From Golubevia sp. BC0850 (taxonomy: Eukaryota; Basidiomycota; Exobasidiomycetes; Golubeviales; Golubeviaceae): a stretch of 64,000 bases of DNA. Where the stretch lies: assembly GCA_012976225.1 (NCBI GenBank), contig JAAVVG010000014.1, forward strand, positions 496,001 through 560,000. Reading direction: 5' to 3'. Both the position numbers and the translations under genes were made by a program. Of this stretch, positions 1 through 64,000 are shown in pieces. The notes beneath the pieces were generated by a model. It was not told where the DNA came from, ran no database searches, and worked only from the letters and a program-made list of their open reading frames with translations. The stretch's first letter is position 1. Each line of letters opens with the position of its first letter.

Positions 1-96
1 GGAAGCAAAGACCCTAGGGGTGGAAGTGTAGGAAGTCCCTTTTAGGGTAGCGAAAAAGCGAATGTTGGTGGTTTGAATCGTCAGCAGTCGTTAAGA

Positions 97-1416
97 TCAA
101 AGGAACCTCCAAGCTCTCTCACTCACGATCATTTTTCCAAATATACCAAAGGGGACAGCCACTCCTGCTGTCATTACGCAGGCCAGAACCAAAGCTCTTC
201 GTCTTCCTCCGGTCTCCTTCGCAGCAACCACAGTAGCTCTCTCCTTCTCCAAGGTCAAAAAGGCATAGATCATGAGATAAATGTGACCTAGAACGACCCC
301 CATAGGAGAATAAGCAGCTGCACTAGCTTCCACTTGTAAGCTTTGAGCTCGAAGAGTAGATGGAGAAGCTAAATCATGAGGTCGAGCTCTCAAGAGGGAA
401 GCTGGCATATCCGGATCGTCGTGAAGAAGAAGAGGAGCGAAACCAGATTGAGATAGATGAGAGGCCGAGGATCCTGAAGCGATTGAAGATAGGAAAGAGA
501 TGCAAAGTGCTACGAGGATCGAGTAACCTCCATAGGACTGTTGCAGGTGGAAGAGAAGGGAGTCAGGAAGAGATCGAGATTTGAATGAGATACTCTGTGA
601 TAAACGAAACTTACCCTTCCTTTGGTTGATTTTGCTAAGTCTTGAGCCCAAATCTCGCAGCATTGAGTGAAAATGATAACGCTGGAGGAGAGGAAGAAAG
701 TTGAGGCTAGTTAGAATTCGATCGAGGGGCAGGTCTGTGAGCTGAGAAGCTGATTAGCTCTCCAGGCAGTTCTTTCAACGAGGCTTCAGCTTGACTGGCT
801 TTTGCAGTTCTGAAGCTCTTCTGTGACTATCAGATTCAACAAAGTCTAATCCTTGTTTCTCAGAAGCAGCTAATGCTCCTTCTCCTTTGTCGCTGCATTC
901 TCTCTCCTCTTCCTCCTTCTGCACTTGAGATGTAACTCACTTTGCTGCACCCAAATGGCGTAAACTCATAAGCCAAATGAGAACATGAAACCAAAGAACG
1001 ATAGACAAGACAGCGATCCTCTTTGGAAGGTGCTTGAATTGAGGATCTATCCTCCTAATTGCGCTTAACCAAGTCCATACCCTGAACCAGACTGCTTGAA
1101 TGGTAGCTGCGAAGAGGAAAACGACAGTAGCCACTGACCAAGAGGATAGACTTGCAGGAGTAAGATTAGTTAAAAGAGAGCGTGAGGAAGAATCTAGTTG
1201 ATCTGAAGGAGAACTGTGAGTTGATTCCCAGTGAGGAGTGAGTAACCAATGCCTTGCCAGAAGAGCTGAAGAGACCAGTAAAGTTTTGTTTAGGAGTAAA
1301 GCTAAGAGTAAATCTGTTGGAATTCTAACTACTGAAGATTGAAAGGAGGAAGCAGAAGAAGAGAAGGAAGAAGCTACTTTATGATAACCTCGCCTAGTCG
1401 GATCATAAGAGCTCAT
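97..1416 (-). CDS. Predicted six-segment membrane protein, unknown function
   Basis: The family is not recognised. Three exons read 1416-941, 681-615 and 537-97; the phases join cleanly to give 327 residues. Donors are GTGAGT and GTAAGT, and the first intron has a TTCTAACT branch site. Hydrophobic stretches suggest three membrane segments in exon 1 (near residues 30-55, 95-120 and 135-155) and three in exon 3 (starting GYSILVALCISFL, then near MGVVLGHIYLMIYAFL and LVLACVMTAGVAVPFGIFG). There is no cleavable signal peptide: the N-terminus is Ser-rich and polar. It shares a 214-bp spacer with the divergent kinase gene to its right. The exon model is well supported by open phases; the function is unknown. 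Confidence 0.65.
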
Positions 1417-1630
1417 TTTGCTGTACTTTCCCCTCTTGGTTGGGGTATAGGCTATCGATCGCTATAAGAGGAGATGTCTCTATGGGTCTACTTGAGAATC
1501 TAGGAAGAATGAAGCTGGAGGAAGAAGGTTTAGGATGGGAACCGAGTACTGAAGAGGTTATGGTACTGGAGTACTGGACCACACCAGCAAGGTTATCTCC
1601 CCAAGTCCCCTTTGTAACCCTCTTCTGTCA
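1417..1630. promoter_or_regulatory. Bidirectional promoter between membrane protein and PDK-like kinase
   Basis: This is the 214-bp spacer between two divergent start codons, so both core promoters must lie here unless an unseen upstream exon exists. No clear TATA box is visible. Confidence 0.45.
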
Positions 1631-3492
1631 ATGAGTATGAGGCATTCAGTTGGGATGCGAAGGCAGATCACTATCTTCTCAAGCTCATCAACTTCACTTC
1701 AGCAGCTTAGATCCTTCAGCGCATCTAGCAGTAGACTTTGTCCAACGTCATCATCCTATCCACCTCCAGAACCTTTGAGATCTTCAACTCTCAATCTTCC
1801 AACTTTCACTGCACCACCTTCAGCATTTTCAACTTTTGGTTGCGATCCAGAACTTTTATCTCATTTCTTATCAATCCGACCAAGACCGTTAACTTTCAAT
1901 GCTTTAATCAGTTTAGGTAGAGGTCCACAATTGAAAAATTCAATAAGCTCAAGGAAACAATACAAACATTCTCCTCCAAACATTTTACAATCAGCTTCTT
2001 TCACAAGAAGAGAACTTCCAATCAGATTAGCTAGAAGAGTCGGTGCTTTTAGAAATTTACCTTTCATTGTAGGTTCAAATCCTTACGTTCAAAAGATTGC
2101 TAGATTGTATGCAGACAGTTTTCAGACTTTGGCGAGGTTCGGAGAGATCACTGATGAGGAATCAAATACTAGGTATACTGACGTTTTGGAGCAATTAGTT
2201 AGTGATCACGCTCAGAATGTTCCTACTTTAGCTAGAGGTGAGTCCAGTCAAGTCACACGAGAAGCTCAAGGAGAGAAGAGATAAGGAACGGGGCAGGAGG
2301 CTTCCATTGAGAAAAACCCAGAGATGGATCGTCGAGTTTTTCAGATTCCAAATCAGAATTGAGTGCTCCAGAAGAAGTGATCATTGAGTCTGGTTGGTGA
2401 AGCGAGGACATGCTTTTTGAGTCCCCTCAACCTGCTCCATCGTCCTGAGATCTCCAGTTTTACCTTACCTTTCCTTTCCTCCCTCAAATCAGGTTTCCTC
2501 GAATGCAAAAAGTACATGGCACCTCGAGATGTCTCAGCTTTCCTAGATGCGACAATTCATTCAAGAATCGGAATTCGATTGATTGCAGAACAACATCTTT
2601 CCTTATCCTCCTCTGCATCTTTTCCCTCTGATCATGATCCTTCGCAAGAACCTTCAACTTCAACTCAAAAAGATTCTCAAGCTCCACATTCAGCAACGGA
2701 TCCATCTTCAGTTGGAGTTCTATCACTTTCTCTGTCAGCCTCAAGTCTCATCAAAACTTGTGCAAGTTTCGTTTCAGAATTATGTGAAGGAACTTTAGGA
2801 CAAGCACCAGAGCTATGGTTAGAAGGTGATGTAGATGCGACTTACGTTGGAGTTCCAGTTCATTTAGAATATGTTATGACTGAAGTTTTAAAAAACAGTT
2901 ATAGAGCTACTGCAGAAAGATGGGGACCTAAAGGTTCCAAATCGAATTCTAATCTTCCAATGCCTCCTGTCAAAGTCACAATTGCTAAATCTAAAAATCA
3001 TCTGTCCATTAGAGTCAGAGACCAAGGTGGAGGCATTTCTCCAAAAAACTTACCTCACGTTTTTTCTTATGCTTTTACTACTGCTGCTTCTGAAGATGAA
3101 CTTGATGATGGAAATGAAGCAGGAGAGGAGGATTTTGGACCTTATTCAATGCAGAGTAATGCTGGAATGGGAGAAGATGAAGATGCTCTTGGACTTTTGG
3201 GAGGTGGTGGTCAGAATGGAATGAGTAGTGGATTGGGAACTTTGGCTGGATTGGGTTATGGTCTTCCTATGGCTAGGATTTATGCTACCTATTTCGGAGC
3301 TGGAAGTAGATTAGAGGTCGTTAGTCTTTGGGGACATGTGAGTTTCGATTGTTTGGTTCAGTAGGTTCGAAATGAGCCGTCGAGGTTTCTAACCTTTTCT
3401 GACCGACCCTCTTCACTTTTCTTCCTTCTATCAAATCACAGGGCTGCGATACTTTTATCAAGCTACCAGCTAATGTTTTGACGATAGAATGA
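1631..3492 (+). CDS. Mitochondrial pyruvate dehydrogenase kinase-type protein kinase
   Basis: Enzymes of this family phosphorylate the E1-alpha subunit of pyruvate dehydrogenase, or of the branched-chain ketoacid dehydrogenase, and switch the complex off in the mitochondrial matrix. Exons 1631-2237, 2493-3337 and 3442-3492 give 500 residues. The first 40 residues are rich in Ser and Arg, as in a mitochondrial presequence. The N-terminal bundle has SIRPRPLTFNALISLGRG, then NVPTLARGFLECKKYM across the first splice. The GHKL ATPase part shows an N-box (EYVMTEVLKNSYRAT), a G1 box (RDQGGG) and a G2 box (GLGYGLPMARIYATYFG). An acidic and glycine-rich insertion of about 50 residues lies between G1 and G2. 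Pyruvate and branched-chain kinases cannot be told apart by eye. The 255-nt first intron is long for this window. Confidence 0.9.
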
Positions 3493-4218
3493 GTCAAGCC
3501 ATCTTGCATCTTCACTTCTATGACTTGGGGTTTCCAATTCACCTTCTTGTATTATTAGAGCATCATTTACACAATCACGAGTCGTCAAACCTTCACCTAC
3601 AGGTCATGATCTTTCGATTCCATTTTTCTCTGCCTGCGAGTCGATTGCATCTACAGGAGACGGAGACTGAGCCTCTTCTAAGATAATAATGAACATTATG
3701 TGTGCGACGAGTGAACGTGATACAAAGGTGACAGCACAAAAGTGAGAAAGGCGATTCGTTAGATGGGGGAAGCTGAAACCCAACCAAAGATCGAGAAGCA
3801 GCGGTCTTCTTCAACAGCTTCGCCAACTGAGACAAAGGAGAAGAGGCAAGAGAGGTCAGGTTGAAGCTTGAAGTCCTCTTTTCAGCGCTTCAGCTCAGGC
3901 GGAGACAACACAGACGAAGCAGCAGGGAAAGAAACGAAAGAAAGGCATGGGTTTTTGAAAAGGAAAGGTGAAAAGGAAAGGTATTTACTCAACAGAAACG
4001 AACCAAAGACAAGAAAGAGCAGTGTAAGCGAGAAGAAGACTCTCTTCGATTATTTGGAAGAAATTGTACGATAGGGAGAATGAACTAGAGTAGAAAGAAA
4101 GAGACTTGACATGATTCAATGAATGTGTGATGGTTTGTGAGGTCTGGCAAAAGATTGTTCGATGTTGTGTTTTGAAATGAGAGAGGGGGTCTATTTGACA
4201 AAGCCATGTTCTTCCGAT
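3493..4218. other. Intergenic, convergent gene ends
   Basis: This 726-base stretch lies between two convergent stop codons (kinase and glycoprotein). Short open frames here look like noise. It should hold both 3' untranslated regions; nothing else is recognised. Confidence 0.5.
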
Positions 4219-6318
4219 CTAGAAAAGAGCAACACCAGCGATCAAAGCACCAAAGGCTAGAACAGATCCAGTGACGGTGAACTTGGAGGCTGAAGAGGTG
4301 TCGTCAGAGTTGTTACTGCTATTGCTGTTGTTGTTTGTCGACTGGGTTGGGTTGGCGGCAGTTCCGGTCGATCTGGTGTTAGTGTTAGAAGAACTTGGAC
4401 CAGAAGCTGAGGCTGAAGATGACATCGAACTTGATTGAGAGGCGACAGCGTTGGCTAGGGAAGCGATTCCGTTGCTTGGAGAAGAAGCTGGAGAGCAGTT
4501 GGAAGAGGCTGGGCGAGAGTAGGCTGTTGATTGGGAGATTAGGAAGACTCAAGTCAGTGAACGGTAGTCATTGAAATAATCTTCGCTTGGAGAAAAATCA
4601 AGTCGAGGGGTCTGAAGGAGCAGGTACTCACCAGCTGGTGGAGTGGCTTGGTCTGGAGTACCGTTTACGAAGGTGAACATGTCTCCGTTGGATGGGTCAG
4701 TGTAGACGGAGGAGAAGTATTGTCTGAATCTTGAAGTGGATCCGTCGGCTTGAGGGCTGAGAGAGCAGTGAAAAAGAAGAGAAAGGTGAGTGGATGAATC
4801 GGAGTCTTCTTCTCAGAGAAACACCTATCTCTGCTGCTCAGCTTCAAGTCGAAACCTCTCGCGACACTCACTATAGACCTGAGTAGCAGGGAGAAATTTG
4901 AGAGGTAAAGAGAGAGATAGAAAGAGGAGTTAAATGAATGGGAAAAGTTACTGCCACCCTTCGTCACCTTCTAACTGGAGAAACAACTCACCAGGTGGGT
5001 ACGCTGGATCGGCATCACAAGAGTCGAACACACCATCGGTGTAATCTCCAGGTAGTACTGTTTAAGTGAGAAGGCAGAAGCAATCGAGGTCAGACAGGGC
5101 CACTGAGGATCGTCAACTCTCCATTTTGAACTCACCCCATTGGCATCCCATGATATCGTACTCGTGTTCACACATTCTGTCGGTCTGAGAATCTCCCTGA
5201 GTACCAGCAGCAGTACAGATACGAATGCATACTTGGTTGTAAGAGACGAAGTTCATCCATTCTTGGTAGAAGACGTCTTCACCCGAGACATTTGAAGTCA
5301 CATTTCCTCCAATTGGGTTTCCAAGAGAGTTAGGTCCGTGAGGATCTAGCTCACCTCCATCATCACCATCCATGACATTGATCTTTGTGAAGTCTCCTAG
5401 AGCCATGATTTGAACGTAGAGAGGAGTCTGGACGAAGTGGACTGCGGTGAGAGTTCCATCAGGCTGTGGGCGAGGGGAAAAGGAGAGTAGGAGAGTGCGT
5501 TCAGAGCTTGATTGATTGTTGAGCTTATCAAAAAAGGTAGAAAGATAGGGAAAGGAGAGAGAAAAGAGAGTGTGGCAAATTCGGAGACGAGGGTTCGTCT
5601 TCGCCTCTCCTTACTCGCTCCCAGTTCAATCTTTTCTCCAATCCTCCTCAACCCAGCAACCCTCTCTCACGACTGTGAACTCCTCCTATAAATGATTGAA
5701 CACCTTCCAGATAGACCGCCTCACTCCACTTAGAATTCCCTTCAAACACCCCTTTTTCCGATGCCAAGCACAACAACCATTTTCTACACCGCCACCTGTC
5801 CCAACTCCACCTAGGATGACTCACAATGACACGGGCGTTGTTACGAGGTTTAGTACACCAAGCAACGACATCTGGCTCGATGTTTCCAATTGGTTGACCC
5901 TAGGGAAGGAGAGAGAAGGGGGTCAGCGGAAGGGCTGACGAAGAAAGAGCCAAGTAGAACTCACTGTGACGTGGGGTCCAAAAGTACACCAATCGTCGAC
6001 TGAGTTGACAGTTGCAAGACGAGCTAAAGAAGTTTGGTTGATTGGAGTTCCTAATTCAGGTGAATCCGGGCTGTTCCAAAAGAAGAGAGGATGAGAGTAT
6101 TAGACAAATCGGAGGTAAAAGGGAACAAACCCGCGTCTTGTCATTCCGACCCCAACCTTCAAAGCTCACTTTGTAGCGCCATTGCTTCCAGTTGAGCGAA
6201 CTCCAGCAGCTGATGGATCTCTGTTACCATAATCGAAGGATTGAACATCTTGAGAGGAAACTAGAGAAGTCATAGCTAGGGCGGTTAGAGAGAATAGAGA
6301 AGTAGAGGAGAACATCAT
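4219..6318 (-). CDS. Secreted GPI-anchored macrophage-activating-glycoprotein family protein
   Basis: The product is 386 residues from eight exons: 6318-6170, 6070-5965, 5899-5825, 5463-5136, 5057-4992, 4878-4872, 4756-4632 and 4523-4219. All phases close. It starts with a signal peptide (MMFSSTSLFSLTALAMTSLVSS). The core matches the basidiomycete macrophage-activating glycoproteins: VNSVDDWCTFGP, FYQEWMNFVSYNQVCIRICTA, CEHEYDIMGCQW and FDSCDADPAYPPG, with many cysteines probably paired in disulphides. A Ser/Thr/Asn-rich tail follows, then a C-terminal hydrophobic stretch (VTGSVLAFGALIAGVALF) typical of GPI attachment. It should sit on the outer plasma membrane or cell wall. Exon 6 is only 7 nt and is needed to keep the frame. 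The name comes from the family; the biochemical role is unknown. Confidence 0.85.
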
Positions 6319-6863
6319 TGCGGAGAGATTCGAGAACTTGCAGCCTTGAGATTAGATGGCAGTTGAAGTTGAAAGGAAGCAGAGAATGGAGAAGAGAAGA
6401 GAAGTAACAGAAAAAGTGGGAAATGGGGAACTTATTTTGAAGTTCACTTGAGGATCTCTTCCTTTTTGTACCCAGAGAACTTCAAGATCACGCCAAGGCC
6501 TTGTCCGAACCCCTTATTATCTCCCAAGGGTGCATTGCAAATTTGAGATTTTCGAGGAATTCAAAGTTTTGAAACGAGCAATTCATTTGCTTTGAAGGGA
6601 ATGACGAGGAGGGAGCGGAGTTGGTCGAGCTAAAACTTCGAAGATGACGAACAGAAGGAGAGGTGGGACTCTATCTATTGTTCGTCACTCGAGTCTTCTC
6701 TCCATCTTGCAGTCAACGTTTTCGAATTCCACAGCAAACTGAAACTTGAATTTCAAAACCTAATTAATTTCAGAAAAATATGCACTAGTCGAGAGGGAGA
6801 CAACCTTCTCTCCTCCCCCCTCCCTCGCCCTCCGAATCTTCTCCCCTCTAACCAGAGGCCGAC
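6319..6863. promoter_or_regulatory. Upstream region of the glycoprotein gene and 3' region of ARPC2
   Basis: This 545-base stretch carries the promoter of the minus-strand glycoprotein at its left end and the 3' end of ARPC2 at its right. Pyrimidine-rich runs lie near 6790-6850. No gene is seen. Confidence 0.4.
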
Positions 6864-8651
6864 TTATGTCCTTCTGAAAGAGCGACCGCTACAAGATCGT
6901 GTTGAGTAAAGAGAGATATTCAAAGAAAGGAAAAGGGCACTGAAGTCAGTAAAGAGCCTCCAAAGAAACAACCTCTCATCTCCATCTTTCCTTCTCAAAG
7001 AACTCACGTAGCAGTTTTCCTTTCCTTCTCAGCCTGTTCAGGTTTAGCTCTATTCAAAACCTTTAAGAATTCAGCCACACGATGACGCATTCTAGAATGG
7101 AGGTAAGCCTTTGAACACTTGATGTGGTAATGAAGGTAATCCCTGAAGAGTTGAATATGAGAAATCGTTGTGGCCATGGTATCTGGGTTTTGGAAGTGAC
7201 GAGGGAATAGAACTGAAGAAAAGAAAAGAGTGGGGATGAGATAGATTAGCACTTTTCGAAAGTCTTGAAGTTCTCTTTGGGGAAATTATCAGAGAGGGAG
7301 ATTCTTCTTCGCACTCATCTCCCAGCGCATTTGCGTGGTGCTTTTTACATAGAAGCAGGGTAAGGACTCACCAAAAGTAACGTAACCAACATCTTCACCT
7401 CTCTTCAAACCCTGAACACTTCTAATCTCCAGAGGAGGTTCTCGATTCGAGTAAAGAACTTGAGGAGCGTTTTGAATTGATGGTTGACGTCTAGCATCGA
7501 CGAATTCCTAGACGAATCCAATTTTGTGATGGTTTGAAAGCGATCAGAGGGGAAAGAATCAAAGGATCAGCGATTCGGACATTCCAAAGTTCCAACGAAA
7601 GTGAGGGCAAGCCTGGTGCTTCAAATCTCGCCTCTCCATCATCTCCCTCTCGTCTTCTCATATATCTTGAAATCAAAATCAGAAACTCTGTAGATCCAAC
7701 CCTTCCTGCCCTTCCAAGACCTGATTCCGAAACGCCCTCCAGCTCCTTCTCCCCCCCCCCACCCTCCACCTCTCTCCACACTCACCTGTAGGAAAACCTT
7801 CCCAATGATCCTGTCAGTTTCTTCTTTAAATGTGGTACTAAACACTACCGTGACTCTGTCCTCAGCAGGGATGACATAGATAGCCTCATCATCTCTATAA
7901 TGAATTTCCATGATCCCAGTATTTCCAGCTGGTAAAGGAGCAGAACCGCCTTCCACTTTACTAGCGGAAGCTGAAGCCTCTAGTGATTTCTGGGTTGCAA
8001 AAGCAGCTTCGAAAGGAGCTGCCATGGCGTTTCGTTTGAGAAGAGAGACGGATTGAATGAGGGAGGAGAGGGAGGCTGGAGGGATAGGGAAAGGACGATT
8101 CGAGTATGATCAACACTATGGATGTTATAGATGAACTTGATGTATACATGAACCTTTGAGACCTTGATGAAATAGAAGTCAAGTCTCCAAGCTATTGGTT
8201 GTGAACACTCGTTCCAACCCTCCTTCACTCCATCATCCTCTCCCTCTATGTCCACTACTAACCTTGATCTTTTGGTAACTGTTCGTGATCAAATTCCAAA
8301 GTGACACTGTAATCAGCTTCTGGTTCTCCCTTCCTGACCCATTGACCATATTCTCGATTGATGAGATCCATTGCACCGAATTGTTGTAACTCCTTCCAAC
8401 ATCTGATGTCCATCGATAAAGTCAATGGACCTGCTTTAGATGATTCTAAATGATATGCCACTCCATCGAAATCTGTGAAGGTTTGATCAACTGAAGAAGG
8501 TCTTCAAGAGAGGAGGGAGGATTGGGTCAGTTGAAGAACGATGAGCGAGGTCGCTGTGTTTAATTCGATTGGATGGCCGGGTGTCTCACTTTGCGAATTT
8601 CTCTGTTAAGAGATCTCGGATGATAACGTTTTCTGTTCCTAGAAGAATCAT
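6864..8651 (-). CDS. ARPC2: Arp2/3 complex subunit 2 (p34-Arc)
   Basis: This is a scaffold subunit of the Arp2/3 complex, which nucleates branched actin at cortical and endocytic patches. Six exons (8651-8590, 8501-8263, 8075-7786, 7507-7372, 7212-7008, 6888-6864) give 318 residues, against about 300 in animals. The start [15 protein letters not shown] aligns with the family start. Further on are [47 protein letters not shown] and [23 protein letters not shown]. The last exon is only 25 nt and supplies the conserved tail (KTATGRSFRRT); reading through its donor would stop at once after KTAT. A Ser/Ala-rich insert of about 20 residues near residue 125 is the main departure from the family. Confidence 0.93.
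7751..7760. repeat. Ten-base C homopolymer in an ARPC2 intron
   Basis: An uninterrupted run of ten C lies just downstream of the exon 3 donor on the gene strand, within a C-rich intron. It is a likely site of length change or sequencing error but lies outside coding sequence. Confidence 0.8.
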
Positions 8652-9234
8652 TGCAGAGGTTTGAGGAGGAGGTTGCGGAGGAGGATGTGGTGGGGGACAG
8701 AAGCAGCACTATTTGGTGATAAGCCACAAGTCCACAATCCACTTTTGGAACCCCCTCCGCCGCTGGAGAAGTCAGGCTGTATGTAAGGGTTTCGATATTC
8801 ATCAGATTCGTGAAGCGAGCGCTTCCAAAAAGCTTTCATGTCGAGAGAAGGGGTTGGGGTTCGTCGTTGGGGTAGAAGTACATACTATCCTTGTCTTCAC
8901 TTTGTGTCTTTTCACCAATTACCCATGTAAGATATCAATAGATGTGCCATTACATCAAAAGCAAAGCGAAGAGGCTACGAGGCTTCGGTGACATGTTCCC
9001 ACCTCTCCGCCAGCTTGATCCACTTCGTCTTCTTTCACCATGCTTCTGTTTCTCTCCTGCTCCCAACAAAGCGACTCGTTTCATTCGACCAGTTCCTTCG
9101 ATTTCTCTTTATTTGAACTTGAAGTGAGTCTTGTGTTGCGGCCTCGATTCTAGAGAAGGAAAGAAGAAGAGCAGATGTGAGATCTACAGCTGAATGAATC
9201 AAGTGACTGTAGGCTTCTCCAACCACTTACCTCA
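8652..9234. promoter_or_regulatory. ARPC2 upstream region
   Basis: This 583-base stretch lies between the ARPC2 start and the end of the damaged F-box gene, both on the minus strand. Open frames here are short and lack family features. The part nearest 8652 should hold the ARPC2 promoter. Confidence 0.4.
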
Positions 9235-11320
9235 TTAAACCCAATGTACATCCAACGATCCCAAGTTCTTTTGGATCCAAGCTTTGACGACCTCTTCAGA
9301 TTTGACTGGAGCTTTGACTACGAGCTTTGTGATCTGGCAACAGGTTTCCTCAGGCTCGAACGCAGGCTCTGCGGAGATTTCTCGCTCGCAAGCCGACAAC
9401 CTTCCATTAGCGGAGAGAACCACTTCGCCTTCCGAAAGACCACGACTGGAGGCTTTCCTACCTGCTATGAAAGCTGCAAGCTCGGCGGCGTCGATGGTGA
9501 CAGCCGAGCCTTCCTGAGCCTGATTGCCTAGTTGAAGATCCTGAAGTTTTGGAAGGAGCATCTTTTTGTGATTGGTCTTAAAGCTCTTCCTTGATAGGGG
9601 TGTCAGCTCGTGGAGAATTTGGTTGTAGAAAGCTAGAGGGTTAGAGGTGCAACTCGGAGACCTTCTCCCAGCACTTCATCGAATTGATAAGAGAAGAGCC
9701 TAATATCTTGCCGGAGGAAGATTCTGAACTTGAAATTCCGTCGATCGTAACCTTCCGGGGAGCAGACAGCAACGAGAGGAGGAGAGGGAGGCAACATCAT
9801 GGTTGTTGAGGCCGAAAAATTGAAGGTGCCGTAACTTGGGAGTGTTGAGCTGCTTGAAGAAGATGCTTGAGTCCCCCCTTTCCTTCGATCTTGGAGGCGT
9901 CCCTAATAGAAGATAGTCGAGGTTGGGAAGGTTGAGTGGAGGTACTGTATCGACTTCTGAATCTTCGGTATACAGCAGCTGAGCGGTTTGCAGACTTGAG
10001 ACTGTTGCTAGAAGACTGATACACCAAGCAGGGGTGAGAGTGGCATTGCCAATCTTGACATTCTTGGCATTCTTCAGGCGCTCCAATAGATGGTCGTTCG
10101 CTCCCAGATTGTCCCCTCCTGCGCTCCATTCGAATGTCTCGAGAGAGGCTTTCCAGAAAGGAGAGAAGGCGAAAGTTGGACTGCCAACTGAACGTCGATA
10201 AAAGATGTTCGGCATTCCCAATCTTAATGAGGAAAGGTTCAACAGAGATTGGCACTTTTCCCCCACTTCCATCACCAACTCGCAGAGATCCCCCTGATGA
10301 TGTATCGTGATAACCCTGAGATTTTGAGAAGAGGCTGAAATGGCGTTTTGAAGTCGGTCTTTTTCAGATTGGTCAAGCTTGCTCTTCACTTTGAGAATGA
10401 CTGCTTGAATTGAGTTCCTCGATTTGCGATTGAAAACCTCTATCCCTTCCGAGAGTTGAGCTCCTTCTCCCTCCATCTCGAAGAACCTGAAAGGCTCTGA
10501 CGAGCTAGAGATAGCCTCTTTCCAAGACTTGTAGACTCTCATTGATTTGATCAGAGAGGCGGCGTCGAAGGAGCAGAGGAATCTGGTGAAGAGATGAGGT
10601 GAGACTCGATTGAAGCAGCTCTTGATTCCGGTAACTTTCGCAGTCTCCAATCCTCCTTTGAGATCCAGAAGTTTCTTGTCCAAGATTGAGCTGGATTTTT
10701 TTCCTGTATCGTTGAGGTAGCAACGCTCGGCAGAGTTCAGGTGTTGCATCGCGAGTTTGAGGTAGGCGTAAGTGGCTCTGAGGTGGGTCTGTTTAACATC
10801 ATTCGAGATAACGAAGAAATTTCAGGTGAATAGAGCTCGACACAGCAGCAATAGAAGAGTCTCTGGGTTAGTCAATTTGAGACTCACCTCGAAGTCCTTC
10901 CTCTTGTCCAAAGCTCTCTCGACATCTGCCACTGATTCATGCAGACGACTACTTCTTTCGAGGGCAGTGCTCCTCTAAATCAAAGGTCCGACCGCATCCA
11001 TCTCATTGAACTCGAGCATCTGCAAAGTATGAGGGGAAGAGCAAGTCAGTAAGGAAAAGCGAAGCACTGCATGCTGCAAATCCATCAGCTCATCCTGTCA
11101 TCCTTTCTTCACCTTCCTTCTAATCCACCTGTGTACAAACTTGTTCGGCCGATTCGTAGTCTAATCTATCCAAGGCCTCTTTGGCTGATTGGAGCTTGAG
11201 GACGTCTTGCTGATCAGCGTTGGTTGCACATTTTGCTGTAAATGCTGCTGGCTCAGCTTCCATCGATGGCGATGAATCATTATTGGCCGCATCGAGTCTT
11301 TTTCCTGATCCACTGTTCAT
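9235..11320 (-). pseudogene. Damaged TPR/F-box/LRR gene
   Basis: The minus strand reads as an adaptor-type F-box protein, but the frame is broken. From the 5' end: a TPR-like helical start (11320-11129, then 11019-10888), an F-box-like segment (VSPHLFTRFLCSFDAASLIKS, 10788 onward) and leucine-rich repeats to about 9790. In exon 2 a TAG at 10977-10975 interrupts a continuous reading (PLI, stop, RSTALERSSRLHES). Near 9790 the repeat coding moves to another frame (SAPRKVTIDGISS), and near 9650 it moves again to the frame ending LGSLDVHWV at 9235. No canonical introns explain these shifts. Intact members would bind Skp1 and recruit targets for ubiquitination. The alternative is a shorter gene starting at 10749, with unresolved introns or sequence errors. 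Confidence 0.6.
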
Positions 11321-11570
11321 CGATGATCAACTTCTTGGGTGAAAGAAAAGAGTTGGGAGAAGAAGAAGAAGAAGAAGACTTTTTTCTTCCGGTTCGCTTT
11401 CGAGAATGGAAGTGGCTGCGCACTCGCCCTTGACTACATAGACCTGAAAGTGATGAATTTTATTTAGATGTAACAAGATATACATTGAGGTCTTTAGATG
11501 TAGAAATAAACAGTTTTCTCAAGACTCAACTTGGTTGAGATCGCTCTTTGCCCTTCACTCCGCTTTGCCT

Positions 11571-14255
11571 TCAGAGAGTCTTTCCGACCCACTCCACAAA
11601 TTCAGTCCACATTTGATCCCATTTGGCAAGGTATTCTTTTCTTTCTTTGTCATTCAATTCGGCATGAAGTAGAGATTGTCTAGCTAGAACTCCTAACGAA
11701 GAGAGTCTAGCCGACTGAGACGATTGATAGAATTGATAGAAATCGGGAGTGACTGAGATGGTCAAGAAAAAGAAAAAGTGGAAAAAAGAATGAAAGTTAA
11801 ATAAATTCACAGAACTTGTCCAGAAGAGAAGAAGGTGAAAGACTAGACTTCTTCCATCCCCTCTCTTCTTTCCTTCGCTCACTCTCATAATTGAACCATC
11901 TTCTACTGTCATCCCCTTCAACGTACTCACGACCAGTATTTCCAAATTGACAAGCATCGTCGCTACTCAATGCACACTTGACCCCTTGATTGATCAAACT
12001 AATCATAGGATGATTCTTATTCCCACCATTGTAACCCAACAATTCATTACTAATCGGACAACATTCCACCAAAATGTCTTTTTCTTTACAAATCCTAATC
12101 AATTCTGGGTGTTTGTTCAAACTGTAGCCATGACCAACTCTCTTGGTTCCTAATAAGATTGCATCGTAAAGGTTCTCATCAGTTTTACTTCCATCATCTA
12201 AAGTTTCTCCAGCATGAAATAGGAAAGGAATGTTTAAACCCTCTTCTTTACACCTGGATTGGAATCGAAGGAGTTCTGGAAGATAGGTAATCAAGGGAAT
12301 TCCAGGATCTTCATGACCTACTAAATCAAATCCGACGATTGAAGACGGGAACTCTTTGGCTAGTGAAATGCAATCTTCTAAATACCATCGAAGTTCTGAA
12401 GTTGAAATGAATCTAACTGTTACGTAAATGATTTTCAAATCGAAGAAAGTTTGAGATGAAGGTAGAAGAGATTTGGCCTCTGAAACTGCTTCTAGGAAGA
12501 TTCGAACCCAATCGGAATGTGAAAGAGTTGGAGATCCTGAGGCTGAAATCATGAACTGTGCGAGAGGAAACCAAAGATCAGCTTTACTTCTCTTTTCCTC
12601 TTCTCTTTTTCAGCTCAATCTTGTGAGAGACTCTTTCTTCAGTTTTGTCTCACTCACCTTCTCAATGAAGTTTATCCTAGTCTCCAAATACGCTACATTA
12701 TCCTCCGCATGTAACCTAACCAATTCCATCACAAATGCTTTCAAAATCGGTTCAAACCCCAATAGACCTCTAGCAACTAAGAAAGTAGAAATGAATTTCT
12801 TCCAAGCTTGATCTGAAGTTTTCATCTTTGGAGATAAAGAATGAGGTGTTAAAGAGAGTAAAGATTTGATATAAGAATCGAAGGCTCTTCCTTTTGATCC
12901 TTCTATTCCATTGACTCTATTTACCCCATTTCCGTCGAATCCATTGGAAGTAGAAGTAGAAGTAGAAGTGGATGATGAATTGGATGATGAATAACAATCA
13001 TCAAAAGGAAACATTCCCCTAACTTTAGACATCAAAACCCAAGTTCCACTTTTATAATTGCTTCCGAAGATGTCATCTTCACCATTTTCAGAGGAAGCCA
13101 AGATAGGAATTGGATAACCTTCAGTCGTTGGAAGAGAATTCAAATCGGATTGAGATTTGTAAGGAGGTAAAACTCTGAATTGAATTGAAGTTGAAAGTGA
13201 ATGTAAGATTGAGGGAGATGTTAAGGGAGTTGAAGATGAGATGTGCATTGAGGGAGTTTTGATGGCTTGAGATATTAGAAAATAGGGGTTGACGCTGAGA
13301 GAAGGAGATAGGGAGGGATGAGAGGAGTTAGAGGTGAGGGAAGAGTTGAGAGGTTTGGGAGAGAGAAGATATAAGAAGGGACTGACCTTCCGTCCATGTG
13401 ACAATGCAAGACACCACCTTTTGGCATCTGACGATTGAAAGGCAGGAAATTGGAAAGGGTAGGAGGATTGAAGAGAAGAAGATTAGTAAGATAGCAGGGT
13501 CGTGTGACACCATCGAGAGTTCAGATCCATCCGAATGGAAGAAGAGTGTAAGAGAAGATTTGAGTCACAGAGAGTTTTAGTTGAGATTCAGAGCCAGAAG
13601 TATGACAGAAAGATCGAAGAGGAAGAGAAGGAACAACGAAGGAAGCTGAGCTCCAGTTGAAAAAAGACAAGAGAAGGACAGAGCTCTAGAAGTTCCGTCC
13701 TGATCTGGCTTTCAGATATCCTAGAGATTTATGACTTAAGTTTTATCAGCTACTGATCTTCCAAGGAAGCTTGTCTCTTCCATCGAGAACCTAATCCATC
13801 CTTGGTCCTACCTATTTACAGACACCTCCCCTCTCAACCCTTATCGCCTGCTCTTCCACTATCTTCTTCTCCCTTCAAACCTTCATACTAACCTTTTTCA
13901 GCACCTCCCAAACTTTTGTGGTCTTCATCAATTCCTTAGCTCCCTCGAATCCCATTCCAGGATAGATATCTCCTTCACCTCCATCTGTCCAAACCTCCTG
14001 ATTCTCTTTCTGCCTGAATTGTTCCAACTTTTCGTCAGCTAGAGCCTCTGCTGGAGTCAAGTTTGAACGTTTTTGAGCGTCATAACGATGGTTGAATTCT
14101 GATTGAAGCAGGTTGGATCGAGATTCATGATAGGATGAAAGTTCTGAAGAAAGATTTGAAGTCGAAGTTGAAGAATCTCCGTTGGTTGTAGGTGGAGATG
14201 GAGATGGGATTGATTCCAGTGGTTCTATTACTGCTATGTGAGATCGGATAGTCAT
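11571..14255 (-). CDS. ADA2/ADGF-type adenosine deaminase
   Basis: Enzymes of this type hydrolyse adenosine to inosine and ammonia. Exons 14255-13893, 13427-13387, 13294-12658, 12555-11931 and 11752-11571 give 615 residues. The N-terminal segment ends DIYPGMGFEGAKELMKTTKVW and joins MPKGGVLHCHMDG, which holds the HxH zinc ligands. Later come VGFDLVGHEDPG, LFHAGET (catalytic Glu), VGHGYSLNKHP, ECCPISN and SSDDACQFG, all matching animal ADA2/CECR1 rather than classical ADA. A low-complexity Ser/Thr/Asn insert near residue 285 sits where ADA2 has its extra receptor-binding domain. An earlier in-frame ATG at 14354 would add 33 residues with a hydrophobic patch. No clear signal peptide is seen, so a cytosolic purine-salvage role is as likely as secretion. 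The 465-nt first intron is the longest in the window. Confidence 0.88.
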
Positions 14256-14873
14256 CGATTGAAAAAGAAGGAGAGTACAGTAGAACGGAAGGGAAAAAGG
14301 AGAATGCTGCGCTCGAGATGGAATTTGGAATCTCTCTTCCCTCCCTTCGCTCATATTCTGATCCAATTTCTTGCACCGTGGCCACTATCTACATGCTACT
14401 TCTCCTTGCTTCTCCGTGCTATCTTGACTTCCGTACTCCCATGTCCCTCCCAAGAATCAAAATGAAGAGGTGAAACTCAAATCAAGCAAGTCTTTCCGAC
14501 CCTGAGTTGGGATTGGGAAAGGGCACGCAGTTCTGCATGGGGAATGGAAATGAATCTCAGAAAACAAGAAAAAGGGGATGAGAAGGAGAAGGAGAAGTAG
14601 AAGCAAGTCAAAAATAAGCTTTGAGATTCTCATCCCCTGCAAATACAGGTCCTAGAGGTTTCAGATTGGCTCTCTCTCTTTTTCAAGTCTTCTCCTCTTC
14701 TGTTCCCATCCGTCCATGAATTGCTAGATTCTCTTACTCTTTTCTTGCCATTTTTACTTCTTCAAGATCAACCTCAAAAGAGAGAAAGGAGCGGGCCCCA
14801 AGATAGAAGTGGCAATATCTCAAACTTTCAATCTCAGACAATCACTCGCAGCTCTCCTCTCTCCTTGGATTCG
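14256..14873. promoter_or_regulatory. Divergent promoter: adenosine deaminase and large disordered protein
   Basis: This 618-base spacer lies between two opposite start codons. The plus-strand frame stays open from about 14721 without an ATG until 14874, so part of this region may be a 5' leader or an upstream exon of the plus gene. Confidence 0.4.
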
Positions 14874-17800
14874 ATGAGCCATTCCAATTCTTCAACTCCA
14901 TCAATCGATAACGATTCCGCTTCATTAAATCATCATAGCATTCCATCAAATTCAATTCATCAACAACAACAACAGCCTCAGCCTCAGCCTCGTAGATCTT
15001 CTTCTTCACGACAAGGTTCTATTTCAACTCTTTGGTCTTCAGCTGATTTACCCTTCTTCTTAGATTCAAGACAACCAAATTCAACTAACAATCATTCTCC
15101 AAATTCAAATCAATTTTCTAATCCTTCTACGCGGAGTCATGGGGGAAATAACGCGTCTTTGATGCGAGCAGTAGACGGCAGAGGTGGAATTGGATTAGGG
15201 TTAGGAGTGGGAATGGGAGTGGGAATGAACATGGCAAGTACAAGTACAACTACTCATGGAACTAATAGTGGTAGACCTTCAATTTCAAGTGAATGGAGTT
15301 CAAATTCAAATCGAATAGAAAGAGATGTTAATGCAGAAGGGAGAGAAGAATTGGATGACCGCATACAATCTCCCATCTCTAGAGACTCTAGGAACAGAAA
15401 CCACTCTCAACCTCAATCTGAATATAGGATAGGTAGAGAATTCTCTTTCGATTCTCATAGTTCTGAGAATCATTTGGGGAATAGAGAGAGGGTATCATCC
15501 ATTGGTGAAGCTTATTCACCTCATCCTCCAAATTCAATTGCAAGAGATCCTCAAACTTCTTCTTCTCCAAATCGAAGGTCTTCAAATTCTATTGAGAATG
15601 GTGTTGATGCTTCTTTGGATGGAATCACCCCTTCTTCTTTCCCAACTCGGAATGCTCGATCGTCTTCCGGAAATGGATTTGCATCTCAATCTCAACCTTT
15701 CTCAAATCCTCAAGAACCAAGTCCAATTTTCAATTATCCACTTCAATCTTCTTCTCCACCTCAAATAAAGCCTCGATCTTCATCTTCAAACAATAGTCAA
15801 CAAGATCCAAATAACAGCAACAGCAATTCAAATTCAAATAGCAACTCCAACAATTCCACCTCTTCCTCAAATCAACTTTTCCATTCAGCACTTTCATCCC
15901 CAATAAAAGAGAAAGAACTTCGAGGTTATCAAAAACGTAGACCTTTAGCCTTACAACTTTCAGTTTCTTCCTCTACTTCTTCACTTCCACCTTCAATCCC
16001 GACGATTTCTCAACCCATTTCAGATAGGAATGTTTCAGCTCCTTCCATGCCTATTTCAGTCTCTTATGGATCGCAGCTATCCTCTGTCTTTGGTCTTAGG
16101 AACGGTGGAAGTGATGTTCATAGTCCTGTCATCTCTGAATCAGGAGCAAGTTTAAAGTTCATCAATCCTAATCATGGTCAAGGTCAAACTTCCCCTTTAC
16201 TATCTCCGCCTTTTGTTGAAAACAGTCGATCGCAATTACGAAATGGGAATGAGGAACCTCATCCAACTGCGCTGACGGTTCCAGGATTGGAGGATAGTAA
16301 TGCCCATGGTGGTGCTAGATCTTCAACTTCTGGCTCAACTCTTATCAGTCCCATCACTCCTATGACTAACTTTGATCCGAAACCTTTACCTGTAAGTGAA
16401 GTATTCTCCTGTCCTCGCCATCTTCCACCGATCGATCATAAGTGGCTTACTCATCTATTCCGTCCCCCTTTTCCATCGATAGAAAAAGAAGACCAAAAGA
16501 CCACCCCAAACTCATGATCAACTTTACAAAAAAGCAAACAAATTCTTTGATTCCAATTATACCGTGATATCTCCTAGTTATTCTCCCGAAATTCAAGGTG
16601 GAGATTATTTAGATCATGGTTCTCATCAAGATGAAGAAGCAGACAATTCTAATTCTAGATCAACTAATGGAACTGGAAATACTTCGAATTCTTACGAAGC
16701 TCCGATTGAGGAGCGAGATTCTGTAATCGACCAGGAGAGGGAGAGAAAGAATGAAGATAGAACTCTTAGAAGAAGTCCTTCCAAAACTTCTTCCATTCGA
16801 ACCGGTGAGAGTCAATTTTCAGGTCAAACTTCCAACAATTCTCATACTAGAAGAGGTGAAGAAGATGAATCTCCAATGAATACTCCTTTCTCAAGAGTTA
16901 GTGAATTAAGTAAAGAATCAGGGTTGACCTCTGGAAGTCCTGCTAGTTCGGTTCTACCTGAGCTGGAAGGATCGAACTACAATGGATATGGTTATGGTAA
17001 AAATTTGATGGAAGGGGATTATGGATCCAATTCTTCAAAGATTCATTCGCTTTCACTTCCTCCTGCTTCTAACAATTCGATCAGACATGGTACTTCGGTC
17101 AGCTCTTTGAGTAGAACTGCCATTTTGAATCAAAGTCAAGCAAGTCTCAGTCCAAGGAAATCGACCTTTCAGTTATCACCTACTAGACCTAATAGAACTT
17201 TGAGTGGTGGTAAATCACCTCCACCTTCTCCAAGTAAAAGACCACCTTCAAGTCCTGGTAGAATGAATGGAAATTCAGGTCCAATGATGAATCAATCCAT
17301 TCGAAGTTATTCAAATAGACCTGCAACAGCTACTCTAGGTAGTGCTAGCATTTCTTCCAACTCTTTTTTAGGTTTACAAGTTGGACCAAATCATCCTTAC
17401 GCAGGGGTTATTGAAGCAGGTTTACCTCCGACTTTGAGTGCTGAGAATTTGGTCAGAAGAGAAACCTCCATGTCTTCAAATTCTAATTCAACTTCTTCAA
17501 CTAATGGTGGTGGTTTGACCAAAAGGTTAAGAGCTGTCTCAACTAGTTCTAGACTTAAAGTTTTACCAAGTTGGTTTAGTAGTAGTAAAGATTCTAGAGA
17601 TAGTAAGGATGGAAAGGAATTAGGTTATGAGAACGGTATGCTTCATTGCGATTCTCCAACTCATTTAACTGCAAGTGGTGCTTCTTCTGTTCATTCGAGT
17701 TCAACTTCAAATACTCCGCGTTCTCCTATGTCAATGAACAGAATTCCACCTCCCTTGAATCACCTTCCTCAATCTTCCAATCAGAGTCAGATGACTAGAA

Positions 17801-20514
17801 ATCGACCGGTTTCAGAGCAAAGATCTCCACCTCCAAAGACTAAAGGATCAGATAGTTTCTCGTCATCAGATATGAATCGAACCCTCAACTCTTCAAACAC
17901 AGCCACTCTCGATGGAGTTTCAGGTCCACTTGGAAGGTTTAGATCTAGAACTTTGGGGTCTGCTGATCGTCGACCTTCCTCCTCAAATTCAAATGTTTTA
18001 CCGCCCTCTCCATCAAACTTAATCTCAAAGTTGCCAAGCTCTTACCCACCTTCTTCTTCTAAATCTTCTTCAGCAAATTTGAAAGCTCTTCGTAGACCTT
18101 CGAAGACTGATACTCTCAGTTCCAGTATCAACGGTGGGGGACCTCCGAGCATCTCTCTTTCAAATTCAGAAAGAGGAAGTGGAATCTATGGGTACGAAAG
18201 TAGTGGTGGTGGAAGCTCAAAGAGGAATAGTAATTCGAAGGCTCAATCCATCCATTCTCACTCCAACTCCAACTCCAATTCCAACTCTCAAATCCTTTCT
18301 AAACCTTCGAACTCTGGCAAATCTCCGTCTGCAAGCAGACCGAAATCAAAAGGCGGTTGGGCTTCTCATTTAACTGCTGGTTTAACTTTACATTTGTCTA
18401 TGGAGAATTTAGATGGTAGCTCTAATACTTCTAAGAATTGTCAAGTTACAATGAACTATATGCTCTACGATCCTTTTGGTAAACCTGAAAGTCTAGTTCC
18501 TGAAGGTCAGTTCGGTAGACCTGTCACTCCTAAGAAGTCAAAATCTAGAGGTGGAGACAAAGACACGGAACCAGAAGAAAAAGAAGAAGACACGTCTGGA
18601 GTTCTAGAATTCTCTCCAGCACCTTTCGACCCTCACTTCTCGGAATCATCAGAATTCTGCTTTCCAATGAACTCCAACCTGGTTTTGAAACATTTGACAG
18701 TTGGAAATGATTTGAAAAGTGGAGATTTGATTTCGAGACAAGCTACCATCTCCCTTTCACATCTGGGAACTCATTCGGTTTCAGGCTTGGAAAGGAAAGG
18801 GAAATTAGCTTGGAGGTTCATCTATTCTGTTGAAGACAGAGCGGTTCTGATTGAGAATGATTTCAATGATGGAAGTGGTTTGGAAAAAGTGCCAATCAAA
18901 GGTGAAAGGAAATTGAGACCTATCTCTTTTGAATGCTCTTCTACTCTTTTAGATCCATCTAGAGCTAGGAAATCAAGGTTGATCACCATGGTGAAGAAAT
19001 CCGTTGGAAGTCAAATTACTTCAACTCAAATCTTCAGTAATGGAAATGGTAACGCAAGTTTCGATAGTCCGAATTCTTCAAGAGCAGATTTAAGTCTAGG
19101 AAACCAATCCATTGGTAGTCTTTCGATTCCACCTAGTCCTTCTTACTCAAGTCAACAAGCTCAACAGACTTCAAGGCAAGCTCCAAGTAGACAACCAAGT
19201 GATAGCTCTTTGAATAATCAAGCTCATCAAACTAGAAGAGCTTTGCAACAATCCAATTCTTTCACTGCTTCTTCTACTTGGGCACCGCCTGCTAATTTGG
19301 TTCCTTTCAGAATGACAAGACCGAGTGTTGCTACTTCCAATGGAACTGCTTATACTAATAGTAGTGGATTCGGCGCTCCTTCTACTAGATCTAGTGCTGC
19401 TTCTCAAAATCAACTTCATGGTCAAAATTCAGGTCATCATCAACCTTTACCTTCACCTTCTAGAAGTATTCATCCACCTTCATCTTCAAAGCCAGTCACT
19501 AGGAAAAGAGGTGCCAGTCTTGGAGAGGCTTCAAGAGCCAATCCAGTCGGTTTACTCAATGATAGTGATTCTGAAAAGAATCGATCAGTCTCTGGAAATA
19601 TTAGGACTAGGCCTTCAATGTCAAGAAGGATCACTCCAGAGAGGGAATTGCCAACTTTACCTGCTTCTTCGTCTTCTGGTCATTATGATCAGACAGCCAG
19701 GCATGTGGATAGACCACCTACTTCTCCAGTCAAAGGTCGCTTCAATCACCCTCCAGATGAAGACTATGGAGTATCCCCAAAATCGGTTCCAGCTGCTCTT
19801 CCCAGAAAGAGAGAAAGAGATCCTAACAGACCCCCGACTGCTTCTGAAGCTATCAAGTTGGAGTATCAAGCTAGGGAAAGTAGCAGTGAAGGCAATGGAA
19901 GGTTCGTTTCTAACGGTCAACCAATTGATGATGATGATAGTCTGGAGAGGGTCGTCCATAAATCCCACTCCAATTCTCAACTCCGAAGCTCCTTCATGTC
20001 AACTTCAAAGAGGGAGAGAAGTCGAACTGCTGAAGGTGGAGGAGAATTCCGATCTTCAGAATCATCTGGTCGCTTAAACAATTTCTCAAATCAACCTTTC
20101 GATCTGGAAGAAATGACTTCTAGTAGAAGTGGTAGTAGTAAAACTTCATTTAACTCCAGAATTCACCAGCAACCCCAATTGAGAAAAGATGGAAATTCAA
20201 ATAGACCTTCGACAGCTCTGGCTACTCCTTCACCTTCTAGATCCGAATTCTTTCAACAACCAGATCAACGTCATTCTATTTCTCAAACTCCTTCAAAGAA
20301 ATCTAACTTACTTTTAGCACCTTTTCAAATGAAAGACAAGAATTCAAATTCTTCTTCTACTACCTCTAATCAACAGGAACTTAAGAAGAAATCTAGCTTC
20401 AAATCTTTCACTAGTAGTAAGAAAAGACAAACTAGAGCTAGAACTGCTACAAATCTTGGACCAGAGGAAGGTCAGAAAACTGGAGCCTTGTTAGTCGAAT
20501 TGGGTTGGATCTAA
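14874..20514 (+). CDS. Very large Ser/Asn-rich disordered protein, unknown function
   Basis: The family is not recognised. Two exons (14874-16391 and 16483-20514, a 91-nt intron, phase 0) give 1849 residues. Most of it is low-complexity and rich in Ser, Asn, Pro and Gln, with tracts such as repeated SNSNSN near 15825 and 18262. Many SPxR and RRSP sites suggest phosphorylation. One stretch, roughly residues 1130-1345, looks folded and beta-rich (GGWASHLTAGLTLHLSMENLDG; FCFPMNSNLVLKHLTVGND; GKLAWRFIYSVEDRAV). Before it, ALRRPSK and similar basic segments recur. No membrane segment is evident. The ATG at 14874 is the first in frame, but an upstream exon is possible because the frame is open to about 14721. 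A cortical or septal scaffold or signalling adaptor is a guess from composition only. Confidence 0.75.
15819..15857 (+). repeat. Coding Asn/Ser microrepeat
   Basis: An imperfect run of six-base units (AACAGC, AATTCA, AACTCC) encodes alternating Asn and Ser in the large disordered protein. A similar run of TCCAAC units lies near 18262-18288. Such tracts usually vary in length between strains. Confidence 0.7.
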
Positions 20515-21049
20515 AGGAAATCCTCATTTCTTCTTCAAAACCTTCAAATCAATACTGTAAACAATCAAAAATGGCAATCCTCCTTTCGTTCTCTCTCTCT
20601 CTCTCTCTTCACGTCATCCTTCTAGTCACGTCGTTCTCTGCATTTGTTTTAGAATTCCCCCTCGCATCTCAATCTACTGTATCTTGTTTTTGTTTTCTTG
20701 TTGTTCCTTATTCCCGTCATTCTCATCTCACCTCTCTATCTCAATCTCATGAACATCTCCATAAACCTCATATCTCCTTTATCACTTCAATCTTTTTTTG
20801 TTCTCTCAATTGGTCCCGCTTGTTATCTTTTTTCGGCTCTAGATTTTCTTCGCAATATCATCTCATGAAACACGATCTCATCCTTTCTTTGAAAGACAAG
20901 TGTGAAATCGAGAAGTCGTCGAATGTATGAAATCGCTAAACAAAAAAAGTGAGCTTGAAAACTGAGATGAGATACTAAAAAGACGGATATTAAAAGTGAA
21001 ACAATGAGAAAACGACAACAGTCAAAGAGTAAATAACCTCTTCTCCGCC
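20515..21049. other. Convergent intergenic region with CT microsatellite
   Basis: This 535-base stretch separates two convergent stops. It is T- and C-rich and contains a CT dinucleotide repeat of about nine units at 20591-20607. No gene is supported; it should hold both 3' untranslated regions. Confidence 0.5.
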
Positions 21050-23014
21050 CTACTTCTTCTTACCATCCTCTCCAGCTTTTCCCGCTACTCTTCTACTGCT
21101 TGCAGGAATCACATTAGCTTTAGGGATAGTTCTAGCTCTTTCCCTCTTCATCTCTTCCTCTTCTTCTTTCTCCCTTTCCTTCCTAGCCTCTTCCCTGGCT
21201 TCCTCTAAAGCTCTCAAATTCTCATCTCTGGACTTTTCAAATTGTTTCCTCTCCATAGATCTAATTTCTCCAGCTAAACGGAATGGTTGAACTTTAGTTT
21301 GAGTTGGTTTTTGAGTAGCAGATTTGTTTAAAGAACTAGATAGATTTTTCTTCCCCTTGGAATCTTGACCTTTCTTAATCATTTCCAATTGAGTTTTCAG
21401 CTTGAGTTCCCTTTCGATTTCCAAAGCCTTCTTACGTTCCTTCATCCAAGCTGGTACTTGACCCGCTTGATAACCTCTCTTTCTCTTTTCTGAAACCTTG
21501 TTCTTGGGTGAAGTCGAAGTTGCAGGTTTTGATGAGCTTGGAAGAGATGCAGAGAAGGAGAAAGGCTTGACTAGAGCGTTTGGATCAGGTACTAGAGCTC
21601 CTGTTGAGGTTTTACGGAAACCTGCCGGGACTTCCACGCTGGAGGTAGCTTCGGTGGCAGAGACTATTCTACGATTTGAAACAGTTGAAGATGACGTTAA
21701 GGAAGGCTTAGAAGATGGTTTTGAGGGTGCTGAAATTCCAACTTCCTCCTTGGATGTGACTGAGGTAAGGAGAGGATTGGAAGAGAGGTCTTGAGATGGA
21801 ATTGCTTTGGAAGAGGTGGAGGGCTTGAGAATCGGTTCTGCAGCAGGAGGAGGAAGGATTTCCGCCTGTTCTCCCACCTGAACTTCTTTCTCTTCGACTG
21901 GTATCTCTTTCACTAGAGGTTTTGCGATTGGAGGTTCTTGTTCCAGAGCCTCAACTGCAGAGGAGGAGGCGGTTTCCGGAGGAGAATGGGCTTCGATTTG
22001 AGTTGCTTCGGAGAAAGGGTTGTTGGGCACCGAATCCTGAGGAGATCTGGTTTTCTTGGAGTTTGATGGGAATGAGATTGAGTTGACCTTGATGGGAGCC
22101 TTGGCTGGACGACTGCCAGAAAGAGCTCTCCTAGGCTTGGTTGGAGAAGTTTTACTTGTAGGAATTCCACTCCTGGCCGTTGATGAAATGACTGCTCTTG
22201 ATTCCCTTCCTTGGTTTGTTCCTTTGTCTGTAGATCCATTTTCCTTGAGAGATGCTTCCTTGCTGGAGGCATTGAGAGTAGATGAGACGAAGAGGCTCTT
22301 TCGAGGGAGACAAGATGCTTGTTGGCTGGAGGACTTGGATGGAATCGAACTTGGCTCCTCTGACTGATTGGATTGGACAGCTGAAGTAGATTTTGGAAGT
22401 CCGGAAAGGATAGAAGTGGCCTCTGAGGTCTGATTCTGGTTAGCCTCTCCAGTGCTCTCCAAGGCATCCTTGACAGGATCCGAAGCAACATCACTAGATA
22501 TGACGTGTATTTCTGCTCTCCTACGTCTGAGTCTCTTGAAAGGCGATGACTGCTCAGAGGAGATGTTGGTAGGCAGCTCCACCTTTTGCTGCTCCTCTAC
22601 CACTTCTACCGCTGCTCCTTTCCCCTTCTCTTTGCCAGCCTGTCTATATCCTTGATCTTCATTCTCCTTTCCCTCAACGTTCCCAGCTGACATACCCTTT
22701 CCCATCCTCTCCAGCTTTGCCATCTTGGAGAACTCTTTCCTCTCCTTTCTCCTATTCTCCTTCGCCTCTTGCTCCTTGAAGGCCATTTCCGCTAGCTCGT
22801 TATCCGTCATTTGATTGAACGCCATTGAGTCGTCTGAAGGACCTGTTGGATGGGCGAGTCTTGAAGGTCTAAGAGGAGAACTGTTGAGATTTGGTGGGTT
22901 GTGTGGTAGACTGCTATCCATGAGCATCGACATTGATTGGTCGTTCCATACCGGCTCCGTCACTGCTCTATTGTTTCTTCTAGGCGGTCCATTCAGTTGA
23001 GGGATGAAGGACAT
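21050..23014 (-). CDS. TPX2 C-terminal-domain-like microtubule-associated protein
   Basis: This is an intronless frame of 654 residues, unusual among its intron-rich neighbours. Most is disordered and rich in Ser, Pro and Lys. Residues 1-110 hold a conserved-looking start (MSFIPQLNGPPRRNNRAV) and a charged helix (LAEMAFKEQEAKENRRKERKEF). The C-terminus is the only part that suggests a family: VQPFRLAGEIRSMERKQFE, a long Glu/Arg helix, then EMKRERARTIPKANVIPAS. This order (PFxLxxxxR, charged coiled coil, basic IPKAxxIP end) resembles the TPX2 domain, which binds microtubules and in spindle proteins contacts importin and Aurora kinase. A GYQAGQVPAWMKERKKALE segment lies before it. A spindle or microtubule role is inference. 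It starts 136 bp downstream of the lamB-like stop on the same strand. Confidence 0.6.
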   Translation of the reverse strand: MSFIPQLNGPPRRNNRAVTEPVWNDQSMSMLMDSSLPHNPPNLNSSPLRPSRLAHPTGPSDDSMAFNQMTDNELAEMAFKEQEAKENRRKERKEFSKMAKLERMGKGMSAGNVEGKENEDQGYRQAGKEKGKGAAVEVVEEQQKVELPTNISSEQSSPFKRLRRRRAEIHVISSDVASDPVKDALESTGEANQNQTSEATSILSGLPKSTSAVQSNQSEEPSSIPSKSSSQQASCLPRKSLFVSSTLNASSKEASLKENGSTDKGTNQGRESRAVISSTARSGIPTSKTSPTKPRRALSGSRPAKAPIKVNSISFPSNSKKTRSPQDSVPNNPFSEATQIEAHSPPETASSSAVEALEQEPPIAKPLVKEIPVEEKEVQVGEQAEILPPPAAEPILKPSTSSKAIPSQDLSSNPLLTSVTSKEEVGISAPSKPSSKPSLTSSSTVSNRRIVSATEATSSVEVPAGFRKTSTGALVPDPNALVKPFSFSASLPSSSKPATSTSPKNKVSEKRKRGYQAGQVPAWMKERKKALEIERELKLKTQLEMIKKGQDSKGKKNLSSSLNKSATQKPTQTKVQPFRLAGEIRSMERKQFEKSRDENLRALEEAREEARKEREKEEEEEMKRERARTIPKANVIPASSRRVAGKAGEDGKKK

Positions 23015-23150
23015 CTTTTATGGGGTGATGGTGTTGTTGTGTCAAAAGTTCACCTTGCTAATTGTCACGTCTGAAACCCCCTCACGTGAATGAACTCAGA
23101 CAAAAATTCATCTTGTTCTCTAAAAGTTGTGTGTGTACATTTTGATCCCA

Positions 23151-24583
23151 TCAATTGAAATACTTTTCGTTCATCTCATCGACCATCTTTCTGACTGCCA
23201 CAACGCGAGCATGCGCATCCTTCAAGTCAGAGTGAAGACAAATCGAGAATGGAAGGGGACGCTCGTCAGCATCTCTGAAGTTCATCTTGACGTCTGGACC
23301 ATTTTGTGTGAAGACTGCGAGGAATGATTGTAAGAAGGAAGTAAGACGACGAAGCAAAGATACGGGATGGACAGAGAGGCAGGTTTTTGAACTCACGAAG
23401 ATCTTCTTCGACAACCTTACGAACTCTCTCTGCAGCCTCTTCCGGCGAGATGAACTTCGACTTGGATGGAGGGATCAGATCTCCATTGGCGGTATATCTG
23501 AAAGGAGACAAGAAGAAAATGTCAGCAAGAAAGGGCGATTCTGCCTGTTCCCCCTTCCCAGTCTTTTATTTCTTCTTCTTTTTTTTCTTTCTTGAGTACG
23601 ATTCTTAGTCTTTGCAACCAACTCAATGTCAACGAATAATTCAGGCACGAAAGGCACTCCAAGCTCTTTGCAAATTTCTTCATGAAGGGTCCCAGGCAAG
23701 CCATACATCGGTAGGTTGAAGGCCTTGATAGCTTTGATCGCCGCTACGCATACTTCCCGAGAGGATAAAAGATAGAAGTACAAAGCTGCAAAATGAAAAA
23801 GATCACATCAGTAATTCCATGACTGTGGCAAAGAGATGAAGTCTAAGTACTCACCTCCATGAGGCTGGGTTTGTGGAAGAAGCAGAGGAAGGTAGGAGTG
23901 AGATGAAGATAGAACTTGGTGTGGAGTTGGGAATAAGTTCTTCGTCACTCACCTTGACGTGGCTCTAAATAAAAGAAGAAACCCCGAGATGTAGAGAGAA
24001 AAGGGAAAAGGAAGGGACAGGAAGAAAGTCATTTCAAACGAACATGCTCCAACTTGAAAGCGTCTCGTCGCTGCCTTGCTGTAAACTGACCAGAGGGATC
24101 CCTTCTACTTCACAGAATCCTTTGACTGCCCCGATCTGATAGACAATGATATCAAAGACCTCTTGAGGAGACAGCTCCATTCTTCGTCTACCAAATCCTT
24201 CCAGATCTCTGAAACCTGGGTGAGCTCCCACCGGTACGTTTCGATCCTGGCCTCCTGGCTTGATCGAGAGCTTTACTGTTCGACCTAAAGTCGTAGGGTC
24301 GCTAGCGTGAAACCCAGCAGCGATGTTCGCAGCATCAATGTAAGGAAAAAGGACCTCGTCTGGAGTTCCCAATCTCCAACAGCCATAGCTTTCCCCCATG
24401 TCGATGTTGATCTTCACGAGGAGATCCAGAAACGATTCAAAACGAAGGTCAGAGGCCCAATGGGGTCGAGGAGAGGATAGACTTCAGCTGAAAGAATGAG
24501 TGGGAGCACCGAGCACAACTCTCAATCCTCCAACTCACCTCTACCTTCTGCAGGAGCTTGCTCTTGATACCTTGTGAAGACAT
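23151..24583 (-). CDS. lamB: LamB/YcsF family protein (PxpA-like)
   Basis: In bacteria PxpA works with PxpB and PxpC as an ATP-dependent 5-oxoprolinase; the family is named after lamB of the Aspergillus nidulans lactam locus. Seven exons (24583-24539, 24411-24091, 23964-23953, 23864-23855, 23785-23623, 23497-23397, 23314-23151) give 271 residues, the usual length. Motifs in order are INIDMGESYG, ANIAAGFHASDP, VGAHPGFRDLEGFGRR, YQIGAVKGF, SHVKPHGALYFY and ICLHSDLKDAHARVV. The HVKPHGA motif is split over two microexons of 12 and 10 nt. It is divergently paired with the carboxylase starting at 25957, which carries the PxpC and PxpB domains, so the two proteins probably act together. Substrate (5-oxoproline, 2-pyrrolidinone or another lactam) is not settled by sequence. 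Confidence 0.92.
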
Positions 24584-24704
24584 AATTCGATTCTGTTGAT
24601 TTCAAGATTCCCTGATGGTGTCGAAGAGAAGGAAGAAATTGAAGATTTTCTTCTTATCTCGGTGGGCGCGTGCTGCCGTGCTCGCGGATCCGTAGTCTGG
24701 CTTC

Positions 24705-24736
24705 CAGCCTCTCCCTCGCTTCACCGGGAGAGGCTG
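24705..24736. promoter_or_regulatory. Strong hairpin upstream of the LamB/YcsF gene
   Basis: A perfect 11-bp inverted repeat (CAGCCTCTCCC and GGGAGAGGCTG) encloses a 10-base loop. It lies 122-153 bases upstream of the start codon, so it could fold in the 5' leader or act as a DNA operator. Confidence 0.6.
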
Positions 24737-25596
24737 GGTTCAAAGTCGCGTTTGGCGGCAGTGGTGATCGCGTTTTCTCGCCCAAACCTCCCTTTTTCTC
24801 CTTCTTTCCCCTGTTTTGCCTCCTCAATGAATTATGGGAAGGCACTCTCTGTATTCCCTAAATCGTGGGCTTAAAAATATTTTAGATCAATTTTAATTCA
24901 GACTTCGAAGCTCAAATTTGAAGCTCAGGCGTAAGAAGTGGGGTGGTTTAGTTCTGGATGAGCTTGACCAGCTCTGACGTTCTTCAAAACCATCCCCTAG
25001 ATCCCATCATTTTTGATCCTTCTCATTAGAGTATTTCTCAAATTCCAGAGGTGATATATTAGACGATCAAGAGCCCGATCAGGATCCCGAAAGGGGAAGA
25101 TAGACCATGAATTTGGCCACTCCAATATCTCTTTTTGTATACACCAAACTCAGTTGACTACTTTTTAATTGGAATCAAATTTTTGGAAAGCAAGTTTTAC
25201 AACTTTTGACCTGGATCGATTTAGCAGAATCAGAGTGGAAATATCATAAAGATGGGAGGCTAACGATGAAGAGCTCTGGCAGCGAAGCAGTCCAAGATCA
25301 ACAAACTTTCACCGTGAGAAAATTGATCTAGGCTCACTTCAAGTCTTTGAACCTCTTTGAAATAGATCAGAAAGCATCTGACAGAAGTCTTGGCTCATAA
25401 CAGAAGATTGAGAAAAGTGAATGAGGAAAAGGAGCTGAATTTGACTCAAAAGCAGCCCCAACCCTCCAATTCAACCACTTTTCTCGTCCTTTGAAACTGG
25501 ACCAAGTCGTCTCAACTCTTTTTTAAGTTGATCTTCAGCACAGTATCTTTCAAATGATGTGCATTTGGAAGGGCTTTGCAGGTGGAACTTTATCGT

Positions 25597-25693
25597 GGAG
25601 GCGTAACTTTTGAGGACGTCAGAATGTGGCCAAAAAACAAGGCCACCACTAACAAAATCTGAGAGGGGCCATTTTTGACAGTCTTACGCCTCC
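25597..25693. promoter_or_regulatory. Inverted AGGCGTAA pair flanking a GTGGCC palindrome
   Basis: GGAGGCGTAA at 25597-25606 and its exact complement at 25684-25693 form a 10-bp inverted repeat. Between them, GTGGCC and GGCCAC (25626-25646) form a second one with a 9-base A-rich spacer. The block lies about 260-360 bases upstream of the carboxylase ATG, a normal place for activator sites. Confidence 0.5.
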
Positions 25694-25956
25694 TGCGTTT
25701 CAACACTTTGACTGGGCGCCGTGATACTTGAAGAGCTTAATTTTGAGGGGACAAATAAAAAGAATCGTTTGACAGAATGGAGATCGTCAAGTACAGATAT
25801 GACTTCCATATATGGTGAAAATGCGCGAGAAGATCAAAATTTGGCGGGGCAGAGGCGCGTCGAGGTGGGCACCAGTAAGAGATTTCGCGGATCCGACACT
25901 TCCTTGAAGAGATCCAATCTCGTTCTTCTTCTTCTCCTTTCCACCACTCATTCAAA

Positions 25957-28900
25957 ATGGAAACTGGATTCACCGGTTCACAACCAAGATTCGAGCCAAA
26001 GAAGCTCAAGAAGATTCTCGTGGCCAATAGAGGAGAGATTGCCTGCCGCATCGTGAGTGTCAAAGAGCTGGACGATGGGTAGGACGAGCAGAGCTGCAGA
26101 GATAGGAAGACGTGATGAACTCAAATCAACCAACCATCTCAATCAAATTTAGTTTCGGTTGCAAATCTTACGCCTTTCTCTCAATCCAGATGCTAATCTC
26201 TTCTGCTTCTCCTCTGCCTCCCAGATTCGCACTTGCAAGGCTCTAGGAATAAGCACCGTAGCTGTCTATACTGCTTCAGATCAAGGTCCTCACGTCTCGG
26301 CTGCTGACTTTGCGATTGAATTGCCAGGAAAAGAGGTAGATGGCGGAGGATATCTCAACCAGAAAAGCATCATTGATGCTGCAACCTCCACTGCATGTCA
26401 AGCAATCATTCCTGGCTACGGATTCCTTTCAGAAAACGCCAGCTTTTGCAAGAAGATAGAAGAAGTAGAAGGTCTGGTCTTCTGCGGACCAACCTCTTCC
26501 ACTATTCATGACTTTGGTCTGAAGCATAGAGCCATCGCATTGGCTAAAGAAGCTGGAGTTCCGTGCGTTCCGGGGACAGGTCTGCTCGAGGATTTGGAGG
26601 ACGCTCTGGTCCAGGCTAGGAAAATCGGTTACCCAGTGATGCTCAAATCTAGCTCTGGAGGAGGTGGAATGGGGCTCTCAGTCTGCAGAAACGAGTCAGA
26701 GCTCTCTGAAGCTTTCCAGACCGTTACGAGCAGATCTCAGGCTTTGTTTGGAGACTCCTCTGTCTTTCTAGAGAAGTTCATCCAGAGTGGAAGACACATA
26801 GAAGTTCAGATCTTTGGTAATGGAGAGGGGGAGATTATTACTTTCGGTGAAAGAGAATGTTCAATTCAAAGAAGGAACCAGAAAATCATAGAAGAAGCGT
26901 GAGTATGAGTAGGAGCTGGACGAAATCGGATGTCTAGACTTGGACATTTCTCGCAGAATGAAAGGTCATAAAGGTTCTCTATTCTATTCTTTCAAACCTC
27001 CAGACCTTCTCCTTTCATTGCCGCAAACCCATCTCTGAGACAGTCTCTGCTAGATTGCGGAAAAGCCTTAGGAAAGCTCGCCAACTACCGATCCGCTGGT
27101 AAGTGAAAGGCGGAGGTTAGGCTACTAAAGTGCTGTTCACTGACAGTTTCTTCCATCACTCTGACTTTCAGGTACAGTGGAGTTCATCTTAGACGATTCG
27201 ACCTCTGAATTTTACTTCTTGGAGGTGAACACACGTCTTCAAGTTGAGCATCCTGTCTCGGAAATTACCCACGATGTCGATCTAGTCGCCTTGATGCTTC
27301 ATCAGGCCGACTATCAGCTCGCTAGAAAAGGAGGAGGCATACCATCTAGCGACCTTCTCTCGTTGGAGCAAGAAGCTCCAGCTGGCCATGCTATCGAATG
27401 CAGGCTCTACGCCGAGAATCCGCTTCGCTCGTTTGCCCCTTCTCCAGGTCTGCTTCAGCAAGTCGAATGGTCGAAAGGTAAGGAATTGGGGAGGTACGAT
27501 TTTGAGATTGAGCCCCAACACTGTCTTCTTCTTTTGAGCCTTTCCAATTGCTCCCTCTTCTCCTCTTCCTCTTCTTCTATCTCCACCGACTTCTACCTCT
27601 TTTCCTCCCAAATATTAATCAGGAGAAGGAGTTCGAATCGACACCTGGATCGCAACTGGCACTGTCGTTTCTCCGTCTTACGATCCGCTTCTAGCCAAAG
27701 TGATCACTCACTCCAGTACTAGATCAGAGAGTGCGAAGTTGATGGCTAGGACTCTGGACGATTCCAAAGTACTGGGTTCGACTACGAATCTGGCTTTCCT
27801 CTCAGAGATCGTCAAATCCTCTCCATTCCTAGCAGGTCAAACTCTTACCTCCTTCCTCTACAGTGGAATCTTCTCGTCATCAACAGAAGCAGTCGAGGTG
27901 ATTCAAGGCGGTCTCAATACGACGATCCAAGACTTGGGTCGTCCAACAATCGGATTCGGAGTTCCAATTGGCGGAGCAGCAGATGAGCTATCCTTCAAGC
28001 TTGCAAATCTTCTCGTTGGAAACGAAATGAATAAGGAGGTTTTGGAAATCACTCTGTCAGGCTGTGAACTCAAGTTTCATTGCTCAAGCGTCGTAGCTCT
28101 GACTGGAGCCGCTCTACTGATCACTCTTGACGGAAAAGAAGTCGACAGCTACTCACGAATTCCCGTCTCTGCAGGCTCAATTCTCAAGATAGGTTCTCTC
28201 TCCCCTGACCAGAGTGGTTTCAGAGCTTATTTAGCCATCAAGAACGGATTTCCAAAAGTTCCGCTTTATCTAGGCTCGAAGGCTACTTGTTCAGCTCTCG
28301 GAAGCGGCGGATATCAAGGTCGAAAGCTGCTACCGGGAGACACTCTCGAGATCGAGCCTTCCACTGCCACCTTCTACTCTCTACCATCAAAAGCAAGGCT
28401 CGACAGGCTACTCGGAGGGGATGGGGCTACTGAACTGCTGTGTATGCTTGGTCCTTTCGTCGACGATGAGTTCCTGACAGAAAAGGGTAGGCAGCAACTC
28501 TTCGATACAGAGTGGACCGTTACGAATTCATCTTCTCGAACTGGAATCCGTTTGGAGGGAACATCTCAAATCGATTGGTCTCGTTCCGACGGAGGCGAGG
28601 GAGGCTCACATCCCTCTAACATGCTTGAATTCGGCTACAGTCCAAAGGGGATCAACATGGTGAGTGCTAAGCCAGAACGGGTCTGGCGGAGAAGAGAAGA
28701 GTCCACTGTTCAGAGAGGAGTTGATTCTGCTGATGAAAAGACACTGAGTCAAACTATCTACTTCTCTCGTCCCTTCCAGAATGGAAACACACCTGTAATC
28801 CTTCTCAACGATGGACCAGACCTTGGGGGCCTCTCTATCACTCACACACTTCTTTCGTCTGAGTGGAAAGTTGGACAGATCAGACCAGGCTCGAAGATTA

Positions 28901-30533
28901 GATTTAGACCTGTCTCAGCCGAGACAGCAGCTCAAATTCTCCAGGAACAGGACGACTACCTCAAAGGAATCGGATCTTTAGTAGATGGGAGCTCCAAAGA
29001 GGTACCCTCGCCACCAAATAAGACTCCTTTAGACAAGGACTGGCAAAAACTTCCTTCTTGCCTGCTTTATTCTTCCGGTGCAGGGTCTGGTAAGGTGGAG
29101 ATCAGAGCAGCTGGAGACGCTTCTTTGATGATCGAGTATGGAGAAAGAACGGCTGACGTACTTGTTCGATGTAGAATCGAACTGCTGGTCAGAGAGCTCA
29201 AGAAGCTCTCTCATCCTGGATTTCAACTTCTCTGCCCTAATTTGAGAAGCTTGACGATCAGATATAGGCCTAGAATCTTACCTCAAAAGGAACTGGTCAA
29301 GATTTTAATTGAAATTGATGGAAGACTTCCATCTGTTCAAGATGTCAAGATTCGTGAGTGCTGCTTAGACTTCTTCTTATCTCAGCTCGAGTCTCACTCT
29401 CATTTCATTTGTTTTTCTGCCACAGCGACTCGCGAGTTCACTCTACCTCTCACGTTTGACGATCCCTTGATCCAGTCGGCTGTTGACAAATATTCAGCTA
29501 CAGTGCGCGACAAAGCCATCTACCTACCTTCCAACACGCAGTACGTCGCCAAAGCTAATGGAATTACGGAATCAGAGGTTCGAGAATACGCTCTCGGTCC
29601 TTTCCTAGTCGTCGCCTGTGGCTTCTTCGCCGGTACGCCAATTCTTCTACCCCTCGATCCCAGAAAGAGACTCGTCTGCCAGAAATACAATCCTACTCGT
29701 CCCTCTGGAACGCCTTTCGGAGCAGTGGGATTAGGAGGATCTATGGCTGCTATTTACGGATGTGATGGAGGAGGAGGATATCAGTTGTGTTATGGAAGGA
29801 CATTGCCAGGTTGGAGAGGTGAGCTGAACTGATGAAGGCAGATCTGTGACTCTTCAACTACTGACGACTCCCTTCTCTCCCCTTCTAGCCTTCGCCGATT
29901 TGCCTCATTTCGACAACCCATGGCTCTTCAAGGATTTTGATACCCTCAAATTCAAAGTCGTCTCCCAAGCCGAGTACGAACATAACCTAGCTGACTTCCA
30001 ATCCGGATCGTATCAACTTGAGGTCAAGACGTACGAATTCAATGTGAAAGATCAAGCAGAATTTCTGGCTTCGGTCGCTGGAGAGACTAAAGCTTTCAGA
30101 GAAAAGCAGCTCAAAGCTACTCGAGAATGTCAATTGGAAGAAGAGAAGCTGTTCAAGGAGTGGAGAGAGGAAGTCGAGCGCAAGTCGAAGACCTTGCCAG
30201 AGCAGAAGAACGACGATTGGAAAGCTGGTGAGTGGCTGAGAAGAGTGTGAAGAAGGTAATCGACGTCTGACCTCTTTCTTCTTTCCAGATCCCAACTGTG
30301 TCTCCGTCGTCGCTCCTTTGAGCGGGAGCATCTGGAAACACCTCTTCAAGGTGGGAGATGTAATCAAAGCATATGAAAAGTGCGCTATTCTCGAAGCTAT
30401 GAAGATGGAAGTCGATGTCCTCGCTCCTTCGGAGGGTGGAGAAGAGTTCAGAATCAAAGCCATCCTGGCGGAGCCCGGAAGCTCAGTCCAAGGGGGAGAT
30501 GTGATTCTAGCCTGTGTGCCAATTGAGAAGTAA
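25957..30533 (+). CDS. Urea-carboxylase-like biotin enzyme with PxpC/PxpB (KipA/KipI) domains
   Basis: Exons 25957-26052, 26225-26898, 27004-27098, 27172-27477, 27623-29353, 29426-29818, 29889-30227 and 30289-30533 give 1292 residues. Order: biotin carboxylase (about 15-475: LVANRGEIACRI, GGGGMGLSV, FGERECSIQRRNQK, EVNTRLQVEHPVSE), AHS2/KipA/PxpC domain (about 480-800: VIQGGLNTTIQDLGRPT), AHS1/KipI/PxpB domain (about 880-1140: IRAAGDASLMIEYGE, RTLPGW), then a biotinyl domain with EAMKMEV, biotin Lys near residue 1250. Urea carboxylase has the same order and carboxylates urea to allophanate. The amidase half of yeast urea amidolyase is absent. The divergent LamB/YcsF neighbour argues for a lactam or 5-oxoproline substrate, as in the A. 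nidulans lam locus. The product is probably cytosolic. Confidence 0.92.
26168..26175 (-). promoter_or_regulatory. Fourth AGGCGTAA motif, in intron 1 of the carboxylase
   Basis: The plus strand reads TTACGCCT inside the first intron. It matches the three upstream copies and so joins them as a candidate site for a locus-specific regulator. Confidence 0.3.
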
Positions 30534-30893
30534 GAACGAATAGAGATATTTGTATGATTCGATTTTTGCTTCCGAAATGTGAAGTTCGTTAGAGGCATCA
30601 AGGCGGGTCCAGAATCTTGCAGTCCCACAGCCCCCCTGCCCAACTCGACCAGCATCATCTTTCTCGCTGTCGAGCTGCTATTTGGGTGGTTGGAAGAGTC
30701 GAATGGTACTTTATGGAAGGTCTCAAAAAACCAAAATGAAATCGCGATCCGGATTCTGATTTCTAACCGTTCCTGATCGTACGGGGTACCTCGTGGGGGG
30801 CCACTGCATTGGGCCCTTTGTTCCAATCTTTGGAATTTGTTCTCTTCTTCTTCTTCTTAACACCAATAGCGTCAACTCTTGAACTTCAGATCG
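30534..30893. other. Intergenic between carboxylase and SDR
   Basis: These 360 bases lie between two plus-strand genes and should hold the carboxylase 3' end and the SDR promoter. A TTC repeat lies near 30843-30858. No other signal is recognised. Confidence 0.45.
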
Positions 30894-32218
30894 ATGCCAA
30901 ATTACCCTACAGGAGAACAGATAGCTGATCAGTTGAGAGACAAGATCTCCAAACGCAATAGTGAGTTGATCCTTCACAACTAAGCTTCCAACGACCAAAA
31001 AGATTTGACAGATCTCTTCAACTTTCCTCTTACAGTCCTCATCACAGGTGTCAGCCCTGGAGGATTGGGTTTCGAAGTCGCTAGAATTTTGGCCGCATAT
31101 GGAGCAGGTCTCACAGTCTGCACTGGGAGGACAGAATCGAAAGTGAAACAAGTCTTCTCGACAATCATAGCGGAATCTCCTAAGGCCAATCTTCGCTTTC
31201 TGTCTCTAGATCTAGCTTCGCTGGAGTCCTGCAAAGCTGCATCAGAAGAGGTTCTCAGCTACAAAGAGCCGATACATGTCTTGATTGGGAACTCTGGAAT
31301 CATGAACACAGACGAGAGCAAAACTAAAGACGGATTCGAATCTCAATTTGGAACGAATCATCTCGGACATTTCTACTTCTTGAACAGCTTGGTTCCTAAG
31401 TTGGTGGTAACAAAGAAGACGGAACCGGCTTTCAAACCACGAATCATCTTAGTCTCGAGTTTGGGACACGCTATCATGGATGTCAACTATGAGGCTCCTG
31501 GATATGGACCAGATAGGATTTACTCGAAGTGGGGTAAGTATTTTCAGACGGTCAAAAGGAGTGAGGTTGGATCGGAGCGTGGGGAAGCCTACGCTGTGTG
31601 AGATCTCGTCACCCTCTCCGACACGCTGACGACCCTCCTTTTTCGATTCAATGACTTCCTACTACAAAAGCTGCTTACGGTCAGAGCAAAACAGCCAACG
31701 TGTTGCACGCGCTTGCCTTATCCAAGCGACTGGAGCCGTTTGGTTGCTTGTCCTTTTCACTTCATCCCGGAGCAGTGGACACAATGATAGATCAGAACAT
31801 GACACTTCAAGGTAAGACCTCGAATAGAAACAGGAAAGTGGAACGGGAAATGATGAAGCTTCTCCTACTACATGCAGCACACCTTCTCGACTCACTTCCC
31901 GACACTATTCTACACCTGCCAACTTTACTTCAACCCTTTTCAAACTCCCTTGCAGAAAAGCAAGCAGTCGGATTAATAGACGAGAACGGAGTCAAAGGTG
32001 ATGGCTACATTAACAATCCTTTCAAGTCACTTTCTCAAGGTGTAGCAACATACCTTGTCGCCAGTTTCTCTCCAGAGATAGAGAAGGATACCGGATTTTA
32101 CTTAGTTGACTGCAAGATAGACAAGGCTGCACTAATGGACTATGCTAAGAGTCAAGAGAATGCTGAGAGGCTTTGGAAGGTGTCTGAGGAAATGGTGGGG
32201 ATGAAGTTCGAGTGGTAG
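30894..32218 (+). CDS. Short-chain dehydrogenase/reductase
   Basis: This is an NAD(P)-dependent oxidoreductase, closest by eye to the retinol-dehydrogenase/WW-domain oxidoreductase-like group common in fungi. Exons 30894-30960, 31036-31533, 31671-31811 and 31956-32218 give 322 residues. The nucleotide-binding motif is LITGVSPGGLGFEVARIL, and the acidic or Arg-type cofactor site is CTGRTESK, which favours NADP. The usual NNAG is replaced by IGNSGIMN. Catalytic Ser lies in ILVSSLGH and the YxxxK pair in AYGQSK. LHPGAVDT follows. The substrate is unknown. It is 360 bases downstream of the lam-like carboxylase on the same strand, so a link to lactam or GABA-type metabolism is possible but unproven. 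Confidence 0.9.
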
Positions 32219-32581
32219 AAGAAAAAATTGTTGATCGACTGTTTGTTTCCCGTTTCTCTTTCATATCTGCCGGGACGACCGGTCTGTTTCATTTACACCC
32301 ATTTGAACAGAATGCTGCTACTTTATCCAGATTGGCGCCTCTCAATGCGGTGGGCTTGAGAGAAAGACGCGATTGTTGGAAGATCTGTGTCGACTCATAT
32401 TTTTCCTTTTCAGAATCCCAATCCATAATCCATGTCCGAGCGACACAAAAAACTCGAGAGACCAATCTCTTACCAGTCAATCCAACACCAACAAAATCGA
32501 GACTCGCAAGAATCACGAGAATTGATCGATAAAAATACAATGAGCAGATCCAACTCCATAGATCTACCAATCAAGCCAAGC
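32219..32581. other. Convergent intergenic region
   Basis: These 363 bases separate the convergent stops of the SDR and CIA2 genes. No gene or structural signal is recognised. Confidence 0.45.
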
Positions 32582-33739
32582 TTAGACTTGCACTCCCATC
32601 TCTCTGGCAACTCTCTCAATTTCCTCTTCCCATCCATCTCCACCTTCGATTTCGATCTCTCCATCTTGATTTGTCCTGCCCCTTCTTCCAGCGCTTTTCA
32701 AGCACGTTTGAACTACATCTAAAAGGTGAGCGTTCTCTAAAGCAGCTGCTACTCGTTCCTTATCGTTCAATTGCTTGTTGACTGCATGTTCTGATTGATG
32801 GGTTCCGGATCTAACTTTGATGTCTAGCTTGTATCGAGGTGGTAGAGAACGGAGGAGTCTGACTCGGAGGGAGAGACCTGAAGGGCAAGAAGGGAGGCAA
32901 TAGGAAATTGGTGGGAGATGAGAGTAAATAACAAATAGGAACGATGAATGGGAAGATGTCAGTTGATACAGGGAGCTGGAAAGGGTAGGACACGGTTGAG
33001 ATTCGATGTGCCCAACTTCTCTTGGCCCCTACTATTGCGACACTCAGCAAATTACTTTGAGATTCAGCCATAATATTAATTCATCAGCTGATGATCCCAT
33101 CCTGGCGCTTCTGGGGTCGTAATCTTCCTTCTCAAGAGAAACTGAGCTCAGAGTGCTCTGGGCCTCATCTGCACCTCCTCTGCCAACGAGACTCACCAAT
33201 GAGAGTAGCCATAGAGCAATGTGGAATGGTAGGGGTGAATTCCAGTAGGATATGAGGTTGCCTAGCTTGTTCATCTACTGTGATGTGACTTGCGTTGACT
33301 ACAGCCAACTGTTCCAAAGTCAGAGGATGTTCTGGGTCAGAGATGGATCTGATGAGGTCTGAAAAGAGAAGAAACAAAAGAATCTATCAGATCAAGACTT
33401 CTGACTTGAAGAAAAAGAGTAGCATCAACAGAGAGAGATCTAAGTTGACTTACCATAAACTTCCTGAGCATCTATCCTCTCTTCCTTGTGACTCTTCTCT
33501 GAACCTGGAACCTTTCCATCTTCACTGGAAGTGATTTCATCGTCATCATTATCATCATCTTCTTCATCATCGTCATTCTCATCTCCTAGATGGTTACCAA
33601 AGACATTTACTGGATTTGTGTGAAGAGAGTTGTCCCTCCACCACTCTGAAGATTTGTTCGACTTGGCTGACCTAGAAGCGCTCAATTGTGATGCTGCTGT
33701 GGAGTGAATGACTGGATTCTCATTATCTTTTGATGACAT
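32582..33739 (-). CDS. CIA2: Cytosolic iron-sulfur assembly protein CIA2 (MIP18 family)
   Basis: CIA2 is part of the CIA targeting complex (with Cia1 and Mms19) that delivers Fe-S clusters to cytosolic and nuclear proteins. Exons 33739-33454, 33358-33197 and 32877-32582 give 247 residues. A poorly conserved acidic N-terminal segment (Asp/Glu run near residues 52-66) leads to the MIP18 domain: [46 protein letters not shown] with the conserved reactive Cys in PHCS, then [27 protein letters not shown]. The tail beyond VAAALEN is longer than in yeast and acidic. The second intron is 319 nt. The start codon is only 107 bp from that of MET8 on the other strand. Confidence 0.95.
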
Positions 33740-33846
33740 CGTAAAGTTGTTTGAATAGAGTTCGGATTGGGGAGTGTTGTGGTTGGAGAATCACGTTGAT
33801 CTTTTTGTAAATCTGCTCTTGGTTCGATTACTAACGATCTCACGAG
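33740..33846. promoter_or_regulatory. Compact bidirectional promoter of CIA2 and MET8
   Basis: Only 107 bases separate the two ATGs, so the genes must share regulatory DNA. Both products serve iron-containing cofactor supply. Confidence 0.6.
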
Positions 33847-35113
33847 ATGGCATCTTCATCCAAAGCTAACTATCCAGAACTTTGTCCTGGAGGAGGTTTG
33901 ATTCTAGCTTGGCAGGTTAAAGGTAAAAAAGTTTTAATCGTGGGAGGTGGTCCAGTAGCTGCAGGTGAGTCAAAGAGAGAGCGGCACAGAGACAACAGAA
34001 TCAGAGATAGAGATAGAGAGTCCAGATAAGAGCCTCCTCGGCAATGAGCTCTGATTGCAAGTCATTCAGTCTCAGTGGAAGTTAGTCTCATTCAATCTGA
34101 GTGCTCCATCAGAGATAGCCCTCTCCAGACTGGCGCAAGAAGAGGGTAAGATGGCTACTCAATTTCAGAGGCAGACGCTCCTCCCGCTGTCACCTCCCTT
34201 TTGCGGTCCTTGTCCCCTCGTTTCTACTTCTGAAATTCTGACTCAGTCGAAAAGGAATGAGAAGCTCACGACGACTTGGTGAGGCGCCTTTGTCCGACGT
34301 CCAGACCTTGCTCACTCTTCATCTTGTCCCTTCTCTCACCCAGGTCGACTGGTGAACGTCAAAGATGCTGATGCTATAGTGACAGTGATCTGTCCTTCAT
34401 CAGGTCTTTGTCCAGAAATGCGTTACAGAATTGAGGAAGAAAAGGTAGTTCAAATCTATCATGATCGAAAATTTCAAGACAAATCAGATTTAGAAGGTTT
34501 CGACATGGTTCTAACAGCTTTAGACGATATTGAAATTTCACGTTCAATTTGTTATATGTGTAGGGAATTGAAAATCCCAGTCAACGTAGCAGATGTACCA
34601 CCTGAATGTGATTTCTACTTCGGTTCGCTAATCAGAAGAGGTCCTTTGCAAATCATGATTTCAACAGGTGGGAAAGGTCCTAGAATTGCAAATCAAGTTA
34701 GAAGAACTGTTGAACAAAGTTTACCGGATTATTTGGATACTACTATTGAGAAAGTTGGGGTTCTAAGAGGGAAATTAAGGAAAAAAGCTCCTGATTCTAA
34801 AGATGGTCCAAAGAGAATGAGGTTTATGATCGAGATTTGCGAGAAATGGAATTGGAATCAATTGGCTAAAATGGATGAACAGACTATGGAGGAAGTTTTG
34901 AAAGGTTGGGAAATTGGGAAATCTGAAAGTCCAAAGAGTTTAAGAGGTGTCGTTGGTTATTACACCGGGGCGGATTGGAAAGATGTAAAGAAAAGATTGT
35001 TTGGGACTTGTCCTGTTGTTGGAGTAATTTCTCCTTGGATGGGCGGAGCTTTGGGTTTCAGTGCTGGAGTGGCTGCTACAAGTGCCATATTTTTGATGAG
35101 AAGGCATAATTAG
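33847..35113 (+). CDS. MET8: Siroheme synthase: precorrin-2 dehydrogenase/ferrochelatase
   Basis: Met8 oxidises precorrin-2 to sirohydrochlorin and inserts iron to make siroheme, the cofactor of sulfite and nitrite reductases. Exons 33847-33964 and 34344-35113 give 295 residues. The NAD-binding motif spans the intron: VKGKKVLIVGGGPVAAGR. Further family features are the Asp in VLTALDD, VNVADVPPECDFYFGSLIRRG and QIMISTGGKGPRIANQVR. The helical C-terminal part (RFMIEICEKWNWNQLAKM) matches the dimerisation region. The tail has a hydrophobic stretch (MGGALGFSAGVAATSAIFLM) just before the end, which could anchor the enzyme in a membrane; yeast Met8 lacks it as I recall. The 379-nt intron is one of the longest here. 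Upstream, CIA2 is divergent at 107 bp. Confidence 0.95.
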
Positions 35114-35411
35114 ATGTCGGTTCATTAAATTTGTCGCAATTCTCCTCTTCAGTCATTCTATTCATAGACTTCTACTTTTCCCTCGGTTCAAATTCTAGAC
35201 TTCGTTCTCAAATTATGAATCTTTCTTCTCTTCGCTCTATCCTATCCCTTGCACTCTGCGATTTTGTATTCATAGGCTTTACGATAATGACGTCAATCCC
35301 TCTCTCTCACACACACAAGCAGTCCTTCCTTTTCTCACTCTTTGCAGTGAAAACAATGACATCGCACAGTCGAGTTACTATTTCATTTCATTGCTACGAA
35401 AGGTCTCTCAG

Positions 35412-37856
35412 TCACCTTCTCTCAAACGCTTGCCTTCCGTCGCTCGACCAACCCATTCCTTCTGCGATCTTTAGAGACAAAGCCCTACGCATGAACTGCT
35501 CTCGGGCTAAGTACCGAGTTTGCTGTGGAGGCCGAAGTGAGAAGAGGTGAGGAGGAGGTAAACACAAAGGTCAGGTTTGGTTTGACTCTTGATCGTGTAG
35601 AGTACTCACCTTCAAGAAACTTGCAAGGTCTATCCGTTCGGAATTGAGAGCTCTCCCTAGATGATAGATCGTGTCTTCAATCGCATTATCCTCAGCTACT
35701 AAGTCAAGTAGTCTGGAGAAGATAAGGACAATTGTCAGCTTGATTGTCAGCTTGGTAGCTTCGTCTCTCTCCTTCCACATTCCTCAAAATACTCACTGAT
35801 TCCCCACAATACTGGTAGCACAAACGATTCCCTCCATTTCAGGTTCTTCTTTCTTCTTGAGATCTGCATACCTCTCTTCTCCTTTACTATGCAATTCTTC
35901 CAATCTCTCCCTTCTAGTCCTACAAACATCCCTAACAGCTTCCAATCTTTTCATTTCATCTCTAATAGCGGGTTCCCCTCTGCTAAGATCCGATTGCAGA
36001 ACTTCAAGTTGAGAATTCGCAGAGTTGAGAGTCTGTTGAAGAGAGAAGTATCTAGAATTGATCTTCTCGTAAAGAGCTGTATGAAGAGCTAAAAGTTCTG
36101 GGTTCAAAGGTCTTGGAGGTGCAGGTCCAGAAGTGAGTTGAGATGAATCGGAAGTTGAAGATTCTAGCGAGTCGAGCAGATCCTCTTGACGTCGGGGTTG
36201 AGGTGGAAGAGGAGGTGGAGCGACTTGCTGGTCGAAGGAGGGCTGTTGAGGTCGATCAAAGGTTTGAGGTTGAGGTTGATATGGATGCTGAGGCTGTTGC
36301 TGAGGATGAGACTGATGTGTAAGTGGTGCCCATGCAGATCCAGATCCAGGACAGGGAGCTGAGAACTGATTCCGAGGATCTCGAGGATCCAGACTATTAC
36401 TCCTTGAAGGACCCGGCTGCGAAGGATCTGGTCGAGGAGATTGAGAATGGAAGGTCTGAGAATTCTGAGGTGAACTTTGAGGGTGTTGGAATTGAGCTTG
36501 CGGATGAGGTTGGAGTTGAGGACCAGTTGTTGTTGATTGATAGGAGTGACCATTCTGATTTGAGTAAGTTTCAGGTTGAGATTGAGGATGAGGTTGAGGC
36601 TGGAATTGCTGGTGATTCTGATAAGGGGACTGCTGCCTGAAAGTCGGATCCAAATTCAGAGAGGACTGTCTACTTGCTTGACCAGCTTTTGGAGGAGGAG
36701 CCGGAGCACCTGAAATTGAAGGATTTGGAGAAGCAGGAACACCACCAGAATTGAAATCTTGACGAGAATGTCCCACAGGCGGAGGTCTCATAGGAGGGCC
36801 TCGCTCCCTAGGGTCTGGGTTGAAAGTTTCAGAAACTCGAGGAGAGGAAATGGACGGAGAAGATGTTGAAGCTCGTTGAACTTGAGGGGAAGGTGCACCA
36901 GCTGGCTTTGCGTATACTGGAGGCTCTCTACCGAAGATGTCTTGAAGATCGTGAACTAGAGAGAGTAAATTACATCCCTGAAGATAAGAAACAGAAGAAT
37001 ACCGAGAGGCATATGGTCAGAATAGGCGGGAAGGCTGCGAGTCTTTAATTCCAAATCTCTAGTCTCCCTTTCCATCGTTCCAAAACCCACTCCACTCGGG
37101 TCTGAGAGTAATTCAAAGTCTCATGTCGCCAGAGTTAGTTACTCCTCGTTGCCTGCTCTCCTGCACCTTTCACATGTCCACTATCAATCTATCTGCTCAC
37201 CTCAAACTTCCTGCTCCAAGCTTCCAAGTACCCGCCCTCAACCCTCCCACTAACATCAACATGTTTCCCTTTTCTGACTAGCATATCGTTCGTAGGAGTA
37301 ACGTAAACGATCGGAGGTTCCCTCGGATAAGCCCTTTGAATCCAAATCGAAACTGGAATGTTGTAGGTGGAATTCCTGAACTGAATGGGTATCGTTCCAG
37401 TCAATTGAATGAGTAATTGAGTCCTGCCGTCATCGTATGCTGGAGGATTTGAAGAGTAGAATAGAGATAAGAAGCATGAGTAGAGAAGGGAAGAATGGAT
37501 TGTGAGAAGATAAGGATTGGGAGGAGTGAGGAGAGGGTAATTGGAACTCACTGTAAATTTCAGTCTTTGGGAATAGGGATGAGACTGATGTCAAGGTTCT
37601 ATCTGTATCTGCGTAAACCTTGTCAGATTCGGGATACTGAGCGGGAGGTATGGAGATCAAGAGTAAAGGTAGTCGAAGGGTTCAGTCTCAGCATTCACTT
37701 GCAGTTCCCTCTCTGTCCATCCTTCTCCTCCTCCTTCCCCCTCCTGAACCTGTCCTTGGTCTGATTCTTCAGTGTGCAAAGAATAGCCTCCCTTTGCTGA
37801 TTACTCACCTGAGTGACGACGCCTCTCAGCCATCGTTGAACGACAGAGTGATCCAT
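35412..37856 (-). CDS. VPS23: ESCRT-I subunit Vps23/TSG101
   Basis: This is the ubiquitin-recognising subunit of ESCRT-I, acting at endosomes in cargo sorting. Exons 37856-37809, 37636-37552, 37439-37201, 36977-35797, 35712-35610 and 35522-35412 give 588 residues. The UEV domain covers about residues 1-145: YDDGRTQLLIQLTGTIP, STYNIPVSIWI, REPPIVYVTPTNDM and GKHVDVSGRV. A linker of about 230 residues, very rich in Pro and Gln, follows. Then comes a coiled coil (about 400-500: LALHTALYEKINSRYFSLQQ) and the C-terminal steadiness box (LLDLVAEDNAIEDTIYHLGRAL; LAREQFMRRAL). The linker is longer than in yeast Vps23 and probably differs between related species. It is convergent with MET8. Confidence 0.95.
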
Positions 37857-38206
37857 TTCTGATTTCTATTCTCCTCTGGATCTGACCTGATCTGACCCGA
37901 TCCAGCTGCTTCTCTCAAACTTGCTGTGCTCTTTAAGATTTACAATTTCAGCTCTAACTTCCTCTTCCTGACCGTTTTGATGAGATTCCTTGAAGATTCA
38001 AGTATGGAATAGACGTGGAGATGGAGTTGGGAGCGGATGAGAGAGAAGACCAAAACTCTCGCACAGAATCGAAGAAAAAGATTCGGAATCAACGGTTAGG
38101 TTTTGATGATTTTTAAAAGGTGGGTTATTATTGCAACACAAACAAGAAGGACAGGGAAACAAAAACGAGCATTAAAGAACAATAGTCTAATCTAATCGGA
38201 GCCCGT
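37857..38206. promoter_or_regulatory. VPS23 upstream region and IDP 3' region
   Basis: These 350 bases separate two minus-strand genes. The right-hand gene, VPS23, is transcribed away to the left of its own start at 37856, so its promoter lies here, beside the 5' side; the isocitrate dehydrogenase 3' end lies near 38206. Repeated GATCTGACC-like words (37878-37905) are the only visible pattern. Confidence 0.35.
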
Positions 38207-40720
38207 CTAAAGCTTTCCAGCTTGGATTCCCTTAGCAGCCAGCTTCTTCTTCAAAGCCTCAGTGACGTAGTCAAGGAATTCAGTTGTACTGTTAGAAGCC
38301 GAGGAAGAGAGAGAGAAGACGAGGAAGACAGAACCAGACCAGTGAGAGAAGAAAGAAGAGAGAAGTCAACAACTGAAGAAACAAAGGAAACCCCTTCCAC
38401 TCTTCCCTTCCATCTACTTCTTTTGAACTCACTTAACATAGTGTTCCCTAGTCATCTTCTTCCCATGAATAGCCAAAGCCAAATCCTTAGTCATGATCCC
38501 ATCAGAATCAATAGCCTGAATACAAGCTGCTTCCAATTCCTTTGCGAAAGTGATCAATTCATCATTCTTATCCAATTTTCCTCTGAAAAGTAAACCTCTA
38601 GTCCAAGCATAAATCGAAGCCACCGAATTGGTAGAAGTTTCATTCCCTTTTTGATGTTCTCTGAAATGTCTAGTGACTGTTCCATGAGCTGCTTCACTTT
38701 CCAAAATCAAACCGTCTGGAGTGATTAATTCTGAAGTCATCATACCTAGAGAACCGAATCCTTGAGCTACGATATCCGATTGAACATCTCCATCGTAGTT
38801 TTTGCATGCCCAAACGAAACCTCCTTCTCCTTTGATGGCTTGGGCTACGGCGTCATCGATTAGACGGTGCTGAGAAGATCGTGAGGTTGAAGAATTGAAA
38901 AAGGTCAGAATGGGCGAAAAAGAAAGAAAGAAAAACTGAAATAGGGTTCGGCAAGAAGGCGAGAACTCACCTCGTACCACAATCCATTCTTCTCGAATTG
39001 AGACTTGTATTCTGACTGATAAAGCTCTTCGAAGACGTCCTTGAATTTTCCATCTGTTCAGAAAGAAGCAGAAAAAGAAAGAATATCTCATCAGTCACCA
39101 ACCCTCCCACCGGCTCTCCTCTTTATCAAAAGCTCACCATAAGCCTTCAAAATAGTATTCTTAGTACTCATAATCAACGGCATTTTCTTTTCAATAGCCA
39201 TTTTGAAACTAGCATGAGCGAAACCGGTAATACTTTCGGTAGTGTTGTACATTCCCATTCCAACTCCACCAGCTTCAGGGAAATTGAAAACATCCCAATT
39301 TTGAGCAGGTTTGGAAGTATCAGAAGGTTGGAAAGTCATGGTGAATTTTCCAGCTTCGTTCACAACAAAGTTTTGACAACGATATTGGTCTCCAAATGCA
39401 TGACGACCGATACAGATTGGTTTGATCCATCCTGGAACTGGACGTGGGATTTTCTCTAAAACGATTGGTTCACGGAAAACTGTACCTCCTAGGATGTTTC
39501 TGATGGTTCCATTGGGGGAGAGCCACATCTGAGAGAAATGATTTGGAAGGAGGTTTGAGGTTGAAAGGCTGCTTTCGACAAAGAGTGATTGAGATTGATC
39601 GAGAGAATGTTCACTCACCTTCTTAAGTTTGAATTCTTCAACACGAGCTTCATCAGGAGTGATGGTAGCACATTTGATTCCAACCTGATGTTTCTTGATG
39701 GCTTCAGCAGCTTCAACTGTAACTTTGTCATCAGTCTAGAACATCCAGAGAAAGGAAAAGAACATCAGAAGCAGATCTCGATTGTCCAAAGGATTGGATC
39801 CAATTCGCCAACGGATCCCAATGCGAACTCAAAAAGGAAAGAGAGACTCACAGCATCACGGTTTGTAATAGAAAGATCGTAATACTTGATATCAACATCG
39901 ACGAAAGGGAGAATCATCTGAGGAAAGAAAGGTGAAAAGATGGAAAGAATCAAAATCCGGTTCAAATCCTTTTCCAGAATCTTCCCGCTTAGCTTCTACT
40001 CACCTCATCTCTGATTTTGTGCCAGATGATACGCTGTAGATGAAAAGGAGATAGAATGATTGATTCAGTAAAGAATTATAGGGAAGGCAGGAAGAATCTA
40101 ATCTTGGAACTGGAAGAAAGCTCCCGACTCTCCTCAAGTACACTCCCTTTCGTCCTTTCAGCTTCACAAAGTTCATCGCAAGGTCTCACTCTACCCATGA
40201 ATCCGAATCTGTGTCCCACCTCTACCTTGGACGTCTCTCTTCGTTTGAAGTGATCTTGCGAACAAAGACGGAGATATGATTGCCGCTCCCTTGCGATTCC
40301 CTTCCTTCTGATCTCTGATACTTACAGTCATCTCATCTCCATCCATCTCAACCACTGAACCTTTAACTTTGATCCTGTCTGAAAAAGGCGGGCAAGAAAG
40401 GGAAGAGAGAGAAAGATCAAACGTAAGCCATCTAGAAGCGGAAATAGATTTCTTCTCAACCTTGCCATCTGATGCTCACTTGCTGACATAGTTGAGGAGA
40501 AATATCTGTTGAATTGAGAAGTGAATTGATTCAAACAAGTTGAAGGAATGAAAGAAGAAGATCTGATTGAATTGGAAGCGTTGGAAGTTGTAGCGATTCT
40601 AGATCTTGAAGATGAAGCAGCAGCTAATTTTGAAGTGGAAGCAGTTGAGATTGAGCGATTGAAACTGATTGAAGTGATTGAAGATGGCACAGAGGTGCGA
40701 AGAGTTGAGCTACAGAGCAT
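38207..40720 (-). CDS. IDP1: NADP-dependent isocitrate dehydrogenase
   Basis: The enzyme converts isocitrate to 2-oxoglutarate with NADPH production. Nine exons (40720-40480, 40378-40326, 40033-40004, 39917-39852, 39735-39619, 39528-39138, 39053-38971, 38869-38433, 38288-38207) give 499 residues. Residues 1-77 form a Ser/Arg-rich, acid-free presequence for mitochondria. Motifs: [91 protein letters not shown] and [11 protein letters not shown] second in-frame ATG at codon 78 (MSANRIKVKG) falls exactly where cytosolic isoforms begin, so dual targeting from one gene is plausible. The protein ends GKL, close to but not a standard peroxisomal signal. Exon 3 has 30 nt. Confidence 0.96.
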
Positions 40721-41215
40721 CTATTGATGGTTGGGAAGAAAGAGGAAGAAAGTAAAAAGAAGAGCAAGTTGGGGAAGATACGACATTAGGCTAATCGATT
40801 GTTCCGATATAGCCTGTTCCGAATTTCAATTCATTCAATGCTTACCATGACTTCTATCTATTCCACTCTACTCTTGGATTGAGTCAAAAGTTTGATAGGA
40901 AAGAAGGAGAAGAACTTCTGAATCTTCAATCACAATCAACAGCTTCTGAGCACAGTTCTCCTCTTTTCCAGCTTTCAATTGGCCGACTCGCCGATTGATT
41001 GAGTCTCTTATCAGTTCGCCATCTGAAAAGCCTTGAAATCCTGTTCTATCCAACCCCCAAAGCGATTCAATCCATCATCTCCTCAGCGTCAACGATTGCA
41101 AGATGAACGTCGGGAAGAACGTTTGAACACCCTCGATCTCCGAAGATCTCCAGTTGAACTTCTTCTTCTCCTTTCGCCTCCTTCCTTCCAATCAATCCTC
41201 CGAAGTATTCTTCAA
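40721..41215. promoter_or_regulatory. Divergent promoter: IDP and aromatic decarboxylase
   Basis: This 495-base spacer lies between opposite starts. The frame upstream of the decarboxylase ATG stays open back to about 41033 but without an in-frame ATG, so it is probably leader. Confidence 0.45.
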
Positions 41216-43411
41216 ATGGTCTTAGACATAGAAGGGTAAGACTTTCAATAGACTCATCCTTCAAACTCTGTCTTGTCTTGCTGACCTTAAACATCGATGA
41301 TCGATTCTTCCTTCTCTCCTGCTAGATTTAGAAAAGCAGGTTACGCAGCCGTGGATTCCATCTGCGAATACTATCAGAACCTAGAAAAGAGACCAGTCAA
41401 TGCTCAAGTAGAACCTGGTTTCCTTTCCAAATCGATTCCAGGTGAATCATAAGACAAAATCTATTTTGCGGCTCATCGTCTTCGCTCACGACCTCACGTA
41501 GTTCTTCTTCCCTTCTGAACAGACCATGCTCCAGAGAAAGGTGAAGAATGGGATACGATAGCAAAAGACTATCAGGATGTTATCCTACCTGGGATTACTC
41601 ATTGGTGAGGCTTTGGCTGAAAGCCTCTTCCTTCGCTCTCTTCTTGGAAGCAGAGGTTGCTGACTTTTCTACCCTCTGCCACTCTCATATCAAGGCAACA
41701 CCCAAATTTCTACGCCTATTATCCTTGCAACGCAACTTTTGAAGGTGCTTTAGCAGATTTACATTCCGCCATGATCTCAAACCCAGCTTTGTAAGAACCT
41801 TCTCTCGCATCTCTTCTATCCTTTTTCTTTACTCCATGATCTTCATCACTGACCTCTCTACGTTTTCATCTTGACAGCAATTGGTCCTGCAGTCCAAGTG
41901 TCACAGAACTAGAAATCATCCAATTAGATTGGTTAGCCAAAGCTTTAGGTTTATCAAAAGATTTCGAATCTACTTCGTCTTCCAGGAATGGAGGTGGAAT
42001 CATATTAGGATCAGCAAGTGAGGTTGCTTTAACAGTGACAATAGCTGCTAGGGAGAAGGTATTGGCATATCTGAATGAAAGAGAACAACAAAACTTAACA
42101 TCGAAAGTCATACCTCCAAGCGAAACCTCTGAATCAAGTTTAGATCCTGACAATGTTTTACTAGAAACTGATTCAAAACCTCAAATTGAAGCTACTATGT
42201 CAGAAGAAGACAAAGCCTCAAAATGGAGAGCAGAGAAAACTGGAAAATTGATCATGTATGGTACGACCCAGACTCATTCTATTGGAACTAAGGCAGCTTT
42301 GATCTTAGGATTGAAATTTAGAGCATTGGAGGTCAAAGCTAAAGATGGTTATGCTTTAAGAGGTGAAACTTTGAAGAAAGCTTTGGAAGAAGATGAGAAG
42401 ATTGGAAATGTTCCTTTCTTCTTGATTGGAACTCTGGGAACAACTTCTAGTGGTGCTGTGGATGATATTACTGAGATTGCTTCAATTGGTGAGCTTTATC
42501 CGATTGCTTTTGAAAATCTGAATCTCTTCCAGAGAGGGCACGAAAGATTCTAACCAGCCAGTCGTAACTTGTCTGCCTCTTTTCATCCCCCAGTCAAACA
42601 TCACCCAACTCTCTGGCTTCATATAGATGCAGCCTACGCAGGTGTTGCTTTATCAATTCCGGAACTCAGAGCTTCTTCACATTTAGATGCCATCAATGAA
42701 GTTGCAGATTCCTTTTCTACCAACCTTCATAAATGGGGTTTAGTTCAATTCGATTGCTCCCCACTACATGTTAGAGATAGAGGAACTCTTTCAAGAGCTT
42801 TGACTATCACACCTGAATATCTCAGAACTAGACATGGAGATGCTGGTTCGGTTTTGGATTTGAGAAACCTTCAGATTTCACTTGGAAGAAGGTTTAGAAG
42901 TTTGAAAATGTGGTTTGTTTTGAGAAGTTATGGGTTGGAAGGCTTTAGGAATCATTTGAAGAAGAGGTGAGCTTTAAAAAACTCTCGAGAAGGGGTTCGA
43001 AGAACCCAATGTAGAATCCTACGTATTGTACTAGTACAGTACATCTTACTGAATCCTCGACCCGTCTCTCTTTCCAGCATATCCCTTTCCAACCATTTCG
43101 AGAAACTCCTAAGAACTTCTTCTGAGATGTTCGAGATCGTAGCTCCACCTCGATGGGCTCTCGTGGTATTCAGGCTGAATCCAGGAACTGGGAAATTGGG
43201 TAAATTCAAGGATCTGGAAGAATTGAATCAAAGGTTTTGGTCAAATCTTCAATTGAGATCCGAAGAAATCGCTTTGACTCAAACTGTTTTGCCAGAGATT
43301 GGTTTTTGCATTCGATTAGTTGTTGGAAGTCCACAAACGGAAGCTAGACATATTGAAGGAGCTTGGGAAGTTATCGTAGAAAGGGGGAGATTTACTTTGG
43401 CAGAAGAGTAA
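41216..43411 (+). CDS. Aromatic-L-amino-acid decarboxylase family (group II PLP enzyme)
   Basis: The family decarboxylates tryptophan, tyrosine or DOPA to the amine. Exons 41216-41235, 41326-41441, 41523-41604, 41695-41790, 41878-42488, 42594-42966 and 43078-43411 give 543 residues. Family features are AGYAAVDSICEYYQNLEKRPV, LPGITHWQHPNFYAYYPC, NWSCSPSVTELEIIQLDWLAKALG, the HIDAAYAG aspartate that holds the PLP ring nitrogen, the PLP lysine in STNLHKWGLVQFDCS, and LQISLGRRFRSLKMWFVLRSYG. An insert of about 50 polar residues (near 245-295 of the protein) lies after VLAYLNEREQ. The first exon has 20 coding nt. Substrate choice is not readable. No obvious secondary-metabolite partners flank it. 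Confidence 0.93.
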
Positions 43412-44577
43412 TCGGGATCAAGGGTCGGTTCTGAGAGTGGCTGTATTGTACCGGCATCACATACTCTCCACATATTCTCTCGCTTTGAGCTTTATGAGCT
43501 TCATGGTCCCAAACTCTCAAGTGCTCAAAAATCCTTTCAAAAAGGGACGACTGGCTTCCGAGATCAACCATTCACCGCGCGATTGACTTGAAAGAAGATG
43601 TTCAAATCACTCCGATAAACCTTTGCTAACAATCTAAGCTTTCGTAGCCACGATACGACTACCCCTGCTCAAATGTGTCATCCTCGCCACTGAGCGTTCG
43701 ACTTCTTTAGCTTCTGCATCCCCATCACCAAGTTCAACGATTCTGCTGTTCTTCTGATCTCAGTTCACCGAAGCTGAAGTCAGCCTTTCGAAACTCATCC
43801 AGCTTCTACGTTCAAACGAGAAAGTAAGACGGTTCTCAGAAGGACGTTCCAGTGGTGTTGTCTCTTTCTTCAGAGGTGAGGACTTGAACGAAGCGAGACT
43901 TCAAGCAACTTGCTTCAAGCTTCGAGAGTGATATACCACTTTTTCTCTTTTTCCCTTCTCCCTAAAGAATGGGAGACCTCAGTCACGTCTTCAGGCCCCG
44001 ACACCTTGCCTTGAAAGATGATCCACGAAGCTCACATCGCTCTGGAGGCAAGTTCGCTTATTAGTATTCTTAAAATTCAGTGTTTGCTAATCTCACCCAT
44101 GTTTGTTTCTTCTTTCCCCCAAGCCTACAATCTTTTTTCCATCCTTTCTCGATCTTCTCAACTCAAATCGACATCTTCAACACTAGCCACTGTTCTTTCA
44201 TCTCTCAAGTCCATTTCTTCAAATCTTCTCTCTCGATCTCAAGCCGCCTCTTCTTCTCAATCCAGAGATCTGTTCTTGTCGCAGTCGGACTGGATCTCAA
44301 GTTCGGGCTCGAATCTCGACAGCAGAAATCTGTCGTGAACGGAGTTCTCAATCCTGAATCCACGCAGAAGCGGTGACGTGTTCATCAAGGATCGTTTCAT
44401 CAATTTAAATCTCTTGCCTGCACGTTTGATGCTTGGCGATTCTCGAACCTACTTAAATGGCGGTTTCTGGATCCGAGATGGTAAATTCTCAGTGATTCAA
44501 TCTGGAAAATGAAGAAAGAGACCACCTCAAAGCGGTATATGATCTCTTTGGATTCACAGGTTAGAAGTCTCTTTGCT
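43412..44577. other. Gene-poor stretch with possible unresolved small gene
   Basis: This 1166-base stretch has no recognised gene. Two plus-strand pieces look weakly coding: one after a good acceptor near 43764 reading FTEAEVSLSKLIQLLRSNEK up to a GTAAGA donor, and one near 44125-44338 reading a Ser/Leu-rich helix (LFSILSRSSQLKSTSSTLA). They could be exons of a small helical protein, or chance. I could not find a start codon or consistent phases. Confidence 0.25.
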
Positions 44578-46264
44578 TTAAGAGATTGGAGGGGGGAATA
44601 AAAGCCCCTCGTCACAGATGCAAAGGATTGCTACAAAAGATCTTTGATGCGAAATCTCATCATAGTACATCGGAAGCAGATTTTGAAAGTTTCGGTTTGG
44701 ATCTCTCATGCTTGAAGTTGTAACATAAAACAGAACAAAGTCTACGTTCGGCAAATCTCTGACTACGTCGTTCACACCTTTGCCTGATACCTCGCATTCC
44801 AGATCCTAACCATCCCATCCGCCACGTTGTCCTTCAACAAACAATCCGACAATTCCCTGAGCTCGTGGTCCGACTCTTCTCTGGCCGCTTCCCCAAGCTC
44901 CAAGATGTCTTGCTTCTCGAGGCACCGAAAGAGATTTCTAGAGTGGATTTGTTGAAGGTAAGAGAAGAGCTTGTGAACAGGATTGTCTAATTCGAGCCTA
45001 TAGAAGTAAGGAGCTGAAGGAATTGAAGCAACGGAAGGAAGAAGTTGTTCCAGAACTTGATGACAAGACAGAAATTGAGAAGTGTCGACCAATTCTAGTT
45101 GCGTCTTGTGAGCCTTCTCCAATCCCATATATCCATAACAGACGAGACTTTGGAGGTTTGACGAAAGCTGAATAAGTTTAATCGCTGCTCTCAACTGCCG
45201 ATCTTGGCACTCGAAATGATCCCGGAAGAAACTAGGACTGGCGATGCGAAGTGTCTGAAGAGACGGCGCCAGCAACCAGATCGGCGATTTGGGGAGAGCA
45301 ACGAAAAAAGGAAGAGGAGAAGGATCAGTAATAGAAGATCGAATGACACAAGCTCAGTCTACTCACGAATCGGAGAACTACTTGCCGATCCAGTCAGAAA
45401 ATCTTCGTCGCAAGCAGAGAGACTGAGCTCAAGGCTCTGTAAAGAGCCATGAGCTGCTACGGCTTTGATTGTAGAAGTGCATGTTGGGACGTGAAAGGAT
45501 TGCCAGTGAAGGTGTTGAAGTCTAGTGAGCTTGGAGAAGATGGCAGTCAGAGCCTCTTTTAAATCGGTAGGACCTTGATGATCTCGTCCATTCCAGTTCC
45601 ATCAGGTCCTATAGTGGCATAGTCCCTTTTCAAGAGGAAGATCTTGTGCTCCAGATCCTCGGTAATCTCCATTTCTGCGTCGTAAGCTTCATCAGAGCTT
45701 TCACTTTCGTTGTCGTCCTCCTCTCTCTCTCTCCTTCTCAACTCCGCCTCTTGATGGGCTTCTTCCACCTTTTCCTTGATAGATTCTACCCTAGAAGTGA
45801 AAAGTACAGGCATCACATCAGAGGGATTAAAGTGCCGAGTGACTGTCATACAGAAGTAATCCAGACGACAACTGTGAGTAAAAACTCCCAAGCCAGGATT
45901 GACCTCTAGAAGTTTCCAGAGCCGACCGATCTTCTTGATCCTTGTGAGGATGATCGTCCCGAAGATCCGCTCCAGAGAGAGTTCCCTGAATCGCTTCGAG
46001 ACGAGAGAGATTGCTAGAATGGAACGCCAGTTTTCCCGACCCTGGATGCGGCCAATACTTTTCTCTAGTCCTGGAAGTGGTGGCGTATATCTGAGGAGTA
46101 GGATTTGATAAGGTTCCCTACCTGTACAGAGGTAGTCCAGAACGGTACTAGCGATATAGAGAAGTGATGTTCGCTGGTGAGCACAATGAGCTTTGAACCA
46201 TCGGTCATCTCAGAATTGGCTCACCAAGGACGTCTCTTGGGAATTGGTTGATAGACACCTTCAT
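44578..46264 (-). pseudogene. Second damaged F-box/LRR gene
   Basis: The minus strand begins with a good F-box start (MKVSINQFPRDVL, exon 46264-46225) and then the core ILAISLVSKRFRELSLERIFGTI followed by WKLLEVNPGLGVFTHSC. An acidic linker follows, then leucine-rich coding. The reading shifts frame near 45580 (DEIIK to DLKEALTAIFSKLTRLQHLHW), does not join cleanly near 45250, and shifts again near 44780 (NARYQ to GVNDVVRDLPNVDFVLFY). Exon 2 near 46130-46190 also has no phase that fits. An intron of 49 nt could remove the first shift but would delete clearly repeat-like sequence. An intact protein would be an SCF ubiquitin-ligase adaptor. Sequence errors or unusual introns remain possible. 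Confidence 0.5.
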
Positions 46265-46465
46265 TCTGGATGAGATGAATTAATTGTCGTTGGAGTATGG
46301 AGTCGTTGAGAGGAGAGAATTGGAGAGGTGGGCGACAACAATCTTGACCTTCATCAACAGCCTATCATCAAGTGATTAATCGGAGACTTGAATTACGATC
46401 CAAGTTGGTCTCATTGAATCAAGGAGAGTAATGGAAACAATAATCAAGCCAACCAGCTTGAAACA
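46265..46465. promoter_or_regulatory. Divergent spacer: F-box pseudogene and Zn2Cys6 factor
   Basis: These 201 bases separate two opposite ATGs. No specific element is recognised. Confidence 0.4.
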
Positions 46466-49397
46466 ATGACGAACTCAGATAATGGAGCTCCTTCTCCTTC
46501 ATTTCCACCTCTACCATCAAGTTCAACTGCAACTAGTTCTGCTTTCTCTTTGAGAAGTTCACCTCCTTCTGCCCCTCAATTAGTAGCTCAAGGTTTACTT
46601 TTTAGCAGGCAACCTTTCAATTCTTCTTTCAATCATTCAACTTCAAATCCAAGCCATTATCATTATCCAAACCCAAATCCCAATAGTCCATCTACAAGTA
46701 CAAGTACAAGTGCAGCTCAATCTTCCAATTCCTACCCTCAACATCTCACCTCTTACCCTCAATCACAGTCTCAGATTCAAAAAGCTGCAGGTACAGGCAC
46801 CAAGAGGAAGGCTTCCAACCAATCCATTAATCAGCCAAGCCCAGAGCGAACTGCTGCTTCTTCTGCCTCAAATTCGGTACCCCCAGAGAAGAAAGTTTCC
46901 TGTTTGGAATGTAGAACTTCAAAGGTGAGTTCCAATTTCGGAAGTGAGAGGAATCTGGCGATCAGGCGGAGGAAACTTTAGAAAGAGCCCAGCAGTCTCA
47001 CCCAATTCCTATCTCTGCTGCCCAATGTTCCTAGGTGAAATGTTCTGGTCAACCAACTGAAGATTCGGTAGAATCCTCCTGTACTAGATGCAAAAGAATG
47101 GGAAGAGACTGTATCTTCGAAAAGCACAAAAGAGGTAGAAAACCAGAGAAGATTAAGTTCAAAGAATTAGAGAAGAGTTTTCAATCCATTGAGAAAGCTT
47201 TAGAGGATCTTAGGAAGCTTCAAAAGGAAGGAAGTGGTGGTGGAAATCAAGATGTTGGGGGATTAGAGGACGAAGAAGCAGATTTAGATTTGGAATTAGA
47301 AGAAGATGCAGGGAGAAAACCCAAAAGACCTAAGAAATCAACGAATCGAATCACTACTTCTAGTAGACTTATTCAACAAGAAGAAATTCAGAGTAGGATT
47401 GAAGACGATTTAGAACATACTAGAAGGATGATGAGTGTCGATGAAGGAAAGGATCTCGGAGTTCATTCTTCGAGTAATCCACTTGGGCTTTTGGCTCAAG
47501 CTGGAGAGAATGCTAGAGAATCCGAAACTACTGACAGGATTATCGGAACTGGAAGTCTTGGGAGTCAGAGAGGATCAAATGGAAGACTAAGTTTCAACAA
47601 TGAATCTATTTCCTCAAGGAACTCAATTCATTCAATCGGAGCTAGCTCTACATCTTATTTCACTACTGGAATTTACTCTTCCAAACTAGACATTGGACCG
47701 AGATTTGATCCAATCGACTTAAGAATCCTGTCAATCTCAAAAGCAGAGCAACTGTTCGACTTCTTCATGGCAAATCTCGATTCTGTCATCACTCTGTTAG
47801 ATCCAATCGGCTTACACACCTTCGAATATGTTAAGAGTCATTCGAGTCTATTGTTGACTTCCATCTCTGCATTGAGTTGCCGATTCATGAATGAAGCAGG
47901 GGCCGATCAATTGACACAGAGGCTGGATGATCACGTCAAGCAAACTTTGCTTCCAGCGATCCTATTGGAAGGCTACCGGTGAGTCAAGCCAGTTGGGAGT
48001 ATGGGATGCATTCCTCCATCTCCAAGCTGTCTCTATAGATCTCTCATCTCAACCCACCTCCTTTCTCTTCTACCCGCAGATCGGTCGAAATCGCCCAAGC
48101 CCTGATCATTCTTCCAGCCTTTCATCCAGCTACTGCGACTCTAGCAGATGATAGATCTTTCTCTCTACTAGGTTATGGAATCCGGATTGCAGCGGAGCTG
48201 GACATGAATGCTCGACTGCTCTCTTTAGATGCTGAGAGGGAGAACAAGGATGAGCTTCTGATTCGAAAATTGAGGAATCGAGAAAGGACGCAAATGAATC
48301 TCTGGTTATTCGAACAGAGTCTCTCGAATCATACAGGAAGGAAATCAACTCTCGGTTTGGATCCAATCATTCTGGGATCGGCGAACTGGTTTACAGAGAG
48401 CAGATTCGCTCTTCCTTCTGATGAAGCGATAGTAGCTGTAATTCAACTGAGGAGAATAATCTCTAGGAACTTCGATTACTTTGATGGCATTCAACAGACG
48501 AATAGCTTCATTGAGATGAATTTATTGAATGGAGAAGGCAAGGTTGGAGCTGAAGGAATCAATGAGACAAACCAGGACGATCAGGAACATCTAGAGAAGC
48601 TGAGAAAGTTTAAGGAACAGCAGAATTTTCAACTCGATTTCTTCAAGCGCAGTTGTGACGCGGATCTAGAGTTTTGGAGCGCCACGTTCTCGAGATCAGC
48701 CTCAAAATCTTTGCTAGAGGGTACTTCCTCTTCTCCAACTCCGTATCGATTAGCAAATTCGGAACTGTATTTTAACTACGCCAAGATCCTTCTGAACTCT
48801 CTCGTTCTACGAAACACTCATTTATTAGCTCCTCAAGTCTCAGAGCTTCTTTATCGAGAATCTTACGCCTCTTCCATCAACTACCTTACACTCTTCCTGG
48901 AAAGGATGCTACCAGATCAACAGATTAACTACTGTCATAATTCAGCAATCGTTACTGTCGTTTACGTCTCAGTCTTCTCTTTAAAGCTAGTCGGATTGGA
49001 TGCGAATCTCTACCCTTACATCGAGGTTTCAAAACTTCTGGACCTGATCCGGCAAGTTCAAGCCGCCCTCGAACAAGCTGGCAAAGTTACACCTCATAGA
49101 AATGGAACATCTACCAGCTACGCTCCTTATTTGAAGATGGTCCTAGAACGAGTCATCAATTCTCCAGAGACGCCGTTCCAGATCAACGTTCCTTTGTCTT
49201 CTGCGTCTATGTTCCAAGCTGGACCGTCTGGAGTTCAGTTTCAGTCCTTCAATTCAGACATCTTCTTGGCGAATCCAAATGAGGTACCCTCGGAATTCAA
49301 TCGGCCAGGGGAAAGTTTCGACCAGGCGATGGAAAGGCTCATGGGGGACAGTCTCTTCTCGGATCTCTCTGATCTCCACTTCACTGCTCCATCCTAA
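46466..49397 (+). CDS. Zn2Cys6 binuclear cluster transcription factor
   Basis: This is a fungal nuclear DNA-binding regulator. Exons 46466-46924, 47035-47978 and 48080-49397 give 906 residues. Residues 1-140 are Ser/Pro-rich. The zinc cluster at about 145-180 (SCLECRTSKVKCSG, then CTRCKRMGRDCIF) has the six cysteines, with the long loop between Cys3 and Cys4 and an intron between Cys2 and Cys3. A basic patch (KHKRGRKPEKIKF) and a coiled coil (ELEKSFQSIEKALEDLRKLQ) follow as linker and dimerisation helix. An acidic stretch lies near 225-240. The C-terminal half (from LFDFFMANLDSVITLLDP) looks like the fungal-specific middle-homology domain. Target genes are unknown. It is convergent with the flavin oxidoreductase at 156 bp. 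Confidence 0.92.
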
Positions 49398-49553
49398 TCA
49401 CGGCCAATCAGAATTTCTACCTAGTTTTCTGTCGCTGCCCCTATTTCCCAATTATCTCATCTGACAATTGTATACTACGTTTATCATTCTTACGAGCAAT
49501 CACGAGCGTATTCACCTTTTCACCGCAGATCCTCAGTTGTTCGTTTTATCTAT

Positions 49554-51944
49554 TCAATTACAGTCGAGCGCTTCAAAATTGAAGTGGCTATATCCTGCTC
49601 GAATCGGATAATCTCTCAAGCTCTCGCTTTCCGAATCTGACTCTGATCCTCCTACTTTGCCAATCGTCTCGACTCTCCTCTTCTCGGACTGACTCTCTGA
49701 CCCATCTTCTTCAACTTGAACTAGTTCTTCGAGTCTTCTCGCAACACGATCAGCGGCTTCCCTCATTCCTCCCAGATTTCCCGCCGCTGGACCAATCTGT
49801 TGATATGGAAGACAGGTGAATGTAAAGTCAGTGTGGATTCGAATTTCGGCTGAGAATCTTCAGAAAGCAGGGGTTTGACTCACCTGCATTCCACTGGCAG
49901 CTCCTATCATGAAGTATGGTAGTTCCTTCCCCCATTGCAAGTCTTCAGTCAAGACTGGCAAACCTCCTACGACTCTCAATGGATGCCGTTCCTTGATTTC
50001 CTTCATGAAAGGAAGACTAGTGAAGTCTAGATGGGCTCCAGTTGCTGCCACGCAGAAGCTAACCTTCTCCTGAGTCTCTTCGACTCTTTCTCCTTCTTTA
50101 GTAGATTCGGAAGAAGAAGGGGAGATCTTGGAATTGCGACCGTTCTTGATGGATGGCAAAGTGCGCTTGAAGGTAAGATTCCATTCCTGAGCTTCTTGGT
50201 CCCAACTTGCGGACGAGATTTCCGTGTGAGTCAGAATTTGAAGTCGACCAGCACTCTCGTGAGAAGCTAGTAGCTTTTGATAGGGAGGCGTGATTGAACC
50301 ACCCTGTCTCGCAGACTTCAACATTTCAAGTCTGAGTTCTGGATCGTCTTCTTGCCAGAAGCGCATCTGGAAAGAGGAGAAGGTATGAATGTCACTTCTC
50401 TTCCCTCTCGAAGAAGCTCCAGGCAACTCACCTTCTCCAGATTCGAATACCTTCCCATCCATTCGAGTCCAACATCAAAGGGCTTCACCTTCAAGTGTCC
50501 TCTCATTATGAGAATTACCTTCGTAAATCCTCTTCGAAGACTCAGATCCGCGATCTGCGCTGAAGTCAAACCTCCTCCGATGACGCAGATTGTCTTCGAT
50601 TCTCCGCCTTTGATCTTTGTTTGAAGTAAGGTGTTTGGAAACTTGTGGTCTGGTAGAGTCAAAGTTGAAGCATGGCACCAGCCTGGACCACTCCAGGCAG
50701 GGGTAGATGGAGTTGATTCTCCGCTTTTAGAAGGTCGTTTGGAAGGTGGGTTCAGGACGCTCGGAACAGCTGGCTTTCCTCCAGTTCCGACAGCACTAAC
50801 GACTGCCTTGGCTCCAATCTTAACTCCACTAGAGGTCTCTATACAGAATCCAGGCAGTCTCTCCCATCCTTCTACATGTAGCTCTCCATAAGAAAGGTTC
50901 GAGATCTCTCCTTTGACCGTCATCACAGCTTTTGAAGCCTCGACGTTCGACGAGACGACAGGATGAGCTAGACCGTCTTCCACTGATCTCCATTTGGCAT
51001 CCGGATCCAATCCATGTCTTCGGATGACATCTTCGTCGATGAAGTCTCTGAACAGTTTGGTTGAAGGAGTGAAGTAGTCTTGACGATCCCTTTCGTTCAC
51101 TGCAGGTCCGATGCTCTTGTGAGACCTAGAGTGTTTCTTGTTCTTGTGCTTCGAGATCTCTTTTCCTACTACATTAGCTATCTCAGCTAGATCTGGCTTG
51201 GAATCTGGATTAGAGTTGGAAGTCTCTCTGAATCGAGATGAAGCTTGCTTCTTGGACGTCCTGCCTCTGAAACACGGCTCGCACGCTGAGATGGAGTTCC
51301 TTGAGAGAATCGAAAGCAGAGTTGTTGGACATGCTCGAGAATCTCTTCCAGTACGAGAAGAAAAGGAGAGCAGTGCATCTAGATCCGGAGAGGGGTGGAA
51401 GAATAGAGGAGAGCGAAGATCTGGGTGGCGACGACGAAAGAAATGGATGGTCAGTTGAGCTGCCTTTTGACGCCTTGAAAACAAAGGATGGAAACTCACA
51501 TTCGATAGAATAGCTCTTGAAAGCTCTATCCCAAGCTGAAAGCCAACCTCCAAGCTTGTCTATGACTAAGATTTTCATCTGACCGTCACAGGGGCAGTCG
51601 TCCTCCAGCCCATTAGCTTTCCCAGTCAGAATCTTCTCCTCCCCTCTTCCAGTCTTCTTGGTCTTGAGCTTCGGGACCTTACTTACACCTCCGTTCTTCT
51701 TGAGTAAGAAGTGTAGGTGACGATGCTCATCTTCGGTGTAAAGCGCAGCAGGTCTTAATGATAGGATCCTAGCGACCAGAGCCAGAGCAGCTGGACCAGA
51801 ACCTATGATCACGAGATCGAACAGATGAGTGGAAGGAATGGAAGTTGGAATAGCTTGCTTGTTTGCTGGAGGAGGTAGTGTCAGCTCAGAAATTTCGAGA
51901 GGAGCTGTGGATAAAGTTGGAGTGAGTCGATGAGGAGCTAGCAT
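49554..51944 (-). CDS. FAD/NAD(P)-binding monooxygenase-like oxidoreductase
   Basis: Exons 51944-51500, 51420-50432, 50366-49884 and 49796-49554 give 719 residues. The FAD motif is DLVIIGSGPAALALVARIL and the NAD(P) motif is KTICVIGGGLTSAQIADLSLRRG. LRSPLFFHPSPD crosses the first splice. VGKEISKHK, DYFTPSTKLFRDFIDE and MRFWQEDDPELRLEM resemble the N-hydroxylase/OSGIN-like group (SidA-related flavoproteins and animal OSGIN1/2). IGAASGMQIGPAAGNLGGMREAADRV closes the FAD domain, and an acidic Ser-rich tail ends the protein. The substrate is unknown, and a siderophore role should not be assumed. The frame is open upstream of the ATG to an acceptor-like site near 51990, so a further 5' exon is possible. 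Confidence 0.8.
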
Positions 51945-52748
51945 CTCGAAGACAGGAGTGATTGCTGGAGTAGATGAGAGGGCTCTGAGATCTGGAAAAA
52001 GTATGATCTAGTAAGGATATTATTGAAGAAGAATGGTCAAGAAGTCAAGAACGAATTTATCGCTTTTGAAGGGATCGATGCCTTAACCCTTAAGTTGCTA
52101 CTGGAGCGGTCTCTAGGTCTCGTCGGTGGAGTAAGATGATCATCACGTCTTTCTCGTCCTATCAATTCTGAGACCTTTGAGGTTCCCGAACTGGGCAGAA
52201 CCTTCTAAGAAGCAGGAAGACAGGGTTACTGCATCCATCTGGTACTAAATCGGGTGGTAAGGTGAGGTAAACCACCTCACAGACACGTCCTTGCGGTGCC
52301 CTTCTCCAGTCTTTCAGCATCCAACATGAGATCGTGAGATTTCAGAACGTCCATTTATCGTTCGAGCGGGCTCTTGAAAGCGTCGAGCCGGCGCTGGAAG
52401 ATTGTTGCCACCGAATCGTGTTGCTTCGGTCTGTTCATTGCCTCCCAAAGTTTAGAATGCTTTGATGATACCATTGAGAGACGATGTTCAATTGATTCTT
52501 TTTGGTAGAATGTACAAGAGAAGGAAGAGCCATGTAAAATAGAGTGAAGAACTTCCGGTCCCTTGGGAGAGACGGGCGAGATGGTCCATCAAGATTGAGA
52601 AGCTCTCAAGGAAAGTGTTGTCGATGAAATGGGTTGGAGGAGTGAGTACAGTAGCGTAGTCTTCACGAGGCAAGATGATCTGATCAAATTGAAAGAAGAT
52701 CCCCTCTGTTTTCTCCTCTGATGTCCTCTTCTAGATGAATTCCTTTGC
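51945..52748. promoter_or_regulatory. Upstream region of the flavin oxidoreductase
   Basis: These 804 bases lie between GNA1 (3' end) and the oxidoreductase (5' end), both on the minus strand. A 7-bp inverted repeat, GTGAGGT and ACCTCAC with a 5-base spacer, sits at 52262-52280. An open frame at 52488-52673 ends in a hydrophobic stretch but has no supporting start or splice. Confidence 0.4.
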
Positions 52749-53942
52749 CTAATGCTTTGAAGCTGCACTTGGAGCATATTTAGCCTTTAGAGAGTGACGA
52801 GACATCATTGAAGAGGGGTGGGGAGAGGAAGTCAGTACATTGAGACTGGCTTCTAAAGGTGAAGGAGGAGAAAAGGATTCTGAGAGAGAGAGGGAGGAGA
52901 CTCACCATTTCGACACCAGCTAGCTTGTAACTGACATTCGGAAAAGAATCGGGTGAAAGGAGGGATTAAGGTTGGGTTTAAGAGTCAGGAAACAGAATAA
53001 AAGGTAAACCTCAAGAGGTAGGTGGGAATCGAGAAGGGGGGAACTCGAACCAGTCACTTCCTTCGGCTTCTGAAACTTACCCGCATTTCTCGTAGAAGCC
53101 TATTTGAAGAAATATAAGAGGAAAACAATGCAAGAATAGAAATTGGGTCAGATACAAAGATAGTAATCAGTAGTACGAGTGGAATAGGATCATTTGGCCC
53201 GAGTTCTTCTCCAGCACTCGAACTTGAACAGAAGAAGATATCAATCTGTCACTCAGAATGGCTTCCAATAGCAATACTAAGCATCTTGATCGAGCAGTTG
53301 AAGCTCACAGCACCTTCGCATCGGCTTTCCACTTCACCTTCACACTCATTCTGCTCCCTCTCCTCTCAATCGATCCTCTCTCAACCCTTCTGAACCCACC
53401 CTTATTCTCCTCACTACAGTCCAAAATGGTCTTGTAAGCACCAGTACCTTCCGCCACCAAGGTCAAAACATTGATGATCCTCTTTCCCAACCCTTTCCCT
53501 TGAACGTTTTTATCAACTGCGATATCTTCAATATGAGCAGCGCTAGCCAAGCCTCTGATGAACTTGAGTTCCAAGAAGACAGTTCCACAGGCTACCATTT
53601 GATCAGTCTCTTTGGAAATGATGACGATAGGAAAATAAGTTGAAGCAGAAGAGGAAGATGATTTCATGGTTCTAAATCGGTTTACCCAAGCTTCTTCACC
53701 TGGATCTGGAGCTTGAGTTAGAACTGATAGGAGTGTAATATGTCCTCTTCGATAATCTGTTGAAGATAATGGTCGAACCTGGTTAGAGGAGAGGGAGAGT
53801 TGGATCTATCAGTGGCTTATCTCTAAGGCAAAGTGAGGTGAGAACTTACATGTAAATCTTCTGGTAGGCCTTGTAAAGCTTCTTTTGGAATCAAAGCAGC
53901 ACTGAATGCTAATTCAAGATCTGAGTCTGGCGTGAATGTCAT
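52749..53942 (-). CDS. GNA1: Glucosamine-6-phosphate N-acetyltransferase
   Basis: GNA1 acetylates glucosamine-6-phosphate with acetyl-CoA, a step toward UDP-GlcNAc, chitin and glycan synthesis. Exons 53942-53850, 53778-53400, 53099-53081, 52930-52906 and 52784-52749 give 183 residues, the normal size. The GNAT fold shows VACGTVFLELKFIRGLASAAHIEDIAVD, the acetyl-CoA loop VQGKGLGKRIINVL and TILDCSEENKGFYEKCGYKLAGVEM. The last three exons have 19, 25 and 36 nt and are placed by this conserved C-terminal motif. Reading through the exon 2 donor (GTGGGT) would give an unrelated Arg/Ser-rich tail. It is divergent from STT4 with 140 bp between starts. Confidence 0.94.
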
Positions 53943-54082
53943 CCTGTCTTGCTGAGAGTTGGAGTGGAGAGGAGTTGAGCTTAGCTTTCACTTTCACGCT
54001 TGGAGAATAAGCACCTCCTTCTGAACTGCAACTCCATCCAAGAATAGGAAAGAATTGAGCACCCCCAACTCAATTTCCAATC
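53943..54082. promoter_or_regulatory. Bidirectional promoter of GNA1 and STT4
   Basis: A 140-bp spacer lies between two divergent start codons. Given such a short distance, the two essential genes must share core promoter DNA. Confidence 0.55.
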
Positions 54083-57000
54083 ATGGATAGGTAAGTATCA
54101 CTTTTCTATTCTATTCTCTGATCCTCAGCCTTCAGTCACTCACTCGAGCCTCATGCCATTCTCCCAACCTCGCAGCCTCGATCTCGCAACCCACCAGCTC
54201 ATCTTGAACTCTTTGGCTCTCAACTTAGCTGAAGATGCTAACAATGGAACCTTATCTCAACAAGATTCTGATTTCTTCAGAAACGCAGCAGCTTCAACTT
54301 CCAAGGTCAAAGGGAATGATGCTTATCTCGTGAGTGGCTTCATCCAGATTGCTGAAAGGTCGGGGTCAGAGGAAGATGGAGATGGGACATAGTCACGCAG
54401 CAACCTCTGCGGTGATCCTTCCGACAAGAGGCTGGTGGAATTCAGATCAGGAATCATTTTCTATCCTATGATTCGTGATCAGGTTGAGCATGGTCTCCTC
54501 ACCATCGCACCCACCTTTCCGATAGCTGATAGCCCCCCCCCCTTCACCTCCTCCTGCACTACAGAGTGCCGCTGCTGTTCGCACTCAAATCGGATTGGCT
54601 CTATTTGTTTCTTCAATCTCCACCGCTTCTTCGTCTACCACTCACACCATCGATAAAGGAGCTGACGAGCATCTATCTCCAGTCTTGGATGATCTTCTCT
54701 CCTTCTTCAAGAGGGTCCCCTCAATGGAGATCGAAAGTGGAATGAATTGGTCTGATTGGCCACTACCAGATCAACTCTCCTTCGCCGTCACCAGCAGCTT
54801 GCTTCGTATCGCAAGTAGTGCTTCTCAACATAGGGTTCGCTGCATCGAAGGAATTCTCAACTTCGCAGAGACTTTATCTCATTCAATCGATGCCAAGTCA
54901 GCTGACGCTCACGTCTTAGCTACTCGTTTATTGCCTTTGTTTCATGGTCTCTACAGAGCTGTGGCTTCGGTAGTATTCGCTTGGAACATGTCAGAGTTCT
55001 CTCGTTTGGCAGTTGCCATCGTTCCTCTAGCTGGACCTGCTCAAACTACTAGAAGATTGAACGACGTGCTATTGGTTCTACCTGAACAAACTTCTGCTAG
55101 AGCTCAAGGGTCAAGAGCTACTAGACGTAAACCAAAGAAGGCTACGATCAGACCAGCAGAGGAGGACGATAGATCAGATGGATCTGTAGATACCTTCTTC
55201 TCAGGAGATGAAGCAGATGAAGATGACGATGAGGAAGGGATTCAAAATCCAATTCTCTACGCCAATGGAACTGACGAACCCGGAAACGAGTACTACGAGT
55301 TCAGAATGTCTCTTTTGAGTCACTATCGTAAAGTCGGAAGACCTCTCTCTGGTCATTTCGTCCTCTGTGCTGCTGTAGAGATCCTCTCTTCAGTTCTAGC
55401 TCAAGCTTTGGCGGTCGATGCCAAGCCACCTATCAAGGACTTCGGAGACTATCAAAAGGCAGGATTGGATCAAAGCAAGCTAGACCCTTCCAAGCAGTCT
55501 CAAGCAGAGCTCTTCGACAGCACCGACTCGAAGAAGGAGGCCTCTTTTAAGGATCCCTCGGACAGCACCAGAGCTACCAAGAAGGCTTGGGCAGCTCTGC
55601 TTCGCTACTCGGTCAACTCCTTCGATGGAAACCTCTCAGCTTCGTCTCCTAGCGCTGCCCCAGCTCGTACCGGATCTAGGTTCTTACCCTCTGTTCTGGG
55701 TGGAGGAAACTCTAGCGCCGCCTTTGGAGACGATTCAGGAGCTGGTGATGGAGAATCTATCGCATCTGCTCTTCGTGCAGCCAGTCGTGCCTACCACGAT
55801 CTTCAACGCTTCATCGAAAACGAAGGAAACAAACGTGGAGAGCTCTTTGTCGATCTTTACGCTCTCGAGATTCTAAGCGAGGCCCTCAAGCTAGGTTCTC
55901 TATGCTCTGTTGCCCAAGCTAGAATCTCAGGAGGTTCGGTAGACTCTCACGTCATGGTCCGTATTCGCTCTCTCTTGAGCGATCAAGCCATCGTCCACGA
56001 ACCAGTCGTCCAAGGTTCAGCTCTTCAATGTGTCGGAGTATTGGTTCAAAACTTTCCAGCAGTGGCTCTCCCAATGACCACTCAACTGCGTCGTTTTGTC
56101 ACCTCTCCTCTACCAATGTTCGAGGTCGCCGCTCCAACCGACTCCAAGTTTCCAACAGTTTCTCCAATCCTAGCTTCTGCCGCCAAGTGCCTCGCCACCT
56201 GCGTCACCATCGCTCCCGGAGACGATCTGTTGGTTTCCACGATGTACACCCTGCTCAACTACCTAGGAAAAGATGCCAGTACTGGAGGATTCGCAGCAGG
56301 AGGAGCTGCCGGAGGAGCCATGTCGGTTCGTAGCGGAGCTGGAGGAACCACCAGAGGAGGAGTCATGGGTCGTGACTATCTTGGTGTCGGACATTCTGCT
56401 ACTCAAGGATCATTTGCAAGTCGTAACGATGAGCAAAAGCGTTTCATCAACATGAGCACCATCGGAATGGTCTCACGTCTAGCTCTCGAGGTTGGAAAGC
56501 CAGAAGTCACTGCCTTGACAATTTCGATGCTACTTCAACGTCTACGTACTTCCGATGCCGCCGCCGAAAGAGCCATTCTCAACAACTTGGTTCCGCTGGC
56601 TTTAACAGCTCCAAAGAGCGCTTACATCGACGTCATCAGAGCTTTCACCAACCTCTCAAGAACCTCAATCGCCGACTCTGCTGATCGCAAGAATGGAGAA
56701 GTCTCTTCTGTTCAAGCTGTTCAACTCAGACTCGCCAAAGGTCTTGGAAGATTGGACGAGAAGGAGGATAGAGACGAGGGAGTCACCAACGCCAATTCCA
56801 ACGACGCCAACAGAGAGAGCGAAGATGCTGCTCACACCGGAGGTAGAAAGGAACTCTTCTTGGTCGAATTACTTCAACTGTTCGCCGAGAAAGGTATCCA
56901 GCTGCAGACTACCACTGCCGCTGCTAGATCCAAGGAAGAGTTGTCAGAATTGACTTCTGATCTCGCCGATCTCTTACCAGTCATCGCCTCTCTGTTATCT

Positions 57001-60000
57001 CACGACGATATCAACCCTCAACTATCTCCAACTCTTGAGATGGTCAGTCTCTTCCGTAATATGTGGTTCCTCTCAGTTCTATTCGGATTCGCTACTCCTC
57101 AAAACGTCACTCGTGGCCAACAGAGCAACTCCTCTTTGCCTTCCAACAGAGCTGAAGCTCAAGCCATCGTGGCTGCCAAGGCCCTCAGTCGCATCTCTCT
57201 GAAGACTCCAACTCTAGTACCAGAGTCTGCTCACAACTATTTGGAAAGCGACCTGGAGTACAATTCGGTTCTCAAGAGAGAGTTCTCCCAAGCTACCTTG
57301 GATCAACAAAGAAAGACCTTGGCTGCTGTCATCCCATCTCATGCAAGCGAGGTCAGATCTTTCAGCTTCGCTCAAGTCACTTTCCTCACCACTATTTACG
57401 ATTTGGAATGTGCGCGTAGCAGCATGGGTCGTCCTTCTATGACTCTCTGGTACTTCGTCAATGAAGGTCTCAACAACAGCGCTTTGGTCGGAGCCATGGA
57501 AGCCATCGCAGACAAAGTCTTGGCTTCGTTCGTTCAAGACATCTCTACTCAAGTCAACGACCACTCTCTAGACCCGCGTGTCTCCGCAGAGGTCAAGAAC
57601 TTGCTCCTAGGAAGCTGTCATCGTGTCGAAAAGGTTCGTCAAGTTTCACGCACCTTCTTGGACAAGCTCATTGGATCATACCCATCTCTACTCTGTGATC
57701 CAGACCTAGTCGTCACCATGCTCGAGATGTTGACTCTTTTACGTCAAGCATGTGACGGAGAATTCAAGGATGAATACTCTCCTGTCTATCACTTCCACTC
57801 AGAGAGAGCAAACGTAGCTTTCGACTTGAGCGACTCTTACGTTCAAAGGGGAGAGATTCTATCTCAATTCCTAGCTCGCGCAAGGTCCTACTTGACCTTG
57901 TTGCTGTCCAGAGCTCCGGTCGAACTTCAAGGAGTTCTACAAAGATACTTAGGAAGTTTCGATGATGGTCATTTACCAAGAGCCACCGAACTAGGAAAGT
58001 CCGTAGCCGTAGACTTCGCTAGAACCCTACCTCCCTCAGTTAGAACTGATGGATTCCTTCCTAACCTTGGTGGCTGGAAAGCTGATACTTCTAGCAGTTT
58101 TGTTGGAGAGTTGTCTGCCAAGTCTACTTACTTGGGTGAGATGACTGGAATTCATTTGGCTTTGGATAACGATCTAGTGGAACTACAGAAGGATCCTAGC
58201 AAGAGCTTTGGAGAAGAGAACGTCAAGAAGTACAAGAAACAATTGGCTAACATCAGCAAGAGCTTGAAGGATCCAAACAATCATGCAAATCTGCCATTCT
58301 CTGAACTTAGAAGGCTTCTGTACAGAGCTGCTGCCCTCGCTGTCGCTCTCAAGAAGGTGAGTAGTGGCTCCTCTCTTTCTCGCATCGAGTCAGTCCTGGT
58401 TTCCTTCGCTGACCTTTGACTTTCCCATCCTTTCTCTTCCGACTCCAGCCTGACTTCGAGCTGCTTCACTACATCGTCGCTATCCCAATCCGTGTCTTCA
58501 CGCCTGCTGCTGTCACCACTGCTAGCAACGTCTGGACTTGGATCATCGGAGAACGTCCTGAGGTCGAGACCAAGATCATGGTCGAGATCTCTATCGCCTT
58601 CGCTGGAACCATTCGTGCTCGTCAAGGTATTTTCTCCCAGTCTTTGAATGCAAAGCACCCTCTCTTAGAGAAGACTGAGATGTCTGCTTTCAATAGAGCA
58701 GAGGTTGAGCGCGAGAACGCTTTGGCTACTCGTCTCTTCTCTCCTCATCTCACTCTTATCCATCTCATCTCCAGTAGATATCAAGCCTTCCGCTACCGTG
58801 ATCCAACAATGGTCCTAGCTTTGGTTCGTCTCATCCAAAGATCAGGAGCCGCCACTGATATGATTAGCACTCATCCTCTAGCTCGTGAGGCTCGCTTCTC
58901 TCTCATTGTCTTCGGATTCCGTCTCATCCAAGGAAGCAGACTGGACGGACTCGTCGAGTTCCAACTGAGAAGTGCTCTCTACCGTATGGCCTTCGCTTGG
59001 TTCGCTGGAAGACCTCAATGGTCCTTCGGAAGCAACAGACTTCAAGTTCGTGCCGAGATGCAACTTCTCGGAGAACTGTTGGAGGTGCTTCGCGCTGATC
59101 AGCTCAGAGCCAGCTTCGTCATCACTAGTTTCCCACCTGCTATCGCTAGCGTCCGTCTTCCAGGTCAACTCTCCGTCTCAGAGGCGATTCGTTCTTTCTC
59201 TGATCGTAGGACCTTACTCCAACTCTTGGTTGAGAGTGAGCTCTCCAGGTTCGCAGTTTGGGCAAACCCTCTCTCCGACGCTTCTCGTGGTGCCGACTTC
59301 AGTGGAGAAGTCTCCAAGACCATGACCGAAGCCTCTTGGCCCAAGCTCGCTCAAATGGCCTGGCGCATCAACCCTCTGGTCGCTATGCAAATGGTTCAGC
59401 GCTTCAAGTCTGCTACTCTCAAGAACGAAATCGCTCGTCTAGTCCGTGCTCAACCTCACAAGGCGGTCGACAGTGACGTAGCTCTCGAGCTTCTGCTCGA
59501 GGATCACCTCAAGCTCTGCACCAAGGATGGATCCGATCTTCGTTGGCTCCTCTACTGGGCTTCGGTCACTCCAGTCGAAGCCATTCATCTTTTCCAACCA
59601 GAGTACGAGAACAATCCGATGGTCCTCCAATACGCCATGCGTACCTTGGAGCAACACCCAGTCACCCTCACTTTCTTCTACGTTCCTCAGGTCGTACAAG
59701 CTCTTCGTGACGATGCTTATGGATACGTCGAGCAGTTCATCTTCGAAACCTCCAAGACTTCTCAGCTCTTCTGTCATCAAATCTTGTGGAACATGAAAGC
59801 CAATTCCTACAAGGACGACATGGCTGAAGTTCCGGACTCTATGAAGCCAACTCTGGATCGCATGATGGAGAACATCGTTCAAGCTCTTTCAGGTGAAGCT
59901 CAAGATTTCTACGATCGTGAATTCGGGTTCTTCAACGAAGTGACCTCCATCTCTGGAAAGCTGAAGCCTTACATCAAGAAGAGCAAGCAAGAGAAGAAAG

Positions 60001-61281
60001 CAAAGATCGACGAAGAGATGGCCAAGATCAAGGTGGACCCAGGTGTCTACTTGCCATCTAATCCAGATGGTGTGGTCGTGGATCTAGATCGTAAATCTGG
60101 AAGACCTCTTCAATCTCACGCCAAGGCTCCTTTCATGGCCACCTTCAAGGTTCACAGAGACATTCCGAAGAAGCAGATCGCTGGAGGATCTGACGACTCG
60201 GACGATGAGATCGCTGTTGATTCAGATGTTGTCGGCGCTGATTCTACTGGAGTTGACGTCTGGCAAGCTGCTATCTTCAAGGTCGGAGATGATTGTAGAC
60301 AAGACGTGTTGGCTCTTCAAGTCATTGCCATGTTCAAGAACATCTTCACCTCTGTTGGTCTCGACCTTTACCTCAACCCTTACAGAGTGACAGCCACTGG
60401 ACCTGGATGTGGTGTTATTGATGTAGTTCCGAACGCTACTTCTCGTGATGAAATGGGTAGAGCTAAGATCAACAACCTTCTCGCTTTCTTCATCGGAAAG
60501 TATGGAAACGTCGATGGAATCGCTTTCCAAAAGGCCAGACTCAACTTTATTCAATCGATGGCTGCTTACTCTATCGCCTGTTACATTCTTCAAATCAAGG
60601 ATAGGCACAACGGAAATATCATGATTGATGCAGATGGTCACATCATCCACATTGATTTCGGTTTCTTGTTCGATATCGGACGTGAGTATCAAAAGTCAAG
60701 GAGAGGATTAAAGAAGGGCTGTCACTGATCTCCAATTCCCTCTTTTTTTTTCTGATTCTTCACAGCTGGAGGAATGAAATTCGAACCCAACAGTTTCAAG
60801 CTCTCTCACGAGATGGTCGAAGTCATGGGAGGAGCTGAATCTCAAGGGTTCAGAATCTTCTCTGAGCTCGTCACCAAAGCGTTCTTAGCCTGCAGACCTT
60901 ACGCTGAGCAGATCATCGAGGTTTGTTCCCTCATGATTGGTACTGATCTACCAAGTTTCAAGGGAACTCCTACCATCGATCGTCTGAGAGATCGTTTCAA
61001 GTTGGAGATGACCGAGAGACAGGCTGCTAAACACGCCCAGTACCTCATCAAGGATGGATTCGAGAATCGTGAGTTCTTAACGTGATCGATACGTAGGCTC
61101 TGTGGATGCCCGCTAACCCACTGTCTTTCTCTTCCAATAGCTCGTTCCACATTCTACGATGGATTCCAAAAGCTCCAAAACGTGAGTTTGGATTTGGGCT
61201 CTCTTCAGCTCCAGAACTGCCGCCAGCTTACTGACATTCCCTTCTTCCCTCATATGAACTTACCAGGGAATTCCATACTAA
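54083..61281 (+). CDS. STT4: Phosphatidylinositol 4-kinase III alpha (Stt4)
   Basis: Stt4 makes PI4P at the plasma membrane. Exons 54083-54090, 54176-54329, 54565-58356, 58449-60681, 60766-61068, 61141-61181 and 61267-61281 give 2181 residues. The long N-terminal part is alpha-solenoid. The helical PIK region (about 1560-1760: LAQMAWRINPLVAMQMVQRF; SVTPVEAIHLFQPEY) precedes the kinase: [70 protein letters not shown] and GTPTIDRLRDRFK. The catalytic Asp and Asn are in DRHNGN and the metal Asp is in DFG. The first coding exon is only 8 nt (MetAsp plus two bases) and the last 15 nt (GIPY, stop). The two large exons use CGT for Arg and AAG for Lys far more than the neighbours do. A small exon hidden in the 235-nt second intron cannot be excluded. 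Confidence 0.95.
54530..54542. repeat. C homopolymer in STT4 intron 2
   Basis: A run of at least eleven C lies in the pyrimidine-rich 3' part of the intron, about 25 bases before the acceptor. It is non-coding and probably length-variable. Confidence 0.6.
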
Positions 61282-61549
61282 TCTGCTTCGCTTTGTTGAA
61301 GACGTTTCTGTCCTTTCCTCTCTGTCGGCCCGTCTCGTTTCTTTTCTGCTCTCCTCGAATTTCACCCTCTCTTATCTTCATTCAGTCCCACCTTCTTTTA
61401 TCGATCACCTTTTCTGAACATGAGTTTTTCCAGATTTCATCGACACGTTTTACTGCCCTTCGGTATGACGGCGAAGCTCGCAGCAGCTCGCTCTCCCGAA
61501 TCCAGTGTTTTGTCCAAACTTTCTTCTTCCCACAAACCACACCATCAAC
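61282..61549. promoter_or_regulatory. STT4 3' region and epimerase promoter
   Basis: These 268 T- and C-rich bases separate two tandem plus-strand genes. Pyrimidine runs just before the ATG are common in fungal promoters. No TATA box is clear. Confidence 0.4.
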
Positions 61550-63671
<2,122 letters not shown>

Positions 63672-64000
63672 TAGAGTAATAGAGCTGCTCAATAGATTCT
63701 TTCAACAGCTTTGATTTTTCTCCACTTTGTCGTTTATCGTTTACCCCCCAATGTAGCAAAAAGATTGGCCATCGCCTAAGATCAGTATATAAAAGCAGTT
63801 TTGCTGTACTAGAGAAATAAATTGTATTGTTGATGTCAAGAACATCGAGGAGTGTAGCAGTGGGCTGCTGGCTGCTGGCTGGGAGAAAGCAGGTCAGACA
63901 AAGCGAGTGGCAAATGACGTGATGATTTGCGACTCGCTCACTCGCTCTCGCCTCGCCTTGAAAATGCGTTCTGCAAAAGACGTAATTCCGAAGTTTCCAC
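63672..64000. other. Terminal intergenic region with TATA-like box and long imperfect palindrome
   Basis: These last 329 bases follow the epimerase. A TATATAAAA sequence at 63786-63794 could be a TATA box for a gene beyond the window or part of a 3' region. GCTGCTG-type repeats lie at 63861-63882, and an imperfect palindrome lies at 63903-63937. No coding frame is supported. Confidence 0.4.
63903..63937. promoter_or_regulatory. 13-bp inverted repeat around a TGACGTGA core
   Basis: Arms GCGAGTGGCAAAT (63903-63915) and ATTTGCGACTCGC (63925-63937) pair with one mismatch. The 9-base spacer and the last base of the left arm read TGACGTGA, a bZIP/CRE-like core. It may be a regulatory site for a gene outside the window. 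Confidence 0.5.

Follow-up and report, generated by a model that had tools for sequence, protein, structure and literature searches.

The window analysed here, 64,000 nucleotides of Golubevia sp. BC0850 (assembly GCA_012976225.1, contig JAAVVG010000014.1, positions 496,001 to 560,000), carries two divergent genes that are rather likely to be a fungal LamA/LamB system of the Aspergillus nidulans lam type, predicted to open a lactam ring. In A. nidulans, the lam locus consists of the divergent genes lamA and lamB, and LamA is composed of biotin carboxylase, AHS2, AHS1, and biotinyl domains. A single urea carboxylase (UC) protein is given for A. nidulans (PMC3073912), in agreement with this make-up. 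Lactam catabolism genes lamA and lamB are controlled by AmdR (PMC8016842), and the lam type fits because the genes present in the window match this pair; probable membership in the lam family is based on family make-up and adjacency. Both loci combine LamB with a second gene. The lam locus itself is already known; the carboxylation step is proposed in this analysis.

The gene pair and its surroundings

The two genes and their parts are placed as follows in the window.

23151..24583, minus strand: LamB/YcsF gene, 7 exons, 271 aa
24583-24539, 24411-24091, 23964-23953, 23864-23855, 23785-23623, 23497-23397, 23314-23151, minus strand: LamB exons
24584..25956, no strand: divergent intergenic region, 1373 bp, ATG to ATG
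25957..30533, plus strand: biotin-dependent carboxylase (LamA-like), 9 exons, 1252 aa
25957-26052, 26225-26898, 27004-27098, 27172-27477, 27623-28659, 28780-29353, 29426-29818, 29889-30227, 30289-30533, plus strand: carboxylase exons
28660..28779, plus strand: in-frame intron, 120 nt, GTGAGT..CAG; removal restores alignment to urea carboxylases
27623..29353, plus strand: exons 5 and 6, with the AHS2 domain (CT_A_B) and the counterpart of K. lactis Asn1330
29426..29818, plus strand: exon 7, AHS1 (CT_C_D) core; Lys1605 equivalent kept, Asp1584 equivalent absent
30289..30533, plus strand: last exon, biotinyl domain, EAMKME

Both genes are present, intact, and divergent, and the distance between their ATGs agrees with the 1.37 kb of the initial annotation. 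The claimed order of biotin carboxylase, AHS2, AHS1, and biotinyl domains is borne out by domain matches (Biotin_carb_N, CPSase_L_D2, Biotin_carb_C, CT_A_B, CT_C_D, and Biotin_lipoyl). The length of 1292 aa first given for the carboxylase has been corrected to a predicted 1252 aa; the intron at 28660-28779 had been read through. This segment is taken as an intron because its excision drops 40 residues that have no counterpart in aligned urea carboxylases, so that the apparent 40-residue insert behind the Asn1330 motif was discarded as a protein feature. The carboxylase has the EAMKME motif and all three biotin carboxylase motifs searched for. LamB has six introns with GT..AG ends, and two of its exons are just 12 and 10 nt long. 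Its PF03746 match scores 242.2 bits and spans positions 1-238 of the 239 in the profile, and the protein retains 27 of the 28 columns that are at least 95% conserved in a reference of 103 bacterial LamBs. Both proteins align with solved homologues across almost their full length, and chance is therefore excluded for both genes.

Several of the 20 other window ORFs scanned match eukaryotic housekeeping families, including BCKDH kinase, sirohaem synthesis, PI4 kinase, TPX2, and isocitrate/isopropylmalate dehydrogenase. The introns and the neighbouring genes show that this is eukaryotic DNA. Scans of the window for tRNA and Rfam families gave no match, and neither did tblastn of bacterial allophanate hydrolase and carboxyguanidine deiminase (UAAP) proteins against it.

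That the two genes are chance neighbours without joint function is highly improbable. The intergenic region at 24584-25956 has three GATA-type and four CCAAT-type matches, and none of the promoter motifs tried there (generic motifs, with no AmdR model) exceeds chance, which would suit such a reading. However, lamA and lamB are under common control in A. nidulans (PMC8016842), and the window LamB comes from, or stands beside, a clade whose bacterial members accompany biotin-dependent carboxyltransferases. The two families also adjoin in several Trichoderma species; a UC gene and a LamB gene share one segment in Trichoderma and are adjacent in other species (PMC8675399). That segment resembles the window in having the same two families close by but differs in its additional genes; the paper does not settle its function or commit to a urea cluster (PMC8675399).

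Relation to urea and guanidine carboxylases

The best solved homologue of the carboxylase is the urea carboxylase/amidolyase of K. lactis (3va7, 5i8i), which has the same domain order, Lys1605, Asn1330, and biotin site. The window protein differs from it by the missing Asp1584, the missing amidase, the LamB neighbour, and its outside position in the carboxyltransferase (CT) tree. Identity to 13 bacterial urea carboxylases is 38.6-43.1%. Against TIGR02712 the carboxylase scores 1190.2 bits and misses the equivalog cut-off of 1303.85 bits, compared with 1963 and 1808 for two bacterial urea carboxylases. When the window CT (1292-aa model) was compared with 398 proteobacterial genomes, fused proteins of at least 1171 aa, 35-44% identical, were at the top among the matches listed, with neighbours examined for part of these loci.

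Residue numbers are those of K. lactis, read off by eye from the printed 5i8i alignment. The window keeps Lys1605 (Lys1014 in its own numbering), which is likely to be the general base (PMC5770610). Residue 1330 is Asp in guanidine carboxylases and Asn in urea carboxylases (PMC12186494, PMC11410670). The window has Asn, the urea type; 22 bacterial urea/guanidine carboxylases, counted before loci L312-L351 were added, have Asn in 6 cases and Asp in 16. Asp1584 is demanded of guanidine carboxylases, which are then split from urea carboxylases by residue 1330 (PMC11410670). This Asp is deleted in the window but is present in K. lactis and in 41 of 41 bacterial urea/guanidine carboxylases, a set without L020 (AHS1 in two frames), L021 (cut by a contig end), L024, and L009 (wrongly picked ORF without an AHS domain, 17% identity). 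It is also missing in all 24 unfused Lys-type proteins compared and in the intermediate L321. Among 79 Arg-type PxpB proteins the site is a gap in 77, D in one, and E in one, so its absence is either an older state or a reversal. A guanidine carboxylase was ruled out by the Asn, not Asp, at 1330 and the gap at 1584. The window protein is probably not a plain urea carboxylase either, judging from its TIGR02712 score, the missing Asp1584, and its position in the CT tree.

In the tree comparison suggested by the initial annotation, a carboxylase nested inside verified urea carboxylases would have refuted its reading; for the CT this result did not appear. A CT tree of 30 rows, built with the 1252-aa protein, separates the window from a sister group made up of every urea/guanidine carboxylase sampled and the fungal amidolyase, with 100/99 on both branches of the split. 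A tree constrained to an inside position, next to the amidolyase and four bacterial proteins, was rejected (p = 0.0007), and so were trees that joined the window to L321 or to the unfused Lys-type class. An earlier quick CT tree of 74 rows has the same shape, but two inside positions were not rejected with that set (p = 0.154 and 0.207). Its rows include 24 of the 41 urea/guanidine carboxylases, 22 of the 25 Lys-type proteins (without L324, L327, and L329), and 26 of the 79 Arg-type proteins. In a tree of the biotin carboxylase domain (37 rows), on the other hand, the window is nested close to the amidolyase and part of the urea carboxylases (88/91; 95 for the grouping near urea carboxylases in the quick version), and an outside position was not rejected (p = 0.30). 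The position of this domain counts against the lam reading. The rows of the smaller CT, biotin carboxylase, and LamB trees were picked from larger quick sets; the quick trees and quick CT tests used the 1292-aa model with sparse columns filtered. For the quick CT, biotin carboxylase, and 30-row CT tests, the clades were chosen after a tree had been seen. Both window proteins lie on long branches.

Strope et al. (2011) reported that A. nidulans, C. neoformans, and other fungi have a urea carboxylase without the amidase, which forms a clade apart from urea amidolyase (PMC3073912). This fungal clade groups at 100% with proteins of green algae, some of which have the gene close to an amidase gene, and also with broadly distributed bacterial urea carboxylases (PMC3073912); the clustering with the bacterial proteins speaks against an outside position for the window. 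Neither lam nor lactam turned up when the text of Strope et al. was searched for these words (PMC3073912). The naming by Strope et al. accords with the window locus encoding a plain urea carboxylase, with its allophanate hydrolase elsewhere in the genome and LamB adjacent for other reasons, as do the identical fused domain order, the kept Lys1605 and Asn1330, the K. lactis homologue, and the nesting of the biotin carboxylase domain. Nevertheless, this explanation is improbable given the missing Asp1584, the missed TIGR02712 cut-off, a CT outside all sampled urea carboxylases, and the absence of an allophanate hydrolase match within the window. Furthermore, in the fungi with this protein the amidase is absent, unlinked, or part of a separate urea amidolyase (PMC3073912, Table 2).

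LamB and bacterial partner genes

Bacterial PxpABC shares LamB/PxpA, AHS1, and AHS2 domains with the window. The window differs in its fused biotin carboxylase and carrier (PxpB and PxpC are free proteins without biotin parts), in Lys for Arg in AHS1, and in the replacement of Arg183 in LamB. Because the carboxylase is closer to urea carboxylase than to PxpB and PxpC, its earlier description as PxpC/PxpB-fused holds only at the level of domain families.

Five PxpA models match the window LamB, each with a score under its cut-off, the nearest being NF003814 (216.4 vs 226). At position 183 the window LamB has Ile; Leu occurs in the five bacterial LamBs of the inner group of the LamB tree, and Arg in the other 98 of 103. 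Loss of this near-invariant Arg could point to a substrate that carries no carboxylate, for example 2-pyrrolidinone in place of 5-oxoproline. Membership in the LamB/PxpA family and the requirement of pxpABC for 5-oxoproline use in Corynebacterium glutamicum (PMC13274462) would fit a 5-oxoprolinase, with two-step chemistry alike and 5-oxoproline as its substrate. Such an enzyme is unlikely in view of the PxpA cut-offs, of Ile183, which could suit a carboxylate-free substrate, and of Lys1605. PxpB has Arg, not Lys, at residue 1605 in 64 of 65 LamB loci in which no biotin carboxylase was seen, a count that predates the addition of L312-L351. The initial proposal of a two-gene lactam or 5-oxoproline system, as opposed to a plain urea carboxylase, is supported as to the lam type; the Ile in LamB makes 5-oxoproline a slightly less likely substrate than some other lactam.

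Partner genes were compared at 89 bacterial LamB loci, comprising every place listed by the main LamB searches and five further ones, with about 6 kb per side where the contig allowed. AHS1 and AHS2 genes are present at 84 of these, and a biotin carboxylase and carrier at 19 of the 84. At each of the 44 fused urea/guanidine carboxylase loci examined, the DNA covered contains allophanate hydrolase genes, UAAP genes, or both. Twenty were found by Lys-type AHS1 searches (15 proteobacterial, 5 actinobacterial); the 24 of the first set (4 plasmid records out of 60 listed and 20 out of 80 loci) are biased to good matches because they were picked from longer lists. LamB was found near none of the 44, and a fused biotin carboxylase-AHS ORF near LamB at none of the 89. 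A bacterial fused carboxylase beside LamB was rejected as a direct donor on these two counts.

Two Lys-type AHS1 queries recovered 13 loci in 349 proteobacterial genomes and 12 in 246 actinobacterial genomes; 7 of the 25, including both query sources, had first been found via LamB, and the AHS fusions L330 and L331, which lack a biotin carboxylase, were left out of the counts. LamB is nearby in 24 (L312, the exception, is cut by a contig end). A biotin carboxylase is present in 21; L249 and L327 reach contig ends, and L318 and L319 have none within reach. This gene content defines a class of unfused Lys-type operons, paired with LamB and for the most part linked to biotin, that exists beside Arg-type PxpBC. 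It adjoins the urea carboxylase branch in the CT trees. Its operons resemble the window in LamB clade, Lys1605, and the lack of Asp1584, as well as in the biotin carboxylase, but differ in that the genes are separate, that Gln replaces Asn at 1330 (7 checked), and that their CT is not the nearest kin of the window CT. Across LamB-linked AHS2 proteins (again before L312-L351 were added), residue 1330 is Gln in 83 of 84, and the Asn kept in the window argues against the lam reading. Paired unfused homologues in bacteria and archaea have been described without functional data (PMC3199775).

In a LamB tree of 56 rows, the window LamB is placed (97/92) with those of Lys-type operons, most of which are linked to a biotin carboxylase, and there it belongs to an inner group with 99/96. 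A position outside the LamBs of these operons was not rejected (p = 0.0997), which also weighs against the lam reading; the larger LamB tree omits L324, L327, L328, and matches under 150 bits. The carboxylase shares its fused form with urea carboxylases, and its grouping with the unfused Lys-type class was rejected, so that it and LamB differ in their nearest kin, a further point against the lam reading.

Some Lys-type loci have further neighbours. At L250, the single actinobacterial Lys-type operon scanned on its LamB side, a gene for a xanthine dehydrogenase-like molybdenum enzyme adjoins the carrier and LamB genes, and ABC importer genes adjoin L197, L198, L313, and L315. These genes would accord with a substrate that is a cyclic amide other than a simple lactam, for example one from the breakdown of purines or other N-heterocycles. 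For the window such a substrate is unlikely, as these neighbouring genes are bacterial and none alike was found among the 20 window ORFs scanned.

Predicted ring opening and a proposed wider class

For the LamA/LamB reading, the biotin carboxylase domain of LamA would spend ATP to load CO2 onto LamA's own biotin, and the AHS2-AHS1 carboxyltransferase would pass the CO2 on to a cyclic amide at its ring nitrogen. LamB would hydrolyse the activated amide and so open the ring. The resulting N-carboxy amino acid would then shed CO2; 2-pyrrolidinone would yield GABA. Such a scheme would parallel that of urea carboxylase and allophanate hydrolase, with LamB replacing the hydrolase. The analysis itself demonstrates the intact domains, the catalytic Lys, the missing urea/guanidine Asp, the tree positions, and the bacterial partner genes; we infer carboxylation as the activating step, a lactam as the substrate, and which lactam it is. 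Nothing on the function of LamA or LamB was found in PMC8683493, PMC5005798, and PMC7928374, and a relation of ycsF to A. nidulans lamB is all that was found in PMC3412718. No LamA mechanism was found in a literature search that left subscription papers mostly outside its scope and is weak evidence of absence.

A broader proposal is offered tentatively, with somewhat less than even confidence: fungal LamA/LamB and the unfused bacterial LamB operons may form one class of lactamases that act through biotin-dependent carboxylation of a ring amide. Its mark would be a LamB clade paired with Lys-type CTs without the urea/guanidine Asp, its LamBs with Ile or Leu at 183 would act on carboxylate-free lactams, and LamB-paired, amidase-free fungal "urea carboxylases" would be misnamed members. 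The name urea carboxylase is in published use for amidase-free fungal proteins of this type (PMC3073912, PMC8675399) and would be wrong for at least some of them if they are LamA. In that case, the activation step of lam reduces to a simple assay with biotin, bicarbonate, ATP, a lactam, and two proteins, for which the bacterial Lys-type operons offer the easier enzymes.

As a separate observation on AHS proteins, the solved PDB entry 9yx5 is listed for AHS1 and AHS2 as well as for the biotinylated AccA3 subunit, a co-occurrence that agrees with a biotin link for these proteins.

Bacterial operons pairing LamB with a Lys-type carboxyltransferase

In bacterial operons at loci L193, L197, L198, L246, L249-L251 and L312-L329, LamB is accompanied by a Lys-type AHS1/AHS2 pair (named for residue 1605 of AHS1, K. 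lactis urea carboxylase numbering) with the motif PKYxxPR, and most of these operons also encode a biotin carboxylase and carrier. The Lys-type LamB operons apparently represent a distinct biotin-dependent relative of the 5-oxoprolinase PxpABC. One further gene adjoins the LamB and carrier genes of L250:

L250:7058-9433, xanthine dehydrogenase-like molybdenum enzyme gene

L246, L251, L323 and L325 each have an ORF comparable in length to this gene in the vicinity of LamB.

The L321 carboxyltransferase is intermediate, being of the Lys1605 type without Asp1584, with Ser at the 1330 position (judged by eye) and a PGR insertion resembling urea carboxylase; LamB lies approximately 5.6 kb away.

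Biotin carboxylase and carrier in Arg-type loci, and PDB entry 9yx5

A biotin carboxylase and carrier are also present in ten Arg-type PxpB/PxpC loci (L173-L177, L179, L235, L236, L241 and L242), several of which have these parts in a single ORF. PDB entry 9yx5 was found in the rows for AHS1, AHS2 and AccA3 chains, which suggests that a structure has been determined in which AHS proteins are bound to a subunit of a biotin carboxylase.

Additional features of the window

23953-23964 (12 nt), micro-exon of LamB
23855-23864 (10 nt), micro-exon of LamB
41840-42550, segment of a PLP-dependent decarboxylase (PF00282), ~11 kb from the LamB and divergent carboxylase genes

The product of the decarboxylase would be GABA if the enzyme is a glutamate decarboxylase.
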